From assembly GCF_900182645.1 (NCBI RefSeq), contig NZ_FXTA01000001.1, positions 186,001 through 250,000 on the forward strand: a stretch of 64,000 nucleotides of DNA. Direction: 5' to 3'. Shown in pieces: positions 1-64,000 of this stretch; position 1 is the first letter of the stretch, and the number at the start of each line of letters is the position of its first letter. Made by a program: the position numbers and the translations under genes. The DNA comes from Flavobacterium resistens (lineage in GTDB: Bacteria; Bacteroidota; Bacteroidia; Flavobacteriales; Flavobacteriaceae). The notes beneath the pieces were generated by a model. It made no database searches. It had not been told where the DNA came from and worked only from the letters and a program-made list of their open reading frames with translations.

Positions 1-1135
1 GATTATTTTGCTGCTGATTTAAAAAATTGAAATCGGTATTGTTTCCTGTTATTATAAAAGTATTTCTTCCTGCACTTTTATTGTTGTCGAAAACCGCTTT
101 GAATGATGCATTTGGCTGATATAAAACCAAAACAGAAGCTTCTTGTAATTGATTGACATCATTTGGTTTAACCAAAATCACTTTACGCTCTGCATTAACT
201 TCGATTGAACGTTTCAATACCGCTATATCAGGATGATTTATAGCCGAAACAATTGCAATTGTAGATTTTTGATCGATAATTTCAACAGCAAAATTCTTGA
301 TATTATTGTAGCTGTTTTTTTCTTTTGTACTTGAAGAAATTGAAGCTCTAAAAATTTGCAATCCTACTTTATTTGCCGGCAAAAGCAAATTCAAAGAAGC
401 TGTTTTTTTAGATGGAGAAAAAGAAACTTTCTCTTTTGCTACAATCGAATTTCCTTGTGAAATTGTAAAATCGGCAGTTGCGGCTTTATCACCAGAATAC
501 TGTAGAAAAACTTCAACTGGAAATTTATTTTTATGAAAAGCGTATTTATTTACGTTAAGCTGATTGATTTTTAAATCAAAAAAAGTGGTTGTATCTCCCA
601 CAACCAAAGGATAAACTTTATTGACAGGATCAAATCGATAAACATAATCATTTCCTGTAGTTTGATTTCCGTCGCTAATGATAACTGTTGGAAAAGTCAG
701 ATTTTTGTTGATGCTTTTTAGATTTTTAGCAACTTCATCAAGATTGGTTTGTTTTCCTTTAAAATCAAATTTATCAGAAGATTTAAAATCGGCATCAAAT
801 TGATAAGACTGAATGTCAAATTTCTCTTTAAGAGCTGGATTTGAAATCAGTTTTTGATATAATTCAACTGCTTTTTTATCTGATTTCAAAGCTTCAATCG
901 AACTTGAATTATCAACAGCAATTGCTAATGGCGTTTTGGTGATTTCAAGCGAACTTTTAGAAATTATTGGATTTATCAATAAAACTAATAATGCATAAAT
1001 TGCCAGAAAACGTAAAAAAGCCAAAAACCAAATCAGATTCGATTTGTTTTTGGCTTTAAAAAAATATTGAAAATACGACAAACCACCAGCAATTATTAAA
1101 GAAAGCAATAATAAAAAAATCGTGTTTGTAGTCAT
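1..1135 (-). CDS. VWA-domain membrane protein (C-terminus cut by window edge)
   Basis: The reading frame is open from an ATG at 1133-1135 to the left edge of the window, giving about 378 residues. Two hydrophobic segments (about residues 5-24 and 36-56) come first, in the usual arrangement for Bacteroidota membrane proteins with a periplasmic von Willebrand A region. A DNSSS motif near residue 75 fits the metal-binding DxSxS (MIDAS) pattern. The rest resembles a long beta-rich region with repeated Ig-like character. It is probably a BatA-like or uncharacterised VWA protein; the exact role is not known. The C-terminus lies outside the window, so its true length cannot be stated. Confidence 0.75.
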   Translation of the reverse strand, partial: MTTNTIFLLLLSLIIAGGLSYFQYFFKAKNKSNLIWFLAFLRFLAIYALLVLLINPIISKSSLEITKTPLAIAVDNSSSIEALKSDKKAVELYQKLISNPALKEKFDIQSYQFDADFKSSDKFDFKGKQTNLDEVAKNLKSINKNLTFPTVIISDGNQTTGNDYVYRFDPVNKVYPLVVGDTTTFFDLKINQLNVNKYAFHKNKFPVEVFLQYSGDKAATADFTISQGNSIVAKEKVSFSPSKKTASLNLLLPANKVGLQIFRASISSSTKEKNSYNNIKNFAVEIIDQKSTIAIVSAINHPDIAVLKRSIEVNAERKVILVKPNDVNQLQEASVLVLYQPNASFKAVFDNNKSAGRNTFIITGNNTDFNFLNQQQNN

Positions 1136-1207
1136 ATTTATTTATAGATTGGGAAGATTTAACAATTCAAAGATCTTAAGAAAAATCTCAGAATCTTAAC
1201 AATTTAG

Positions 1208-1225
1208 TCCCGATAGCTATCGGGA
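1208..1225. repeat. 18-bp perfect palindrome TCCCGATAGCTATCGGGA
   Basis: This self-complementary sequence sits just downstream of the fabG stop codon. It is flanked by two direct copies of CAGAATCTTA (about 1190-1199 and 1227-1236), and the second copy includes the fabG stop codon. Related cores occur at 36056-36070 and near 52481-52488. It could act as a terminator hairpin or be part of a dispersed repeat. Confidence 0.7.
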
Positions 1226-1233
1226 TCAGAATC

Positions 1234-1980
1234 TTAGGTAAGCATTCCTCCGCAAACATTAAGAACTTGTCCTGTAACGTATGCACTCATATCTGAAGCT
1301 AAGAAAAGACAAGCATTTGCAACATCTTCAGTAGTTCCTCCACGTTTCAACGGAATTCCCTCTCTCCATCCTTTTACTACATCTTCAGGTAATTTTGCAG
1401 TCATCTCAGTTTCGATGAAACCCGGAGCGATTGCATTACAACGAATATTACGAGAACCCAATTCAAGTGCTACAGATTTTGTAAAACCAATTGCACCCGC
1501 CTTAGAAGCAGCGTAATTAGTTTGTCCAGCATTTCCAGAAACACCAACAACAGAACTGATATTGATAATAGAACCAGCGCGTTGTTTCAAAAATGTTTTT
1601 TGAATTGCTTTTGTCATATTGAAAACTGATTTCAAGTTAACATCAATAACTTGGTCAAAATCAGCTTCAGACATACGCATTAATAAGTTGTCTTTTGTAA
1701 TTCCGGCGTTGTTGATCAAAATATCTACAGTTCCAAAATCAACCAAAACAGCGTCAACAAAAGCTTGTGCTTCATTAAAATCAGCTGCATTTGATTGATA
1801 ACCTTTAGCTTTAACTCCTAAACCATTCAATTCAGCCTCAAGAGCTTCTGCAGATGCAGCAGATGAACTATATGTAAATGCTACGTTTGCGCCGTGTTTA
1901 GCAAAAACTTCAGCAATTCCTTTTCCGATTCCGCGGCTAGCGCCTGTAATGATTGCTACTTTTCCTTCTAGTAATTTCAT
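1234..1980 (-). CDS. fabG: 3-oxoacyl-[acyl-carrier-protein] reductase
   Basis: This short-chain dehydrogenase performs the NADPH-dependent reduction step of type II fatty acid elongation in the cytoplasm. The 248-residue product has the usual FabG length. Visible motifs are the cofactor loop GASRGIG (13-19), NNAG (90-93), and the catalytic set S143, Y156 and K160 in a YAASK context. I chose the ATG at 1978-1980, giving MKLLEGKVAIITG, although the frame is open to 2094. The upstream extension is not SDR-like, and a TATATTTG promoter box at 2012-2019 lies inside it. The gene stands alone, with no acp or fabF beside it in the window. Confidence 0.95.
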   Translation of the reverse strand: MKLLEGKVAIITGASRGIGKGIAEVFAKHGANVAFTYSSSAASAEALEAELNGLGVKAKGYQSNAADFNEAQAFVDAVLVDFGTVDILINNAGITKDNLLMRMSEADFDQVIDVNLKSVFNMTKAIQKTFLKQRAGSIINISSVVGVSGNAGQTNYAASKAGAIGFTKSVALELGSRNIRCNAIAPGFIETEMTAKLPEDVVKGWREGIPLKRGGTTEDVANACLFLASDMSAYVTGQVLNVCGGMLT

Positions 1981-2011
1981 ATTAAGGTATTCGTTTTTAT
2001 TTTTTGAAATA

Positions 2012-2019
2012 CAAATATA
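2012..2019 (-). promoter_or_regulatory. Putative -7 box for fabG (TATATTTG)
   Basis: This matches the Bacteroidota -7 consensus TAnnTTTG on the minus strand, 32 nt upstream of the fabG ATG. No convincing TTG -33 box is seen at ideal spacing. Its position argues against translation starting at 2094. Confidence 0.5.
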
Positions 2020-2080
2020 GATTATTTGGCCGTTTAATAAAATAACAATACTATTATTTATAAGTGAATGAAGTCTAAAA

Positions 2081-2107
2081 AAAAAACGTTTCATAAATTA
2101 TGAAACG
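2081..2107 (-). terminator. Terminator hairpin after the GG-leader peptide gene
   Basis: An 8-bp perfect stem (CGTTTCAT at 2087-2094 with ATGAAACG at 2100-2107) has a 5-nt loop. On the minus strand it is followed by a run of T (plus-strand A run from about 2077). Confidence 0.8.
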
Positions 2108-2164
2108 GTTTAATATTCAGAATTCTTTCCGTAGTCTATAACTATCAATTAAAAAAAAAATGCC

Positions 2165-2359
2165 TTAAGGCTCGAATGGTTCTAATGGCTCTACAGGTTC
2201 ATATATCTCAGCACATGGATAATTAGGATACATTGCAGGATTTGCACCTGCAGGAGCCCAATTTTTACATTGAGCCACAGTTTGTCCTCCAAAAATAATT
2301 AGTTGTTGATTCCTAGTCAAAACTTCTACTCCATTAAAGTTTAAAATTGTTTTTAACAT
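2165..2359 (-). CDS. Small peptide with double-glycine leader (bacteriocin/natural-product-precursor-like)
   Basis: The 64-residue product starts MLKTILNFNGVEVLTRNQQ and reaches a Gly-Gly pair at residues 24-25. This leader pattern (K-x-I/L-L-N-x-x-G-V-x-V-L-T/S-x-N-x-Q ... GG) is that of Bacteroidota precursor peptides of the GG type, similar to TIGR04149. After GG comes a 39-residue core with two cysteines, a proline- and asparagine-rich middle and an acidic EP repeat tail (EPVEPLEPFEP). The frame is open to 2395, but the leader motif fixes the ATG at 2357-2359. No modification enzyme, peptidase-ABC exporter or immunity gene is recognisable next to it, so it is an orphan here. A 3' hairpin at 2081-2107 suggests its own transcript. 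Confidence 0.65.
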   Translation of the reverse strand: MLKTILNFNGVEVLTRNQQLIIFGGQTVAQCKNWAPAGANPAMYPNYPCAEIYEPVEPLEPFEP

Positions 2360-2510
2360 AATAAAATAAGTACAAAAGTTAAATATCTCAATCATTTTAT
2401 GTCTGTCGAGTTTCAGACAAAGAACAAAGCCTAAAAGACTAATTATCCAAACTTAAATGTAAGAATAATTTTCTATTATCGGCGAAAAATATTATTTTTC
2501 TTCATTTAAC

Positions 2511-2546
2511 AAAAAAAAGCAACTCAAAAAAAGTATGAGCTGCTTT
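2511..2546 (-). terminator. Terminator after the 91-residue membrane protein gene
   Basis: The stem is AAAGCAACTCA (2516-2526) with TGAGCTGCTTT (2536-2546), containing one G-T pair. On the minus strand it is followed by eight or more T. The stem is almost the same sequence as the terminator at 2906-2934. Confidence 0.75.
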
Positions 2547-2574
2547 ACATTCAAAATAAAAACAAAAATAAAAA

Positions 2575-2850
2575 TTAGATGTGATTTTGTTTTGTTATAA
2601 AATACATAATCACTAGTAATACTGCCATAAAAATTATCCTATAAACTGCTGATTGAAAATTTGTTGTATAATTCAGCTTGTCTTCTTTTCTCTGTTTTAT
2701 CAGATTGATAATCATTACTGGAAGAATAACCAGAATTGATGCATATAAAAAATATCTGGTGTATTGTGGATATGATTCTGAGAATGTTAACAATATCAAT
2801 CCCCAAAAAAGAAAAATAACATTTATTGGTGTTACAATTTTTTTTATCAT
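2575..2850 (-). CDS. Small hypothetical membrane protein
   Basis: I do not recognise a family. The 91-residue product has three hydrophobic stretches (about residues 8-24, 30-50 and 68-86), separated by a short basic loop with KQRKEDK near residues 52-58. It is probably a small inner-membrane protein. It has hairpin terminators on both sides (2511-2546 and 2906-2934), so it looks like a single-gene unit between the peptide gene and the import locus. A role as an immunity-type partner of the nearby GG-leader peptide is conceivable, but nothing in the sequence shows it. Confidence 0.6.
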   Translation of the reverse strand: MIKKIVTPINVIFLFWGLILLTFSESYPQYTRYFLYASILVILPVMIINLIKQRKEDKLNYTTNFQSAVYRIIFMAVLLVIMYFITKQNHI

Positions 2851-2905
2851 ATTTCTAGATATTTAATTTATTTAAAAATGATATTCATTCTTTGCAAAAG
2901 TGAAA

Positions 2906-2934
2906 AAAAGCAGCTCACATTCTGAGCTGCTTTT
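2906..2934 (-). terminator. Terminator closing the SusCD import locus
   Basis: A 12-bp perfect stem, AAAAGCAGCTCA with TGAGCTGCTTTT, has a 5-nt loop (2918-2922). It runs into a T tract on the minus strand after the DUF4302 gene. Confidence 0.85.
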
Positions 2935-2962
2935 CCTCCAAAATTAAAAACAAAACTAAAAA

Positions 2963-4315
2963 TTAATTAAGCTGCCAAGTAGTCATCCTGAAAGGACTTG
3001 ACGAACTTGTAAAGGTGTAAACTGTATTTGAATAATATAATTTAAAACTTTCCTTCTTCACATAAAGGCCATTTGGATCCATTAAGTATTTATCGAAACT
3101 TGCTAAAAATGCTGGAGTTGCTACCGTAGTATTTCCATTCCAAGATTTATGTTTTAGAATGATTTTTTTACCAACCGGGTCTTCTACAATATCAACGTAG
3201 TGTTGCAAAGCAGGTCTTCCATTAAAATAGTAATATATAAAGGTACCTAAGGAATGATTTACATATAATTGTACATAAGCAAGGCTTTGTCCTGCTGGTA
3301 ATGAAGCATTAATTTTATCTATTTCAGCCAAAAACAATTTTGAATTTGTCGGCGCATCAGCTGTATAATCATCTGGATAATAGCCCCATCTTGCATAAGG
3401 TTTTCCTGGAAGAAGTAGTTTATAATCATCGGTTAATACTAATGGCTTATCAGTATATTTTATCACAGCACTTACTCCATTTGTACCTGTTGCTGTAAAA
3501 CTTCCGTTTGCATCATCATAAACAAAAGACGTTAATTTTTGATCTTTTACAACAACTGCAGGACTTACAATAATTCCTGTTGGAGTATAAGCAATTCCCA
3601 TGTCATAACTTTGTGAGAATCCTGCTTCAATTGAATTTGCCTCTGCAAAACGAGTAATTTCACTAAAAGTAAAATCAAACTGATGCTTTGTTGTTCCGTC
3701 ATTTGTTTCTAACAACCTAAATAACGGACGCGCATCAGAACCAATAACATTCTGCTCCATTGCGGTATGTTTTGGAAGATTTGTCCAATCATCGGCAGTT
3801 GCTTTTACAAAACGAAGTTCCTGAACAGATCTGTTTGTTTTGAAAATGATTTCGCCATTTTCCTGTCCGTAATACAAAAACTGAAAATCACCCAAATATC
3901 CTTTTCCTCTTAATACTTCAATAGGATAACTATCTGAATCAGATAAAAGATGAATTCTGTTTCTAGTTGTAAACGTCAAACTTACTGTGCTCCCTAATTG
4001 TACAGCATATTCACTTTTGTATGTTTTAGTATCGCTGTCAAAATCAGATGCCATTTGCACTGTTCCGTCAGCAGCAAATTTGAATAAATGTGTGTAGCCA
4101 CCTAAAATCGTGTTATCTGTAAAATAAACCGCTTTCCAGCCGTACTCAGAAGTAAGCAAAACATCGCTTAATTCCTTTTTCTGTGCGTTTAATCTTTCTG
4201 TTGGGGTCTGTTCAAATTTCTGTTCTGCATCGGTACTGCTACAACCGAAAAACTGCAATGAAATTATTATTAAAACCAGATACTTCAATATGTTTTTTGC
4301 TTTCATAATCTTCAT
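2963..4315 (-). CDS. DUF4302-family lipoprotein of the SusCD locus
   Basis: The 450-residue product begins with a hydrophobic signal and a lipobox (LQFFGC, lipidation at about C25), so it should be an outer-membrane or surface lipoprotein. After it come an N-terminal helix rich in Q/E/K and a beta-rich body. The sequence pattern RLNAQKKELSDVLLTSEYGWKA is typical of DUF4302 proteins, which are encoded beside SusC/SusD pairs. The gene begins 3 nt after the metallohydrolase stop, so the two are almost certainly co-transcribed. A second in-frame ATG three codons in (4306) is an equally possible start. The biochemical function of DUF4302 is unknown; ligand capture at the cell surface is an inference from context. 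Confidence 0.8.
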   Translation of the reverse strand: MKIMKAKNILKYLVLIIISLQFFGCSSTDAEQKFEQTPTERLNAQKKELSDVLLTSEYGWKAVYFTDNTILGGYTHLFKFAADGTVQMASDFDSDTKTYKSEYAVQLGSTVSLTFTTRNRIHLLSDSDSYPIEVLRGKGYLGDFQFLYYGQENGEIIFKTNRSVQELRFVKATADDWTNLPKHTAMEQNVIGSDARPLFRLLETNDGTTKHQFDFTFSEITRFAEANSIEAGFSQSYDMGIAYTPTGIIVSPAVVVKDQKLTSFVYDDANGSFTATGTNGVSAVIKYTDKPLVLTDDYKLLLPGKPYARWGYYPDDYTADAPTNSKLFLAEIDKINASLPAGQSLAYVQLYVNHSLGTFIYYYFNGRPALQHYVDIVEDPVGKKIILKHKSWNGNTTVATPAFLASFDKYLMDPNGLYVKKESFKLYYSNTVYTFTSSSSPFRMTTWQLN

Positions 4316-4318
4316 TTA

Positions 4319-5179
4319 TTAGTTGTTTATTACAGCGTTAGTGTTTTTTTCAGCTTCATCGCGCAAAGCATAAAAATCCATGTTGTAAGCATCTTTAAAA
4401 TACTTTACGACAAGTGCTTCTTTTGCTTTAATTTGCGAAACCGCAGTTGGATTTGATATACTTGCTAAAATTGCCGCATATTCTGTTTTCGAATTAATCA
4501 ACATCATTGAAGCCATTTCTGCAAAATCTTCATTGATATTGCTTCTTGAATAATTGGTTATAAAACCAATTTCTCTTGACTCTTCATCTGTATACAAATG
4601 CCAGCTTGCAGTATATCCAGAAGGCGTAATTGCTGCCCAGGATTTCTCATCAAAAGGTTTATTTTGATTCAAGATATGAATGTATTCGTGCTGGATCGTA
4701 TGAAGGAACTGCTTAATATTATCTCTATCTTTTTTATCTACATAATCGGTTTCAAAAAGTGTAACACGCTGTCCGCCTTCTGCCAAACCAAGCGTTTTTG
4801 TACCAACTGTGTTTAAGTTTACACCTCCAACCAAAACAAATTCTCTTGGTGCAATTTTCTTTACAAAGTCCGGACCGCCAATCGTTTTATAACTCTCTAG
4901 CCAAATCTTTTGAACTATTTCTAGCGCAGGCTGTACTTTTTCAATCAAAGGAGGAAATAAATACCTGTTATTATCAACCGTATTCTGGTTCCATTTATAT
5001 TGCACATTAATATTATACGGAGTTAAATAATTAGTTGTAATCCAATTATCTAAAGCTGTTTTTGTAGGCTGAGTAAAATCTAACTGGCTTTCTCCCGGCT
5101 GCTCATCGCTGGCACAGGAAACCATTGTTATTATTAATAAAAACAACCCAGCTATTTTATTATATTTTAATAATTTCAT
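4319..5179 (-). CDS. Substrate-import-associated zinc metallohydrolase lipoprotein
   Basis: The 286-residue product starts at the ATG at 5177-5179 (MKLLKYNKIAGLF), which gives a proper lipoprotein signal ending TMVSC with lipidation at C22. The frame upstream to 5218 overlaps the susD end and is not signal-like. H164-E165-Y-I-H168 forms an HExxH zinc motif, and the later NEDFAEM segment (216-222) supplies a plausible third ligand. This matches the family of putative zinc metallopeptidases encoded next to SusC/SusD genes (TIGR04549 and PF15890 type). It probably cleaves a peptide or protein substrate at the surface before import. The gene lies 19 nt after susD. Confidence 0.85.
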   Translation of the reverse strand: MKLLKYNKIAGLFLLIITMVSCASDEQPGESQLDFTQPTKTALDNWITTNYLTPYNINVQYKWNQNTVDNNRYLFPPLIEKVQPALEIVQKIWLESYKTIGGPDFVKKIAPREFVLVGGVNLNTVGTKTLGLAEGGQRVTLFETDYVDKKDRDNIKQFLHTIQHEYIHILNQNKPFDEKSWAAITPSGYTASWHLYTDEESREIGFITNYSRSNINEDFAEMASMMLINSKTEYAAILASISNPTAVSQIKAKEALVVKYFKDAYNMDFYALRDEAEKNTNAVINN

Positions 5180-5198
5180 GTCTTTTGAATTAAAGTTT

Positions 5199-6686
5199 TT
5201 ATCTAGGATTTGACTCAATACCGTTGCTTGAAGCGTGAAGCGGAATCTGAATTGCTCTTCTTTTATCGTCTTTTACAAGCGTGTTTGTCGGTTTATTTAT
5301 GATTTCATGCTTTACTACGATATTGAATCGTTTTACATCAAAATATCTCATTCCTTCGTGAATAAAATCTCTTCTTCTTGTTTCAGCAATTGCTTTAATA
5401 TAAGAAGCTTGCACTGGTGTCATAGTGTAAAATGGCGTGTACTCATTATCAATTACCGGATATTTTGCTACTACTTTAGCTTCAGTCAGCTTATCTGTTG
5501 TTGCATTGTAACCCGTTGTTCTCGTTGCAAAGAAATATTCTAATTCGGCGTTTGCATCAGCAATTTGGCCTTTCATAACATGTGCTTCGATTCTGTTTAA
5601 GAAAAACTCATCATTGCTCAATAGAACTTCTGCTAAATAACCATTTCCAATGTTCGCGGTTACGTTAGTATACTTGAAGTATTCATAAAATTTTGGTACA
5701 AAAGCCGTAATAAAACTGTTTCTGGAATAAATTGAATATTGCCAAGCTTTTCCAAAAATATTTGTCGGAGTCCCCATAATTTCATTATATCTTGTTCCAG
5801 AAAGGAAAAATCTGCTTCCGCTTGATCCTGAGTAAGAAGCTCTTGCATAATAGGATTCTGGAGAAGCAACTAACAGATTTGTTGGTTCATCACTATCTGC
5901 ATAACGCATATTTTGAGTCTGAAAATCGTTTAATTTGTAAGAAGCATAATCTCTTAATCTTCCAACTGGCTTAGAACCTAAATCATTAGATAATTCAATT
6001 ACTCGGTCCCAATTTCCTTTTATCAAATAAAAACGACTTGCAAAAGCTTTTCCAGCCTCTTTATTAAAATGAAATTTAGGTTCAGAATAGTCATTTGTCA
6101 AAAGCGGCAAACCTTCTTCGATATCTTTTTGGATGAAATCAAATACTTCAGCCATTGTATTTCTTGTATATTTTGTAATCAAAGTTGTTTCAGGTTTTGT
6201 CACGTATGGAATTCCCAAATCTTTCGCGGCAGTTGCCGGATTGTAACGCTGAGACCAGAAAGAAACCAGCATAAAATGAGAATAAGCTCTGGCAAGCAAA
6301 GCCTCTCCTTTTTGCGGATTCAGACTTTTTGGACTACCCAATTGTTCAATTGCTTCTAACGCTTTATTAGCATGTGCAATCGCTCTATAACAAGCATCCC
6401 AGTATGCAGCCTGGCTATCAGTATCTGTCTCACTTTGAATTTCCCAGTTGTAGTTTTGCTCATTTTTTCTCAATGTGTTAGCTAAACCACTATCAAAAAC
6501 GTTATCCGTCATTGTTTCTGCAAAATCAAAATAACTGTCCTGTGGATATGCATTAACTAATAATTCAGAGATTTTTTCAGGCGTATCTATTTCGGTTCTA
6601 TTATCTGGTTTTTCAGAAAGAAAATCATCACAACTAGTAATACTTAGAAGTACTAATAGAAATAAAGTTATTTTTATCTTTTTCAT
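5199..6686 (-). CDS. SusD/RagB-family nutrient-binding outer-membrane lipoprotein
   Basis: The 495-residue product has a lipoprotein signal (LLSITSC, lipidation at about C19) followed by the typical SusD opening DDFLSEKPDN. The helical repeat region contains YWDACYRAIAHANKALEAI and ARAYSHFMLVSFWSQRYN, both TPR-like SusD elements. The C-terminus (AETRRRDFIHEGMRYFDVKRFNI) is the conserved SusD end. SusD proteins form the lid over the SusC channel and bind substrate outside the cell. The gene is 11 nt downstream of susC. The substrate cannot be read from the sequence; the neighbouring metallohydrolase suggests peptide rather than glycan. Confidence 0.95.
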   Translation of the reverse strand: MKKIKITLFLLVLLSITSCDDFLSEKPDNRTEIDTPEKISELLVNAYPQDSYFDFAETMTDNVFDSGLANTLRKNEQNYNWEIQSETDTDSQAAYWDACYRAIAHANKALEAIEQLGSPKSLNPQKGEALLARAYSHFMLVSFWSQRYNPATAAKDLGIPYVTKPETTLITKYTRNTMAEVFDFIQKDIEEGLPLLTNDYSEPKFHFNKEAGKAFASRFYLIKGNWDRVIELSNDLGSKPVGRLRDYASYKLNDFQTQNMRYADSDEPTNLLVASPESYYARASYSGSSGSRFFLSGTRYNEIMGTPTNIFGKAWQYSIYSRNSFITAFVPKFYEYFKYTNVTANIGNGYLAEVLLSNDEFFLNRIEAHVMKGQIADANAELEYFFATRTTGYNATTDKLTEAKVVAKYPVIDNEYTPFYTMTPVQASYIKAIAETRRRDFIHEGMRYFDVKRFNIVVKHEIINKPTNTLVKDDKRRAIQIPLHASSNGIESNPR

Positions 6687-6697
6687 ATTTTTAAATA

Positions 6698-9600
6698 TTA
6701 TAATGAAATGTTTAGAGTAAAAGTGTATTGAGACGTAACCGGCAATGCAACACCACCAGAGTTTCTAAATTCAGGATCTTGTCCGTTTAGTTTTTTATCC
6801 GAATAAACCAACCACGGATTTACTGCGGATCCTTTTAAAGTAAAAGTACTTACGCCAATTTTTTTCTTGAAATCCTTTGGAAATTCCCAACTTAATGAAA
6901 TATTTTTCAATCTCACGAAATCACCGCTCGCGATTCTCACATCAGAATAGTTGTAAGTGTTGTATGCTCTTGCAAGCGTACGCTCTCCTCCATAATTTGC
7001 ATTTAGTCTTTGGTCAGCAATTACAGGAACATTCGTAAAGTTTTCGTCACCAGGATTAATCCAACGGTTGGTAAAATCTTTAGTGAATACTGTTAAATCA
7101 TCATAAGTACTGTCGTAAATAGGATTTAAACGAACTTTGTTTCCGCCCGATCCAACGAAAAAGATGTATAATGACCAATCTTTATATGTAAATGTATTCG
7201 CAAGACCAATTGATTTATTTGGCTCAATAGAACCCTCATATTTCAGGTATTTTGTAACATCTTTATTATCTTGAAAATCAGCACCGGTAATATTATCTGT
7301 TTCGCCTTCTGGCATAATGAAAGTTGGTAAACCTTGCTCATTCAAACCTGTAAACTGATAAGAATACAATGAATTTCTAGGATGTCCGATTGTATTTCCT
7401 CCATTTCCATCGATCAAATCAAATGTTGTTGGCTTGTTCTCTAATTTTGTGATTTTTTGAGAATAAACAGAGAAATTAAGCGTTGTTGACCATTTGAAAT
7501 TATTAGCAACAATATTTCTTGTTGTAAAACCAACTTCCAGACCTTTTGTTTCCATGTTGGCATTATTTCCTTGTTTAATTCTTTGTCCTCCAACTCCTGA
7601 AGTAACAACATAATCAACCAAGTCAAATGCTTTTCGACGGTAAATATCAGTCGTCAAAGCAATTCGGTTATGGAACATTCCAAGATCAACACCTAAATTG
7701 GTTTCGTATTGTTTTTCCCAAGTCAAATCACCGTTTTGCAATTCATCGATTCTAATTCCAGTTTCTCTATCATCAAGATTCAAACGATCTGAGATGAAAC
7801 TTTTATAAATAGCCAAAGAGTTTGTTGCAGGCCCTGCAGTTGCAGTTAAACCATACGATCCTCTTAAACTTAAATTGTTTACAGATTCAACATTTTTCAT
7901 GAAATTTTCTTCAGAAAGATTCCATTTTCCACTGAAAGTGTAAGTTGGAAGCCATCTTGACGAACCGCTGTCTCCTTGTCTGTTCGAACCATCATAACGC
8001 CCTGTAACAGAAGCTGTATAACGACGATCATAAGTATATCCTACTTTTCCAAAGAAACCTACTGTTCTTTCTTTTTCTTCGTTAAAACCATAATAAGAAT
8101 CTCCGGCATTGATGATTTTCTCCAATAATCTTGGATCTGTAAATGCAGTTAGTCCACGGTCGTACTGAATTCCCGCTGCAACAAAGTTATCACTGCTTCT
8201 GTCAACAACTCTCATCTCAGTTCCAAAGAAACCCTCTAGTTCATGCTTTTCATTAAATGTGTTTCTGTAATTAACACTGTTTCTGATATTATAAGAAGTC
8301 ATATCATTTGTAAACTTTCTTAAAAATCCTCCGTTTGGCAATACAGAAACTTTTGGTGCTGTTAAATCATTTGGATCTTGATATAAAAAGATGTTTGCAT
8401 CTCTTACAAGTGTATTTTCCATTGCATTGTATGCGCCAACAACATTCGAACCTTCTAAAATTTTATGCTCACGAGTTGTATTTGCGTAACGTGCAGAAGC
8501 CGTTAAATTATAATTCCAATGCGAATTTATTTTGTAATCTAAATCCATTTGGAAGCGAATATCTTTTACTTTGATCTCCATAAAGTTATTGGCCAACTCA
8601 TTGATAATATTCATTGGAGCCCAGTTGTTTCTGTAATATTCCAAATTTCCATTCTCATCATAAGGTCTAAGCGTTCTACTTGTATTCAAAACATAATTGA
8701 ACGGATTGATATCAAAATCACGAGTAACTTTTCCGAAAACTTGATCTTTCTCGCTTTCATAACTTCCAGGCGCGCCCTGATCACGAATAGAAGCAAGTGT
8801 AGATAACGTAATATTTAATTTATCGTTGATAAAAAACGTTCCTTTGATGTTTGATGAAAGTTGTTTCACGTCATCAGCAATTGTCCATCCTGGATCTGTG
8901 TAATAACCCAAAGACGCATAAAAAGTGTTGTTTTTTCCTCCTCCAGAAAAGCTCAAAGAGTGATTTTGAGTCAATGAAGGTCTAAATAAAGTACTAAACC
9001 AATCTGTATTTGCTAACTCATATTTTTTCAAGAAATTATTACGGCTAACTGGATCGTTGTTTACTAAATAAGTTCCAGTTTCAGGATTGTAAGTATTGAT
9101 TGCTCTACCCAAAAGGTTATATGCTCCTCCATATCTTCCGTTTACAGTCGATGGCAAATCAAGATATCCCTTCGCTTCCATTTCTTTGAAGATACTCATT
9201 GATTCTTGTGAATTCAGAATATCATATTGACTGTAATTTGGTACCGTTCTGGCAGTTTGTTCTATTGCATAACTTATTTTTAGAGGAGAATCTCTTCGTC
9301 CTTGTTTTGTAGTCACGACCACCACTCCATTCAGCGATCTTGAACCATAAATTGACGTAGCCGATGCATCTTTAAGAATTTCAATGCTTTGAATATCATT
9401 TGCATTTAAACCAGCAACAGATGAACTCAGTAAAGTTTCAGAATTACCAGAAGCCAAATCGGCAAATGTTAGATTGATAATATCCTCTTGAACAACGCCG
9501 TCAATTACCCATAATGGTTTGGTATCTCCAAAAATTGAAGACGAACCACGAACTGTAATTTTTGGAGCTGTACCAAAAGTCCCGGTAACGTTCTGAACTG

Positions 9601-10405
9601 TAACTCCGGCAGCTTTTCCTTCGATCATTCGGCTTACGTCAACTACACCATCAACTTTTAATTCGGCACCAGAAATTTTGCTTATGGCACCAGTAAATGT
9701 TCTTTTTGATGTTTTTTCGTAACCAGTGGTTACAACAACCTCTTTTAAATTTTGTCCTAATTCAGTTAAAACAATAGTTGGTGAAGTATTTGAAATACCG
9801 ATTTCTTTTGTTTCCATCCCAACATAAGAAATCACTAATGCTGTACTGTTTGCAGGCATTTCAATAGAAAAATTTCCATCAAAATCTGTTAAAACGGCAA
9901 TTTTAGATCCTTTGGCCATTACTGTTGCTCCAGGAAGCGGACTTCCGGTAACATCTGTAACTTTTCCTTTAATAATAGGACCTGCCGTAAATATATTTGT
10001 TAAACCATCATGATTTGCTGCACTCGAAAATGAGTCTGTAGACACACTTTTTTGCAAAACAATCTGATTGCTTACTTCTGAAAAAGTTATATTAAATGGA
10101 ACCAGAATTCTGCTAAGAATACTAGCTAATGTTTCTTGATTTGCTTCAATGCTTACTTTTTGATTTAATTGAGGCAATCTTGAATTATAAGAAAATTTTA
10201 CTTGTGCAGACTTTTCAATTTTAGATAATGCATTGTCTAAAGTCAAATTTTCAACTGTAATTGTAACTTTAGTATCTAATTTTTTTTGCCCATTTACACT
10301 GTTTGCCATTGTAACACTTGAAAATATAAGTGCTAAGACAAACTGAAATAGTGTTATTTTCATGATTCGATGGAGTAATCGTTGTTTACCAACTGGTTTT
10401 TTCAT
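6698..10405 (-). CDS. SusC/RagA-family TonB-linked outer-membrane transporter with STN signalling domain
   Basis: The product has 1235 residues. After a signal region (1-40), which begins with a basic extension as is common for STN-bearing SusC proteins, come a secretin/TonB short N-terminal domain (STN, about 46-118), a carboxypeptidase-regulatory-like beta domain (about 145-215), a TonB-box-like EVVVTTGY (222-229), the plug (about 232-370, with IRSIEILKDAS-type elements) and a large beta-barrel ending in an aromatic-rich strand. STN domains contact FecR-type anti-sigma factors, which agrees with the fecR and ECF sigma genes directly upstream. The protein imports a substrate across the outer membrane using TonB energy and reports its passage inward. 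Confidence 0.95.
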   Translation of the reverse strand: MKKPVGKQRLLHRIMKITLFQFVLALIFSSVTMANSVNGQKKLDTKVTITVENLTLDNALSKIEKSAQVKFSYNSRLPQLNQKVSIEANQETLASILSRILVPFNITFSEVSNQIVLQKSVSTDSFSSAANHDGLTNIFTAGPIIKGKVTDVTGSPLPGATVMAKGSKIAVLTDFDGNFSIEMPANSTALVISYVGMETKEIGISNTSPTIVLTELGQNLKEVVVTTGYEKTSKRTFTGAISKISGAELKVDGVVDVSRMIEGKAAGVTVQNVTGTFGTAPKITVRGSSSIFGDTKPLWVIDGVVQEDIINLTFADLASGNSETLLSSSVAGLNANDIQSIEILKDASATSIYGSRSLNGVVVVTTKQGRRDSPLKISYAIEQTARTVPNYSQYDILNSQESMSIFKEMEAKGYLDLPSTVNGRYGGAYNLLGRAINTYNPETGTYLVNNDPVSRNNFLKKYELANTDWFSTLFRPSLTQNHSLSFSGGGKNNTFYASLGYYTDPGWTIADDVKQLSSNIKGTFFINDKLNITLSTLASIRDQGAPGSYESEKDQVFGKVTRDFDINPFNYVLNTSRTLRPYDENGNLEYYRNNWAPMNIINELANNFMEIKVKDIRFQMDLDYKINSHWNYNLTASARYANTTREHKILEGSNVVGAYNAMENTLVRDANIFLYQDPNDLTAPKVSVLPNGGFLRKFTNDMTSYNIRNSVNYRNTFNEKHELEGFFGTEMRVVDRSSDNFVAAGIQYDRGLTAFTDPRLLEKIINAGDSYYGFNEEKERTVGFFGKVGYTYDRRYTASVTGRYDGSNRQGDSGSSRWLPTYTFSGKWNLSEENFMKNVESVNNLSLRGSYGLTATAGPATNSLAIYKSFISDRLNLDDRETGIRIDELQNGDLTWEKQYETNLGVDLGMFHNRIALTTDIYRRKAFDLVDYVVTSGVGGQRIKQGNNANMETKGLEVGFTTRNIVANNFKWSTTLNFSVYSQKITKLENKPTTFDLIDGNGGNTIGHPRNSLYSYQFTGLNEQGLPTFIMPEGETDNITGADFQDNKDVTKYLKYEGSIEPNKSIGLANTFTYKDWSLYIFFVGSGGNKVRLNPIYDSTYDDLTVFTKDFTNRWINPGDENFTNVPVIADQRLNANYGGERTLARAYNTYNYSDVRIASGDFVRLKNISLSWEFPKDFKKKIGVSTFTLKGSAVNPWLVYSDKKLNGQDPEFRNSGGVALPVTSQYTFTLNISL

Positions 10406-10493
10406 AATTTTGGTTTGTTTTGATTAATACTGATTCGCGTGTATTTTAAGAAACGAACTGAACGTCTCTTTACAGAGAGAAATTCAATCTAAT

Positions 10494-10530
10494 AAGTGTC
10501 GATAATGTTACAGCATTTCGGCACTTTTTT
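10494..10530 (+). other. Hairpin with T tract in the fecR-susC gap
   Basis: AAGTGTCGA (10494-10502) pairs with the segment TTCGGCACTT (10517-10526), with one G-T pair, and is followed by seven T on the plus strand. No plus-strand gene precedes it. On the minus strand it lies in the leader of susC. It could be an antisense terminator or a regulatory leader hairpin. The rest of the 241-nt gap shows no gene. Confidence 0.4.
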
Positions 10531-10646
10531 TATGCAATTGTTTTTACATAGGCTTATAATATTAGTTTTGGTTTTGGTTAATTTTTAGTTTAGTTGAAAA
10601 AAGACAGAAATTAAAAATGAATTATAATTACAGTTATAAAACACAA

Positions 10647-11759
10647 TTAATTACAGCCTTCAGAAGTTATAATAATCTGATTACCATTCATTTCAAAATT
10701 GGTTTCAGCACTAATACTTTTACAAACAATTTTCAGTTTTTCGGGCAAAGGTTGATCGCTGAGCGACGTTGTCAAATGACAGTCTTTCAACTTATTTATT
10801 GGATAATCAATCTTAACAAGATACGCCTGTTCAATTGTCTCGAAAATTTGTGAAACCGGAATGTCGCTAAATTCAAAGCTCAACTGCTCAATATTGCCTA
10901 CATTCTGTACCAGCTCTTTATCTTGAGTGATGTTTGTGATTTTATTGAATTTTAAATCACTTCTAAAGAACCGAAGTGCCTGATTGGGCAAAAGAATCAC
11001 TTCTTCCTGATTTGAATTGGCAACCAAATCATTTGATTTTACCTTCACTTTACCGGTGCGAACAAGAACTTCTACATCAGGCTGATCAGAATAAGCTTTA
11101 ACTCTAAAACTAGTTCCAACTACCTTTGTAACAATCTCATTAGCGTAAACGAAAAAAGGCTTTTTAGGATTTTTACTAATTTCAAAGAAACCTTCGCCGG
11201 ATAAATACACCTTTCTTTCGTTCCCGGTAAAGATTTTAGGGTAACTCAATTTACTATTTGGCTGTAATAAAACAGAACTTCCGTCTGATAATGTGATGAT
11301 TTGTGGATTGTCAGAATTATTGGTTTGCTCAACTAATCCTTCACTATTTTCGGCTATCAGTTCTTTATAGGTAACAATATTGTCTGCAGGAATATAATTT
11401 TTATAATACCAAATCGAAATCAGGCAAAAGAATAAACTAGCCGCAATACCAGTTAAAAAATAGTTTTTGAAAAACTTTGTCCCGGCATTCTTGCTGAAAA
11501 GAATTTCATTTTCCTTTTCTTCAATTTTAATCCAGGTGTTTTGTAGTGCTTTTTGAACATCAGAAGTTGATAAATCAGATTCTGGAACTTTCATTGCCAA
11601 CAGCAAAAGCCTTGCGTCTTCAACAAGTTTAGCGCGCTGCAGACTTTCTAGAGTCCACTCTTCCCAGCCGTCCTGATCAATTTTAAGCAAAATCCAGGAT
11701 TGGAATGATTCGTCTGACAAGAAGTCTTCAATTTGAGTATATGTGTTACGTTTTTGCAT
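10647..11759 (-). CDS. FecR-family anti-sigma factor
   Basis: The 370-residue product has a cytoplasmic N-terminal part (1-98), one transmembrane helix (about 100-119), a periplasmic FecR domain (about 140-245, with GEGFFEISKNPKKPFFVYA and VVGTSFRVKAY) and a C-terminal DUF4974 domain (about 294-366). In such systems the N-terminus holds the ECF sigma factor and the C-terminus senses the STN domain of the SusC partner. It lies 89 nt downstream of the sigma gene and upstream of susC, the standard order. Confidence 0.95.
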   Translation of the reverse strand: MQKRNTYTQIEDFLSDESFQSWILLKIDQDGWEEWTLESLQRAKLVEDARLLLLAMKVPESDLSTSDVQKALQNTWIKIEEKENEILFSKNAGTKFFKNYFLTGIAASLFFCLISIWYYKNYIPADNIVTYKELIAENSEGLVEQTNNSDNPQIITLSDGSSVLLQPNSKLSYPKIFTGNERKVYLSGEGFFEISKNPKKPFFVYANEIVTKVVGTSFRVKAYSDQPDVEVLVRTGKVKVKSNDLVANSNQEEVILLPNQALRFFRSDLKFNKITNITQDKELVQNVGNIEQLSFEFSDIPVSQIFETIEQAYLVKIDYPINKLKDCHLTTSLSDQPLPEKLKIVCKSISAETNFEMNGNQIIITSEGCN

Positions 11760-11848
11760 CTAAAAATAAGGTTACAAAAACATAGAGGACAGCTCTCTTA
11801 TTATATACTCACTAAATTGTGATTTTTTTTATTTTTTTTGAAATAAAA

Positions 11849-12463
11849 CTAAAAACTACTTGCAGATAGCAGAAGAAATAAGGAAAAAGTCCCTTTCCAA
11901 TCCTTGCGAAGGCTCATTAATCCGCGGTGCAGCAAATTACTTGCAGATTGATAATTCACATCCAACATTTCTGCAATTTGCTCTACACTAAGACCTTGAT
12001 GATAACGAAGATACAAGGCTTCTTTTTGTCTAGCAGGCAAATCATTCAGTAATTTATTTAAGTGAATTAGTTTTTCTTTTGCATCATCATCTGCATCATC
12101 TAAAAGTTCATGATCAACTGAAAATTCCAGAAGAAATGCAATAGAATCTGTACTGGCAGTTTTGCGAAAAATATGATCACGTTCATTCAAACGTGCAATT
12201 CTTTTTCGGACACTCGCTAATAAATAAGCTTTAACAACAACCGAATTCTGGAGCGAGCTTCGATAAATCCAAATATCCGTAAAAACATCCTGAATACAGT
12301 CCTGCACTTTTTCTTCAAATGGAGAAAGAGAATTACCATACCGAACTAAATCGGCATAATATCTTTCAAATAACATTGAAAATGATTTTTCATCACCATC
12401 TTTCAATTTATTCCAAAGTGCATTATCGTCAAAAAGATTGGAAGCTAAAGTTGATATATTCAT
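11849..12463 (-). CDS. ECF RNA polymerase sigma factor (FecI-like, Bacteroidota type)
   Basis: The 204-residue product has sigma region 2 (about 25-95, with FSMLFERYYADLVRYG and VQDVFTDIW-like IQDVFTDIW) and region 4 (about 135-190, with LPARQKEALYLRYHQGLS, then EQIAEMLDVNYQSASNLLHR as the helix-turn-helix). It should direct RNA polymerase to the promoter of the susC locus when released from FecR. The short tail after region 4 (FSLFLLLSASSF) is hydrophobic, as is common in this clade. The 262-nt gap upstream, before the LRR gene, contains a bidirectional hairpin at 12597-12629 and no gene. Confidence 0.95.
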   Translation of the reverse strand: MNISTLASNLFDDNALWNKLKDGDEKSFSMLFERYYADLVRYGNSLSPFEEKVQDCIQDVFTDIWIYRSSLQNSVVVKAYLLASVRKRIARLNERDHIFRKTASTDSIAFLLEFSVDHELLDDADDDAKEKLIHLNKLLNDLPARQKEALYLRYHQGLSVEQIAEMLDVNYQSASNLLHRGLMSLRKDWKGTFSLFLLLSASSF

Positions 12464-12596
12464 TCTTGTTGGGGCAGTATTCTAAAAGAGTTTCGTTTTT
12501 ATCTAATGAAAAGATTATAGTTTTTTAACATTATCCTTCATTTTTGTTCGATAAATATATAAAAGCAAATATTTAAAAACAATTATTTTACATAAA

Positions 12597-12629
12597 AGAG
12601 ACAGTTTCCTAATATAGAAAACTGTCTCT
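12597..12629. terminator. Bidirectional hairpin between LRR gene 1 and the ECF sigma gene
   Basis: An 11-bp perfect stem, AGAGACAGTTT with AAACTGTCTCT, has an 11-nt loop and is placed after the LRR gene (minus strand). The flanking sequence is AT-rich but the T tract is weak on both sides. Confidence 0.65.
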
Positions 12630-12725
12630 CTTTGTTGATTTAGCTAAGGTTATAGCTAAATGTTAAAATTAATTCTATTAACTAACTATAGTTATATTGT
12701 AAGATTTTACCACCTATAGATTTTA

Positions 12726-15188
12726 TTAGTATTTAATGAATTTTACAGCTGTAATTCCTGAATTTGTTTTAATTTTTAAAATGTAATTTCCTGCCTGAAG
12801 TCTGGAAACATCAATATTTGAAATATTTTCAGCATGTGGCACAGCAATAACTAATTGTCCTAACATATCATAAACATACATCGCTTGTTTTTCCGTTTCC
12901 TTTTTAGTGTTGATATTTAAAGTATCTTTTACAGGATTCGGATAAATGTTGAAATATTGTGAAAACTCAAAGTCCTGATTTCCTAACGTACTGAAAGTTG
13001 AACTTGCTTTATTTGTTAAAATCGGAAAGTTATAATCAAAATAAATATTAGCTTCATTTTCAAAAACATCTCCCACTTTTAGAGTTGGCAATGTTTTGAT
13101 TTTAAAAGCAATATATCCATCATTATGAGCATCATCAAATGGAAGATTTATCTTTTCAAAAATAAATTCAACTTTATTTCCTTCTGTAATTTTTGCTGTA
13201 TATGAATGACTTGCACTTGTTGGAATTAAAGTTGAAATATCGAATTTTGCTAAATCAATCATATCCTTCACTACAATATTTTCAGCTTGATAGTTTCCTG
13301 TATTTTCAAAACGAATTAAATAATGAACATATTCCCCTATCAATTCCGGTTTTATAATATTTCCTTCTAAACACGTTTTATCATTTGGGTCAAAAGAACC
13401 AACTACTGTCTGACGTAACGCAAATGAGTTATCTACGGGTTTTTCGTCATTTGCAATTGGCATTATTGTCGCATTAAAACTCAAACGGTCATTAATATTT
13501 ACTGGTGGAGTTTCCATTGGCGAATTTACATTAAGTACAACTTGAATCTGTCTGCTTTCAAGAGGCTCTAAATTTTCATAATTCCAAACCAATTTATTAA
13601 CTGCCTGACTTGTTATTTGTGGTACTGAAGAAACAAAATCTAAAACAGCATCATTAAAATCTAAGGAAATAGAACCCGATTTTGTTTGATTTCCTTTGTT
13701 TTTATAAACAAGCGTATAAGCCGCATCAAACCCAGGCCTTGCACCATTTGGGATTAGAGTAATTTCTAAGTCTTGATGAGAACCATTCGGAGTTACACAG
13801 AAATTTTGAATATAAGGACTTGCTGCTGTTGGAAAACTAACATTGATAGATTCCGGTGAAATCTTATAGTATGTAGGATTTTCCAAAAAAGGACTAATTG
13901 TATAAGTTCCTTCAGGTAAATACATTGAGAAATTTCCTGACGCATCAGCAATAGCAGTACTTTTCGATGTACCATTAGTTATATTAAAATTTAAATTACG
14001 AAAAGTACTATCCTGAGCATCACATCCATTGTTATTTTTATCGTTTTTAACAATACCAGCAATAGTATAATAATTTCCTCCTGGACCAAAAGAACAATAA
14101 GAGTTTAAAGTAATATTTGCGTAATTATAATATTTAATATATCTCTCAATTTGAGAATCCTTAATTTCATCATTGCATATATATTTCAAATTTGTACAAC
14201 CCTCAAAATCTACGCCTTCATCTTTACCGTTTTTCAAAAAAATCATTGTTAGTTGCTTATTATTACTGCACTCAACACTGGTTAGTTTAATAAATTTGGA
14301 TAAATCTATAGTAGTAAAATTATTGTCTGATAGACGAATAAAATCAATATTGCTATAATCATCAACATTTACCGACGTAAGTTTATTTTTTCCTAAACTT
14401 GCATTGCGAATGTTTTTTGGTGTTGTTAAATCAATTGTCGTTAAATTATTATTATCTGCCCATAAATCGGTCAATTTTGGACAATTTGACAAATCAAGAG
14501 TATTTAATAAGTTATTTTGAATCCACAACCTGGTAAGATTACTGCAGTCTTTTAAATTTGTAAGGCTTTCAATTTTACTGTCATTACAAATCAAGTCTTC
14601 TAATTTTGTAATACCTGTAAGGTCTAAAGTTTTTAAATTATTATAACCAAAATCAACGTATTTCAAACTCGTCAATCCCGATAAATTAAGACTTTCAACT
14701 ACATTACGATCAAGATGTAAATGATGAAGTTTCGTTAATCCCGCAACATTTACAGAGACAAGCGAATTTTGTGCGGCAACCAAAGTTTCAAGATTTTGAA
14801 GTGCGCTGACATCAAGAGTCTTTATTGAATTTCCACTACAATCCAAATAAGTCAATTGTTTTAAACTACTAACATTTAGCTCTGTTAGATAATCACTACC
14901 GCAATTTAACTTTTTTAAATTTATAAAATTCTCAATACCCGAGACATCTTTAATGTTGCTCGAAAAAATATTCAATTCACTAACTTTTAAAGCTTCAGAT
15001 AATTGAATTTCAGCGTCATCATTTTCATCAATTTTGATTGCTTTTCCTTGAGAATCTTTTGCTACATCGTTATCAATATTAGCTAGCAACAAAGCCACTT
15101 TAAACCTTACCTCTTTAAAATCAATAACTTGAGCATTTGATTTGAAAAATAAAAAAAATGCGATTAGTACTAAGTAATTTTTCTTCAT
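12726..15188 (-). CDS. Secreted leucine-rich-repeat protein with T9SS type A sorting domain (LRR paralogue 1)
   Basis: The 820-residue product has a signal peptide (1-20, ending SNAQ), an EF-hand-like loop DENDDAEIQLSE (54-65), a run of about 12 leucine-rich repeats of about 21 residues (about 70-350; unit like L..L.C..N.L..LDLS.L), a SdrD_B/carboxypeptidase-regulatory-like beta domain beginning GGNYYTIAGIVKNDKNNNGCD, a beta-rich conserved domain containing VGSFDPNDKTCLEG (DUF7619-type) and a C-terminal sorting domain with FNIYPNPVKDTLNI and final KFIKY. The last marks secretion by the type IX system and cell-surface attachment. It is one of four paralogues here. The ligand is unknown. Confidence 0.9.
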   Translation of the reverse strand: MKKNYLVLIAFFLFFKSNAQVIDFKEVRFKVALLLANIDNDVAKDSQGKAIKIDENDDAEIQLSEALKVSELNIFSSNIKDVSGIENFINLKKLNCGSDYLTELNVSSLKQLTYLDCSGNSIKTLDVSALQNLETLVAAQNSLVSVNVAGLTKLHHLHLDRNVVESLNLSGLTSLKYVDFGYNNLKTLDLTGITKLEDLICNDSKIESLTNLKDCSNLTRLWIQNNLLNTLDLSNCPKLTDLWADNNNLTTIDLTTPKNIRNASLGKNKLTSVNVDDYSNIDFIRLSDNNFTTIDLSKFIKLTSVECSNNKQLTMIFLKNGKDEGVDFEGCTNLKYICNDEIKDSQIERYIKYYNYANITLNSYCSFGPGGNYYTIAGIVKNDKNNNGCDAQDSTFRNLNFNITNGTSKSTAIADASGNFSMYLPEGTYTISPFLENPTYYKISPESINVSFPTAASPYIQNFCVTPNGSHQDLEITLIPNGARPGFDAAYTLVYKNKGNQTKSGSISLDFNDAVLDFVSSVPQITSQAVNKLVWNYENLEPLESRQIQVVLNVNSPMETPPVNINDRLSFNATIMPIANDEKPVDNSFALRQTVVGSFDPNDKTCLEGNIIKPELIGEYVHYLIRFENTGNYQAENIVVKDMIDLAKFDISTLIPTSASHSYTAKITEGNKVEFIFEKINLPFDDAHNDGYIAFKIKTLPTLKVGDVFENEANIYFDYNFPILTNKASSTFSTLGNQDFEFSQYFNIYPNPVKDTLNINTKKETEKQAMYVYDMLGQLVIAVPHAENISNIDVSRLQAGNYILKIKTNSGITAVKFIKY

Positions 15189-15339
15189 AAAATGTTTTTA
15201 GAATCGTAAATATAATATTTTAACTCGTAAACCAATTCGTGCAAAAATATTTTATTAAGAATTTATTAAGAAAATTAAAATGTGTTCATTTGGTTAATTA
15301 TATTTGTTTTTCCTATCTCTATTATTTTTAAAATTTCTA

Positions 15340-18300
15340 ATGAAGAAACTCCTACTTGCTGTTGTATTTTTATTTGCTTCAAACTTTGCAAAAGCACAAT
15401 TAATTATTGACAATACAAGTTTTACTCCTCAGCAATTAGCACAAAATGTGTTGCTTGGACAAGGAATTAATATTTCAAATATTAAATTTAATGGATCCGG
15501 ATCTAATACCATAAGTGACCAAATTGCTCTTTTTGACAACGGATCGACCACTAACATTGGAATAAATAAAGGAATAATTTTAGGAACTGGAAATACAATT
15601 ATCGCCAAAGGCCCGAATGACCGTTCCTTAGCTACTCTCCCAACATCAAACTCTTTTGAAGGTGATGCGGATTTATCTATTTTAACCAATAATCAACTCA
15701 TTCGAAATGTTGCCGTTTTAGAATTTGACTTTGTTCCAATAGGAAACAAACTGACTTTCAATTTTGTATTTGCTTCTGATGAATATCCTGAATTTGTAAA
15801 TGATCTGTACAACGATAATTTTGGATTCTTTTTAAGTGGCCCGGGAATAAATGGCCCCTATACCGGAAATGCAAAAAACATTGCTTTGATTCCAACTACC
15901 ACATTACCAGTATCAATAAATAACTTAAATAACGGAAAATCAAACACTGGCCCATGTGAATACTGCCAATACTATATTGACAATACAAATGGTGCAACAA
16001 TACAATACGACGGATTTACAAAAGTTATTCAGGCAAGTTCAGATGTTGAATGCGGACAAACTTATCATATAAAACTAGCAATTGCCAATGTTGATGATAA
16101 TAATTATGACTCGGCAGTTTTTATAGAAGGCGCAAGTTTTAAATCTTCGGGTATTGATTTAGGCGAAGATTTAAAAATATGTTCAGCCACAACTTATACT
16201 TTAAAAACGGGATTAGATCCTTCAGTTGTACATGAATGGAAATATAATGGAACTGTAATTCCATCTCAAACTGGTCCGGAAATAACTGTTAATCAATCTG
16301 GAACTTACGCTGTAAAAGCAACTCCTAGCGGAATTGGATGCCCTGTTTCTGATGATATAAAAATCGATTTTGCTACGATTGCTCAACCCTATCTTTATTG
16401 TGGAACAAAAACGTCTAATTCCATTACTTTTGACTGGCTGGCACTAGGATATGCAGAATTTTCTGTTGCTTATCAAATAGGTAGCAATCCAAAAGTAGAT
16501 GTTGGATTTTTAGGCAAAGTATATTCCTATACTGTTCAAAATGTGCCGGCTGGTGAAACAGTTACTATTACGGTTACCCCAATTGGAACACCTGCAGAAT
16601 GTTATGGGCCAAATTCTATTTCTTGTATTCTTGATACCTGTGTTGTTACTCCTACCTTAACTCATAATCAAGGAGCTATCTCACAACAAGTTTGTCAAAA
16701 TACAACAATAGCAGACATTGTTTATATTATTGGTGGAGGAGCCACAAGTGCATCAATTACTTCTGGAAATCTACCCGCGGGCGTGGCAACAAGTTTAGTG
16801 GGAAATACATTTACCATTAGTGGCATTCCAACTTCATCAGGAACGTTTAATTATACTATTTCTACTCAAGGTGGTTGTGGCACGAGTGCAACAAAAGGAA
16901 CTATAATTGTCAATGCTAAAACTGATCCTTTATTTACAACTATTGCTCCAATATGTGAAGGCGAATTATTCACGCTCCCATTACAATCAAACAACGGAAT
17001 AATTGGAAGTTGGACACCTGCTATAAACAATCTAACTACAACGGAATACACTTTTACTCCAAATTCTGGACAATGCGCCAATCCAGCAAAATTAACGGTA
17101 AGTGTAAAAACCAAAACAGTTCCAACATTTAATACTATTGCGCCAATTTGCGAAGGTGATATTATTGTTCTTCCATCACAATCTAATAATGGAATTTCGG
17201 GAACATGGACACCCGCTATAAACAATCTAACGACAACTGAATATACTTTTATTCCAAATTCTGGCGAATGTGCCATTTCAGGAAAATTAACGGTTGAAGT
17301 AAATCAAAAAACAATTCCAATATTTAATCCAATCGCAGCAATTTGTGAAGGTGATTCTTTTGGTCTCCAAGTACTATCGAATAATGGGATTGCAGGAACT
17401 TGGTCACCAGCTATAAACAGCTCACAAACAACTGAATATACTTTTACACCGAATTCCGGAGAATGTGCCACAAGCATGAAAACAACCGTAGTTGTAAATA
17501 AAAAAATAGTTCCAACCTTTGCACCGATTGCTCCATTATGCTACGGAGAAGCCATGTACATGCCATTATCTTCAACTAACGGAATTACTGGAAGATTTTC
17601 ATCTGCTTCATACAATACTACTTATGCAGAAGCCATTTTTACTCCAGATCCTGGCCAATGTGCTACAATAGGAAAAATAGTTGTCGAAATATTTTCTAAA
17701 ATTGAACCAAAAATTGAAAATGGCCAGATTTGTATTGAAGATATAACGGGTAAAGTTGTTCAATCCTATTTATTGAATACTCAGTTATCCAATTCATTAT
17801 ATACTTTTGAATGGTTTTTAGATGGAACAAAAATCGAAAATGAATATAATAGTACATTAGAAGCTAAGAAGGCGGGACATTATGCTGTAATTGCCATTGA
17901 CAGGAACACAATATGCACTTCAAGTACTTCTGAAGCTACTGTTACTAGTGTAAAAACTAACTCAGGCGAATTAACAATTATACAATCTGATACTTTTTCT
18001 GAAAACTCTAATGTAACGGTTAACGTAACCAATGCTTTAGGATTTTTTGAATATCAAATAGACAATCTAAATTTTCAATCTTCAAATGAATTTACAAATA
18101 TTACTCCCGGTAAACACATTATTACTGCGAGAAGTAACACTGGTTGTATTACGCTGAGCAAAGAATTTACAATAATTGGATATCCAAAATTCTTCACCCC
18201 AAATGGAGATGGACATAATGATACTTGGAATATTACTCCTTATGAAGAAATTGAAAATGATAGAATTTTTATATTTGATCGTTATGGAAAACTTCTAAAA

Positions 18301-18441
18301 CAATTATCATCTAAAACCTTAGGTTGGGACGGAACTTATAATGGGCATCAAATGCCGGCAACCGATTATTGGTTTAAAATACTTTTTACTGAAAATAAAA
18401 TTGAAAAAGAATTTAAATCGCATTTTACTTTAAAAAGATAA
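15340..18441 (+). CDS. Choice-of-anchor L domain protein with T9SS type B (gliding-motility-type) C-terminus
   Basis: The 1033-residue product starts at the ATG at 15340 (MKKLLLAVVFLFASNFAKAQ, a clean signal peptide); the frame is open upstream but the added residues disrupt the signal. The first part (about 20-270) fits a choice-of-anchor L domain, with FVFASDEYPEFV and the calcium-type DNYDSAVFIEGASF. Ig-like segments follow, then four consecutive 65-residue repeats (residues about 528-787). The end, YPKFFTPNGDGHNDTWNI through to FTLKR, is a type B sorting domain as in SprB-like surface adhesins. It is transcribed divergently from LRR paralogue 1, within the LRR island. It is probably an adhesin; its partner is unknown. 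Confidence 0.9.
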   Translation: MKKLLLAVVFLFASNFAKAQLIIDNTSFTPQQLAQNVLLGQGINISNIKFNGSGSNTISDQIALFDNGSTTNIGINKGIILGTGNTIIAKGPNDRSLATLPTSNSFEGDADLSILTNNQLIRNVAVLEFDFVPIGNKLTFNFVFASDEYPEFVNDLYNDNFGFFLSGPGINGPYTGNAKNIALIPTTTLPVSINNLNNGKSNTGPCEYCQYYIDNTNGATIQYDGFTKVIQASSDVECGQTYHIKLAIANVDDNNYDSAVFIEGASFKSSGIDLGEDLKICSATTYTLKTGLDPSVVHEWKYNGTVIPSQTGPEITVNQSGTYAVKATPSGIGCPVSDDIKIDFATIAQPYLYCGTKTSNSITFDWLALGYAEFSVAYQIGSNPKVDVGFLGKVYSYTVQNVPAGETVTITVTPIGTPAECYGPNSISCILDTCVVTPTLTHNQGAISQQVCQNTTIADIVYIIGGGATSASITSGNLPAGVATSLVGNTFTISGIPTSSGTFNYTISTQGGCGTSATKGTIIVNAKTDPLFTTIAPICEGELFTLPLQSNNGIIGSWTPAINNLTTTEYTFTPNSGQCANPAKLTVSVKTKTVPTFNTIAPICEGDIIVLPSQSNNGISGTWTPAINNLTTTEYTFIPNSGECAISGKLTVEVNQKTIPIFNPIAAICEGDSFGLQVLSNNGIAGTWSPAINSSQTTEYTFTPNSGECATSMKTTVVVNKKIVPTFAPIAPLCYGEAMYMPLSSTNGITGRFSSASYNTTYAEAIFTPDPGQCATIGKIVVEIFSKIEPKIENGQICIEDITGKVVQSYLLNTQLSNSLYTFEWFLDGTKIENEYNSTLEAKKAGHYAVIAIDRNTICTSSTSEATVTSVKTNSGELTIIQSDTFSENSNVTVNVTNALGFFEYQIDNLNFQSSNEFTNITPGKHIITARSNTGCITLSKEFTIIGYPKFFTPNGDGHNDTWNITPYEEIENDRIFIFDRYGKLLKQLSSKTLGWDGTYNGHQMPATDYWFKILFTENKIEKEFKSHFTLKR
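16921..17700 (+). repeat. Four in-frame 195-nt tandem repeats
   Basis: Units start at 16921, 17116, 17311 and 17506, each exactly 195 nt (65 codons). Each encodes a module with the order PxFxxIAPxCEG, SNNGI.G.W.PAIN, TTEYTFTPNSG.CA and a final K-rich strand. Units 1-3 are close to each other and unit 4 is more diverged. There is one CEG or CYG cysteine and one late GxCA cysteine per unit, which may form a disulphide. Confidence 0.9.
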
Positions 18442-18451
18442 TCCTATTATA

Positions 18452-18484
18452 AAAAAAGAGTCTGAAAATTTCAGACTCTTTTTT
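18452..18484. terminator. Bidirectional terminator between convergent surface-protein genes
   Basis: A 16-bp stem (AAAAAAGAGTCTGAAA with TTTCAGACTCTTTTTT) starts 11 nt after the plus-strand stop and ends 12 nt before the minus-strand stop. T runs are present on both strands. Confidence 0.9.
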
Positions 18485-18495
18485 ATTGTAAACTA

Positions 18496-20895
18496 TTAAT
18501 ATCTAATAAATTTTGTACTTGAAACTCCTTTATCGGATTTAATTTTTAGAAAATAATTTCCAGTTTTCAATTTTGAAACATCAATATTAGAAACATTAAT
18601 AGCATTGGGAACCGCAATAATTAACTGACCTAATACATCATAAATTTCAATAGATTTAATTTCTACATTATTTTGCAAGGAAATATTTAATCGATCTTTT
18701 ACAGGATTTGGATAAATATTAAAATATTGAGAAAATTCAAAATCCGAAGTTCCAAGAGTTTTAAAAGTTGAAGTTGTTTTATTCGTCAAAATCGGGAAAT
18801 TATAATCAAAATAGATATTAGCTTCATTTGTAAAAGAATCTCCAACTTTTAATGTTGGCAACGTTTTGATTTTAAAAGCAATATATCCGTCATTATGAGC
18901 ATCATCAAAAGGAAGATTTATTTTTTCGAAAATAAACTCCACTTTATTTCCATTTGAAATTTTAGTTATGTAGGAATGGCTTGAATTTGTTGGAACCAAC
19001 GTTGAAATATCAAATTTAGAAGTATCGATTATATCTTTTACTACAATATTTTCAGCAAAATATGTTCCCGTGTTTTCAAAACGAATTAAATAATGAACAT
19101 ATTCTCCAATTAATTCCGGAGTAATAACATCGCCTTCCAAACATGTTTTATCATTAGGATCAAAAGAACCAACAACTGTTTGGCGCATTGCAAAAGAATT
19201 ATCAACTGGTTTTTCATCTCCCACCACTGGCGTAATTAAAACATTAAAACTCAAGCGGTCGTTATTATTAACAGGAAGAGTTTCCATTGGGGAATTTACA
19301 TTCAGAGTAATTAAAATCTCTCTTGTTTCAAGAGGTTTTAAATCAACATAATCCCAAACCAATTTATTAGTACTTTGATTTGAAGTGTTTGGAACAGAAG
19401 AAACATAGTCTAAAACTGCGTCATTAAAATCAAGTGCAACCGATCCTGAAACTGTTTTGTTGGCTTTATTTTTATAAACAATTTTGTACGTTGCATCAAA
19501 TCCAGGCCTTGCTCGCAAAAGCGATAAAATAGAAATTTCTACATCTTGATGATTACCTTTTGGCGCAATACAAAAGTTTTGTAAAGAAGTTGTTGACTCA
19601 GCAGGAAAAGTTACTGTTGCTGATGCTGGTGTTACCGTAAAATAATTTGGATTTTCTAAAATTGGAGTAATTGTATGTGTTCCTTGTGATACCGAAATTC
19701 TATAATTTCCAGAATCATCCGAAATAAAATTCCCGCTAATACTTCCATTACTTATGAGAAAACTTAAATTACGAAAACTTGAATCCGATTGATTACAACC
19801 ATCATTATTAGAATCAAATTTTTGATTTCCTTCAATCGCATAATAATCTCCCCCAGGGCTGAAAGAACAATATGAATTTATATTACAATTATATATATTG
19901 CTTGATTTTAAATGAAGCTCTATAAAATCACGCTCATCATCATCAATACACACATATTTCAAATCATTACCAGTTGCTGTAAACATCTCATGTGCACTAT
20001 TCTTTAAATTTAAATATGTTATTTGATTATAGTTGCAATTTAAAGAAAACAAGCTCTTTAATCCACTCAAGTCCAAAGTTGTAAGCAAATTATTTTCACA
20101 ATAAAAATCAGTTAACAAACCTTGATTTTTTAAATCTAAAGAAGTTAATTTATTGTTGTCACAATATAATTTTTGCAATAATTTATTTTCACTTAAATCT
20201 ATTGACGACACAAGATTATTAGTAAAATATAACGAAGTCAAATTAATCAAGTTTCGAAGATCAATAGTTTTTATTGCATTGTAACTAAAATCCAGAATTT
20301 TTAAATCAGATAAGCTAGTAAAATCAAAAGCTGTAAATTTATTACCTGAACAATTAAGTTCTTTTAGTTTTGACGTTTTATTAAAATTAAAATCCGAAAA
20401 TTGATTACTGAAGCAAATTAATTTAGTTAAGACATTTTGATCATTTAAAACAATTGAAGTCAATTGATTGTGATCACAAACAAGCTCTGTCATCTTCAAT
20501 TGATTTTTTAAATCCAACGCTGTTAATCGATTTGTACTACAATCTAATTTTTCTAAATTTATTAAAGTTGTCAAATCGATTTGGGTTAAAGAATTATCTT
20601 TACAAACTAATTCTTTAAGATTCGGGAAATTATTTATTCCATTTAAATCATTAAAACCATAACTTGATAAGTCTAAATGCGAAACTTCTTTTGCTTCATT
20701 AATATCAATTTCGCCATCATTATTTGAATCCACCTTAAAAAAAATGCCTGCCTGATTTTTTGCAATTAAATAAGGCGAATACGATTGTGCCTGAAGTAAT
20801 TTTTGCCTTAAAAAATCATTAGGAAATACAATACTCTGTGAATTTACATGCAAAAAAACAAAAAACACTAAGAGCAAAAAGTAGTTTTTCTTCAT
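18496..20895 (-). CDS. Secreted leucine-rich-repeat protein with T9SS type A sorting domain (LRR paralogue 2)
   Basis: The 799-residue product has the same plan as its neighbours: signal peptide (1-19, ending VNS-Q), an EF-hand-like loop DSNNDGEIDINEA, about 12 leucine-rich repeats with a strong C-x-x-N pattern (LVCKDNSLT, LDCSTNRLT, LVCDHNQLT), a SdrD_B-like module, a DUF7619-type domain containing GSFDPNDKTCLEGDVITPELIGEY split over two strands, and a terminal sorting domain (FNIYPNPVKDRLNI, final KFIRY). In the C-terminal half it is nearly identical to paralogue 3, while the LRR part differs. That pattern suggests shared secretion and anchoring modules with a variable ligand-facing part. 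Confidence 0.9.
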   Translation of the reverse strand: MKKNYFLLLVFFVFLHVNSQSIVFPNDFLRQKLLQAQSYSPYLIAKNQAGIFFKVDSNNDGEIDINEAKEVSHLDLSSYGFNDLNGINNFPNLKELVCKDNSLTQIDLTTLINLEKLDCSTNRLTALDLKNQLKMTELVCDHNQLTSIVLNDQNVLTKLICFSNQFSDFNFNKTSKLKELNCSGNKFTAFDFTSLSDLKILDFSYNAIKTIDLRNLINLTSLYFTNNLVSSIDLSENKLLQKLYCDNNKLTSLDLKNQGLLTDFYCENNLLTTLDLSGLKSLFSLNCNYNQITYLNLKNSAHEMFTATGNDLKYVCIDDDERDFIELHLKSSNIYNCNINSYCSFSPGGDYYAIEGNQKFDSNNDGCNQSDSSFRNLSFLISNGSISGNFISDDSGNYRISVSQGTHTITPILENPNYFTVTPASATVTFPAESTTSLQNFCIAPKGNHQDVEISILSLLRARPGFDATYKIVYKNKANKTVSGSVALDFNDAVLDYVSSVPNTSNQSTNKLVWDYVDLKPLETREILITLNVNSPMETLPVNNNDRLSFNVLITPVVGDEKPVDNSFAMRQTVVGSFDPNDKTCLEGDVITPELIGEYVHYLIRFENTGTYFAENIVVKDIIDTSKFDISTLVPTNSSHSYITKISNGNKVEFIFEKINLPFDDAHNDGYIAFKIKTLPTLKVGDSFTNEANIYFDYNFPILTNKTTSTFKTLGTSDFEFSQYFNIYPNPVKDRLNISLQNNVEIKSIEIYDVLGQLIIAVPNAINVSNIDVSKLKTGNYFLKIKSDKGVSSTKFIRY

Positions 20896-20991
20896 AAAAA
20901 AATTTTACTTAAGAAGTTAATATTAAAAATTGTAACAATAAAACCTATCATAAATAAAAGCCTAACTTCATTAAAAAAGACTTTGTAAAAT

Positions 20992-23346
20992 TTATAACTT
21001 AATGAACTTCTTACCTGAAATTCCCTTATCCGATTTTATTTTTAAGAAATAATTCCCTGATTGCAGTTTCGAAACATCAATTTTTGAAGTATTTTCCGCA
21101 TGTTGCACAGAAATTATCAATTGTCCTAATACATCATAAACATACATCGTTTGCTTCTCTATTTCATTTTTTGAATTAATGTTCAAAACATCTTTTACAG
21201 GATTTGGATAAACATTAAAATATTGAGAAAATTCAAAATCTGAAATTCCGAGAGTTTTAAAAGTTGAAGTTGCTTTATTCGTCAAAATCGGAAAATTATA
21301 ATCGAAATAGATATTAGCCTCATTTGTAAAAGAATCTCCAACTTTTAATGTAGGCAACGTTTTGATTTTAAAAGCAATATATCCGTCATTATGAGCATCT
21401 TCAAAAGGGAGATTTATTTTTTCAAAGATGAATTCTACTTTATTTCCATCTGAAATTTTAGTTGTGTACGAATGGCTTGAATTTGTTAGAACCAATGTTG
21501 AAATGTCAAATTTAGAAGTGTCGATCATATCTTTTACAACAATATTTTCAGCAGGATATGTTCCTGTGTTTTCAAAACGAATCAAATAATGAACATATTC
21601 TCCGATTAATTCTGGAGTAATAACATCACCTTCCAAACATGTTTTATCATTCGGATCAAAAGAACCAACAACAATCTGTCGCATTGCAAAAGAGTTATCG
21701 ACTGGTTTTTCATCGCCCGTAATTGGCGTAATTAAAGCATTAAAACTCAAACGGTCATTATTATTAACTGGAGGAGTTTCCATTGGAGAATTTACATTGA
21801 GTGTAAATTCTATTTCTCTAGTTTCAAAAGGTTTTAACTGAATATAGTCCCAAACTAATTTGTTCAAAGATTGATTTGTAATTGCAGGCATAGAAGAAAC
21901 AAAATCCAAAACAGCATCATTAAAATCTAATGTCACAGAACCTGACATAGTTTGAGTTCCTTTATTTTTATAGATAATTTTATACTTTGCATCAAAACCT
22001 GGTCTTGCAGGAAGTATTTCTAAAATAGTAATTTCTAAATCTTTGTGAATTCCTTTTGGACTTATACAGAAATTTTGCTTGAATGTGTTATTTTCATTTG
22101 GAAAAGTAACTGATACCGATTCTGGAAAAGATGTAAAATAATTGGGATTTTCTAAAACCGGAGTTATTGTATGTGTTCCTTCTCCTACTTGAATTCTATA
22201 ATTTCCTGAAGCATCTGAAATGATATTTCCCTTTATCGCTCCATTAGTAATATTAAAATTCAAATTCGTATAGTTAGAATCAGCATCATTGCATCCATTA
22301 TTATCAGCATCTAATTTTTGATTTCCCAGAATGGTATAAGAAGTTCCGCCAGGCGCAAATGTGCAATACGAATTTACAACGCAATTCGTATAACCTAAAT
22401 ATCCAAGCTGCAATTTTAAATTTTCAGTTTCATTTTCATCACAACATATATAAGTCAAATTAGGATTTCCATCTAATATCATTCCCGCATTATCAGAAAA
22501 TCCGTTTTTTAAAAAGATTGATCTTAAATCATTATTTCTTAGTTCAACAAAAGCACCATATTTTAAATTACTTAAATCAATTGATGTTAATTTAGTATGA
22601 TGACATTGTAGGTCTATCAAATTTTGTTGGGCTGATAAATTCAATTGACTTAATTCATTATTGTAACACCATAATCTTTCAAGTTTTTTTAAATTAGAAA
22701 TATCAAGATTTTTAAGTTTATTACTTGAGCATCCAAAAGTTTTCAAATTCAAATTATTTGATAGATCTACAGAGGATATTAAATTTGAATCAAAAGAAAA
22801 ATCTACTAAATTAGTCAATAATGAAGAATCAATATTTGTCAGCTTATTAAATGCACAAGACAAATACATCAAATTCTTAAAACCTTTAAGTTCAATTTTA
22901 TTTATCTGATTATAATTGCAATTCAAACTTTGCAGCTCAGACAAATAACTTAAATCCAGATTCGTTAATAAGTTAGTATTACAATCTAAATCCTTTAATT
23001 TTTTTAACCCAGTTAAATCTAAATTTGTGATTTTATTTGATCGACAATATAATACAGTAAGATTTGTGAAATTATTAATTCCGGATAAGTCTGTAATAAA
23101 CTGTTCATCAAAATAAGGCTGGTCAATATTTAATTGAGATACATTTGATGCTTCATTAAGGTCAATTTCGCCATCATTATTATAATCAATCTTTAATTTA
23201 TTTCCGCCACTGTCCTTAGCAATTTCATTAGTATAACTAGATTTTAATAATCGAGCCTTAAAATTAGCATCCGGAAAATTAATAATTTGGGATTTTGCTG
23301 AAGAAAAAATGCATAAAGCCAGCAACAGCAAGTAGTTTTTGGTCAT
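20992..23346 (-). CDS. Secreted leucine-rich-repeat protein with T9SS type A sorting domain (LRR paralogue 3)
   Basis: This is a 784-residue paralogue with signal peptide MTKNYLLLLALCIFSSAKS, an EF-hand-like loop DYNNDGEIDLNEA, about 10-11 leucine-rich repeats, a SdrD_B-like module, the DUF7619-type domain and a type A sorting domain (FNVYPNPVKDVLNI, final KFIKL). Its signal peptide and upstream DNA match those of paralogue 4 closely (see the repeat at 23360-23429), which points to a tandem duplication. It reads in the same direction as paralogues 2 and 4 and sits 96 nt upstream of paralogue 2 with no obvious terminator between them, so the two may share a transcript. Confidence 0.9.
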   Translation of the reverse strand: MTKNYLLLLALCIFSSAKSQIINFPDANFKARLLKSSYTNEIAKDSGGNKLKIDYNNDGEIDLNEASNVSQLNIDQPYFDEQFITDLSGINNFTNLTVLYCRSNKITNLDLTGLKKLKDLDCNTNLLTNLDLSYLSELQSLNCNYNQINKIELKGFKNLMYLSCAFNKLTNIDSSLLTNLVDFSFDSNLISSVDLSNNLNLKTFGCSSNKLKNLDISNLKKLERLWCYNNELSQLNLSAQQNLIDLQCHHTKLTSIDLSNLKYGAFVELRNNDLRSIFLKNGFSDNAGMILDGNPNLTYICCDENETENLKLQLGYLGYTNCVVNSYCTFAPGGTSYTILGNQKLDADNNGCNDADSNYTNLNFNITNGAIKGNIISDASGNYRIQVGEGTHTITPVLENPNYFTSFPESVSVTFPNENNTFKQNFCISPKGIHKDLEITILEILPARPGFDAKYKIIYKNKGTQTMSGSVTLDFNDAVLDFVSSMPAITNQSLNKLVWDYIQLKPFETREIEFTLNVNSPMETPPVNNNDRLSFNALITPITGDEKPVDNSFAMRQIVVGSFDPNDKTCLEGDVITPELIGEYVHYLIRFENTGTYPAENIVVKDMIDTSKFDISTLVLTNSSHSYTTKISDGNKVEFIFEKINLPFEDAHNDGYIAFKIKTLPTLKVGDSFTNEANIYFDYNFPILTNKATSTFKTLGISDFEFSQYFNVYPNPVKDVLNINSKNEIEKQTMYVYDVLGQLIISVQHAENTSKIDVSKLQSGNYFLKIKSDKGISGKKFIKL

Positions 23347-23359
23347 AGGTTAAATTAAT

Positions 23360-23429
23360 TTTTGGTTTTTAAATATATAAAATCAAAAACTAATTTGGAG
23401 TAAAATTTCACAAAAAAAGCCTTACTAAT
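23360..23429. repeat. Upstream repeat copy A with half terminator (paralogue 3 leader)
   Basis: A 30-nt block at 23360-23389 is identical to 25997-26026. A 28-nt block at 23402-23429 matches 26037-26064 with a single C/T difference. The second block is the left half of the terminator stem at 26047-26080; its right half is missing here. This is a relic of tandem duplication. Confidence 0.85.
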
Positions 23430-23454
23430 ATATAACAGAGTTTTTTAAAAACCT

Positions 23455-25983
23455 TCATAACTTTATGAATTTCATCCCTGAAAACCCATTATCTGATTTT
23501 AGTTTTAAAATATAATTTCCGGTCTGAAGTTTCGAAACATCAATTTTAGAAGTATTCGTTGCGTTAGGCACAAAAATTACCAATTGTCCTAACATATCAT
23601 AAATATAAATCGCTTCTTTTTCTATTTCCTTTTTAGAATTAATATTCAGAAAATCTTTTACAGGATTTGGGTATATATTGAAATATTCTGAAAATTCAAA
23701 ATCTTGTATACCCAACGCCTTAAATGTTGAAGTTGCTTTATTGGTTAAAATCGGAAAATTATAGTCAAAATAAATATTGGCTTCATTTTCAAAAGTATCC
23801 CCAACTTTTAGAGTGGGCAATGTTTTGATTTTAAAAGCGATGTATCCATTTCGATTGACATTATTAAAAGGAAGATTTATATTTTCGAAGATAAATTCAA
23901 CTTTATTTCCATCAGAAATTTTTGTCGTATACGAATGACTCGCGCTAGTTGGTACTAAAGACGAAATATCAAATTTTGAAAGATCAATCATATCTTTAAC
24001 AACAATATTTTGAGCCATATAAGTTCCCGTGTTTTCAAAACGAATTATATAGTGAATATATCCACCAATTAGGCTTGGAGTAATAACATTTCCTTCAAGA
24101 CAAGTTTTATCGTTTGGATCAAAAGAGCCAACTACTGTCTCGTTATACACAAAAGTATTATCTAAAGGCAACTCATCAGTTTCAGAAGAATTTATTGAAG
24201 CGGTGTAATGAAGAATGTCCCCGTTATTAATCGCTGGAGTTTCAATTGAAGTGTTTACCTTTATATTTAAAATAATTTCTCTCGATTCAAATGGTTTTAA
24301 ATTAGTGAAGTTCCATGAAATTTTATTTAATGTTGCACTAGAAACTAAAGGACTTGAACTTGTTAAATCAAGTACAGAGTCATCAAATTCCAAATTTACT
24401 GTTCCAGGCTGAGTTTTATTTCCTTTGTTTTTATACACAATTTTATATTTTGCTACAAAACCCGGTCTTGATGGCCATATAGGTAGCATTGTAACATCCA
24501 AATCATTATGAATTCCTAAAGCCTTAACACAAAAATCCTGCACAAGCGGACTTGAAACTGTTGGGAAATTTACTTGAATTTCAGTTGGTGAAATAGAAAA
24601 ATAACTCGGATTTTCAAAAACTGGTGTAATTTTATAATTACCTGCTGGAACTTTCACCTCATATTTTCCCATTTCATTGCTTATAATATTTCCTGATTTC
24701 GTTCCATCCTCAATTTTAAATTTTATAAAAGAAGCTGGAATATCCAAAGCATCGCACCCATTACTATTTGTATCATTACGATTTGTCCCCTGAATTGAAA
24801 AACTTTCTCCTCCTGGTCCAAAAGAGCAATAGGAATTAACGTTATAATCTGTATATCCTTCTTGCCTAAGAATGTTTTCAATGCTACTTATTTGCTCATC
24901 ATCAACACAGATATATTTTAACTTAGGATTATTCGAAAAGTCTAAATCTATTTCAATACTACCGTTTTTCATGAAAACATTTTGCAATAATGGGTTATCA
25001 TTACAATAAAAATTTTGTAAACCTTTACATTCTGTTGCATCAATTTCTGTTAACAAATTTCCAAAACAATTTAAAAAAGTCAGATTCGGCACATCCGACA
25101 GTCCTAAACTACCAATTTCATTATTATAGCAATCTAAATATTGAAGCTTTTCAAGTCCTTTCAAATCTAACTTTTTTATATTATTAGATCCGCACATTAA
25201 TTCGAGAAGACCAGACAAATTACTTAAATCGACGTTTGTCAAAAAATTATGACTATAACCTAATTGCCATAATTTATCAGTAACTGGTAATTTTAAACTA
25301 GTTATTTTATTATTGTCACAATGCAGTGTTTTCATATGAATGGAGTTACTTAAATCTAAAGTGACCAATTCGTTATAACCACAAAATAAATTTTCAAGTT
25401 TTGAAAAACTGCTTAAATCTAAATTTGATATTTTATTCTTATAAACTCCTAAATTTATTAAATCAGGGCATTGATTAAGATCAAGTGAAGTAATGATATT
25501 TTCACCACATTGCAGATTTTGCAAACCTGATAATCCATTCAAATTTAGCTCTGTTAATTTGTTAGTCCAACAACTAATAGTTTGAAGTTTTGATAATTGT
25601 TGAACATTTAAATTTGTCATATTGTTTCTATCACAGGATATTATTTTAAGGTTTGACAAACTTCTTAAATCCAATGTTGTTATCTTATTGTCAGAACATT
25701 CCAAAAACAATAAATTTCTAAAGCTTTGAATTCCTTCCAAGGATAATATGTTACTATTTCGAATATCTAATGATGAAATTAATAATGCTTCTGCCTCCTG
25801 AATCTCACCATCACCGTTTATATCTATTTTTCTTGCAGTACCATCATCATTCATCGATATTGAATTATCTACGTCAGCTCCTAGCAATTTTGCCTTAAAA
25901 TTAGCATCCGGAATATCAATTATTTGAGAATTTACAGAAGCAAAAACACATAAAGCTAGCAATAGCAAGTAGTTCTTTATCAT
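23455..25983 (-). CDS. Secreted leucine-rich-repeat protein with T9SS type A sorting domain (LRR paralogue 4)
   Basis: The 842-residue product is the longest paralogue. It has a signal peptide (MIKNYLLLLALCVFASVNS), an EF-hand-like loop DINGDGEIQEAEA, about 13-14 leucine-rich repeats, a SdrD_B-like module (GTNRNDTNSNGCDALD), the DUF7619-type domain and a terminal type A sorting domain (FNIYPNPVKDFLNI, final KFIKL). The middle beta region is more diverged from paralogues 2 and 3 than theirs are from each other. It is the first gene of the three-gene minus-strand run and lies downstream of a full terminator. Confidence 0.9.
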   Translation of the reverse strand: MIKNYLLLLALCVFASVNSQIIDIPDANFKAKLLGADVDNSISMNDDGTARKIDINGDGEIQEAEALLISSLDIRNSNILSLEGIQSFRNLLFLECSDNKITTLDLRSLSNLKIISCDRNNMTNLNVQQLSKLQTISCWTNKLTELNLNGLSGLQNLQCGENIITSLDLNQCPDLINLGVYKNKISNLDLSSFSKLENLFCGYNELVTLDLSNSIHMKTLHCDNNKITSLKLPVTDKLWQLGYSHNFLTNVDLSNLSGLLELMCGSNNIKKLDLKGLEKLQYLDCYNNEIGSLGLSDVPNLTFLNCFGNLLTEIDATECKGLQNFYCNDNPLLQNVFMKNGSIEIDLDFSNNPKLKYICVDDEQISSIENILRQEGYTDYNVNSYCSFGPGGESFSIQGTNRNDTNSNGCDALDIPASFIKFKIEDGTKSGNIISNEMGKYEVKVPAGNYKITPVFENPSYFSISPTEIQVNFPTVSSPLVQDFCVKALGIHNDLDVTMLPIWPSRPGFVAKYKIVYKNKGNKTQPGTVNLEFDDSVLDLTSSSPLVSSATLNKISWNFTNLKPFESREIILNIKVNTSIETPAINNGDILHYTASINSSETDELPLDNTFVYNETVVGSFDPNDKTCLEGNVITPSLIGGYIHYIIRFENTGTYMAQNIVVKDMIDLSKFDISSLVPTSASHSYTTKISDGNKVEFIFENINLPFNNVNRNGYIAFKIKTLPTLKVGDTFENEANIYFDYNFPILTNKATSTFKALGIQDFEFSEYFNIYPNPVKDFLNINSKKEIEKEAIYIYDMLGQLVIFVPNATNTSKIDVSKLQTGNYILKLKSDNGFSGMKFIKL

Positions 25984-25996
25984 AAGTTTAGTTTGG

Positions 25997-26064
25997 TTTT
26001 GGTTTTTAAATATATAAAATCAAAAAATCAAAACCTAAAATTTCATAAAAAAAGCCTTACTAAT
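25997..26064. repeat. Upstream repeat copy B (paralogue 4 leader)
   Basis: This is the intact counterpart of 23360-23429: a 30-nt identical block at 25997-26026 and a 28-nt block at 26037-26064 with one mismatch. It may include the promoter of the LRR gene. Confidence 0.85.
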
Positions 26065-26080
26065 TAAAGTAAGGCTTTTT
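26047..26080 (-). terminator. Terminator after the 142-residue gene
   Basis: The stem is AAAAAGCCTTAC with GTAAGGCTTTTT and an 8-nt loop. It is followed by T on the minus strand and lies 26 nt after the stop codon. Confidence 0.85.
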
Positions 26081-26105
26081 GATGTTTTTATATTGAAAAA
26101 TAACT

Positions 26106-26534
26106 TTAGAAAGCTACATTCCATCTAGGCAATTTAGCATTTTTATCTAAGAAATTTTGCAAAACCTGTCCTTCAACAGCTGTTGGAATTGCCTTTGCAT
26201 CAGCATTGAAAGTTTCATACCAAACTACTTCAAGTTCAGTAATATTTTCTAATTTCATTTGTGCTGGCCAAGAATATTTTCTTCCTGTTTTTGCAAATTG
26301 ATGTCCGTTTACAATTTTATCATATAAACCACCATTTTTGCTTTTTAATGTTCCATCATTCTGAACAGTTCCTGTAGAACCAACCATAATCAATTCTTTC
26401 TCTGCTCCTTCAACAGCATATACTACAAAAATTCCAGCGCTTCCTTCTGGAGCATTGCAAACTTCTTCTAAACTGTCTTCAATCGTAAAAACAAAACTAT
26501 TGCTTGCTTTAAACTTTTCTAATTCTTTGTACAT
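26106..26534 (-). CDS. Uncharacterised protein with GIY-YIG-like features
   Basis: I do not firmly recognise this 142-residue protein. GIFVVY at 34-39, MVGSTG at 50-55, then GGLYDKIVNGHQF, a basic stretch (TGRKYSW) and a late E121 in VEGQVLQNFL follow the order of GIY-YIG endonuclease motifs (GIY, YIG, catalytic Arg/His and Glu). The canonical tyrosines are replaced (V, V), so it may be an inactive or diverged member. There is no signal peptide or membrane segment, so it should be cytoplasmic. It has its own terminator and is separated from sucD by hairpins at 26554-26607 and 26615-26652. Confidence 0.5.
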   Translation of the reverse strand: MYKELEKFKASNSFVFTIEDSLEEVCNAPEGSAGIFVVYAVEGAEKELIMVGSTGTVQNDGTLKSKNGGLYDKIVNGHQFAKTGRKYSWPAQMKLENITELEVVWYETFNADAKAIPTAVEGQVLQNFLDKNAKLPRWNVAF

Positions 26535-26553
26535 ATTTCTTTTTTAAGCCTCT

Positions 26554-26607
26554 AAGATACTGAGGTTCTAAGATGCCAAGTTTTTTCTATTTATACCTCA
26601 GTATTTT
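26554..26607. repeat. CTAAG-family intergenic hairpin
   Basis: AAGATACTGAGGT (26554-26566) pairs with ACCTCAGTATTTT (26595-26607), about 12 of 13 positions. The loop and flanks contain words such as CTAAGAT and GGTTCTAAGATGCC, which recur in the element at 52355-52606. Confidence 0.65.
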
Positions 26608-26614
26608 AAAATGT

Positions 26615-26652
26615 AAAAAAGTCTCAACAGGATATTGAGACTTTTTTTTTGG
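26615..26652 (-). terminator. Terminator after sucD
   Basis: The stem is AAAAAAGTCTCA with TGAGACTTTTTT, loop about 9 nt, with long T runs on both strands, 26 nt after the sucD stop codon. Confidence 0.85.
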
Positions 26653-26677
26653 AATTTTTTATTTTGAAACTTGAAGA

Positions 26678-27550
26678 TTATCCAAGTACTTCTTTAACTT
26701 TTTTACCAATTTCAGCTGGTGAATCAACAACGTGAATTCCGTTATCTCTCATGATTTGTTTTTTAGCAGCAGCTGTATCGTCAGAACCTCCAACGATAGC
26801 ACCAGCGTGACCCATTGTTCTACCAGCAGGAGCAGTTTCTCCAGCGATAAAACCAATAACAGGTTTACGGTTACCATCAGCTTTTACCCATTTAGCAGCA
26901 TCAGCTTCTAATTGACCTCCGATTTCACCAATCATAATGATTACTTCAGTCTCTGGATCGTTCATTAATAATTCAACAGCTTCTTTAGTTGTAGTTCCAA
27001 TGATTGGATCTCCACCAATTCCAATAGCTGTAGTGATTCCTAAACCTTGTTTTACAACTTGGTCAGCAGCCTCATAAGTTAAAGTTCCTGATTTAGAAAC
27101 GATACCAACTGTTCCTTTTTTGAAAACGAAACCTGGCATAATACCAACTTTAGCTTCACCTGGAGTAATAACTCCCGGGCAGTTTGGTCCAATTAATCTA
27201 GAGCTTCTTTCTTTAACATAATTATTTGCTTTAATCATGTCTGCAACAGGAATTCCTTCTGTAATAGCAATAATTACTTTAATTCCGGCATCAGCAGCTT
27301 CCATAATTGCATCAGCAGCAAAAGCTGGCGGTACAAAAATAATAGATGTATCAGCTCCAGCTTGATCTACAGCATCTTTTACTGTATTAAAAACCGGACG
27401 ATCTAAATGGCTAGTTCCTCCTTTTCCTGGAGTAACACCACCAACAACATTAGTACCGTACTCAATCATTTGAGAAGCGTGGAAAGTTCCTTCGCTCCCT
27501 GTAAATCCTTGAACAATTATTTTGGAATCTTTATTAACTAAAACACTCAT
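26678..27550 (-). CDS. sucD: Succinate-CoA ligase, alpha subunit
   Basis: This is the alpha subunit of the TCA-cycle enzyme that interconverts succinyl-CoA and succinate with formation of a nucleoside triphosphate. The 290-residue length is standard. Residues include the CoA-binding Rossmann part ([13 protein letters not shown], 13-25) and the phosphohistidine loop GHAGAIVGG with H248. sucC, the beta subunit, is not adjacent, which is usual in Flavobacterium. A TACTTTTG box at 27586-27593 suggests an own promoter. Confidence 0.97.
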
Positions 27551-27585
27551 GATATATATTTTATGTAGTTTTTAAAATTGTGATG

Positions 27586-27593
27586 CAAAAGTA
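27586..27593 (-). promoter_or_regulatory. Putative -7 box for sucD (TACTTTTG)
   Basis: This matches TAnnTTTG on the minus strand, 36 nt upstream of the sucD ATG. The -33 box is not clear. Confidence 0.5.
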
Positions 27594-27634
27594 AGGTTTT
27601 GTAATGTATTTTACCTTTTTATTATCAAAAAAAA

Positions 27635-27997
27635 TTAAGAAAATTGACTCATTTGATAACCGCGATAAAGCTTATCGTCTTTTATTTGCCAAATTGCCGT
27701 AAAATGCGCTAACAACATTTCTTCTCTTGGGTTTTCAATCGTTTTTACAAAATGAGAATAACGCACTGATACTAAATCATCTTCTTCAATAATATGACTC
27801 ATCCTCACTTTTGAACGAACATAAGCACGACCTAATTCATTTGCCATATCCAACATTGAATCATAATCCATTTCGATTAATCCTTTAGTGCTGTGCCATT
27901 CTAACTTTACTTCAGGATGCAAGTAGATTTTCATAATTTCGCTATCAATCAAGGCATCCGACTTATAAAATCTTTGAACAAATTCTTTTATAGACAT
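27635..27997 (-). CDS. NTF2/SnoaL-like protein
   Basis: The 120-residue product matches the compact cone-shaped NTF2-like fold in size and pattern: an opening helix (KEFVQRFYKSDAL), a strand-rich middle and a closing strand pair (AHFTAIWQIKDDKLYRGYQM). Such proteins may bind small ligands or act as simple enzymes; no catalytic residue set is evident. It begins one base after the stop of the LpxD-like gene, so it is translationally linked to the lipid A block. Confidence 0.75.
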   Translation of the reverse strand: MSIKEFVQRFYKSDALIDSEIMKIYLHPEVKLEWHSTKGLIEMDYDSMLDMANELGRAYVRSKVRMSHIIEEDDLVSVRYSHFVKTIENPREEMLLAHFTAIWQIKDDKLYRGYQMSQFS

Positions 27998-27998
27998 A

Positions 27999-28928
27999 TT
28001 ACTTCAATTTATTTAGAATTTCAGGAATCTTTTTGATATTGGCCAACTGTTTTAACTTTTCTCTTGATTCTTCGATTGGAGTTCCAAAATAAGATTTGCC
28101 ACCTTCAACCGATTTAGTAACACCTGTTTGTCCCATAATAACAGCCTTCGCTCCTATTGTGATACCGCTAGTTGTCCCTACCTGACCCCAGATAGTAACT
28201 TCATCCTCAATTACCACACATCCGGCAATACCGGTTTGTGAAGCAATTAAACACTTTTTACCAATTACAGAGTCATGTCCAACATGAACTTGATTGTCGA
28301 TTTTTGTTCCTTCCTTTATGGTCGTGTCGCCTGTAACACCTTTATCAATAGTACAAAGTGCACCGATACCAACATTGTCTTCAATAACAACTCTTCCACC
28401 AGAAATCAACTGATCAAAACCTTCTGGACGCTTTTTGTAATAAAATGCATCGGCACCTAAAATAGTTCCAGCATGAATAATAACATTGTCCCCAATTACA
28501 GTATGATCATAAATTGAAACATTGGAATGAATTAGACAGTTTTTGCCAATTTTTACGTGATTTCCAATAAAACTATTTGGCTGAATCAAAGTCCCTTCTC
28601 CAATTTCTGCTGATGAGGCAATAGCTACATTTGCAAATTGAAAAGGTTTGAAATGTTTAGTCAAAGTATTGAAATCTCTGAAAGGATCGTCAGAAATTAA
28701 AAGTGCTTTTCCTTCTGGACAATCTACTTTTTTGTTAATCAAAACAATAGTTGCTGCAGATTGCAAAGCTTTATCATAATATTTTGGATGGTCAACAAAA
28801 ACAATATCTCCAGGCTCAACAACATGAATTTCGTTCATGCCCAAAACCTGAAAGTTTTTATCGCCTATAAATTCGCAATTAAGCAAATTTGCAATTTCTT
28901 CTAAAGAATAAACCTTTGGAAATTTCAT
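27999..28928 (-). CDS. LpxD-like UDP-3-O-acylglucosamine N-acyltransferase paralogue
   Basis: The 309-residue product has an N-terminal LpxD-type uridine-binding region (about 1-95, GDIVFVDHPKYYDKAL) and a left-handed beta-helix of hexapeptide repeats (about 100-270, for example IGEGTLIQPNSFIGNHVKIG). The putative catalytic-region histidine sits in DNQVHVGHDSVIG. It is shorter than the true LpxD of this window (347 residues) and lacks the extended C-terminus. It may act on another sugar nucleotide or be a second acyltransferase with different acyl choice. It is in the run lpxD, lpxC-fabZ, lpxA, efp, this gene. Confidence 0.85.
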   Translation of the reverse strand: MKFPKVYSLEEIANLLNCEFIGDKNFQVLGMNEIHVVEPGDIVFVDHPKYYDKALQSAATIVLINKKVDCPEGKALLISDDPFRDFNTLTKHFKPFQFANVAIASSAEIGEGTLIQPNSFIGNHVKIGKNCLIHSNVSIYDHTVIGDNVIIHAGTILGADAFYYKKRPEGFDQLISGGRVVIEDNVGIGALCTIDKGVTGDTTIKEGTKIDNQVHVGHDSVIGKKCLIASQTGIAGCVVIEDEVTIWGQVGTTSGITIGAKAVIMGQTGVTKSVEGGKSYFGTPIEESREKLKQLANIKKIPEILNKLK

Positions 28929-28943
28929 ATGTTATAATTAGAA

Positions 28944-29048
28944 AATTTGTCAATTAGAAAATATGTCAATTAGAAATGAGTCAGTTAGATTATGAATGTT
29001 CAAAATTATATCAATTCACTACTAATCTAATTGACTCATTGACAAATT
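28944..29048. repeat. Intergenic hairpin with duplicated arm, lpxD2-efp gap
   Basis: AATTTGTCAAT (28944-28954) and TGAGTCAGTTAGATTA (28977-28992) together are complementary to the contiguous TAATCTAATTGACTCATTGACAAATT segment at 29023-29048. The 22 extra nt on the left repeat the TCAATTAGAAA words, as if part of the arm had been copied. There is no gene in this gap. Confidence 0.7.
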
Positions 29049-29062
29049 ATCTTAATTAAAAA

Positions 29063-29629
29063 CTACTCTTTTACACGCTCCATATAAGAACCTGAAGCTG
29101 TATCAATTTTAATTTTATCACCTTCGTTGATGAATAAAGGTACGTTTACAGATGCTCCAGTTTCAACCGTAGCAGATTTTGTAGCATTTGTTGCTGTATT
29201 TCCTTTTACTCCTGGCTCAGCATAAGTAACTTCAAGAATTACAGATGCAGGCATATCAACTGATAAAGGTAAATCAGTTTCTGTATTGATCTGAACCATT
29301 ACATTTGTTCCTTCTTTCAACAAATCTGGAGCATCTAGGATGTTTTTGTTTAAAGAAATCTGCTCAAATGTTTCAGCATTCATAAAGTGAAATTCATCAC
29401 CTTCTGGATATAAGAATTGGAATGTATGTGTTTCAACACGAATAACATCAATTTTATGACCTGCTGAAAAAGTATTATCTAATACTTTTCCTGAAGTTAA
29501 ACTTTTTAATTTAGTTCTTACGAAAGCTGGACCTTTTCCAGGTTTAACGTGAAGGAATTCAATAATTTTATAGATGTCGTGATTAAATTTAATACACAAT
29601 CCGTTTCTAATATCTGATGTAGATGCCAT
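29063..29629 (-). CDS. efp: Elongation factor P
   Basis: The 188-residue product has the three beta-barrel EF-P layout. It relieves ribosome stalling at polyproline stretches. The loop HVKPGKGPAFVR contains K32 at the tip, the position modified in many species. The C-terminus has GDKIKIDTASGSYMERVKE, the usual end. Its place between lpxA and the LpxD-like gene is typical of this group. Confidence 0.97.
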   Translation of the reverse strand: MASTSDIRNGLCIKFNHDIYKIIEFLHVKPGKGPAFVRTKLKSLTSGKVLDNTFSAGHKIDVIRVETHTFQFLYPEGDEFHFMNAETFEQISLNKNILDAPDLLKEGTNVMVQINTETDLPLSVDMPASVILEVTYAEPGVKGNTATNATKSATVETGASVNVPLFINEGDKIKIDTASGSYMERVKE

Positions 29630-29656
29630 TGTAATTTGTTTTATTTTATTTTTTGT

Positions 29657-29718
29657 TGAACGTTAATCGTTTAATTGTTTTTTCGATTGAACGATTCAAC
29701 AAATAAACAATTAAACTT
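29657..29718. repeat. Crossed-pairing intergenic element (A-B-A'-B'), efp-lpxA gap
   Basis: A = GTTGAACGTTAATCG (29657-29671) is complementary, with gaps, to A' = CGATTGAACGATTCAAC (29686-29702). B = GTTTAATTGTTT (29671-29682) is perfectly complementary to B' = AAACAATTAAAC (29707-29718). The order A-B-A'-B' allows either hairpin, or a pseudoknot. It lies between the lpxA stop side and efp. Confidence 0.7.
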
Positions 29719-29724
29719 TAATTT

Positions 29725-30510
29725 TTAATAATTTCCTGAATAACCTTTCATAATTCCTCGTGATGAATTTCTGATAAAATCTAAAATTTCATCTCTCTCA
29801 GGAGTCGCTTCCATTTCAGCTTCAATAATACTTAAAGCTTGAGTTGTATTATAATTTTTTTGGTATAAAATTCTGTAGATTTCCTGAATTTCTCTGATTT
29901 TTTCAGTACTAAAACCTCTTCTTCTTAAACCAACTGAATTAATCCCAACATATGATAATGGCTCTTTCGCTGCTTTTGTGTATGGCGGAACGTCTTTTCT
30001 AACTAATGATCCACCAGAAATCATCGCATGATCTCCAATGTGAATAAACTGATGAATAGCCGCCAAACCTCCAATAACAGCATGATTTCCAACAACAACG
30101 TGTCCTGCCAAAGCAACACCATTTACAATAATTGCATTGTTTCCAATTTCACAGTCGTGTGCAATGTGAGCATAAGCCATTACTAAACAATTGTTTCCAA
30201 GAATAGTTTGCCCTGAAGCTACTGTACCTCTATTGATTGTAACACATTCTCTAATTGTACAGTTATCTCCAATTATAGCAAGAGAATCTTCTCCACCGAA
30301 TTTTAAATCTTGTGGCACCGCAGAAATTACCGCTCCAGGAAAAATATTACAATTTTTACCGATACGCGCACCTTCCATGATGGTCACGTTTGAACCAATC
30401 CAAGTACCATCACCAATAACAACATTATTGTGAATTGTTGTAAAAGGCTCAATTACAACATTTTTAGCGATTTTAGCGCCAGGATGAACATATGCTAATG
30501 GTTGATTCAT
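29725..30510 (-). CDS. lpxA: Acyl-[ACP]-UDP-N-acetylglucosamine O-acyltransferase
   Basis: This performs the first step of lipid A synthesis, moving an acyl chain from ACP to UDP-GlcNAc. The 261-residue product is a left-handed beta-helix (about 1-180, IGDGTWIGSNVTIMEG repeats) followed by the helical C-terminal domain (about 190-258). The catalytic base is H118 within AHIAHDC. It lies between lpxC-fabZ and efp on the same strand. Confidence 0.97.
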   Translation of the reverse strand: MNQPLAYVHPGAKIAKNVVIEPFTTIHNNVVIGDGTWIGSNVTIMEGARIGKNCNIFPGAVISAVPQDLKFGGEDSLAIIGDNCTIRECVTINRGTVASGQTILGNNCLVMAYAHIAHDCEIGNNAIIVNGVALAGHVVVGNHAVIGGLAAIHQFIHIGDHAMISGGSLVRKDVPPYTKAAKEPLSYVGINSVGLRRRGFSTEKIREIQEIYRILYQKNYNTTQALSIIEAEMEATPERDEILDFIRNSSRGIMKGYSGNY

Positions 30511-30582
30511 ATGTATGTTTTATATTTTAAATTAAAATAGTCTAATTTGAGGGCAACAAACCTAAACAATAAATTTGATTAA

Positions 30583-31971
30583 TTATTGTTTTCTTGCAAT
30601 TTGTGCCATTAATTCTGCCTCAGTTACTAATTTACCATTTGCGTATGCATTTGCCTGCATATGACAAATTCCTCTTCTGATTGGAGAAATCAATTCGCAT
30701 TTGAAAATTAAAGTATCACCTGGCAATACTTTGTGTTTAAATTTAACATTATCAATTTTCATGAAATATGTCAAATAATTTTCAGGATCCGGAACAGTGC
30801 TTAAAACCAAAATCCCTCCTGTTTGTGCCATAGCTTCAACAATTAAAACTCCTGGCATAACTGGTGCTTCAGGGAAATGTCCTACGAAGAAATTTTCGTT
30901 CATAGTAACATTTTTCAAACCAACCACATGACGATCAGACATTTCGATAATTCTGTCAATCAACAAAAATGGAGGCCTGTGTGGAAGCATTGCCATAATT
31001 TTATGAATATCCATCAATGGCTCTTGGTTTAAATCATAAACTGGAACGTGATTACGTTGCTCAATTTTAATGATTTTTGCCAATTTTTTAGCAAACTGAG
31101 TATTTACAAAATGCCCTGGTTTGTTTGCAATAATTTTTCCTTGAATACGAACTCCAATAAGAGATAAATCTCCAATTACGTCAAGTAATTTATGTCTTGC
31201 AGCTTCGTTTGGATAATGTAAAGTAAGATTGTCTAAAACTCCGTTTGGTTTTACAGAAATTTCATCTTTGCCAAAAGCTTTCTTTAGATTTTCCATTGTA
31301 GATTCTGAAATCTCTTTATCTACATAAACTATAGCGTTATTTAAATCACCACCTTTAATAAGGCCATTTTCTAATAATGATTCTAATTCATGCAAGAAAC
31401 TGAAAGTTCTTGAACTTGCTATTTCGGTTTTAAAATCTGAAATACTTTTAAGTGTTGCGTTTTGCGTACCTAAAACTTTTGTACCAAAATCAACCATTGT
31501 TGTTACTTGATAATCGTCGCTAGGCATTACAAGAATTTCGCTTCCAGTTGCTTCGTCAGTAAATGAAATTACTTCTTTTACGACATAAACATTACGGCTT
31601 GCGTCTTGCTCTTCAATTCCAGCTTTCTCAATCGCTTCAACAAAATATTTTGATGAACCATCCATAATAGGAAGTTCAGATGCATCTAATTCAATAATAA
31701 TATTATCCAAATCGCATCCAACTACTGCTGCTAAAACGTGCTCTGGAGTTTGTATTTTTACACCTAATTTTTCCAAATTAGTACCTCTTTGCGTATTAAC
31801 AACATAATTAGCATCAGCCTCAATGATTGGCTGACCTTGCAAATCTACTCTAACAAAAGTGAAACCATTATTAATAGGAGCTGGTTTGAAAGTCATTGTA
31901 ACTTCTTTTCCAGTATGTAATCCTACGCCTGTTAGTGAAATTTCATTTTTGATGGTCTTCTGTTTAACCAT
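30583..31971 (-). CDS. lpxC/fabZ: Bifunctional UDP-3-O-acyl-GlcNAc deacetylase / 3-hydroxyacyl-ACP dehydratase
   Basis: The product is an LpxC domain (about 1-300, with [17 protein letters not shown] and [15 protein letters not shown] for zinc and catalysis) fused to a FabZ hot-dog domain (about 315-460, with [13 protein letters not shown] and [20 protein letters not shown]). The fusion is characteristic of Bacteroidota and couples lipid A and fatty acid synthesis. I use the ATG at 31969-31971 ([15 protein letters not shown], 462 residues), which overlaps the lpxD stop by 8 nt in ATGGTTAA. An ATG three codons upstream (31980) is possible. Either way translation is coupled to lpxD. Confidence 0.96.
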
Positions 31972-33007
31972 TATTTCCATTTTTTGGGTTTATTATTTGT
32001 TTTTTTATTTCTTCAACTTCAGCCACAATTTTAGGAAGATTTTTAAAATGAACATACGATTTATTAAAATCAGTATATCCAAGTGATGGAGTCCCTTGTA
32101 AAACTTCATCATCTTTAATGTTTCTGGCAACTCCTGACTGCGCCTGAAGCCTAACATTATTACCTATAATTAAATGGCCTGCGATACCTACCTGACCTCC
32201 AATCATACAGTTCTCTCCAATTTTAGTAGAACCTGCAACACCACTTTGAGCAGCTATAACAGTATTTTTTCCAATTTCTACATTATGAGCAATCTGAATC
32301 TGATTGTCTAATTTCACTCCTTTTCTAATAATTGTAGAACCAAGTGTTGCTCTGTCAATTGTAGTATTTGCGCCAACATCAACATTATCTTCAAGGATAA
32401 CATTTCCAATTTGCGGTACTTTACTATATTCACCGTTTTCATTTGGAGCAAAACCAAAACCATCGGCACCAATTATGACACCAGAATGAATCGTACAATT
32501 ATTTCCAATTACGCTTTCAGAATAAATTTTCGCTCCCGCAAAAACATATACATTATCGCCAATTACGACATTATCACCAATAAAGCTGTTCGGATAAATT
32601 TTCACATTATTTCCTAAAACCACATTTTGCCCAATATAACTGAAGCTCCCTAAATATAGATTTTCTCCATATTTTGTTCCTTCAGACATAAAAGATTGCG
32701 CTTCAATTCCGGTTTTATTCAATTTTACCTGATTGTAAAAATGCAAAAGCTTAGAAAAAGCTGCATAAGCATCTTCTACTTTTATTAAAGTGGTAGTGAT
32801 ATCTTGTTCTGGTACAAAGCTGTCGTTAACAATTGTTACTGTCGCTTTTGTGCTATATATGTAGTTGACATACTTTGGATTAGCCAAAAAAGTAAGCGAT
32901 CCTTCTTCGCCTTCTTCGATTTTAGATAGCCGAGAAACTTCTGCATTGGGATTCCCAACAACTTCTCCTTCTAAAATTCCTGCTATTTGTTCTGCTGTAA
33001 ATTTCAT
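31964..33007 (-). CDS. lpxD: UDP-3-O-(3-hydroxyacyl)glucosamine N-acyltransferase
   Basis: The 347-residue product has the uridine-binding N-domain (1-100, including [15 protein letters not shown]), a hexapeptide beta-helix (about 105-310) with [13 protein letters not shown] carrying the catalytic-region histidine, and a C-terminal helix (about 320-345). It is the third enzyme of lipid A synthesis and first gene of the block. A TATTTTTG box at 33013-33020 ends only 5 nt before the ATG, so the mRNA may be close to leaderless. Confidence 0.96.
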
Positions 33008-33012
33008 CGCGA

Positions 33013-33020
33013 CAAAAATA
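33013..33020 (-). promoter_or_regulatory. Putative -7 box for the lpxD operon (TATTTTTG)
   Basis: This matches TAnnTTTG on the minus strand. It sits 5 nt upstream of the lpxD ATG, which leaves room for almost no leader. Confidence 0.45.
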
Positions 33021-33046
33021 TAAAAAATAGATTTTAAATGTTAATT

Positions 33047-34276
33047 TTAGATAAGTTGTTTTGGGAAACAGATATAATATTTTGTTACCAATTTAGATAA
33101 CGATTTCAAATTCAGCTGATCAGATGCTTCCACAACATCTTCAATTGTTTTATCTTTTTTCAAAATTCGTATCGGTTCAGCAGCTTTACTATAGGCTTGG
33201 TTTTTAATTTTTCCTCTGAAAATAAAATAACCAGCTTCTAATAATGAAATATGATGATCTTGCGCAAACTCCTCTTTCATTGCCTGAGATTCTTCAATCG
33301 AAATCTTCTCTGCGCTCATTTTTATTTTCAACAAATCTCTGTTAATGATCATTTTGCTTAAAGTCGAAAGTATAAAATCATCTTGTCTTTGCCATGCTTT
33401 TAGAGCACTGATTATATCAAAATCATCTAATTGTGAAAACAAATCCAGTTTTTCGGCATCAAAATCTTCAAGTGTGATTTTGTTTTGCATAAAAAACAAA
33501 AGTGGTTCGCTACAAGGAAGATTAATTCCTTTTAATGTCAGTTCTTTTGCTCTTTTCAATACTTTCATCAAAATCAATTCGGCAACCAAGCTTGTTTTGT
33601 GCAAATACGCCTGCCAATACATCAATCGTCTTGAAAGCAGAAATTTCTCTACAGAATAAATTCCTTTTTCTTCTATAACTAAAACGTCATTTTCAACATT
33701 CATCATCTGAATCAAACGCTCAGAATTCACATTTCCTTCTGCAACTCCAGTATAAAAACTGTCACGTTTCAGATAATCCATTCGATCCATATCCAATTGA
33801 CTTGAAATCAATTGCAACATAAATTTCCTGTGATATTCTCCTTTAAAAACCTGAATAGCTAAACTTAATCTTCCGTCAAACTCTTCATTCAACTGATTCA
33901 TAAACAATAAAGAAATTGCCTCGTGATGTACATCTTCAACAATACTTTTTTCCATTGCGTGAGAAAACGGCCCGTGTCCTATATCATGAAGCAAAATCGC
34001 TATTAACAATGCATTTTCTTCTTCTTCAGAAATTGCAACATCTTTAAAACGAAGCGTGTCTATTGCTTTTTTCATTAAATGCATACATCCTAATGCATGA
34101 TGAAAACGTGTATGATTGGCTCCCGGATAAACCAAATACGAAAGTCCCATTTGTGAAATACGGCGTAAACGCTGAAAATATGGATGCTGGATTAGGTCGT
34201 AAATAAGTTCATTCGGGATTGTAATAAACCCGTAAATGGGATCATTGAATATTTTTAACTTATTGATATGAGTCAC
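33047..34276 (-). CDS. HD-domain phosphohydrolase (dNTP triphosphohydrolase-like)
   Basis: The product has an N-terminal HD domain with H-containing motifs RFHHALGCMHLM, HDIGHGPFSHAME and SQLDMDRMDYL, in the order seen in SAMHD1/dGTPase-like proteins; the C-terminal part is helical. It should hydrolyse a phosphoester, possibly a dNTP. The frame is open to 34330, but a TATATTTG promoter box at 34300-34307 lies inside that extension. I therefore prefer the GTG at 34274-34276, giving MTHINKLKIFNDPIYGF (409 residues). It is divergent from porX. Confidence 0.85.
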   Translation of the reverse strand: MTHINKLKIFNDPIYGFITIPNELIYDLIQHPYFQRLRRISQMGLSYLVYPGANHTRFHHALGCMHLMKKAIDTLRFKDVAISEEEENALLIAILLHDIGHGPFSHAMEKSIVEDVHHEAISLLFMNQLNEEFDGRLSLAIQVFKGEYHRKFMLQLISSQLDMDRMDYLKRDSFYTGVAEGNVNSERLIQMMNVENDVLVIEEKGIYSVEKFLLSRRLMYWQAYLHKTSLVAELILMKVLKRAKELTLKGINLPCSEPLLFFMQNKITLEDFDAEKLDLFSQLDDFDIISALKAWQRQDDFILSTLSKMIINRDLLKIKMSAEKISIEESQAMKEEFAQDHHISLLEAGYFIFRGKIKNQAYSKAAEPIRILKKDKTIEDVVEASDQLNLKSLSKLVTKYYICFPKQLI

Positions 34277-34299
34277 TATTTGGTTATTTTTTAGGTCAA

Positions 34300-34307
34300 C
34301 AAATATA
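34300..34307 (-). promoter_or_regulatory. Putative -7 box for the HD-domain gene (TATATTTG)
   Basis: This matches TAnnTTTG on the minus strand, 24 nt upstream of the GTG start. It decides between that start and the ATG at 34330. Confidence 0.5.
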
Positions 34308-34487
34308 AGTAAATAACTATAGTTTTTCATTTAAAAGTTAACATTAAATTTAACTGATTTTGAGGCAAATACTTAAAAATCAAAAAGATTTTATATCAAT
34401 ATTAGGTTTCATTTATCTGAAATTTATACTATTTTTAATACTTTTTAAGTTCTATACTTCTAAATTGCATTAAAATTAAAATTGTTT

Positions 34488-36041
34488 ATGGATAAGATAA
34501 AAATACTTTGGGTCGATGATGAAATTGATCTTTTAAAGCCTCATATATTATTTCTGGAGAAAAAAAACTATTCGGTAACGACTTGCAACAATGGTCTTGA
34601 TGCAGTTGCTTTATTCGAAGAGGATAATTTTGACATTGTTTTTTTAGATGAAAATATGCCTGGAATGAGTGGTTTGGAAACACTTTCTGAGATGAAAGAA
34701 AAAAAATCAGCCATCCCTATGATTATGATCACTAAAAGTGAGGAAGAATATATTATGGAAGAAGCGATTGGTTCTAAAATTGCTGATTACCTTATAAAAC
34801 CGGTAAATCCGAATCAGATTTTATTGAGTTTAAAGAAAAATTTAGACGATTCGAGATTGATTACCGAAAAAACAACTTTGGATTATCAGAAGGAATTCAG
34901 AAAAATTTCAATGGAATTAGCCATGGTTAATTCCTATGAAGACTGGGTTGAATTGTATAAAAAATTGCTTTTTTGGGAACTGAAACTTGAGGATATCAAT
35001 GACACTGCGATGATTGAAATTCTGGAATCTCAAAAAGTGGAAGCCAATTCTCAATTTGGAAAATACATTGAAAGAAACTATGAAGATTGGTTTGCTCCAA
35101 AAGCAGATAAGCCAATACAATCTAATACTCTATTTAAGGAATTAGTTGTCCCGGAAATCAAAAAGAAAGATAAACCTATTTTATTTGTTGTAATTGACAA
35201 CCTTCGTTACGATCAATGGAAATCTTTTGAAACCGTCATCTCTAATTATTACAAACTTGAAAAAGAAGTTCCTTATTATTCTATTCTTCCGACTGCAACA
35301 CAATATGCCCGAAATGCTATTTTCTCAGGTTTAATGCCTTTAGAAATGGAAAAACAATTTCCTGAATATTGGAAAAACGATGTTGAAGACGGCGGAAAAA
35401 ACCTTTATGAAGCTGAATTTTTATCGGCTCAATTAAAACGTTTGGGCTTAAATATTAAGGAAGATTATTTTAAAATCACCAATTATGCCGGTGGCAAAAA
35501 ACTAGCAGAAAACTTTAAAGCTTTAAAAGGAAACGACTTAGTAACGGTAGTTTACAATTTTGTCGATATGCTTTCGCATGCCAAAACAGAAATGGAAGTC
35601 GTAAAAGAATTAGCTTCTGATGATAAAGCCTATCGTTCTTTAACATTAAGCTGGTTCAAAAATTCACCATTATTAGAGATTATCCAGCAAGCACAACTTT
35701 TAGGCTTCAAATTAATCTTGACGACAGATCACGGAACAATAAATGTAAAAAATCCGTCAAAAGTTGTGGGAGATAAAAATACAAGTCTAAATTTGCGTTA
35801 CAAAACTGGACGTAGTTTGACTTACGAACAAAAAGATGTTTATGTTGTTAAAGAACCCAAAACAATTGGCTTGCCGGCAATAAACATGAGCAGTTCGTTT
35901 ATTTTTGCTAAAAACGATTTCTTTTTGGCTTATGTAAACAATTACAATCATTATGTGAGTTATTACAAAAACACGTATCAGCATGGCGGAATTTCGTTAG
36001 AAGAAATGATTATTCCGTTTTTGGTGTTTAACCCTAAATAA
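34488..36041 (+). CDS. porX: T9SS response regulator PorX (receiver plus PglZ/alkaline-phosphatase-like domain)
   Basis: The 517-residue product has a receiver domain (1-120) with acidic D10/D11, phospho-acceptor D54, T82 and K104, then a PglZ-type domain (about 160-510) with VVIDNLRYDQWKSFE, LPTATQYARNAIFSGL and LTTDHGTI, the metal-binding parts of the alkaline phosphatase superfamily. PorX works with the sensor PorY to control T9SS genes in Porphyromonas. Its phosphodiesterase-like domain cleaves oligonucleotides in studied cases. I chose ATG 34488 (MDKIKILWVDDE). A TTG two codons upstream is weaker. porY is not in the window. Confidence 0.92.
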   Translation: MDKIKILWVDDEIDLLKPHILFLEKKNYSVTTCNNGLDAVALFEEDNFDIVFLDENMPGMSGLETLSEMKEKKSAIPMIMITKSEEEYIMEEAIGSKIADYLIKPVNPNQILLSLKKNLDDSRLITEKTTLDYQKEFRKISMELAMVNSYEDWVELYKKLLFWELKLEDINDTAMIEILESQKVEANSQFGKYIERNYEDWFAPKADKPIQSNTLFKELVVPEIKKKDKPILFVVIDNLRYDQWKSFETVISNYYKLEKEVPYYSILPTATQYARNAIFSGLMPLEMEKQFPEYWKNDVEDGGKNLYEAEFLSAQLKRLGLNIKEDYFKITNYAGGKKLAENFKALKGNDLVTVVYNFVDMLSHAKTEMEVVKELASDDKAYRSLTLSWFKNSPLLEIIQQAQLLGFKLILTTDHGTINVKNPSKVVGDKNTSLNLRYKTGRSLTYEQKDVYVVKEPKTIGLPAINMSSSFIFAKNDFFLAYVNNYNHYVSYYKNTYQHGGISLEEMIIPFLVFNPK

Positions 36042-36044
36042 AGT

Positions 36045-36082
36045 TTTCAGTCTTTCCCGATAGTTATCGGAAAAGACTGAAA
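36045..36082 (+). terminator. Terminator after porX carrying a CCGATA..TATCGG core
   Basis: The outer stem TTTCAGTCTTT with AAAGACTGAAA encloses CCGATAGTTATCGG, a one-base variant of the palindrome at 1208-1225. The hairpin starts 4 nt after the porX stop. T-rich sequence after it is weak, so it may act as a processing or dispersed-repeat site rather than a strict terminator. Confidence 0.7.
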
Positions 36083-36103
36083 TTAAAATAAACAGAAATA
36101 GAA

Positions 36104-36511
36104 ATGAATATCGTTTTTTCATTAGACCAAATTCAAGAAGTTGCAGAGAAGATTATCGCTTCAAATCCTAAAAAAATCATCCTTTTTAATGGAGAAATGG
36201 GAGTTGGAAAAACAACTTTAATCAAACAATTATGCAAAACTTTAGGTGTTGAAGATGCAACCAGCAGCCCAACTTTTTCTTTAGTGAATGAATACCAAAC
36301 CAACAATAATCAAACGGTTTATCACTTTGATTTTTACCGATTAAACAAAGAAACCGAAGCACTCGATATGGGTGTTGATGATTATTTGTATTCGGGAAAT
36401 TGGTGTTTTATTGAATGGTCTGAAAAAATTGCCAATTTGCTTCCTGATGAGTATTCTACAATAAATATTGAATTATTGGCAGATGGAAAACGAAATTTAG
36501 AATTAGCATAA
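36104..36511 (+). CDS. tsaE: tRNA threonylcarbamoyladenosine biosynthesis ATPase TsaE
   Basis: This small P-loop ATPase is needed for the t6A modification of tRNAs reading ANN codons. The 135-residue length is typical. Walker A GEMGVGKTT lies at 30-38, and DFYRL and IEWSEKI supply conserved family segments. A threonylcarbamoyl-AMP synthase gene (49272-49892) for the same pathway is elsewhere in the window. Confidence 0.95.
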   Translation: MNIVFSLDQIQEVAEKIIASNPKKIILFNGEMGVGKTTLIKQLCKTLGVEDATSSPTFSLVNEYQTNNNQTVYHFDFYRLNKETEALDMGVDDYLYSGNWCFIEWSEKIANLLPDEYSTINIELLADGKRNLELA

Positions 36512-36548
36512 AACTTTGCGAGAGACTCACAAAGAAAAAACAACAAAA

Positions 36549-37022
36549 ATGAATACCTCAAAAGATATAGAAATAATTCCCTTTTCTCAAGATTTAAAAG
36601 AACATATCAAAACCTTAAATATTGCCTGGCTTGAAAAGTATTTTAAAGTCGAAGAAAAAGACAAATTAACCCTTTCAAATCCGCAAGAAGAAATTATTGA
36701 CAAAGGCGGAATGATTTTTTATGCTCGCCACAATGACAAAATTATTGGCACAGCGTCTTTAATGAAAGTCAATGATTCAACTTATGAATTAAGCAAAATG
36801 GCGGTTTCAGATGATGCTCAAGGACTAGGAATTGGAAACAAACTTTTGGAACATTGTATAAATGTTGCCAAAGAAAACAACATCACAACATTGTTTTTAT
36901 ACTCTAATACGATTTTACTTCCTGCAATTCACCTATACAGAAAATTTGGTTTTGTTGAAATCCCTTTAGAATCGGGTATTTACGAAAGAGCCGACATAAA
37001 AATGGAGAAAAAAATATCTTAA
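36549..37022 (+). CDS. GNAT-family N-acetyltransferase
   Basis: The 157-residue product, counted from ATG 36549 (MNTSKDIEIIPF), has the GNAT fold with ELSKMAVSDDAQGLGIGNKLLEHCI, where QGLGIG is the acetyl-CoA pyrophosphate loop. A TTG at 36516 could extend it, but the added residues are not family-like. The substrate is unknown. It follows tsaE by 37 nt and may be co-transcribed with it. Confidence 0.85.
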   Translation: MNTSKDIEIIPFSQDLKEHIKTLNIAWLEKYFKVEEKDKLTLSNPQEEIIDKGGMIFYARHNDKIIGTASLMKVNDSTYELSKMAVSDDAQGLGIGNKLLEHCINVAKENNITTLFLYSNTILLPAIHLYRKFGFVEIPLESGIYERADIKMEKKIS

Positions 37023-37107
37023 TATTGTCCTTACAGTATTAGCAGAATTTTTACACTAATTTTAAATCTTTTTACGTAATTTGTACCTTTAATTTTTTGC
37101 ACAACCC

Positions 37108-38307
37108 ATGTCAATCACGTTAACTCCATTTACAAAACAACAATTGCTGCCACAGGAAGAAAAGCTTGAGGTTGGTCGTTTTAAAAGAGAACTTTTTATA
37201 GGAATTCCTAAAGAAACAAGTTATCAGGAACGTCGTATCTGCCTTACCCCTGACGCTGTGAACTCATTAACTTATGAAGGTCACAGAGTTATGATTGAAT
37301 CTGGTGCGGGTGAAAGTTCAAGTTACACAGACAAAGAATATGCAGATGCAGGTGCAGAAATTACAAAAGACACAAAAAGAGTTTTTGGTTGTCCGTTTTT
37401 ATTAAAAGTAGAACCGCCAACTTTAGCTGAAATCGAAATGATCAATCCTGAAACGGTTATTATTTCGGCGATTCAGCTCAAAACAAAAAAGAAAACTTAC
37501 TTTGAAGCTTTGGCACAAAAGAAAATCACAGCACTCGCTTTTGAATATATTAAAGATGAAGACGGATCTTATCCTGCGGTAAAATCTTTAAGCGAAATTG
37601 CAGGAACTGCATCAATCCTTATTGCAGCCGAATTAATGATTACAGATGAATTTGGAAAAGGGCTTTTATTTGGAAATATTACCGGTGTCCCTCCTACTGA
37701 AGTTGTAATTCTTGGAGCTGGAACTGTTGGCGAATTTGCTGCAAAAACTGCAATTGGATTGGGTGCAAACGTAAAAGTTTTTGATAATTCGATTACAAAA
37801 TTGCGTCGTTTACAAAATAATTTAAGTCAAAGAATCTTTACTTCAACTATTCAGCAAAAAGCTTTATTGAAAGCCTTAAGACGTTGTGATGTAGCAATTG
37901 GCGCGATGCGCGGCAAAGAACGCTGCCCGATTGTAGTTACTGAAACCATGGTAGAACACATGAAAAAAGGTGCCGTTATTGTAGACGTGAGTATTGACAC
38001 AGGTGGTTGTTTTGAAAGCTCTGAAGTGACAACTCATGAAAAACCAACTTTCATTAAAAACAATGTTTTGCATTATTGTGTACCAAACATTCCTTCAAGA
38101 TATTCAAAAACTGCCTCATTATCAATTAGTAACATCCTAACACCTTATCTACATCAGATAGCCGAAGATGGTGGTATCGAAAGCGCAATTCGATGCAACA
38201 AAGGGCTTAAAAACGGAATTTATCTTTACCATGGAATTTTAACAAATAAAGCAATTGGCGACTGGTTTGATTTGCCAGACAACGATATTAATTTACTTGT
38301 ATTTTAA
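37108..38307 (+). CDS. ald: Alanine dehydrogenase
   Basis: The 399-residue product converts L-alanine and NAD+ to pyruvate, ammonia and NADH. It has the AlaDH/PNT N-terminal domain (GIPKETSYQERRICLTPDAV) and a Rossmann NAD-binding loop VVILGAGTVGEFAAKTAIGLG near 203-223. The N-terminus is about 30 residues longer than in many AlaDH, as is usual in Flavobacterium. A weak TACCTTTA box at 37084-37091 could be its promoter. Confidence 0.92.
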   Translation: MSITLTPFTKQQLLPQEEKLEVGRFKRELFIGIPKETSYQERRICLTPDAVNSLTYEGHRVMIESGAGESSSYTDKEYADAGAEITKDTKRVFGCPFLLKVEPPTLAEIEMINPETVIISAIQLKTKKKTYFEALAQKKITALAFEYIKDEDGSYPAVKSLSEIAGTASILIAAELMITDEFGKGLLFGNITGVPPTEVVILGAGTVGEFAAKTAIGLGANVKVFDNSITKLRRLQNNLSQRIFTSTIQQKALLKALRRCDVAIGAMRGKERCPIVVTETMVEHMKKGAVIVDVSIDTGGCFESSEVTTHEKPTFIKNNVLHYCVPNIPSRYSKTASLSISNILTPYLHQIAEDGGIESAIRCNKGLKNGIYLYHGILTNKAIGDWFDLPDNDINLLVF

Positions 38308-38328
38308 AGGAACTTTAATGTACCTTTG
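38297..38328 (+). promoter_or_regulatory. Bacteroidota promoter TTG-N21-TACCTTTG
   Basis: This is the best full match in the window: TTG at 38297-38299, spacer of 21 nt, TACCTTTG at 38321-38328, then 15 nt to the ATG of the DUF4258 gene. It begins inside the last codons of ald. Confidence 0.65.
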
Positions 38329-38343
38329 CAAAAATTTTATTTC

Positions 38344-38730
38344 ATGAAGTTCGTACACCGTTTTGCATATTATTTGATTGGTTTAGTGATGGGATGCTTT
38401 TTTGTAGCTCTAGTTTTTAGTGGTAAAGACACTCGTTGCAACTATTTTCCAAATGCCCGAGTTTTAAATAATTTAAGAACAAAACCTTTTCAATATTCAG
38501 ATAAAGCAATTCAGACTTTAAACGAAAAATGGGTTGATACTGCCGATATTAAAAACACTTTAACTTACGGAGATGTTGATTTTGACCAAAGCAATGTTCC
38601 GTTTAAAAAAGGAAAATTATACATCATTGAAGGAAAAACAGCTAAAAATCAAGAGATTATTTTAAAAGTAGTGAATTTTGAAAACAAAGCTGTTTTAGAA
38701 GAAATCATCAAAAAAGAAACTGAAAAGTAG
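38344..38730 (+). CDS. DUF4258-family small membrane-anchored protein
   Basis: The 128-residue product has one N-terminal hydrophobic segment (about 7-26, FAYYLIGLVMGCFFVALVF) and then a DUF4258-like domain (about 55-125; IKNTLTYGDVDFDQSNVPF, KGKLYIIEGKTAKNQEI). The function is unknown. Start ATG 38344 is preferred over a TTG at 38326 because a good promoter box covers that position. Its stop is only 11 nt from the convergent ung stop. Confidence 0.8.
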   Translation: MKFVHRFAYYLIGLVMGCFFVALVFSGKDTRCNYFPNARVLNNLRTKPFQYSDKAIQTLNEKWVDTADIKNTLTYGDVDFDQSNVPFKKGKLYIIEGKTAKNQEIILKVVNFENKAVLEEIIKKETEK

Positions 38731-38741
38731 TTTTAAAAATT

Positions 38742-39413
38742 TTAAAACCATTCTATTTCTTCGATTCCTTTTGACTTTAAAAAAGAATTCGTTTGACTAA
38801 AATGCTTGTTTCCAAACCATTTCCCTTGATTAGCACTCATTGGCGATGGATGTCCAGATTCTAAAATATGATGTTTTGAGCGATCTATTTTCAAACCTTT
38901 TTTCTGAGCGAAGCTGCCCCATAAAAGGAAAACCACATTTTCTTTTTGGTCAGAAATAGCCTGAATGACAGCATCTGTAAATAGATTCCATTTTAAATGT
39001 TTATGACTATTTGGACTATCTTTTCGAACGGTTAAAGAAGCATTTAAAAGTAAAACTCCTTGCTGCGCCCATTTTTCAAGATTCCCAGATGTCGGCATAA
39101 AAATCGAATCAAAATCAGTATTTATTTCTCTGAAAATATTGCGAAGTGAAGGCGGAATTTTAACTGTGTCATTTACAGAAAAGCTTAAGCCATTCGCTTC
39201 TCCTTCACCATGGTAAGGATCCTGGCCAATAATTACAACTTTTAAGTCTGAAAAATTGCAATTATTGAACGCTGCAAAAATCAATTCGGCTGGCGGATAG
39301 CAGGTATGTGTTTTATATTCAATATCCAGCGCATCCATTAATTCTTTAAAATAGGGTTTCTGGATTTCGTCTTTTAAAACATTCTGCCAATCTTGAGCTA
39401 AATTAATTTTCAT
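38742..39413 (-). CDS. ung: Uracil-DNA glycosylase
   Basis: This base-excision repair enzyme removes uracil from DNA. The 223-residue product, counted from ATG 39411-39413 (MKINLAQDW), has the family 1 motifs GQDPYHGEGEANGLSFS (catalytic water-activating Asp within GQDPYH) and HPSPMSANQGKWFG. The longer frame to 39461 adds a cysteine-rich stretch unlike the family. It is divergent from the mutS2-like gene. Confidence 0.96.
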   Translation of the reverse strand: MKINLAQDWQNVLKDEIQKPYFKELMDALDIEYKTHTCYPPAELIFAAFNNCNFSDLKVVIIGQDPYHGEGEANGLSFSVNDTVKIPPSLRNIFREINTDFDSIFMPTSGNLEKWAQQGVLLLNASLTVRKDSPNSHKHLKWNLFTDAVIQAISDQKENVVFLLWGSFAQKKGLKIDRSKHHILESGHPSPMSANQGKWFGNKHFSQTNSFLKSKGIEEIEWF

Positions 39414-39492
39414 TTTAAAAATTTTATTACAAATTACGCAAAGTTTTATCCAAACTGCCAAATTATTAGTGCTATTTAGTTTTAAAACTTTG

Positions 39493-39500
39493 TAACTTTG
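39493..39500 (+). promoter_or_regulatory. Putative -7 box for the mutS2-like gene (TAACTTTG)
   Basis: This matches TAnnTTTG, 25 nt upstream of ATG 39526. There is no clear TTG at ideal distance. Confidence 0.45.
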
Positions 39501-39525
39501 AAATCTTTACAACTTACGATATATA

Positions 39526-41691
39526 ATGGTATCTATTACAGAAAAAACATTACAAGATTTACAATTTCCAACCGTGCTTGAAACCATTTCAGATGGCTGT
39601 AACACTGATATAGGAAAAGAAAAGGCTTTACAAATAAAACCATTTAGAGATAAAGAAGAATTGATGCAATCGCTGATGCAGACATCAGAATATGTTTCTT
39701 CTTTTCAAAATAATAACGCAATTCCGAATCACGGTTTTGACGCTATCACGCATGAAATCAAATTTTTAGCAATTGAAGACAGTTTTCTTGAAGTAGGAAG
39801 TTTTAGAAAAATTGCTAATCTTTCTGCAACAACAAATGTCTTATTGAATTTCTTAAAAAAATTCGACGATTATTATCCAAATTTAAATGCAAGAGCTTCT
39901 CGAGTAGAATTAACGAAAGATATTATAACTGCAATCGATTCAATTGTAGATAAATACGGAGAAATTAAAGACAATGCTTCTCCGGCTCTTTCTGGAATTC
40001 GTCAAAACATGAACTTAGTTCGCGGTAAAGTAAATCAAAGTTTTGGTGTGGCTTTAACGCAATACAATGGTTTAGGATATTTGGACGATATTAAAGAAAG
40101 TTTTGTTCAAAACCGTAGAGTTTTAGCGGTTTTGGCAATGTATCGACGTAAAGTAAAAGGTTCAATTTTAGGAAGTTCCAAAACCGGAAGTATTGCCTAT
40201 ATCGAACCAGAAGCTACTTTAAAATATTCGAGAGAATTAGCCAATTTAGAATACGAAGAAAAAGAAGAAATTACAAGAATTCTAAAAAATCTATCCAATG
40301 TAATTCGCCCATATCTTCCTTTATTAATTGAATATCAGGATTTTTTAAGTGATATTGATGTAGTTGCCGGAAAAGCAAAATATGCCAATCGCATTAACGG
40401 AATCTTACCTGCAATTACTGAAGAAAGAAGATTGTTTTTTAGAGAAGCTTATCATCCTATTTTGTATTTGAACAACAAGCAAAAAAAGGAAGTTACATAT
40501 CCGCAAACTATTGAGCTTAAACAAGAAAACAGAATTATTGTAATTTCTGGGCCTAATGCCGGAGGAAAAACCATTTCCTTAAAAACGGTTGGTTTATTGC
40601 AATTGATGCTGCAATCTGGAATCTTGATTCCGGTTCATGAGCGTAGTGAAACTTTCTTATTTGACAGAATCTTAACGGATATTGGAGATAATCAATCTAT
40701 TGAAAATCATTTAAGTACATATAGTTATCGATTAAAAAACATGAATTATTTCTTAAAAAAATGCAATAAGAAAACCATGTTTTTAATTGATGAATTTGGT
40801 ACAGGTTCTGATCCTGAATTGGGTGGAGCTTTGGCTGAAATTTTCTTAGAAGAATTTTATCATCGTGAAGCATTCGGAATTATTACAACGCATTATTCTA
40901 ATTTGAAAATTCTGGCGAACGAATTGCCATACGCAACAAATGCGAATATGATGTTCGACGAAAAATCTCTTGAGCCAATGTACAAACTAGCTTTGGGTCA
41001 GGCAGGAAGTTCGTTCACATTTGAAGTTGCTCAAAAAAATGGGATTCCATTTGGATTGATTAATCGCGCAAAAAAGAAAATCGAAGTTGGAAAAGTTCGT
41101 TTTGACAAGACTATTGCAACACTGCAAAAAGAAAGATCGAAACTGGAAAAAACTTCTTTGAATTTAAAAGAAGAAGAAACCCGAGCGCGCGAGGAAAGCA
41201 AAAAGATGGAAAACATCAATACAAAAATCCAACAAAAATTAGAAAGCTATCAGGAATTATATGACAGCAATCAAAAGATAATTTATATTGGACAAAAAAT
41301 TGATGATATAGCCGAAAAATATTTCAACAATAAAAACAAGAAAGAGCTTATTGGTGAATTTTTAAAAATTGTTGAAATAGAAAATTCGAAACGAAAAAAA
41401 GCAACCCCAAAAGAAACGAAAGCAAAAGTTGAAAAACAAAAAGAAATTATTGCTGAAGTTCAAGTAAAAGTTGAAGAAATTCGAAAAGAGAAAAAAGAGA
41501 AAAAACTTAAACCTGTTATCGAAAAACCAAAACCAATTTTGAAAGTTGGTGATCGAGTAAGAATGCTGGATGGAAAATCTGTTGGAAGTATAGATTCTAT
41601 CGAAAAAAATAAAGCAACTGTCAATTATGGTATTTTTACTTCGAAAGTAAGCTTGGATGAATTGGAATTAGTGGAAGCTGTTAAGAAGTAA
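39526..41691 (+). CDS. MutS2-like DNA-repair/recombination ATPase without Smr domain
   Basis: The 721-residue product has the MutS core, clamp and lever region (about 1-330), an ATPase domain with Walker A SGPNAGGKT (about 342-350), Walker B MFLIDEFGTGSD and the following signature THYSNLK, and a long helical Lys/Glu-rich stretch (about 510-660). MutS2 proteins act at branched DNA or on collided ribosomes. The usual C-terminal Smr nuclease domain is absent; the end is a small KOW/Tudor-like beta domain (KVGDRVRMLDGKSVGSIDSI). The gene is intact. Confidence 0.88.
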   Translation: MVSITEKTLQDLQFPTVLETISDGCNTDIGKEKALQIKPFRDKEELMQSLMQTSEYVSSFQNNNAIPNHGFDAITHEIKFLAIEDSFLEVGSFRKIANLSATTNVLLNFLKKFDDYYPNLNARASRVELTKDIITAIDSIVDKYGEIKDNASPALSGIRQNMNLVRGKVNQSFGVALTQYNGLGYLDDIKESFVQNRRVLAVLAMYRRKVKGSILGSSKTGSIAYIEPEATLKYSRELANLEYEEKEEITRILKNLSNVIRPYLPLLIEYQDFLSDIDVVAGKAKYANRINGILPAITEERRLFFREAYHPILYLNNKQKKEVTYPQTIELKQENRIIVISGPNAGGKTISLKTVGLLQLMLQSGILIPVHERSETFLFDRILTDIGDNQSIENHLSTYSYRLKNMNYFLKKCNKKTMFLIDEFGTGSDPELGGALAEIFLEEFYHREAFGIITTHYSNLKILANELPYATNANMMFDEKSLEPMYKLALGQAGSSFTFEVAQKNGIPFGLINRAKKKIEVGKVRFDKTIATLQKERSKLEKTSLNLKEEETRAREESKKMENINTKIQQKLESYQELYDSNQKIIYIGQKIDDIAEKYFNNKNKKELIGEFLKIVEIENSKRKKATPKETKAKVEKQKEIIAEVQVKVEEIRKEKKEKKLKPVIEKPKPILKVGDRVRMLDGKSVGSIDSIEKNKATVNYGIFTSKVSLDELELVEAVKK

Positions 41692-41967
41692 TCTTTTCTA
41701 TAAATTTTATTTAAAAAAACATGAAAATTTGATCGGAATTAAAATAAGGCGATTTAAGCAATTGTTTTAAAAATTACGATTCGAAATATAGATAAATTTT
41801 AAAATCGGATTCTAAATAGTTTATTTAAGTCATTTTGAATTTGAAAAATTTATCAAAATTAAGAAATCAATAGATTTTTCAAATAGGCTTGCGATTACTA
41901 AAACAGAATACAATTTTATAAATCTTCTGCGTTAATACTTAAATACGAAACCTGATCTACATTAATA

Positions 41968-42381
41968 ATGGAAACTCTTCCAAAAAATAAAAAAATAATT
42001 CTCTTTGATGGAGTTTGCAACCTTTGTGATTCTGCTGTTCAATTTATTATTAAACATGATAAAAAAGACATTTTTAGGTTTGTGGCATTGCAGTCAGAAT
42101 TAGGAATTTCAATTTGTAAACATTTAGGAATTAGTTTTTCTAAAATGGATAGCATTATTTTGTATGAACCTGGAACTGCTTATTTTTACAAATCTTCAGC
42201 TGTAATTGAAATAACCAAAAATTTTGGTGGTTTTTGGAAATTAGTACCAATTTTTAGAATCGTTCCTATTTTCATCAGTGACAGAATTTATGATTATGTT
42301 GCTAAAAACAGGTATAATTGGTACGGCAAAAAAGAAAGCTGTATGATTCCAACTCCTGAATTAAAATCAAAGTTTCTTTAA
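41968..42381 (+). CDS. DCC-family thiol-disulfide oxidoreductase (DUF393)
   Basis: The 137-residue product has the diagnostic D-G-V-C-x-x-C motif ILFDGVCNLCDSAVQFI at about residues 10-26 and a thioredoxin-like layout. It is predicted to act in disulfide redox chemistry; the partner is unknown. The 276-nt gap upstream (41692-41967) holds only AT-rich sequence in which I see no gene, RNA or clear promoter. Confidence 0.88.
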   Translation: METLPKNKKIILFDGVCNLCDSAVQFIIKHDKKDIFRFVALQSELGISICKHLGISFSKMDSIILYEPGTAYFYKSSAVIEITKNFGGFWKLVPIFRIVPIFISDRIYDYVAKNRYNWYGKKESCMIPTPELKSKFL

Positions 42382-42410
42382 TTTTTTTAATTCTCACAAT
42401 ATTTTCTCAA

Positions 42411-42452
42411 AAAAAATCCCAAATTCACTTAAATTGGAATTTGGGATTTTTT
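42411..42452. terminator. Bidirectional terminator between the DCC gene and ettA
   Basis: A 16-bp stem (AAAAAATCCCAAATTC with GAATTTGGGATTTTTT) has a 10-nt loop between convergent genes, with T runs on both strands. Confidence 0.9.
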
Positions 42453-42475
42453 TTATTTAAAATTTATTAGACCTA

Positions 42476-44167
42476 TTACCTAATCAATTTTCTGTATTTC
42501 AAACGTTTTGGAGTTAAATCACCACCAAGACGTTTCTTTTTATTTTCTTCGTAATCAGAGAAACTTCCTTCGAAGAAATAAACTTCAGAATCTCCTTCAA
42601 AAGCTAGAATGTGCGTACAAATTCTATCTAAAAACCATCTGTCGTGAGAAATAATTACGGCACAACCGGCAAAATTCTCCAAACCTTCTTCAAGAGCACG
42701 AAGTGTATTTACGTCAAGATCATTCGTAGGCTCATCCAGCAAAAGTACGTTTCCTTCTTCTTTCAAAGTCATGGCCAAGTGTAAACGGTTACGTTCTCCT
42801 CCAGAAAGCATAGACACTTTTTTGTTTTGCTCACCACCACCAAAATTGAAACGTGATAAATAAGCTCTAGAATTCACTTGCTTTCCACCCATCATAATTA
42901 ATTCCTGACCATCAGCAAAGTTTTCCCAAATCGATTTATTTGGATCTATGTTAGAGTGAGACTGATCTACATAAGCGATTTTTACTGTTTCACCAACTGA
43001 AAATTCTCCACTATCAGTAGCTTGTTCACCCATAATCATTTTGAAAATGGTAGATTTACCAGCACCGTTAGGTCCAATAATTCCAACAATTCCGGCTTGT
43101 GGCAAAGTAAAGTTCAAATTATCATAAAGTAATTTTTCACCAAAAGCTTTTGCAACATTTTTGGCTTCAATAACATTCGTACCTAAACGTGGACCATTTG
43201 GAATGTAGATTTCCAAGTTTTCATCCAATTGTTTTTGGTCTTCATTTAATAATTTGTCGTAGTTCTGTAAACGTGCTTTTTGCTTAGTCTGACGACCTTT
43301 AGCACCTTGACGAACCCACTCCAACTCACGCTCTAACGTTTTTCTACGTTTAGAAGCCACTTTTTCCTCCTGAGCCATACGGTTTGATTTTTGGTCTAAC
43401 CAAGAAGAATAGTTTCCTTTCCATGGAATACCTTCTCCTCTATCTAACTCAAGAATCCAACCAGCAACGTTATCTAAGAAATATCTATCGTGCGTTACAG
43501 CAATTACAGTTCCTGAATATTGTGCTAAATGCTGCTCTAACCAAAGAACTGACTCAGCATCAAGGTGATTGGTTGGCTCATCCAGAAGTAATACATCAGG
43601 CTGTTGTAATAACAAACGACATAAAGCTACACGACGACGCTCACCTCCAGAAAGGTTTTTAATCGGCGTATCACCTTCTGGCGTACGCAATGCATCCATT
43701 GCGATTTCTAATTTTGTATCGATTTCCCAAGCACCAAGAGCATCAATTTTATCTTGCAATGCCGCCTGACGATCCATCAATTTATCCATTTTATCTGGAT
43801 CTGAATAGTTTTCTTCAAGACCAAATAAATCATTAATTTGATTATACTCTTCTAAAACAGCCATAGTTTCTGCAGCTCCTTCACGAACAATTTCGATTAC
43901 TGTCTTAGAATCATCAAGAATTGGTTCCTGCTCTAAGTAACCGACTGTATAACCAGGCTGAAAAACCACATCTCCTTGATAGTTCTTATCAACTCCAGCA
44001 ATAATTTTTAAAAGTGAAGATTTTCCAGAACCGTTAAGTCCCAAAATACCAATTTTAGCTCCGTAAAAGAAACTTAGATAAATGTTTTTAAGAACAGGCT
44101 TATCTGCTCCCTGATAGGTTTTACTCAATTTCTGCATTGAGAAAATTACTTTCTTATCGTCTGACAT
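42476..44167 (-). CDS. ettA: Energy-dependent translational throttle protein (ABC-F)
   Basis: This ABC-F ATPase binds the ribosomal E site and gates entry into elongation according to the ATP/ADP ratio. The 563-residue product has two ABC domains: first LSGGERRRVALCRLLLQQPD with LLLDEPTNHLD, second LSGGERNRLHLAMTLKEEGN with LLLDEPTNDLD. They are linked by a charged helical linker containing RQTKQKARLQNYDKLL. The length and the linker fit EttA rather than Uup. It is not a transporter. Confidence 0.95.
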   Translation of the reverse strand: MSDDKKVIFSMQKLSKTYQGADKPVLKNIYLSFFYGAKIGILGLNGSGKSSLLKIIAGVDKNYQGDVVFQPGYTVGYLEQEPILDDSKTVIEIVREGAAETMAVLEEYNQINDLFGLEENYSDPDKMDKLMDRQAALQDKIDALGAWEIDTKLEIAMDALRTPEGDTPIKNLSGGERRRVALCRLLLQQPDVLLLDEPTNHLDAESVLWLEQHLAQYSGTVIAVTHDRYFLDNVAGWILELDRGEGIPWKGNYSSWLDQKSNRMAQEEKVASKRRKTLERELEWVRQGAKGRQTKQKARLQNYDKLLNEDQKQLDENLEIYIPNGPRLGTNVIEAKNVAKAFGEKLLYDNLNFTLPQAGIVGIIGPNGAGKSTIFKMIMGEQATDSGEFSVGETVKIAYVDQSHSNIDPNKSIWENFADGQELIMMGGKQVNSRAYLSRFNFGGGEQNKKVSMLSGGERNRLHLAMTLKEEGNVLLLDEPTNDLDVNTLRALEEGLENFAGCAVIISHDRWFLDRICTHILAFEGDSEVYFFEGSFSDYEENKKKRLGGDLTPKRLKYRKLIR

Positions 44168-44224
44168 TTGTTTTATTTTTATTTATATTGTTTTTATTAT
44201 GATCTCTATTTCAATTAAAACAGA

Positions 44225-44407
44225 TTAAACCCTGCCTTTCAAAGCATTGAATACCCAAGCATTAGCAAAAAAACCAACTCCAACGGCAGCAAATCCCCAG
44301 CCCGAAACATCACTGTATCTAAAAATTCCTAAACCTATAAGCAACAATCCCATAAGTACCATTATTAAAGTAGCCCATCCTAAAATGGTATTTTTATTCA
44401 TTCCCAT
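44225..44407 (-). CDS. CAL67264-type small membrane protein
   Basis: The 60-residue product has two hydrophobic helices (about 10-28 and 36-54) separated by FRYSDVSGWGF. It matches a small flavobacterial membrane protein family of unknown role. The second Met (residue 3) is an alternative start. It lies between ettA and holA, all on the minus strand. Confidence 0.75.
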   Translation of the reverse strand: MGMNKNTILGWATLIMVLMGLLLIGLGIFRYSDVSGWGFAAVGVGFFANAWVFNALKGRV

Positions 44408-44470
44408 AATTGTGTAATTATTTTAATCTGATTATTTTTTAGAAAGGCAAATATCGTGAATTATTACGGC

Positions 44471-45475
44471 TTAATTAAATATTTTGTACAGCATTTCTTT
44501 TAGCAAATCAGATTGTGGAAGCGCATTTGCTCCAACACCTTTGCTCTTTACGTCAATATCACGCAATGCTCCAACTATCTGACTCACTTTTCGCATTGGG
44601 TAATTCTTTACAGCCAGATCATATTCTTTTAGAAAATAAGGATTTACCCCAATTGCAGCTGCAACATTTTTTGGGTTTTTATCCTTAAGTCCATGGTATT
44701 TTAAGAGTTGTACAAAAAATCCAAATACCAATCCTGTTGTCATTACTAATGGATATTCTTTTGGGTTGTGAGCAAAGTTTTCTGCGATTTTATACGCTTT
44801 CAACTGATTACGTTCTCCAATTGCTTTTCGCAATTCAAAAACATTGTAATCTTTACTGAAACCAATATTTTCCTCAATATGCTCAGCCGTAATCATTGTA
44901 CCTTGTGGCAAAATAATCTGCAGTTTTTCAAGCTCATTATTGATTTTGCTTAAATCTGTTCCGAGAAACTCAACCAACATTGCATTTGCTTTTGGATCAA
45001 TTGTATATTTCTTTCCCGCCAAAACACGTTTTATCCAATCACCAACCTGATTTTCGTAAAGTTTTTTACTTTCGTAAACCAAACCATTTTGTGCCAATAC
45101 TTTAGTAACTTTTTTACGTTTGTCCAGCGTTTTGTATTTGTAGCAAAAAACCAAAACCGTAGTTTCCATTGGATTATTGGCATAGGCTTCTAATTTATCA
45201 ATATTTCTAGACAAATCCTGGGCCTCTTTTACTATAACAACCTGACGATCAGCCATCATAGGATAGCGCTTGGCCGTTGAAACAATATCTTCTACAGAAA
45301 CATCTCTTCCATACAAAACAGTCTGGTTGAAACCTTTCTCTTCTTCTGCAAGCACATTTTCCTCAATATATTCAGATAATTTATCTATATAATAAGGTTC
45401 TTCCCCCATTAAAAAATAAATTGGTTTTATATTTCCGGCCTTGATATCATTGACAATTTTTACAACTTCGTCCAT
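44471..45475 (-). CDS. holA: DNA polymerase III subunit delta
   Basis: This clamp-loader subunit opens the beta clamp. The 334-residue product has the AAA+-like N-domain (PIYFLMGEEPYYIDKLSEYIEE), then the helical lid region (YNVFELRKAIGERNQLKAYKIAENF) and collar domain (about 215-330). The low-homology HolA pattern is clear from these blocks. It is divergent from the HsdR-N gene, with a repeat element between them. Confidence 0.92.
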   Translation of the reverse strand: MDEVVKIVNDIKAGNIKPIYFLMGEEPYYIDKLSEYIEENVLAEEEKGFNQTVLYGRDVSVEDIVSTAKRYPMMADRQVVIVKEAQDLSRNIDKLEAYANNPMETTVLVFCYKYKTLDKRKKVTKVLAQNGLVYESKKLYENQVGDWIKRVLAGKKYTIDPKANAMLVEFLGTDLSKINNELEKLQIILPQGTMITAEHIEENIGFSKDYNVFELRKAIGERNQLKAYKIAENFAHNPKEYPLVMTTGLVFGFFVQLLKYHGLKDKNPKNVAAAIGVNPYFLKEYDLAVKNYPMRKVSQIVGALRDIDVKSKGVGANALPQSDLLKEMLYKIFN

Positions 45476-45484
45476 TTAAAATTT

Positions 45485-45542
45485 GTTTCAAGTTTCAGGT
45501 TTCATGTTCATCGTTCAATAACTTGAAACTTTAAACCTGAAA
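45485..45542. repeat. GTTTCAAG-family intergenic element, crossed A-B-A'-B' pairing
   Basis: A = GTTTCAAG (45485-45492) pairs with A' = CTTGAAAC (45522-45529). B = TTTCAGGTTT (45493-45502) pairs with B' = AAACCTGAAA (45533-45542). The segments alternate, so the two helices cross. Words are shared with the element at 49900-49967. It lies in the holA/HsdR-N divergent gap. Confidence 0.75.
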
Positions 45543-45557
45543 CCTAAAACTATTTTA

Positions 45558-45565
45558 TATTTTTG
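45558..45565 (+). promoter_or_regulatory. Putative -7 box for the HsdR-N gene (TATTTTTG)
   Basis: This matches TAnnTTTG and ends 4 nt before the ATG at 45570. If used, the transcript would be leaderless or nearly so. Confidence 0.45.
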
Positions 45566-45569
45566 CTTT

Positions 45570-46022
45570 ATGCAGCAATTAAATTTTCCAACTTATAGTT
45601 TTCGATTCAAAAATAGCGAAAATAAAGTGTCTATTTTTGATGAAATCAGAAAAAAATTTATCATTCTTACCCCAGAAGAATGGGTTCGCCAGCACGTTGT
45701 TCATTATCTATTACATGAAAAAAAATATCCCAAATCATTAATCAATGTTGAGAAAGTTTTAAAAGTCAACGGATTAAGAAAACGATATGATGTTGTTGTT
45801 TTTAATTCTGACGGTTCTATACATATACTAGTAGAATGTAAAGCACCCGAGGTGAAAATCTCTCAGGCAACTTTTGATCAAATTGCTCGTTATAATATGA
45901 CAATGCAGGCACGGTTTTTGAATGTCACAAACGGACTAAACCATTTTTATTGTCAAATGGATTTTGAAAACGAAAAATATCAGTTTTTGAGAAACCTGCC
46001 TGATTATAAAGAAAACCATTAA
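45570..46022 (+). CDS. Stand-alone type I restriction HsdR N-terminal-like protein
   Basis: The 150-residue product matches the N-terminal endonuclease-like domain of HsdR (DEIRKKFIILTPEEWVRQHVVHYL, then the PD-(D/E)xK-like LVECKAPEVKISQATFDQI with E and K in VECKAP). No helicase part, HsdS or HsdM is present. Such stand-alone proteins are common in Bacteroidota, and their function is unknown. A nuclease activity is possible but not shown. Confidence 0.82.
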   Translation: MQQLNFPTYSFRFKNSENKVSIFDEIRKKFIILTPEEWVRQHVVHYLLHEKKYPKSLINVEKVLKVNGLRKRYDVVVFNSDGSIHILVECKAPEVKISQATFDQIARYNMTMQARFLNVTNGLNHFYCQMDFENEKYQFLRNLPDYKENH

Positions 46023-46042
46023 AATAAATAATTTAAGAACTT

Positions 46043-47062
46043 TTGGATAAAATAGCAGTTGTCATTTTAAATTGGAACGGAGTAAGATTGTTGGAGCAAT
46101 TTTTACCATCAGTTATTCAATTTTCGGAAGGCGCGACAATATATGTTGCCGACAATGATTCTACAGATAATTCCGTTGAATTTGTTCAACAAAATTTCCC
46201 TACAATTAAAATTGTAAAAAATACAGGCAATTATGGATTTGCAAAAGGCTATAATGATGCTTTAAAACATATTGACGCTGAAATTTATGCCTTAGTAAAT
46301 TCGGATATTGAAGTGACCGAAAATTGGTTAAAGCCAATACTTGAAACTTTTGAGTCTGAAAAACAAACTGCCATCATTCAGCCAAAAATTCTTGATTTTA
46401 AAAACAAAGAATATTTTGAATATGCAGGCGGTGCTGGTGGATTCATCGATAAATATGGTTTCCCCTTTTGTCGCGGACGTATTTTTGATACTGTTGAAAA
46501 AGACAATGGGCAATACAACGACAATTGTGAATTATTTTGGGCGTCAGGCGCTTGTTTCTTTATCCGAAAAGAGGTTTATGATGAGTTGGGAGGTTTTGAT
46601 GAAAGCTTCTTTGCACATCAGGAGGAAATTGATTTATGCTGGCGCGCCGCAAATGAAGGGCAAATCATAAAATATAATTCGCAATCTGTTGTTTACCATG
46701 TTGGAGGGGCAACTTTACAACAAGGAAATCCACGAAAAACATTTTTGAATTTCAGAAATTCATTACTAATGCTTGTGAAAAATTTACCTAAGAAAGGTTT
46801 ATTCTTTGTGATTTTCTTCAGAATGGTTTTAGATGGCATAGCAGGTATCCGTTTTCTTACACAAGGGAAATTCACCCATACTTTTGCTATTTTGAAAGCA
46901 CATTTCTCCTTTTATTGCCTATCTTTAAAATATCTAAAAAAGCGAAAAGATTTTCAAATACAGCAATACTATACCGTAAAAAGTATCGTTTACCTCTATT
47001 ACATAAAGAAATTACTGGTTTTTAAAGAAATCTTTAACAGTAATCAAAATATTAAAAACTAA
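46043..47062 (+). CDS. Glycosyltransferase family 2
   Basis: The 339-residue product opens DKIAVVILNWNG and has the GT-A fold with the nucleotide-sugar motifs YVADNDSTDNS and NSDIEVTENW, plus SGACFFIRKEVYDELGGFDE and HQEEIDLCWRA. The C-terminal part has two hydrophobic segments, suggesting membrane association. The only possible start near the motifs is TTG (46043-46045), because an in-frame stop lies two codons before it and no ATG precedes the first motif. It may build a surface polysaccharide, but the acceptor is unknown. Confidence 0.9.
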   Translation: MDKIAVVILNWNGVRLLEQFLPSVIQFSEGATIYVADNDSTDNSVEFVQQNFPTIKIVKNTGNYGFAKGYNDALKHIDAEIYALVNSDIEVTENWLKPILETFESEKQTAIIQPKILDFKNKEYFEYAGGAGGFIDKYGFPFCRGRIFDTVEKDNGQYNDNCELFWASGACFFIRKEVYDELGGFDESFFAHQEEIDLCWRAANEGQIIKYNSQSVVYHVGGATLQQGNPRKTFLNFRNSLLMLVKNLPKKGLFFVIFFRMVLDGIAGIRFLTQGKFTHTFAILKAHFSFYCLSLKYLKKRKDFQIQQYYTVKSIVYLYYIKKLLVFKEIFNSNQNIKN

Positions 47063-47096
47063 ATTTGTAATCAACGTTTAATTAAATATAATACCT

Positions 47097-47930
47097 ATGA
47101 GAAAAATAGTTATCGCACTATCAGTATTAATGGCCTTAACTTCGTGTGTATCGAAAAAGCAATATGCTGCACTTGAAGCTAAGAACAAAGAGACCCAAGA
47201 TTTATTAAACTCTTGCACTGTTAAATTAAATTCTTGTTTAGAAGAAAAAGCTGGTTTAGCTGCTACAGTTGAAGGCTTAAAATCACATAACCAAGACTTA
47301 ATCAACAGTTCAAAAGATTTAACGGTTTTAACTACTAAAGGAGCTGAAAACCTTGAAAAATCTCTAGAAAGCTTAAAAGAGAAAGATTTGAAAATCTCAA
47401 GACTTCAAGATGCTCTTACAAAAAAAGACAGTGTAACTTTAGCATTAGTTACAAGTTTAAAAGGAGCTGTTGGAATCAACGATCCAGATATCGAAATCAA
47501 TGTTGAAAAAGGAGTTGTATTTATTTCTATCGCTGATAAATTATTATTCAAAAGCGGAAGTTATGACGTAAGCGACAAAGCAAAATCTGTTTTAGCGAAA
47601 GTTGCAAAAGTTGTAAACGACAAGCCTGATTTTGAATGTATGGTTGAAGGACACACAGATGACGTTCCTTACAAAAGCAACGGAGTTTTGTTAGACAACT
47701 GGGATTTAAGTGTTAAACGTTCTACTTCTATCGTTCGTGTATTAACAAATGATCTTGGTGTTAACCCTGCAAAATTAATTGCTGCTGGTAGAAGTTCATA
47801 TGTACCATTAGTTGCAAATGATACTCCAGACAACAAAGCTCGTAACAGAAGAACTCGTATTGTGGTTATGCCAAAAATCGATCAATTCTATGATATGATT
47901 GAAAAAGAAATGAAAAAACAAGCGAAATAA
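47097..47930 (+). CDS. OmpA-family peptidoglycan-associated lipoprotein
   Basis: The 277-residue product has a lipoprotein signal with C17 in LMALTSC, a coiled coil (about 25-115, with heptad-like NKETQDLLNSC and EEKAGLAATVEGLK) and a C-terminal OmpA domain (about 140-265) with VEGHTDDVPYKSNG and RNRRTRIVVMPK, which binds peptidoglycan. It probably links the outer membrane to the cell wall. It has its own terminator at 47960-47985. Confidence 0.92.
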   Translation: MRKIVIALSVLMALTSCVSKKQYAALEAKNKETQDLLNSCTVKLNSCLEEKAGLAATVEGLKSHNQDLINSSKDLTVLTTKGAENLEKSLESLKEKDLKISRLQDALTKKDSVTLALVTSLKGAVGINDPDIEINVEKGVVFISIADKLLFKSGSYDVSDKAKSVLAKVAKVVNDKPDFECMVEGHTDDVPYKSNGVLLDNWDLSVKRSTSIVRVLTNDLGVNPAKLIAAGRSSYVPLVANDTPDNKARNRRTRIVVMPKIDQFYDMIEKEMKKQAK

Positions 47931-47959
47931 TCCTTGTTTTACATATCATAAAAAACAGA

Positions 47960-47985
47960 AAAAGCAGGTCTTACGACCTGCTTTT
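47960..47985 (+). terminator. Terminator after the OmpA lipoprotein gene
   Basis: An 11-bp perfect stem (AAAAGCAGGTC with GACCTGCTTTT) has a 4-nt loop, 29 nt after the stop. The rest of the 225-nt gap to 48156 shows no gene. Confidence 0.88.
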
Positions 47986-48155
47986 ATGTATCCTTAATTT
48001 TTTTAATAACCAATTAAATATAAATCAAGAATAGCATTATTTTTAATCAACTAACTAAATTTTAACTATACTAAAGTTAGTGATTATTTTTTAACATTTA
48101 CACAATTTCAGTTTTTTTTTACAAATATACCATATTACTATTCCCAGTATTATAA

Positions 48156-49193
48156 TTATTCTACCCCATAATTTAAAGGCAACATATCTCCAACTCTTTT
48201 TTCCGATATTTTCCCTGAAAAAAGTATGTCTTCAATATTTGAATTATTTCCATACTTGTAAATATAAAAACTATTTGTTTCAAAAGTTATTTTGGATACT
48301 TCCTTTTTGTCGAAGATAAGATTATAAACAGCTACAATTTTTTTTGAGTTTAGATTTATATTTTCACTTTTATCCTGATCAATTAATTCTACTTTTGCAA
48401 AATCGCCTTCTTTAGTTATTTTGAAGCATTTAGTTGGATCCTGATTATACTTACCTTTAAACAGTAAAAATTTCTTGGCCTCCCAATCCGTATTTGCTAA
48501 ATTTCTGAAAAACTGAATTTGAGATCCCTGAAATGTTTTTTCTCGTTTTTTTAAAACTTTAGCGCTATTATCAATTTCTTCAAATCGGCTCACGCCTCCA
48601 TAAAAATTCTTATAAGCATCTAATGAATTAATACTAAACCTATTAAAATAAACTTCAAAAATTACCAATTCAAAATCAATTTTATATCCTAAGGCCGGAT
48701 TTATAATTACTAAAGGTTTATCTGAAGAGGCTGTAAAAAGTAAATTCTTTTTATCATAATTAAATTTAATATCATCTTCATTTTTAATAATAGCTGATTT
48801 CGCATTACTAGTTTTTCCTAAAAAGTATTCTCTAAACAACTTTAATTTCTGAGCTCTTGTAAACTCATTATTATTATTAACAACAACTTCTTTAAGCTCA
48901 TTTTCCGAAATCTTCATCGCAATATTTAAGGGCTTCGAAACATCTAATCCCGACAAATACTCCGTTTGATATCCCATTGAACTAATCACTAAAATACTAT
49001 TAGCATTAGGTTCATACTTGATAGAAAATTTTCCATCAGCATCTGAAACTGTTGAAATTGTTGTACCATCATAATAAACATTTACTCCTTCTAACGGAAT
49101 ATTACCTTTACCTGTAATTTTACCATTAAGATTATGTTGCGAAAATATAGTGAGCGCAGAAAATAAAAATAAAAGAGTAAATAGTTTTTTCAT
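48156..49193 (-). CDS. Carboxypeptidase-regulatory-like domain protein
   Basis: The 345-residue product, counted from ATG 49191-49193 (MKKLFTLLFLFSALTIFSQ), has a signal peptide and a CarboxypepD-regulatory-like beta domain (about 20-98, NLNGKITGKGNIPLEGVNVYYD), as in the N-terminus of many TonB-linked receptors. The rest (about 110-345) is uncharacterised beta-rich sequence. It probably acts in the periplasm or outer membrane. No T9SS tail or barrel is visible. Confidence 0.8.
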   Translation of the reverse strand: MKKLFTLLFLFSALTIFSQHNLNGKITGKGNIPLEGVNVYYDGTTISTVSDADGKFSIKYEPNANSILVISSMGYQTEYLSGLDVSKPLNIAMKISENELKEVVVNNNNEFTRAQKLKLFREYFLGKTSNAKSAIIKNEDDIKFNYDKKNLLFTASSDKPLVIINPALGYKIDFELVIFEVYFNRFSINSLDAYKNFYGGVSRFEEIDNSAKVLKKREKTFQGSQIQFFRNLANTDWEAKKFLLFKGKYNQDPTKCFKITKEGDFAKVELIDQDKSENINLNSKKIVAVYNLIFDKKEVSKITFETNSFYIYKYGNNSNIEDILFSGKISEKRVGDMLPLNYGVE

Positions 49194-49200
49194 TAAAGCC

Positions 49201-49242
49201 AAAAGGTTTGATTAATTAGTAGCTAATTAACCAAACCTTTTT
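49201..49242 (-). terminator. Terminator after the Sua5/YciO-type gene
   Basis: A stem of about 19 bp (AAAAGGTTTG, mismatch, TTAATTAG; then CTAATTAA, mismatch, CAAACCTTTT) has a 3-nt loop, 30 nt after the stop. Confidence 0.85.
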
Positions 49243-49271
49243 GTATTATCCTAAACAATCTATATTTTTTC

Positions 49272-49892
49272 TTACAAAATATCAATATCGCCTTTTCCTT
49301 CTCTCACGATAACTGGTTCATATTCTGAAAGGTCAATTATTGTCGAACCAACGTTGTCACCATAACCACCATCAATTACCAAATCTACTAGATTTTGCCA
49401 TTTTTCAAAAATCAATTCGGGATCTGTAGTATATTCAATTACATCATCTTCATCACGAATAGAAGTTGAAACTACCGGATTTCCCAATTGACGAACAATT
49501 TCTAAAATAATATTATTATCAGGAACACGAATACCAACTGTTGTTTTCTTTTTAAACTCTTTTGGCAAATTATTGTTTCCTGGCAAAATAAAGGTGTAAG
49601 GACCTGGTAAAGCTCTTTTCAGAATTTTGAAAGTCGATGTATCAATCTGACGTACATAATCTGATAAATTGCTCAAATCATGACAAATAAAAGAAAAATT
49701 TGCTTTCTCTAATTTAACACCTTTTATTTTTGCAATTTTTTCTAAAGCCCTAGAATTGGTAATATCACAACCTAAACCATAAACAGTATCTGTCGGATAA
49801 ATTACCAATCCACCATTCTGAAGCACTTTTACAACTTTTGCAATTGCAGCTTCACTAGGTTTATCTGGATATATTTTTATGAATTCAGCCAT
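49272..49892 (-). CDS. L-threonylcarbamoyladenylate synthase (Sua5/YciO/YrdC)
   Basis: The 206-residue product forms threonylcarbamoyl-AMP for tRNA t6A synthesis. It has the YrdC fold with GGLVIYPTDTVYGLGCDI and PGPYTFILPG, typical for the nucleotide and threonine pocket. It lacks the extra C-terminal Sua5 domain. The partner TsaE is at 36104-36511. Confidence 0.9.
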   Translation of the reverse strand: MAEFIKIYPDKPSEAAIAKVVKVLQNGGLVIYPTDTVYGLGCDITNSRALEKIAKIKGVKLEKANFSFICHDLSNLSDYVRQIDTSTFKILKRALPGPYTFILPGNNNLPKEFKKKTTVGIRVPDNNIILEIVRQLGNPVVSTSIRDEDDVIEYTTDPELIFEKWQNLVDLVIDGGYGDNVGSTIIDLSEYEPVIVREGKGDIDIL

Positions 49893-49899
49893 CGTTTTT

Positions 49900-49967
49900 G
49901 TTTCAAGTTTATATTTGTTTCAGGTTTCAGGTTTACGCTTCAACACTTGAAACCTTAAACTTGAAAC
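49900..49967. repeat. GTTTCAAG-family intergenic element, second copy
   Basis: GTTTCAAGTTTA (49900-49911) pairs perfectly with TAAACTTGAAAC (49956-49967). Between them lie two CAGGTTT words (49921-49935) and CTTGAAACC. It shares GTTTCAAGTTT, CAGGTTTCA and CTTGAAAC with 45485-45542. It lies between the Sua5-type gene and the helicase gene. Confidence 0.75.
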
Positions 49968-49972
49968 ATTTC

Positions 49973-52309
49973 TTATCCTACAACATCTAATTTAGCAAAT
50001 CTTAACAACAATTTCTTAATTCCGCCTACCTCAAATTTAATTTCGGCTTTTTTATCAGCGCCAACACCTTCTAGATTAATCACTTCGCCTTTTCCAAAAC
50101 GTTCATGCATCACCACATTTCCAACCGTTAATTTGCTATCAAATAAATTTGGAGCGCCAGCATTTGGGTTTGTTCCTCCAACTGGTTTTAGTTTTCTGAT
50201 ATTCAAATCCGGTTTCGGATTATTATCTGTAACATGTTTTGGAGGCGTTCCTCCTACTGGTTTTGCCAATCTTAATTTAGATTTATCTACATCTCCGAAA
50301 ATATCGCCGTCAATTGGTGATTTATAACGATAATTACTTTCAGACGGAGTTAAATATTCTAGATATTGGCCATCAATTTCTTCAATAAAACGAGATGGTT
50401 CACTATCTGTCAATTTTCCCCAACGGTAACGCGACTGTGCATAAGTTAAATACGCCTGATGTTCAGCACGAGTTAAAGCTACGTAAAATAATCGACGTTC
50501 TTCTTCTAATTCGCTTCTGGTACTCATACTCATAGCACTCGGAAACAAATCTTCTTCCATTCCCACAACAAAAACATGCGGAAATTCAAGTCCTTTTGCT
50601 AAGTGAATCGTCATCAAAGCTACACGATCTTCATCATTTGTATCTTTATCCAAATCAGTTGCCAAAGCTACATCTTCCATAAATTCAGAAAGCGCACCTC
50701 TTGCTCCATCAATCTCTCTTTGACCTTCGGTAAAATCTTTAATACCGTTTAAAAGTTCTTCGATATTCTGAATTTTTGCCATTCCTTCCGGAGTAGCATC
50801 TTTTTTCAATTCCTGAACCAAACCTGTTTTCTTTGCAACGTGGTCTGTAATATAAAAAGCATCCTGATTTTGATCGATAACCTGAAAACTCTGAATCATC
50901 GTAACAAAATCTTTTAGTTTATTTTTAGTTCCGGCATTCAATTTCAAGTCGATTTTATCGATATTCACCATTACTTCCCAAATCGAACGTTTATAATGAT
51001 TTGCCGCAATAGTCAGTTTTTCTACAGTTGTATCTCCAATTCCTCTTGCAGGGTAATTGATTACACGAATCAAAGCTTCTTCATCTTTTGGATTCAAAAC
51101 CAAACGCAAATAACACAAAACATCTTTAATTTCTTTACGTTGGTAAAAAGACAAACCTCCATAAATTCTATACGGAATATCGCGTTTTCTTAAAGCGTCT
51201 TCCATCGCACGCGATTGTGCATTTGTACGATACAAAATAGCAAAAGCGCCATTATGCAATTGATTCTGCATTTTCTGCTCAAAAATTGTACTCGCAACAA
51301 AACGACCTTCTTCTGCATCTGTCAAACTTCTGTGGACTTTAATTCTTGGCCCAAATTCATTTGCAGTCCAAACCACTTTATCCAGTTTGGTCTTATTATG
51401 CTCCATTACCGTATTTGCCGCCTCTACAATATTTCGTGTCGAACGATAATTCTGTTCCAAACGAAACATTACTACACCTTCATAATCTTTTTGAAAATTC
51501 AAAATATTATTAATGTTCGCTCCACGGAACGCATAAATACTCTGCGCATCATCACCAACCACACAAATATTCTGAAATCTGTCTGATAAAGCTCTAACAA
51601 TCAAATATTGTGAGTGATTTGTATCTTGGTACTCATCAACCAAAATATAACGAAAACGATCTTGATATTTAGCTAAAACTTCAGGAAAACGAGTCAGCAA
51701 TTCATTTGTTTTCAATAACAAATCATCAAAATCCATTGCGCCAGCTTTAAAACAGCGCTCTACATATTGCTGATAAATTTCGCCTAATCTTGGTCTTTTT
51801 GCCATAGCATCGGCTTCAACCAATTCTGGATTATTAAAATAGGCTTTAACCGTAATCAAACTGTTTTTATAGCTTGATATACGACCTAAAATCTGTTTTG
51901 GCTTATAGATATCACGATCCAACTGCATTTCTTTAATAATCGAAGAAATCAATCTCGCCGAATCCTGAGAATCATAAATAGTAAAATTGGAAGGATATCC
52001 TAAATGATCTGATTCTGCACGAAGAATACGAGCGAAAATCGAGTGAAAAGTTCCCATCCAAAGATTTTTAGCTTCAGATGCTCCCACAATATCCGAAATC
52101 CTGTGCTTCATTTCACGCGCTGCTTTATTGGTAAAAGTCAGCGACAAAATATTGAAGGCATCAACACCTTGAGCCATCAAATAAGCAATTCTAATTGTTA
52201 AAACACGGGTTTTTCCCGAACCTGCACCAGCAATAATAATCATTGGCCCGTCTTTCTTTAAAACAGGCGCTCTCTGCGCTTCGTTGAGCTGGTCAATATA
52301 TTTCTGCAT
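49973..52309 (-). CDS. UvrD/PcrA-type superfamily 1 DNA helicase
   Basis: The 778-residue product, counted from ATG 52307-52309 (MQKYIDQLNEAQRAPVL), has Walker A GAGSGKTRVL (about 30-40), DEYQDTNHSQYLIVRAL, QNYRSTRNIVEAANTV, and MTIHLAKGLEFPHVFV with the C-terminal KGEVINLEGVGADKKAEIKF-type Tudor-like tail. It unwinds DNA in repair and replication-restart. A TATTTTTG box at 52331-52338 and an AAAGGAG just upstream of the start support this start over 52333. Confidence 0.93.
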   Translation of the reverse strand: MQKYIDQLNEAQRAPVLKKDGPMIIIAGAGSGKTRVLTIRIAYLMAQGVDAFNILSLTFTNKAAREMKHRISDIVGASEAKNLWMGTFHSIFARILRAESDHLGYPSNFTIYDSQDSARLISSIIKEMQLDRDIYKPKQILGRISSYKNSLITVKAYFNNPELVEADAMAKRPRLGEIYQQYVERCFKAGAMDFDDLLLKTNELLTRFPEVLAKYQDRFRYILVDEYQDTNHSQYLIVRALSDRFQNICVVGDDAQSIYAFRGANINNILNFQKDYEGVVMFRLEQNYRSTRNIVEAANTVMEHNKTKLDKVVWTANEFGPRIKVHRSLTDAEEGRFVASTIFEQKMQNQLHNGAFAILYRTNAQSRAMEDALRKRDIPYRIYGGLSFYQRKEIKDVLCYLRLVLNPKDEEALIRVINYPARGIGDTTVEKLTIAANHYKRSIWEVMVNIDKIDLKLNAGTKNKLKDFVTMIQSFQVIDQNQDAFYITDHVAKKTGLVQELKKDATPEGMAKIQNIEELLNGIKDFTEGQREIDGARGALSEFMEDVALATDLDKDTNDEDRVALMTIHLAKGLEFPHVFVVGMEEDLFPSAMSMSTRSELEEERRLFYVALTRAEHQAYLTYAQSRYRWGKLTDSEPSRFIEEIDGQYLEYLTPSESNYRYKSPIDGDIFGDVDKSKLRLAKPVGGTPPKHVTDNNPKPDLNIRKLKPVGGTNPNAGAPNLFDSKLTVGNVVMHERFGKGEVINLEGVGADKKAEIKFEVGGIKKLLLRFAKLDVVG

Positions 52310-52330
52310 GTAATTTATCTCCTTTATATG

Positions 52331-52338
52331 CAAAAATA
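52331..52338 (-). promoter_or_regulatory. Putative -7 box for the helicase gene (TATTTTTG)
   Basis: This matches TAnnTTTG on the minus strand, 22 nt upstream of the ATG. An AAAGGAG sequence, rare here, lies between. Confidence 0.5.
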
Positions 52339-52354
52339 AGAATTAATGATTTAA

Positions 52355-52606
52355 TAAGCTACTAAGCTTCTAAGACACTAAGTTTTTTTTCTTTTTTGAA
52401 GCCGAAGAAAAGGCATTTTATTGAACATGGTTTCCCGCTTTCGGCTTTATCTCTTCGCTCCGCAACGAGGATATCGCCTCTATCGGGGCTAGAAAACAAA
52501 CATCATTTTTGAGATACTAAGCTACCTAGTTCCTAAGACTTTATTTTTTTCTTTCGACAAAGAGAGAAAGCTTAGAACCTTAGCATCTTAGTAACTTAGA
52601 AGCTTA
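52355..52606. repeat. Composite intergenic element with CTAAG inverted ends and GC-richer core
   Basis: The left end, made of CTAAG words at 52355-52382, is an inverted repeat of the right end at 52571-52606, which overlaps the stop of the TSUP gene. A direct-orientation copy of the words lies at 52511-52539. The core (about 52431-52491) is GC-richer than its surroundings, with TTTCCCGCTTTCGGCTTTAT and CTCTATCGGGGCTA. I see no reading frame in it. I recall similar TATCGGGG...GCGGGA units from other Flavobacterium genomes, but this is memory and unverified. Confidence 0.7.
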
Positions 52607-53371
52607 CTTGAAAAACACATCGTAAGCAAATCGAATCAAAGTCCCAATAACAACCACCAAAAAGAAAATTCGAATAAACCCATTTCCTTTATTAATAGCC
52701 AATTTTGCGCCAAGCCAACCTCCAAGTCCGTTGCTGATCGCCATCGGAATCGCGATTGACCAGATTATTTTCCCTTTAATCATAAACAAGCAAATCGAAC
52801 CAAAATTTGTAGCCAGGTTTACCATTTTAGCATTCGCGGAAGCGTGAAGAAAATCAAAACCTAAAAGCGCTATAAATGCAACTACAAAAAAACTTCCAGT
52901 TCCTGGCCCGATAAATCCGTCATAAAAACCAACAATAACGCTAATTACAACCGCATAAATAATTTGAGTTACTTCTGAATGATCTTTCGCAACATGCTGA
53001 CCAAAATTCTTTTTTGCGTACGTATAAATAAACAGCAATGATAAAACTACAAGCAAAAGCGGTTTCATAAAATCGTTGCTAACCATTGTCAAAATGGTAG
53101 AACCCAAAAATGCCGATGGAACTGCCAAGCACATCATTATGATTAATAATTTCCATTGAATAACTACTTTTTTTAAATACTGAAAAGCAGCAAATGCAGT
53201 TCCGCTGAAAGCTGGGATCTTTAAAGAACCAATTACTGTAGAAACAGGCAAATTAGGCAATAAAATTAATCCCATTGGAGTTTGGATTAAACCGCCTCCA
53301 CCAACAATTGCATCAATAAATCCTGCAGCAAACGCGGCTAGACAAAGAAAAAGTATTATGTATGAATCCAT
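52604..53371 (-). CDS. TSUP-family (TauE/SafE) permease
   Basis: The 255-residue product has eight or so hydrophobic segments and the family start GFIDAIVGGGGLIQTPMGL, with a second repeat FYDGFIGPGTGSFF about midway. The two-repeat pattern marks the TauE/SafE (sulfite, taurine or related anion) exporter family. The substrate is not evident. Confidence 0.88.
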   Translation of the reverse strand: MDSYIILFLCLAAFAAGFIDAIVGGGGLIQTPMGLILLPNLPVSTVIGSLKIPAFSGTAFAAFQYLKKVVIQWKLLIIMMCLAVPSAFLGSTILTMVSNDFMKPLLLVVLSLLFIYTYAKKNFGQHVAKDHSEVTQIIYAVVISVIVGFYDGFIGPGTGSFFVVAFIALLGFDFLHASANAKMVNLATNFGSICLFMIKGKIIWSIAIPMAISNGLGGWLGAKLAINKGNGFIRIFFLVVVIGTLIRFAYDVFFK

Positions 53372-53407
53372 TAAAAGTAAAATTGTGTAGAATTTAAAAA
53401 ACAGCTA

Positions 53408-53415
53408 CAAAAGTA
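53408..53415 (-). promoter_or_regulatory. Putative -7 box for the TSUP gene (TACTTTTG)
   Basis: This matches TAnnTTTG on the minus strand, 37 nt upstream of the start. The region is shared with the plus-strand box at 53472-53479. Confidence 0.45.
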
Positions 53416-53471
53416 AGTTTTCCGTTTTGTTTATTACCGAAAATTTAAAACGGATTTCTCCTCAAAAAGTA

Positions 53472-53479
53472 TATTTTTG
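53472..53479 (+). promoter_or_regulatory. Putative -7 box for the DUF7935-type gene (TATTTTTG)
   Basis: This matches TAnnTTTG, 18 nt upstream of ATG 53498. It supports that start over the TTG at 53477. Confidence 0.45.
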
Positions 53480-53497
53480 CTAAAAAATTTAACCCAA

Positions 53498-54019
53498 ATG
53501 GATTTTACAAGAATTATAGAATTAGCCAGTTATACACTTCCTGCAATTGTTACAGGATTTGTTGCCTACAGTTTTTTTGAACTGCATATTAAAAATAATG
53601 ATAAAAAGCGTGCTTTTTTATTGAATAGAGATTACCAAAAGCAATCACTACCAATACGTTTACAAGCTTATGAGCGTATGACTTTATTTTTGGAACGTAT
53701 AAACCTGACCAAATTATTGATTCGAATTGCCCCAATTTCTCAAAATAAACACGATTACGAAAACTACATAATCGATCAGATTGAGCAGGAATTTGAACAC
53801 AATTTAACGCAACAGATTTACATGTCTGATGAGTGCTGGACGATTATTACAACGGCAAAAAATGCTACAATCCAAATGATTCGAAAAGCTGCAATGAGCG
53901 ACAAAGTAGAAAATGCTGATAAATTGCGTGAAGTAATTTTAAATGATTTATTAGAAAAACAATCGCCTAGTAACGCTGCTTTAGGATATATTAAAAATGA
54001 AGTTGCTGATCTTTGGTAG
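53498..54019 (+). CDS. Uncharacterised membrane-anchored protein
   Basis: The 173-residue product has an N-terminal hydrophobic segment (about 7-25, LASYTLPAIVTGFVAYSFF) and a long helical cytoplasmic part with repeated Arg/Glu (SLPIRLQAYERMTLFLERINLTKLL). I think it corresponds to a flavobacterial family of unknown function (DUF7935-type), but this is recall rather than a search. It converges with the patatin gene. Confidence 0.7.
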   Translation: MDFTRIIELASYTLPAIVTGFVAYSFFELHIKNNDKKRAFLLNRDYQKQSLPIRLQAYERMTLFLERINLTKLLIRIAPISQNKHDYENYIIDQIEQEFEHNLTQQIYMSDECWTIITTAKNATIQMIRKAAMSDKVENADKLREVILNDLLEKQSPSNAALGYIKNEVADLW

Positions 54020-54026
54020 AAAAAGT

Positions 54027-54090
54027 ATTTTAGATTAAGAATTCTGATTTTAGATTTATCTCTTGTAATCTAAAATCAGAATTCTAAAAT
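54027..54090. terminator. Long bidirectional hairpin between convergent genes
   Basis: The outer stem ATTTTAGA (54027-54034) pairs with TCTAAAAT (54083-54090). The inner stem GAATTCTGATTTTAGATT pairs with AATCTAAAATCAGAATTC (54067-54084). The loop is about 9 nt. It overlaps the patatin stop codon. The word ATTTTAGATT occurs more than once within the arms. Confidence 0.8.
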
Positions 54091-54989
54091 CACCTATTGT
54101 CACTCATAACTTCTGACTTATTCTGAGCATATTCATATCCTTGTTCCCACCATTCTTTCATTACTTCTTTATTAAAAATCAAGGCATTATCAGTAAGTTT
54201 TGTTGGAGTGTAATATAAGTTAAGTTTGACATTCTTATTATTTGCCATAAGTTTTCCTATAGCAATATCATGTTTTTCTACTTGATCCAAAGCAATTCGG
54301 AACAAATCTATCATTAATGAAAATGGATTTTTACCAATAACTGTTTTATCCATATTTACTTCGGTTTCTAAAATAATGACATCAATTTCAGTAGCTCCGC
54401 GATTAATTGCTTCACGAATTGGAACCAAACTCGAGAATCCGCCATCGCCATATTCGTAATTATTTTTCTCCACCAAACTCATAAACGGAACATAATTACT
54501 TGAAATCCAAGACCATTCTATAAACTCTTCATAACTGCAATCTTTTACAGATTTATATTCCGATTCGTTTTTGGTGAAATTGGTTACCGTTATAATAACA
54601 TCTGTTTTCAGTTTTTTTAGTTTATTGAAATCTGACAACGAAAAGTTATTCCGAATATATTTTCTTAAACCTTTACTCTCGCCAAAAGTCCTTTTTCCTT
54701 TAAAAAACTGGCGCAATACATTGAAATGATTAATCGTTACAATATCAACACCTTCTTTATTTTTAACCACAAACGGACAAATATTAAAAATACTTGCCAT
54801 TGTAACATTCGTATAAACAGAGTGAATTTTTTTAATATGTCCTAAAGCTAAATGTGGGATTAGCAAGCTTCCGGTGGAAGTGCCCAAAAACAAATCATAT
54901 TCATGATTTTTTTCTTCTATTAAATACTGCGCAACTCCTCCGGCAAAGGCGCCTTTACTTCCGCCGCCAGAAATAACTAATGCTCTCAT
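54090..54989 (-). CDS. Patatin-like phospholipase
   Basis: The 299-residue product has the patatin features: oxyanion loop GGGSKG (8-13), nucleophile S38 in GTSTG and the catalytic D182 in GDGGFSS. It should hydrolyse acyl esters of lipids. No signal peptide is seen, so it is likely cytoplasmic or membrane-associated. A paired Tn/virulence role is not implied. Confidence 0.9.
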   Translation of the reverse strand: MRALVISGGGSKGAFAGGVAQYLIEEKNHEYDLFLGTSTGSLLIPHLALGHIKKIHSVYTNVTMASIFNICPFVVKNKEGVDIVTINHFNVLRQFFKGKRTFGESKGLRKYIRNNFSLSDFNKLKKLKTDVIITVTNFTKNESEYKSVKDCSYEEFIEWSWISSNYVPFMSLVEKNNYEYGDGGFSSLVPIREAINRGATEIDVIILETEVNMDKTVIGKNPFSLMIDLFRIALDQVEKHDIAIGKLMANNKNVKLNLYYTPTKLTDNALIFNKEVMKEWWEQGYEYAQNKSEVMSDNR

Positions 54990-55017
54990 ATGTGGTATTG
55001 TAGGTTTTATTTTTATT

Positions 55018-55096
55018 AGAAAATAGAAGAAAGAAGCAAGAACAAAGACATTTATATTTGCTTAAATCTTTACTCTTGCTTCTTGCTCTATTCTCT
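55018..55096. repeat. AAGCAAGA-family intergenic hairpin
   Basis: Arms at 55018-55048 and 55067-55096 form a stem of about 30 bp with a few mismatches. The right arm contains, in reverse complement, the 17-mer AGAAGCAAGAGTAAAGA, which is also found exactly at 62571-62587. Confidence 0.75.
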
Positions 55097-55112
55097 ATAT
55101 TTTATTCTCTTT

Positions 55113-57173
55113 TCACTCTTTCAGCAAACGATTCAATTGAAACTGTTCATCGGGGGTCAAATTAGGCAAAATTCTTTCAAACGAAGCACGCATTTCAGAA
55201 TTTTTTAATAACATTCTTATTGTGTCTCTTCCAAATTTTGAAAACTGCCACATATGATGTGTAGTTGAAGCAACTAAGTTACTCAGAACCTGATCGTTGA
55301 TGATTTTAAAAGCAATCAGTTTTTCGAGTGCATTCTGTCGCGTTGTTGCCTCATATTTAGTTGAAGAAAAATCAATTAATTCAGCAACAAGTTCATCTGG
55401 ATTTGATGCATAATTTGGTGTAGATAATGCCAAAGAAAGCCACATTGTACGAAGATTATAGTCGTTAAAACCAATCCAGTCTTTTGATTTATCTAAATAT
55501 TCATTTCGATGTTCTGGAAAATTTCTCCACAACCAATATAGCGCTATTTCCTGCGTTTGATAGGATTTATCGTTCAACAAAGTTTCGTACTCTGCCCTAA
55601 AATCCTCTGGAATCCTAGTTAAACTTTCAGCTATTGTTTGACGAATCTGAATATTATTGGTTTTCATAGCCAGAATAAGCAATTCTTTTTTTGATTCGTA
55701 TTTCTCATTTTCTAATTGATCAATAATCGCTTCTTTTACCGTATGATAAACATCTGAATTTAAAGTTTTAATGAAGAAATCTTTCTTTTCTGCCAATGGT
55801 GTTTTCTTCAATTTATCAACTTCGAGTCTGACCTGAATAGATTTATTTTTGCTCAACAAAGCATTCGCAACTGGTGTATCAAAAACAGTCGATTCTAGCC
55901 AGGTTTTTTGAAATTTTTCCAAGTCAAAATCAGATACTTTTTTTATTTCGTTAAAGAAATCTTCCGAATTTACTGTTTGATACGCATATTTTTTGAGATA
56001 ACTTTTTATCGCTTTTTTAAATGCTTTATCTCCAATTGATTCGTAGAGCACAAATAGCGCCCACGCTCCTTTTTCGTAAAAAGTAAGCGAACTCGCTTTT
56101 GGATTCAAAACCGGAATTGAATCGGTTCTTGATGCAAATTTTATTTGCTGTGCAGTGTCATACAGTTTGGAATAAAAATAGTCATCGCCAAAAATATCTC
56201 TTTCCGCTAAAGCCGCATAATAAGTCGCAAAACCCTCCTGAAGCCAGTGATGTTTACTACTTTCGGCCGTAATTAAATCGCCAAACCAATGATGCGCTAA
56301 CTCATGAGCATCGACATTTGTGTAATTACGATCCACAAATCCAATTGAATCAACAACATATCGCGTTGCTAAAAGTGTTGAAGTTGTGTTTTCCATTCCA
56401 GCATACAAAAAATCCCGAACCGGAATTTCTCTATAAATCTCCCACGGATATTGAACACCAATTTCTTTTTCTAGAAAATCAAAAATGCGTTTTGAATATC
56501 GAAATGTGGGTTCAAAACGTGAAACATCTTTATTTTCTAAATAATATTCAAGCGGAACATTCGATTTCGATTTAGAACTTTTTTTATCATATTTTCCAAT
56601 GGCAAGCATCAGCACATAAGAACTCATTGGTTTTTTCATTTCATATTGCCAACGATATGAATTTCCATTTTGTGATTTCTCTTTTAAAATTCCGTTCGAA
56701 AAAACCTGATATGCTGAATCATAAGTTATTCCTAAGTTAAAAATCACTTTTTCATTGACATCATCAAAACTCGGAAACCAATTACTTGTATATCTTCCCT
56801 GACCTTGTGTCCAAATTTGAACTTCTTTGTCTTCAATATCAATAAAATACAAAGCTTGTTTTGGTTTTGCAGTATATTCAAAAGTCAAATGATTATCTCC
56901 TTTTTGAAAATTTCCAATAATCTGTAGTTGCTTGCCTGAATTAACAAAAACAACGTCTTTATTGTCAATCTGCACTTTGGAGAATTCCATGTTTTTAGCA
57001 TCAATTTTTATTGTATCAATTGGTTTTAAAATCGTAAAACCGTAATCTACAATACCTGAAATTGATTTTTCTTTGGCATTTAAAGTTAATAGTCCGGAAG
57101 CGGTTTTAAAATCAACAAATTGAGTTTGTTGTGCAAACGCAAAGGAAGTTATAAGGAGAAAAATGTATTTCAT
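55113..57173 (-). CDS. M1-family metallopeptidase (aminopeptidase)
   Basis: The 686-residue product, counted from ATG 57171-57173 (MKYIFLLITSFAFAQQ), has a signal peptide, a beta-sandwich N-domain, a catalytic core with HELAHHW (zinc, catalytic Glu), the later zinc Glu in WLQEGFATYYA and a G-x-M-E-N motif in YAGMENTT. It should remove N-terminal residues from peptides in the periplasm or on the surface. A TAACTTTG box at 57201-57208 falls at the alternative upstream start and favours this one. Confidence 0.93.
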   Translation of the reverse strand: MKYIFLLITSFAFAQQTQFVDFKTASGLLTLNAKEKSISGIVDYGFTILKPIDTIKIDAKNMEFSKVQIDNKDVVFVNSGKQLQIIGNFQKGDNHLTFEYTAKPKQALYFIDIEDKEVQIWTQGQGRYTSNWFPSFDDVNEKVIFNLGITYDSAYQVFSNGILKEKSQNGNSYRWQYEMKKPMSSYVLMLAIGKYDKKSSKSKSNVPLEYYLENKDVSRFEPTFRYSKRIFDFLEKEIGVQYPWEIYREIPVRDFLYAGMENTTSTLLATRYVVDSIGFVDRNYTNVDAHELAHHWFGDLITAESSKHHWLQEGFATYYAALAERDIFGDDYFYSKLYDTAQQIKFASRTDSIPVLNPKASSLTFYEKGAWALFVLYESIGDKAFKKAIKSYLKKYAYQTVNSEDFFNEIKKVSDFDLEKFQKTWLESTVFDTPVANALLSKNKSIQVRLEVDKLKKTPLAEKKDFFIKTLNSDVYHTVKEAIIDQLENEKYESKKELLILAMKTNNIQIRQTIAESLTRIPEDFRAEYETLLNDKSYQTQEIALYWLWRNFPEHRNEYLDKSKDWIGFNDYNLRTMWLSLALSTPNYASNPDELVAELIDFSSTKYEATTRQNALEKLIAFKIINDQVLSNLVASTTHHMWQFSKFGRDTIRMLLKNSEMRASFERILPNLTPDEQFQLNRLLKE

Positions 57174-57200
57174 TAAAGATTTGAATTTATACGAAAAATC

Positions 57201-57208
57201 CAAAGTTA
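57201..57208 (-). promoter_or_regulatory. Putative -7 box for the M1 peptidase gene (TAACTTTG)
   Basis: This matches TAnnTTTG on the minus strand, 28 nt upstream of the start. TTG words lie about 15 nt further upstream, slightly short of the ideal spacing. Confidence 0.45.
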
Positions 57209-57268
57209 CAAAGGTTTCGTCAACAAATAGAATGAAATTTGTAAGTTTACCATTTAAAATTCCAAATC

Positions 57269-58012
57269 GTGTCTACACCTAAAAAAGCCTTATTCAACTG
57301 GAGCAGCGGAAAAGATTCTGCTATTGCCTTATATAAAATTCTACAAAATTCTGCATATAAAATCGAATGCTTAGTTACGAGCGTAAATCAGCAATTCCAG
57401 CGAATTTCGATGCACGGCGTTCGTGTTGAATTATTAGAAGCGCAAGCTAAAAGTATCGGAATTCCATTGAATATTTTGCAAATTCCTGAAATGCCAACAA
57501 TGGAAGTTTATGAAAATGTAATGACAAAAGCCTTAACCGAATTAAAAGAACAAGGTATTTCTCATTCTGTTTTTGGTGATATATTCTTAGAAGATTTACG
57601 AAAATATCGTGAAGATCAATTGGCAAAATTGGGTTTTGAAGGTGTTTTCCCAATTTGGAAAATTCCAACGAGCGATTTAATACAGGAATTTATTTCGTTA
57701 GGGTTTAAAACTATTGTGGTTTGTGTTAATGAAAAATATTTAGACAAAAGTTTTGTTGGCCGAATTATCGATCAGGATTTTATAAATGATTTGCCCGAAA
57801 ATGTTGATGTGTGTGGAGAAAACGGCGAATTTCACACTTTTGCTTTCGACGGACCTATTTTCTCTGAACCAATAAACTTTGAAATTGGCGAAATTGTTTA
57901 CCGCAAATATGAAAAACCAAAGACTGAAAACACTTCAAACACAGCTTGCGACACAAACGACGAAACTGCTTTTGATTTTGGTTTTTGGTATTGTGATTTG
58001 ATTCCGAAATAA
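57269..58012 (+). CDS. DPH6-like diphthine-ammonia-ligase-family ATP pyrophosphatase
   Basis: The 247-residue product has the PP-loop motif NWSSGKDSAIALYKI (about 9-23), then GVRVELLEAQAKSIGIPL and CGENGEFHTFAFDGPIF, matching the DPH6 family. Bacteria lack diphthamide, so the actual substrate is unknown. The start codon is GTG at 57269. Confidence 0.85.
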   Translation: MSTPKKALFNWSSGKDSAIALYKILQNSAYKIECLVTSVNQQFQRISMHGVRVELLEAQAKSIGIPLNILQIPEMPTMEVYENVMTKALTELKEQGISHSVFGDIFLEDLRKYREDQLAKLGFEGVFPIWKIPTSDLIQEFISLGFKTIVVCVNEKYLDKSFVGRIIDQDFINDLPENVDVCGENGEFHTFAFDGPIFSEPINFEIGEIVYRKYEKPKTENTSNTACDTNDETAFDFGFWYCDLIPK

Positions 58013-58039
58013 TATTTAATAACAAAACATTATTTTATT

Positions 58040-61000
58040 TTATCTTTTTAAAGAAAAATGTCCTTTAAAAATTTTGCTTTGATTGTCTAAATTTATCGTA
58101 AACCAATAATCATCAGCTGCTAGATTTTCGCCATTAAATTTTCCATTCCATCCTATATCTTTTGAGTTTAGCTCTTTCAGCAATTTTCCATATCTGTCAT
58201 AAATATATATTTTAGCATTTGGATATTTCTCAAGACCATTTATTTGCCAGAAATCATTATAACCATCATCATTTGGAGTTACAAATTTTGGGTAATCCAA
58301 TAATGTTACATCTTCAACATATTCGCCACACCCGTTCATATCTCGTACGTGTATTTTATAATTACCTCCTAAAAGATTAGTAAAAATATTACTTTGCTGA
58401 TAGGTTATTCCATCAAGAGAATATTCAAAAACTCCATCTCCAGATGCTATAACTTCAATTTTACTGCTGTCAAATTCGTCGTAAATAAGCTTTTCAATCT
58501 TAGGCAGCTTTGATCGTGACAAACTAAAAGGAAAACTATTTTCGCAAGTGATTCCATTTTGTTTCTTTTTAATCTTGATAATATAATTACCTTCATTTAC
58601 AATTTTTGCTTCGTTCGTAATTGAAACAACATTCCCATTTTCAGATTTCCATTCGTATGAATCAAAATCTGAATCTACAGAAAGCAACAAATATGGTTCT
58701 AAATCGCACAATGCATATTTTTCATGTAAACTGACTTTCGGCAATGCATTTACAATTAAATCAAAGCTAGTTTCTGAAAAACATAATGCATTTAAACTAT
58801 TCTGGACCTTCACAAAAATAGTCTGTTTATTTGCAGTTGTATTTTTATAGATTTCGGGAAGCGGACTAGGCAAAACATTTCCTCTCTCGTCTTTATATAT
58901 AATTGTTAAACCAGATTGATTTCCTATTAATTGACTCTGTATACCAGTTGTGTTAAAACTTGCAATTCCACTTCCTTCATCACAAGAATATAAGTTTTCT
59001 GGCTGATTGATTACTGGTTTTGATGACGTTTTAAGCTCTAAATTTGTTTCAGAATAACAATTTGTCATTTTATTTGTTACACGAACTTTAATGTTTTGAT
59101 TGTAAGGAGTGGTATTGGTAAAAGGATTAGGTAAAGGGTTACTCATTTGAATTCCTTGGCTGTTGTAGTATGAAACTTGCATATCTACCTGTCCTTTCAG
59201 CACATTTTTTTCTATTTCCGAAGTATCAAAAAATTCCGATATTCCGTCATTATTATCATCACAACCAATCAAACTACTTAAATTATTAGCAATTGGTAAT
59301 GGGCTAACGATTAAATTGATTTTCGTTTCAATGAAACACTCATTATCAATATTTGAAATCTTTGCTTTAATAAAATCATTTTGCTTAATTATATTTCTAT
59401 AATTTGATGAAAGCGGAACAGCAATACTTTTATTAGAACTGTCAAAATAACTAATTTTCACATTCATCTGATTTGATAAAAGTATGCCTTCAACATTAGT
59501 CAAATCAAATAAAGAAAATCCATCATTATTTATATCACAAACAACAATATCATTAATATTATTTGCAATAGGTGCCGCCTTAACATTAATAGTAAAATCT
59601 TTTATCGTATAGCAAATTGACTTCTCTGTACTTTGAATTCTAGCAAAAATATTCTGCTGAGTACTTGCAATCGTGTACAAATTAGGTAATTTATTGGTTT
59701 TATTCTGAGCGTCAATTTGAGATAAATAATACGTTATTTCATATTGATCAGATGGCAAACCGTTTAATATTTCAGCATCTTTTAGAGCATGAAAATCAAA
59801 CTGTGCATTTTTATCACAAGTTGATATATCTGAAGGCTCTGCAACGACTGGTTTCCCGATTATTGTAATAATTTTTGTCAATGTTTCGACTTTAGCGCCT
59901 TTAGTGTAAGTCGCGGAAACTGTATAAGTACCCTTTTTTGAAAAAGTATGTGTTGGTCTTGGTAAAAGTGATTCGTTTAAAGCAGCTGTTGAATTATCAT
60001 CAAAATTCCATTTCACATTATCTACATCATTATTGAGCGAAAATGAAGCATCAAAATTACAATCGCACGAATTGTTCAACATTATTTTATCTGGGTAAAT
60101 AATTTGCGTTGCAAGATTTTCATATACATAACTTATTTCATCATCCCTTGGATTTTCGGTTCTTCCATAGTACAATATATCTAAATCTTTGTCATTATCA
60201 TAATCTCCAAAATCAATTCCGCCACTATAATTCACGGGCAGAGCATGAGGCTTTTCAATAAAATCACCATTTTTGTTGTTCATATAAATTGTAGTAATTT
60301 TATATATAGAACCACTATAATTAATAAAGTCTAAAAAACCATCATTGTCTAAATCCTGTAAATGGAGTTGACATAAAAGAACCATTGGATTGCTTAAAAC
60401 CTTTGTATTGGTAAAATTCATATTTCCATTATTAACATAGAAATAAAGTTTTGCATCATTATCTTCACTTTGCAGGTTAAGTTTAGTCGTTCCTGTGAAT
60501 ACAAAGTCTGGTTTACCATCATTATTTATATCCCCAACATCTAATCTAACATAGCTTAATTGAGGAAGATCTAAATCTATTTTCTTAAACTTAAAATTAC
60601 CAAGGTTTTTATAAATTTCAAATCTTCTTTCGGTAAGAGTTGATGATCCCATGATCACATCTTTTAATCCGTCTCCATCAAAATCAACCCATTTAGCTGT
60701 ATTAGCTGTCAGATTTCCAAGATCTCCGCTAATAGCATAAATACCGGTATTTTCCACTTTTGTAAAAGTATCATTGCCTGTATTTTTAAAAATTCCTAAA
60801 TCAAATTTACCAAGAGAATTTATACCTACATAATGAATATCTAATTTCCCATCGTTATCTATATCAACCCAATCAACCGAACAGTTGCCTAATTTAGGAA
60901 GCGAATGCGGGATCTCTACAAATTCACAGCCATTATTTATGTTTTTATAAATCTTTGTGATATAATCCTCTTTATAACCACTTGTAGTTCCCGTATAGAT

Positions 61001-61324
61001 TAAATCCAGTGTTCCATTATTGTCATAATCTCCCCAAGCATACCATCCGTAAATTGTTCTTGGTATATTTGAGATTGGACTTTCTGTAAATGTTTTATCT
61101 CCATTATTCTTGTAAAAAACGGCATGTCTAAAATCACCAGCAGGACCAAGATCAAGTCCAGTCGCAAAAACATCTAATAAACCATCTTTATTATAATCAA
61201 CAAATGATGAAAAGCCCAGATAACCGCCTTTAAAATCTGTCGTTGAGTTTACTAGTTTAAAATTTTGAGATTTTGATGAAAAAGAAAAAAGAATAAAAAA
61301 TAGAAAAAGTATTTTTTTAAGCAT
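58040..61324 (-). CDS. FG-GAP/PKD surface protein with T9SS type B C-terminus
   Basis: The 1094-residue product has a signal peptide (1-19), seven D-x-[DN]-x-[DN]-x-x-x-D repeats of the FG-GAP/VCBS type (for example DYNKDGLLDVFATG, DIDNDGKLDIHYVG and DFDGDGLKDVIMG), consistent with a seven-bladed calcium-binding propeller (about 20-410), a PKD-like module (about 415-490), four related segments of about 90-100 residues with CDxNNDG and FDLT words (about 495-880), an Ig-like part and a type B sorting tail (YPKFVTPNDDGYNDFW to FSLKR). It is probably a large adhesin or gliding-associated surface protein. Confidence 0.9.
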   Translation of the reverse strand: MLKKILFLFFILFSFSSKSQNFKLVNSTTDFKGGYLGFSSFVDYNKDGLLDVFATGLDLGPAGDFRHAVFYKNNGDKTFTESPISNIPRTIYGWYAWGDYDNNGTLDLIYTGTTSGYKEDYITKIYKNINNGCEFVEIPHSLPKLGNCSVDWVDIDNDGKLDIHYVGINSLGKFDLGIFKNTGNDTFTKVENTGIYAISGDLGNLTANTAKWVDFDGDGLKDVIMGSSTLTERRFEIYKNLGNFKFKKIDLDLPQLSYVRLDVGDINNDGKPDFVFTGTTKLNLQSEDNDAKLYFYVNNGNMNFTNTKVLSNPMVLLCQLHLQDLDNDGFLDFINYSGSIYKITTIYMNNKNGDFIEKPHALPVNYSGGIDFGDYDNDKDLDILYYGRTENPRDDEISYVYENLATQIIYPDKIMLNNSCDCNFDASFSLNNDVDNVKWNFDDNSTAALNESLLPRPTHTFSKKGTYTVSATYTKGAKVETLTKIITIIGKPVVAEPSDISTCDKNAQFDFHALKDAEILNGLPSDQYEITYYLSQIDAQNKTNKLPNLYTIASTQQNIFARIQSTEKSICYTIKDFTINVKAAPIANNINDIVVCDINNDGFSLFDLTNVEGILLSNQMNVKISYFDSSNKSIAVPLSSNYRNIIKQNDFIKAKISNIDNECFIETKINLIVSPLPIANNLSSLIGCDDNNDGISEFFDTSEIEKNVLKGQVDMQVSYYNSQGIQMSNPLPNPFTNTTPYNQNIKVRVTNKMTNCYSETNLELKTSSKPVINQPENLYSCDEGSGIASFNTTGIQSQLIGNQSGLTIIYKDERGNVLPSPLPEIYKNTTANKQTIFVKVQNSLNALCFSETSFDLIVNALPKVSLHEKYALCDLEPYLLLSVDSDFDSYEWKSENGNVVSITNEAKIVNEGNYIIKIKKKQNGITCENSFPFSLSRSKLPKIEKLIYDEFDSSKIEVIASGDGVFEYSLDGITYQQSNIFTNLLGGNYKIHVRDMNGCGEYVEDVTLLDYPKFVTPNDDGYNDFWQINGLEKYPNAKIYIYDRYGKLLKELNSKDIGWNGKFNGENLAADDYWFTINLDNQSKIFKGHFSLKR

Positions 61325-61340
61325 AAGAATAGGTCGTATA

Positions 61341-61889
61341 TTAATTACACTCCTCAGAGTACATTTTTAAAAGGTTTGTAACTGTATTCCAGTTTCGAAT
61401 TGTTACAATAACATTTAGTTTTTTCTCAATATATTTACCTTCAAGCCTAGTTTTTCCAGCACCAACGGCATATTTAATAAAAATTCTGTTGCCGTCAATA
61501 CTTGCTTCATCTGGTTTAAACTGACTGATTTTTAAATCGTTTATATTTTCACTTTTCAAAACAGTCGAAACAAAAGCAACATAAAGTTTTTTGGTGTCTA
61601 AATCTTTTTCTTTGAAATACGGACTGTTTTTAAAACATAGCTCTAAATCTTCTTTTGCAATAACAATTACAGGAACTTCATGTCCGAAAACTTTAAAAAT
61701 TTCCTGTTTAATCATAAAACCAACTTTCGAAGCTTCTTCTTCACTATCGACAAAAACATTTCCAGATTGCAGATAGGTTCTGATATTTTGAAATCCGATG
61801 TTTTCCAGCATTGTTTTCAAAGCCTCCATTTTCATCATATTATGACCAGAAACGTTGATGCCGCGTAAAAGTGCTAAGTGCGTTTTCAT
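61341..61889 (-). CDS. DUF1697-family protein
   Basis: The 182-residue product, counted from ATG 61887-61889 (MKTHLALLRGINVSGHN), has the DUF1697 opening LLRGINVSG and then ALKTMLENIGFQNIRTYLQSGNVFV. The function is unknown. A TTG start two codons upstream gives a slightly longer form. Confidence 0.88.
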   Translation of the reverse strand: MKTHLALLRGINVSGHNMMKMEALKTMLENIGFQNIRTYLQSGNVFVDSEEEASKVGFMIKQEIFKVFGHEVPVIVIAKEDLELCFKNSPYFKEKDLDTKKLYVAFVSTVLKSENINDLKISQFKPDEASIDGNRIFIKYAVGAGKTRLEGKYIEKKLNVIVTIRNWNTVTNLLKMYSEECN

Positions 61890-61970
61890 ATTCAAAGTTT
61901 ATTAAAAAAGAAAAAAGTATTCAATTTAAAAAAACAGAATACTTTTAATTGTTTAGCAAACTTACGGTTT

Positions 61971-62381
61971 TTATTTTGCTTTTTTATATGTATAGCCTCG
62001 ATCACACATACTCGCATTATCATTTAAATGACCTGATTTATCTAAAGTTAAACTCTCAACTAAACCACCTGTACAACTTGATATTAAAAAATTTTGCTCT
62101 GTGTATGTTAAAACAAAAGTAGTTGCGTTTTCGGTAGTTTTTATTTCAAAAGTTCCTGATAAAGTTGTGATCTTATTATCATAATTTCGTGTTTTTGTAA
62201 AAGTATTATCTTTATTAAATTGATACGAAAATTGTGTCGAAGATGGATCGTTTGCGTACGGCTGATCTGCATACTGATTCCATTTTCCATAATAATCAGA
62301 AACTACTACATCATCAGAATCATTGTTTGAACAAGAAATAAGCGTCAGAACCAAGCTAAATAATAGTACAAATTTTTTCAT
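61971..62381 (-). CDS. Lipocalin-like lipoprotein
   Basis: The 136-residue product has a lipoprotein signal (LTLISC, C17) and a beta-strand-rich body with GKWNQYADQP, a common lipocalin-like opening, and two further cysteines near the end (SSCTGG and SMCDRGY), which may form a disulphide. The ligand is unknown. Confidence 0.72.
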   Translation of the reverse strand: MKKFVLLFSLVLTLISCSNNDSDDVVVSDYYGKWNQYADQPYANDPSSTQFSYQFNKDNTFTKTRNYDNKITTLSGTFEIKTTENATTFVLTYTEQNFLISSCTGGLVESLTLDKSGHLNDNASMCDRGYTYKKAK

Positions 62382-62563
62382 TTTTTCTAAAGTTTTAAGG
62401 TTAATTATTAGTAAGACTTAACTTTATAAAAATAGTTGCGTCATAAGCTATTAAGTTAACAGTAAGATAATATTGAAAGTTTCAAAACGTTATCAAAATA
62501 AAAAAAGGGAATAGACATTACATTTTAAAATTTCCTAATTAAAATCTATCTTCGCTTTCACAA

Positions 62564-62634
62564 AGAAAATAGAAGCAAGAGTAAAGAATATAGATGTTTT
62601 TTTAGTCTAAACTCTTTCTTCTTTGCTCTATTTT
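62564..62634. repeat. AAGCAAGA-family intergenic hairpin, second copy
   Basis: Arms at 62564-62587 and 62611-62634 are imperfectly complementary. The left arm carries the 17-mer AGAAGCAAGAGTAAAGA shared with 55067-55083 (reverse complement). After it come repeated GTCTAAAAATCTAAG words up to the recG start. Confidence 0.7.
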
Positions 62635-62676
62635 ATAAAATCTAAGCCAGTCTAAAAATCTAAGAAGTCTAAAAAA

Positions 62677-64000
62677 ATGTCAAACAATCTCCTTGAAACC
62701 CCAATCGAATACTTAAAAGGCGTTGGCCCGAGTCGTGGTCAATTGCTTCGTAAGGAATTGGGAATTCATAAATATGGAGATTTAGTCAATTTTTTTCCGA
62801 ATCGATATATTGACAGAACCCGTTATTATAAAATTAATGAACTTCAGAATACAGGAACAGAAGTTCAGATTATCGGAAAAATAATCAATATCAAAACCGT
62901 TGAATTTGCTAAAAACAAAAAACGTCTGGTTGCCAGTTTCGTTGATGATACGGGGCAAATTGAACTGAATTGGTTTCAAGGACATAAATGGATTCGTGAA
63001 AGTTTGAAACTGAATGAAACTTTAGTGATTTTTGGAAAATGTTCTTTATATGGAAGCCAATTCAGTATGGCACATCCGGAAATTGAACTCTTGACAGAAC
63101 ACGAAAGAAGCCTCCGTTCTGCCATGCAACCGGTTTACCCTTCTACAGAAACACTCGCCAACCGTGGAATTTCCAACAGAACCGTCAATAAAATGATGGA
63201 ACAATTGTTTATTGAAACACAGGCTTTATTTACTGAAACTTTTCCTCCTTATTTAATAGAGGAATTGAAATTAATTCCTAAAAGAGCCGCCTTATTTAAT
63301 ATACATTTTCCAAAAAGCACTGATATTTTGGCAAAAGCCCAATTCCGACTAAAATTTGAGGAATTGTTTTTTATTCAGCTTCAATTAATTACCAAAAACT
63401 TAATCAGAAAGCATAAAATAAAAGGACATCCGTTTTCTAAAGTTGGTGAATTATTTAATGACTTCTATCAAAATCACTTGCCTTTTGACTTGACTGGCGC
63501 TCAAAAAAGAGTAATCAAGGAAATCCGAACTGACATGGGAAGCAACGCTCAAATGAATCGTTTGCTCCAAGGTGATGTTGGTTCCGGAAAAACAATTGTT
63601 GCCTTTATGAGCATGCTTTTAGCAATTGACAACGGTTTTCAGGCTTGTTTGATGGCGCCTACAGAGATTTTGGCCAATCAACATTTTATAGGATTATCGG
63701 CATTTGCAAATACCTTAAATATCAATATTAGGATATTGACGGGTTCAACTAAAACTTCTGAAAGAAAAATTATTCATGAAGAACTTGAAAACGGAAACCT
63801 GCAAATTTTAATTGGAACGCATGCTTTATTAGAAGACAAAGTTCAGTTTAAAAATCTAGGTTTGGCTGTTATTGATGAGCAGCATCGTTTTGGCGTGGAG
63901 CAACGTTCAAAATTGTGGAAGAAAAATGATATTCCGCCACATGTTCTGGTCATGACAGCAACACCAATTCCGAGAACTTTAGCCATGAGTTTATATGGAG
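62677..64000 (+). CDS. recG: ATP-dependent DNA helicase RecG (C-terminus cut by window edge)
   Basis: The first 441 residues are present. It remodels replication forks and Holliday junctions. It starts MSNNLLETPIEYLKGVGPSRG, with the wedge/OB region (about 60-150), helicase Walker A GDVGSGKT (299-306) and DEQH box (400-403, IDEQHRFG). The frame is open to the right edge. The upstream gap is filled by a repeat element. Confidence 0.97.
   Translation, partial: MSNNLLETPIEYLKGVGPSRGQLLRKELGIHKYGDLVNFFPNRYIDRTRYYKINELQNTGTEVQIIGKIINIKTVEFAKNKKRLVASFVDDTGQIELNWFQGHKWIRESLKLNETLVIFGKCSLYGSQFSMAHPEIELLTEHERSLRSAMQPVYPSTETLANRGISNRTVNKMMEQLFIETQALFTETFPPYLIEELKLIPKRAALFNIHFPKSTDILAKAQFRLKFEELFFIQLQLITKNLIRKHKIKGHPFSKVGELFNDFYQNHLPFDLTGAQKRVIKEIRTDMGSNAQMNRLLQGDVGSGKTIVAFMSMLLAIDNGFQACLMAPTEILANQHFIGLSAFANTLNINIRILTGSTKTSERKIIHEELENGNLQILIGTHALLEDKVQFKNLGLAVIDEQHRFGVEQRSKLWKKNDIPPHVLVMTATPIPRTLAMSLYG

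Follow-up and report, generated by a model that had tools for sequence, protein, structure and literature searches.

In cyanobacteria, tandem heptanucleotides dispersed in the genome are known as STRR. This name also appears in a study of heptameric intergenic repeats with the unit GGGAATC in Xanthomonas and GGGGA(C/T)T in Nostoc (PMC4692102). In the accessible part of that study, the authors describe an excess of heptamers and a strand rule at gene ends for G-rich repeats, and consider them in the light of G-quadruplexes: close to open reading frames, the repeats lie on the coding strand after stop codons and on the non-coding strand before start codons, and few occur in divergent gaps. The same part reports that no regulatory role was found for these heptamers, and also cites a 2007 heptamer survey and the Calothrix repeats.

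Here, we analysed a window of 64 kb (the whole stretch of DNA under study) from a Flavobacterium genome, in which two gaps, 45476-45569 and 49893-49972, are mostly filled by one element each. Both elements are head-to-head arrays of a single degenerate heptamer, GTTTCAR ... YTGAAAC (Table 1). A first-pass annotation had noted that the two gaps share the words GTTTCAAGTTT, CAGGTTTCA and CTTGAAAC, and these are indeed present where claimed (GTTTCAAGTTT from 45485 and 49900, CAGGTTTCA from 45496 and 49921, CTTGAAAC from 45522 and, twice, from 49946 and 49960). It was also correct that the flanking genes are unrelated, with HolA and an HSDR_N_2 protein at the first gap, and Sua5 and what we take, from its sequence, to be a UvrD-type helicase at the second. 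Likewise, the complementary segments of the first gap do alternate as A-B-A′-B′ (A 45485, B 45496, A′ 45522, B′ 45536-45545), and the second gap holds an exact outer stem of 12 bp. The first element starts at 45485 as proposed and continues past the proposed end at 45542 to about 45550. In the window, GTTTCAAG occurs 13 times for 3.65 expected, a number that none of 100 shuffles reached.

Table 1. Array elements, octamer arrays and flanking genes in the 64-kb window.
Feature	Coordinates	Strand	Remarks
holA, DNA polymerase III delta subunit	44471..45475	-	Pfam PF06144
Element 1, head-to-head heptamer array	45485..45550	.	divergent gap, holA (-) / HSDR_N_2 gene (+)
Element 1, left arm: GTTTCAA GTTTCAG GTTTCA	45485..45504	+	outward from holA start
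Element 1, right arm: CTTGAAAC TTTAAAC CTGAAAC CTAAAAC	45522..45550	+	towards HSDR_N_2 start
HSDR_N_2 domain protein gene	45570..46022	+	Pfam PF13588
Sua5/YrdC-type protein gene	49272..49892	-	Pfam PF01300
Element 2, head-to-head heptamer array	49900..49967	.	uvrD-type stop / Sua5 start, both genes on -
Element 2, left arm: GTTTCAAGTTTA, then GTTTCAG GTTTCAG GTTTA	49900..49935	+	
Element 2, right arm: CTTGAAAC CTTAAAC TTGAAAC	49946..49967	+	
UvrD-type helicase gene	49973..52309	-	named from sequence alone
Octamer array CTAAGNNN, left edge of next gap	52362..52382	+	
Octamer array (CTTAG on +), right edge of the gap that starts with the CTAAGNNN array	52571..52599	-	

The dispersed element family suspected from these two copies is real. 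Scarcity of other copies had been named as what would speak against it; genome-wide, GTTTCANGTTTCANGTTT is found at 209 places (111 + 98) against 0 for a reversed-pattern control, and it is present in 85 of the 150 genus genomes examined (our own included) and absent from the remaining 65, the control itself not always being 0 (10 in one genus genome, G016). Exact tandem runs with a period of 7 number 34 in 1.21 Mb of our genome, compared with 0 to 7 at periods 5, 6 and 8-11; all 34 are intergenic, and 22 of them consist of GTTTCAA or GTTTCAG. We rejected a period-7 bias common to the whole bacterial family: in 15 other genera, of which 20 kb each were scanned as whole stretches and not as gaps only, just two period-7 runs were found (both in one genus), with two at period 9 and one at period 6. 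In our genome, 44 of 45 arrays are intergenic, and one lies mostly inside a called gene.

The polarity of the arrays is fixed, and it is alike for gene starts and stops: read 5′ to 3′ outward from the gene end, whether start or stop, the unit is GTTTCA. The outward gene end is the nearer one for 37 of the 44 intergenic arrays. GTTTCA comes first and TGAAAC last in 24/26 gaps, and the order is head-to-head in all 11 two-sided gaps. Counted per unit, 108 follow the rule and 2 go against it, with a split point picked to maximise agreement; the run-order and two-sided-gap counts are free of that choice.

A sister family of octamer arrays, with the unit CTAAGNNN, behaves like the heptamers at gene edges. 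A conserved core with a variable spacer is clearest in these arrays, and their arms have three positions per unit without a match. The reversed-pattern control for the octamer is not always 0 either, with 20 occurrences in G008 and 7 in G006. We also observed, in a test made after the pattern had been noticed, that octamer arrays often start in register with the stop codon.

We compared orthologous gaps of related species at two gene pairs, with 30 species for either pair. Arrays vary there in unit steps, arms are lost and centres are exchanged, and sometimes the heptamer is replaced as well. Some species have lost most of the right arm at the HolA locus; among 16 aligned species, this arm (beside HSDR_N_2) and a promoter-like stretch are well conserved, which could reflect function. 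GIY-YIG genes were considered as a putative mobiliser of the arrays: our genome has eight matches to PF01541 (GIY-YIG), and in one relative (G161) a GIY-YIG gene lies inside the Sua5 gap.

GTTTCAR arrays are not restricted to this genus. Among the matches listed in a contig scan of other genomes (at least 120 stretches at at least 80 loci, many of the records being MAGs), they also occur in Acidobacteria, Desulfobacterales and others. The outward gene end is nearer in 40/49 and 30/40 cases among the listed loci of other genomes. At 11 of 42 listed loci outside Flavobacterium, the arrays lie mainly within ORFs called there; "outside" means here without a Flavobacterium or Flavobacteriaceae label and includes Gelidibacter and Lutibacter, which are members of Flavobacteriaceae. 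In an acidobacterium, 23/23 neighbouring opposite-strand places among the matches listed are head-to-head, as are 8/8 in a Pyrinomonadaceae genome, and many of these listed pairs share a similar spacing of 41-57 bases.

On balance, we think it probable that these sequences form a family of intergenic heptamer arrays (GTTTCAR, period 7) that is dispersed, polarised by gene edges, generated by slippage, spread by copying and kept by tolerance, with hairpins that are not selected. Slippage together with unequal exchange in unit steps would let arrays grow and shrink. Their spread would require that array DNA be copied from gap to gap, a step deduced rather than seen, and they would persist because they are tolerated in the non-coding DNA beside stop codons and start signals. 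The capacity to form hairpins would be a consequence of the head-to-head order, not a target of selection, and the middles of the gaps may gather other short palindromic inserts. The data are explicable without a specific host function. Slippage alone accounts neither for the fixed polarity nor for the presence of one unit at many loci and in distant phyla.

The fixed head-to-head order, together with the regularly spaced pairs of the acidobacterium and the Pyrinomonadaceae genome, could also be produced, although we hold this to be rather unlikely, by a MITE- or REP-like palindromic mobile element that is copied as one piece by a trans-acting enzyme and whose arms drift later, the order being simple geometry. 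MITEs carry terminal inverted repeats with a target-site duplication, and the arms here are inverted. The self-copying palindromic unit that the first-pass annotation had also named is conceivable. The centres, however, are not conserved, and no gene for a REP-type Y1 transposase (PF01797) was matched in our genome, while the control search was positive in 5 of 14 genomes; a RAYT may occur elsewhere in the lineage. Moreover, we detected no significant coupling between the two arms: in nine overlapping tests (one kept 19/20 gaps, others kept 24 gaps when pooled and 15/22 distinct HolA sequences), the arms of an element matched each other no better than those of other elements (p 0.096-0.71). 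In simulations, the arm test detected coupling in 40/40 and 31/40 runs when arms were copies diverged by 10% or 20% each; these values do not come from another power simulation, which kept element-specific flanks and was too kind. In seven of the nine tests, the result tends slightly towards coupling, and there may be a weak coupling between the arms of one element.

Even less probable, to our mind, is that the arrays regulate the genes beside them in cis or bind a protein there, as promoter, leader or 3′ end. Arrays do lie close to gene ends, at a median distance of 7 bases from stops and 24 bases from starts (genes were called with a home-made ORF scorer, which makes distances to starts approximate), and the conserved right arm at the HolA locus as well as the constant core of the units, clearest in the octamer, would fit a binding site. 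Yet the neighbouring genes are unrelated and the 45 arrays show no preference between starts and stops (25 and 20, against 818 and 770 gap ends), units have been swapped at one gene pair, 65 of 150 genomes do without the unit, and the accessible part of PMC4692102 reports that no regulatory role was found for its heptamers.

The first-pass annotation had proposed that structure is under selection, as a switch between two hairpins or a pseudoknot. On either strand, both elements do fold better than all 200 shuffles that preserve dinucleotides (z -4.9 to -6.6), with a program limited to nested folds. The crossed A-B-A′-B′ pairing is trivial because every unit pairs with every unit of the opposite arm; we rejected an RNA switch through crossed pairing on these grounds, nested folds being enough. 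Absence of covariation in the stems had been named beforehand as refuting selection, and we found none: at the HolA locus, compensatory changes on both sides were seen in 0/21 stem pairs. The alignment used 16 of the 44 locus sequences (30 + 14) and omitted any that had inserts, had lost an arm or carried another unit, plus three or more others, a choice that favours detecting structure. The uncoupled arms, the loss of most of the HolA-locus right arm in some species and the three unmatched positions per octamer unit also argue against selection on a hairpin, switch or pseudoknot, which we consider very improbable. No Rfam family matches at its gathering score within the window, and the ten hits with E<=5 between 45000 and 50500 all fall short of theirs. 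Altogether, the hairpin capacity looks like a by-product of the repeats that is not evolutionarily preserved.

A role as transcription terminators or 3′-end stabilisers is hardly credible: arrays are more frequent in convergent gaps (10/144) than in tandem (25/738) or divergent ones (4/192), in small numbers, but terminators of the hairpin-plus-T type, distinct from the arrays, were recognised by eye between the two arrays of several convergent sites (for example C1:898786 and C1:994936). Element 1 was rejected as an intrinsic terminator, since it lies in a divergent gap and is flanked by two start codons. Just as remote is the idea that, at breaks or nicks in short intergenic gaps, a conserved process of repeat addition (a templated or idling polymerase) extends the gene-side 3′ ends outward into arrays, the extended ends then being joined with intervening DNA. 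If true, such a process would be a bacterial analogue of telomere-repeat healing and would explain in one step the outward polarity, the independent arms, the one-arm gaps and the exchanged centres, as well as octamers in stop-codon register and one unit in unrelated phyla.

Returning to the tolerated family of heptamer arrays that we favour, no published account of GTTTCAR or CTAAGNNN arrays was found in a search made largely without subscription journals, and literal array strings retrieved only papers that, in their accessible parts, concern unrelated subjects. Like REP/RAYT elements, the GTTTCAR elements are short, dispersed, intergenic palindromes, but they are tandem heptamers with a centre that is not conserved; identity with REP/RAYT was rejected for a genome without a PF01797 gene. 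Cyanobacterial STRR are likewise tandem heptanucleotides, with other units and other hosts, and are set against GTTTCAR by description only. The TAACTGA direct repeats of Beggiatoaceae are also mostly intergenic heptamer arrays, patchy over distant phyla including Bacteroidetes; as far as the accessible part of that report goes, they differ by their unit and by being, in the main genome studied, mostly one-orientation direct repeats just upstream of start codons (PMC4679880, which does not mention Flavobacterium).

The best reading is that GTTTCAR arrays add a new member to the intergenic heptamer arrays, a class already known from Xanthomonas GGGAATC and Nostoc GGGGAYT and still without explanation. 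Judging from the accessible part of PMC4692102, they share with these the 7-base tandem units, the mostly intergenic location, the strand rule, the scarcity in divergent gaps, the functional diversity of neighbouring genes and the differences in length between close relatives. Head-to-head pairs, common for GTTTCAR, are reported there to occur in Xanthomonas, with few of them in Nostoc. The Xanthomonas and Nostoc units are rich in G and fold into G-quadruplexes in vitro, whereas GTTTCAR lacks any run of three G; G-quadruplexes therefore cannot explain the gene-end rule that they share. Indeed, the rule holds here for a unit without G-runs, for the octamer and for GTTTCAR loci of several other phyla, and a cause independent of quadruplexes is therefore needed. 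The patchy distribution among species, the units exchangeable at one gene pair and the independent arms make this cause accessible to comparison and experiment.

Both elements are head-to-head arrays of a single degenerate heptamer, GTTTCAR (reverse YTGAAAC), with the GTTTCA side first and the TGAAAC side last, and they are built on an identical plan. The first-pass annotation had correctly described their shared words and positions, the alternating A-B-A'-B' order of the complementary segments and the 12-bp stem. This alternating order is expected because each unit is complementary to the units of the other arm. RNA folding of both elements gave z-scores of -4.9 to -6.6, with none of 200 shuffles being as good.

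Positions of the repeat elements, their gaps and related motifs in the window
Feature	Position	Location	Composition
Element 1	45485-45550	holA/HSDR_N_2 gap	GTTTCAA GTTTCAG GTTTCAT ... CTTGAAAC TTTAAAC CTGAAAC CTAAAAC
Gap of element 1	45476-45569	between the divergent holA and HSDR_N_2 genes	mostly filled by the element
Element 2	49900-49967	UvrD-type/Sua5 gap	same plan as element 1
Gap of element 2	49893-49972	between the UvrD-type gene and Sua5	mostly filled by the element
Octamer pair	52362-52382 and 52571-52599		CTAAGNNN arrays
18-bp palindrome	1208		TCCCGATAGCTATCGGGA or variant

The proposal that the two gaps belong to a dispersed family was borne out by a genome search: the pattern GTTTCANGTTTCANGTTT occurs at 209 places in F. 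resistens (111 forward, 98 reverse), while the same pattern read backwards occurs at none. Within 1.21 Mb, we counted 34 exact tandem runs of period 7, all intergenic, and 1, 5, 7, 6, 0 and 2 runs at periods 5, 6, 8, 9, 10 and 11; GTTTCAA or GTTTCAG is the unit of 22 of the 34. GTTTC forms 29 arrays at period 7, with at most one for each of 19 other orders of its letters, and among intergenic 6-mers that recur at a lag of 7 GTTTCA is the most frequent, with 94 pairs from 34 gaps. In the gaps of three other genomes, taken as smaller samples, period 7 is again the commonest, with counts of 35, 25 and 8, periods 6, 8, 9 and 10 reaching at most 5.

The family is also polarised and, in F. resistens, almost always non-coding. 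Among 45 arrays with two adjacent exact units, 25 point to a gene start and 20 to a stop (818 and 770 for all gap ends), at median distances of 24 and 7, respectively; the medians for the opposite side are 121 and 73.5. Only one lies mostly inside a called gene, and the outward gene end is the nearer one for 37 of the remaining 44. In 26 gaps from four genomes, the run orders were RL (21), RLRL (2), RLL, LLR and LRR (1 each), and all 11 gaps with a heptamer array on both sides are head-to-head. Thus, GTTTCA is nearly always read when leaving a gene end in the 5′ to 3′ direction.

The same edge polarity characterises a second family of period 8, CTAAGNNN, with 37 arrays, none in genes, in the first 1.21 Mb of contig C1 (C1:1-1210000), where none of 59 other permutations of its letters formed an array. 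CTAAG lies closer to the left gene in 17/22 cases, CTTAG closer to the right gene in 14/15, and all 14 two-sided gaps follow the CTAAG-left/CTTAG-right order. This octamer is found in 12 of 41 genomes from the genus, that of F. resistens among them; F. resistens has 155 places and the control 1, and the corresponding counts in G008 are 95 and 20. In 9 of the 22 arrays at most 45 nt from a stop codon, the stop (TAA) keeps the register of the unit (p 0.0008 relative to an expectation of 1/8, in a test devised after the pattern was noticed). A third family of period 9 (GCAAAG/CTTTGC; 15 arrays in the same 1.21 Mb, 2 in genes) has no clear edge polarity; in G102 and G153 it occupies the Sua5 gap as well. 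The 18-bp palindrome TCCCGATAGCTATCGGGA and its variants occupy 14 places on contig C1 (e.g. 566779, 583305, 602937, 1074059 and 1080864), often nested within arrays of the octamer, the heptamer or GCAAAG. Five of the 14 have CTA or TAG as a flanking 3-bp repeat, resembling a target-site duplication, but the octamer unit itself contains CTA.

Across 30 species, the HolA/HSDR_N_2 gap carries GTTTCA-type arrays in 24, TTCAGTG-type in five and AGATTTN units in one. By eye, 14 further species showed GTTTAAA (G007, G010), GTGTTCA (G177), TCTATTN units (G055, G138) and, in others, GTTTCA-type arrays (e.g. G004, G156, G174). At the UvrD/Sua5 gap, 24/30 species have GTTTCA or TGAAAC no more than about 60 nt from an end, and the centre varies between a small loop, a TCGAAG stretch (7/30), a GCAAAG module (2/30) or a gene. 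Edges therefore tend to persist, whereas centres are replaced and so, given more time, are the units. In G161 (locus L121), the Sua5 gap holds a gene for a 95-residue GIY-YIG nuclease (PF01541, E 3.1e-17) among TCGAAG-type sequence; F. resistens has eight PF01541 matches, elsewhere in its genome. One small gene occupies this gap in G015, G113 and G135 (137 residues in G015) and a different one in G082 and G107 (165 residues). At the Sua5 edge of G008 (L110), the 15-bp tandem AAATAAACCTTAAAC is repeated about three times by eye, as in a recent expansion.

We found no detectable coupling between arms. Complementarity of an element's own arms was compared with that of arms from other elements, giving 18.05 vs 17.94 (p 0.43, n=19), 18.58 vs 18.24 for four pooled genomes (p 0.24, n=24), 17.07 vs 16.55 at the HolA locus across species (p 0.096, n=15), 18.18 vs 18.0 with stricter arms (p 0.34, n=11) and 13.96 vs 13.42 for core arms only (p 0.10, n=24). 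Octamer arms gave 13.71 vs 13.44 (p 0.34, n=14) and, for shared triplets, 0.57 vs 0.45 (p 0.25, n=14); acidobacterial pairs gave p 0.69 and 0.71 under two scorings (n=18). Seven of these nine tests, whose data overlap, lean slightly to coupling, and none is significant. In simulations, coupling was detected in 40/40 cases when each arm copy had diverged by 10% and in 31/40 when it had diverged by 20%. RNAalifold on 16 HolA-locus sequences found both sides changed in 0 of 21 pairs, and the right arm is largely lost at this locus in several species (e.g. G006, G008, G042, G062, G087). The earlier suggestion that structure is under selection is thus not upheld by the nine arm tests and the HolA-locus alignment. 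An element that copies palindromes would account for the polarity, but it predicts arm coupling, significant in none of the nine tests, as well as an enzyme, and no PF01797 transposase was found in F. resistens; we consider this origin unlikely.

At least one heptamer place was found in 85 of 150 genomes from the genus, that of F. resistens among them; high counts are patchily distributed, most of them in genomes larger than 4.4 Mb (exceptions include G016, G032 and G092). Among other genera of the family, each represented by one genome, 4/59 have any place, with a maximum of 21. A 300-kb sample of 15 other genera contained only two runs of period 7, GGGTTAA and GTGTTAT arrays adjoining each other in L363 (offsets about 665 and 686), a locus of G225, which is also the genome with 21 GTTTCA places. 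When named genomes were scanned with the pattern in a 25-base form, the matches listed beyond Flavobacterium included Desulfonema magnum and Catenovulum sediminis (both complete records), Leptolyngbya, Acidobacteria, Verrucomicrobia, Kiritimatiellae, Prevotellaceae and others. In 20 such genomes, selected for already having a match, the 18-base pattern occurs at 1,891 places vs 17 for the control, led by the Desulfonema genome (785) and an acidobacterium (322). Of the listed loci, 42 carry neither a Flavobacterium nor a Flavobacteriaceae label; there, 30 of 40 intergenic arrays lie closer to the outward gene end (p 0.002), neighbouring arrays are head-to-head in four cases and tail-to-tail in one, and 11 of the 42 loci have their arrays mainly within locally called ORFs. 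Among the matches listed, opposite-strand neighbours are head-to-head in 23/23 cases in the acidobacterium and 8/8 in a Pyrinomonadaceae genome.

We somewhat favour, as the most likely working, a combination of slippage, copying and tolerance, which leaves the number seven, the single polarity and the recurrence of the unit in distant phyla unaccounted for. Array length would change through slippage and unequal exchange, spread would proceed by copying of array DNA, and arrays would be retained as tolerated DNA between genes, where they take up other inserts. End-wise addition of repeat units could account for most features, and we regard it as very improbable.

The GTTTCAR family fits the class of intergenic heptamer repeats. 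Reported heptamers include GGGAATC in Xanthomonas and GGGGA(C/T)T in Nostoc (PMC4692102), and TAACTGA in Beggiatoaceae, Cyanobacteria and five Bacteroidetes (PMC4679880). For the Xanthomonas and Nostoc units, PMC4692102 describes the strand rule seen here for GTTTCAR, with few copies in divergent gaps, discusses G-quadruplexes, did not find a regulatory role, and credits an earlier survey with the heptamer excess and a slippage idea. Unlike these two units, GTTTCAR has no G-runs. Since it nevertheless fits the class, quadruplexes are excluded as the general explanation of the strand rule.
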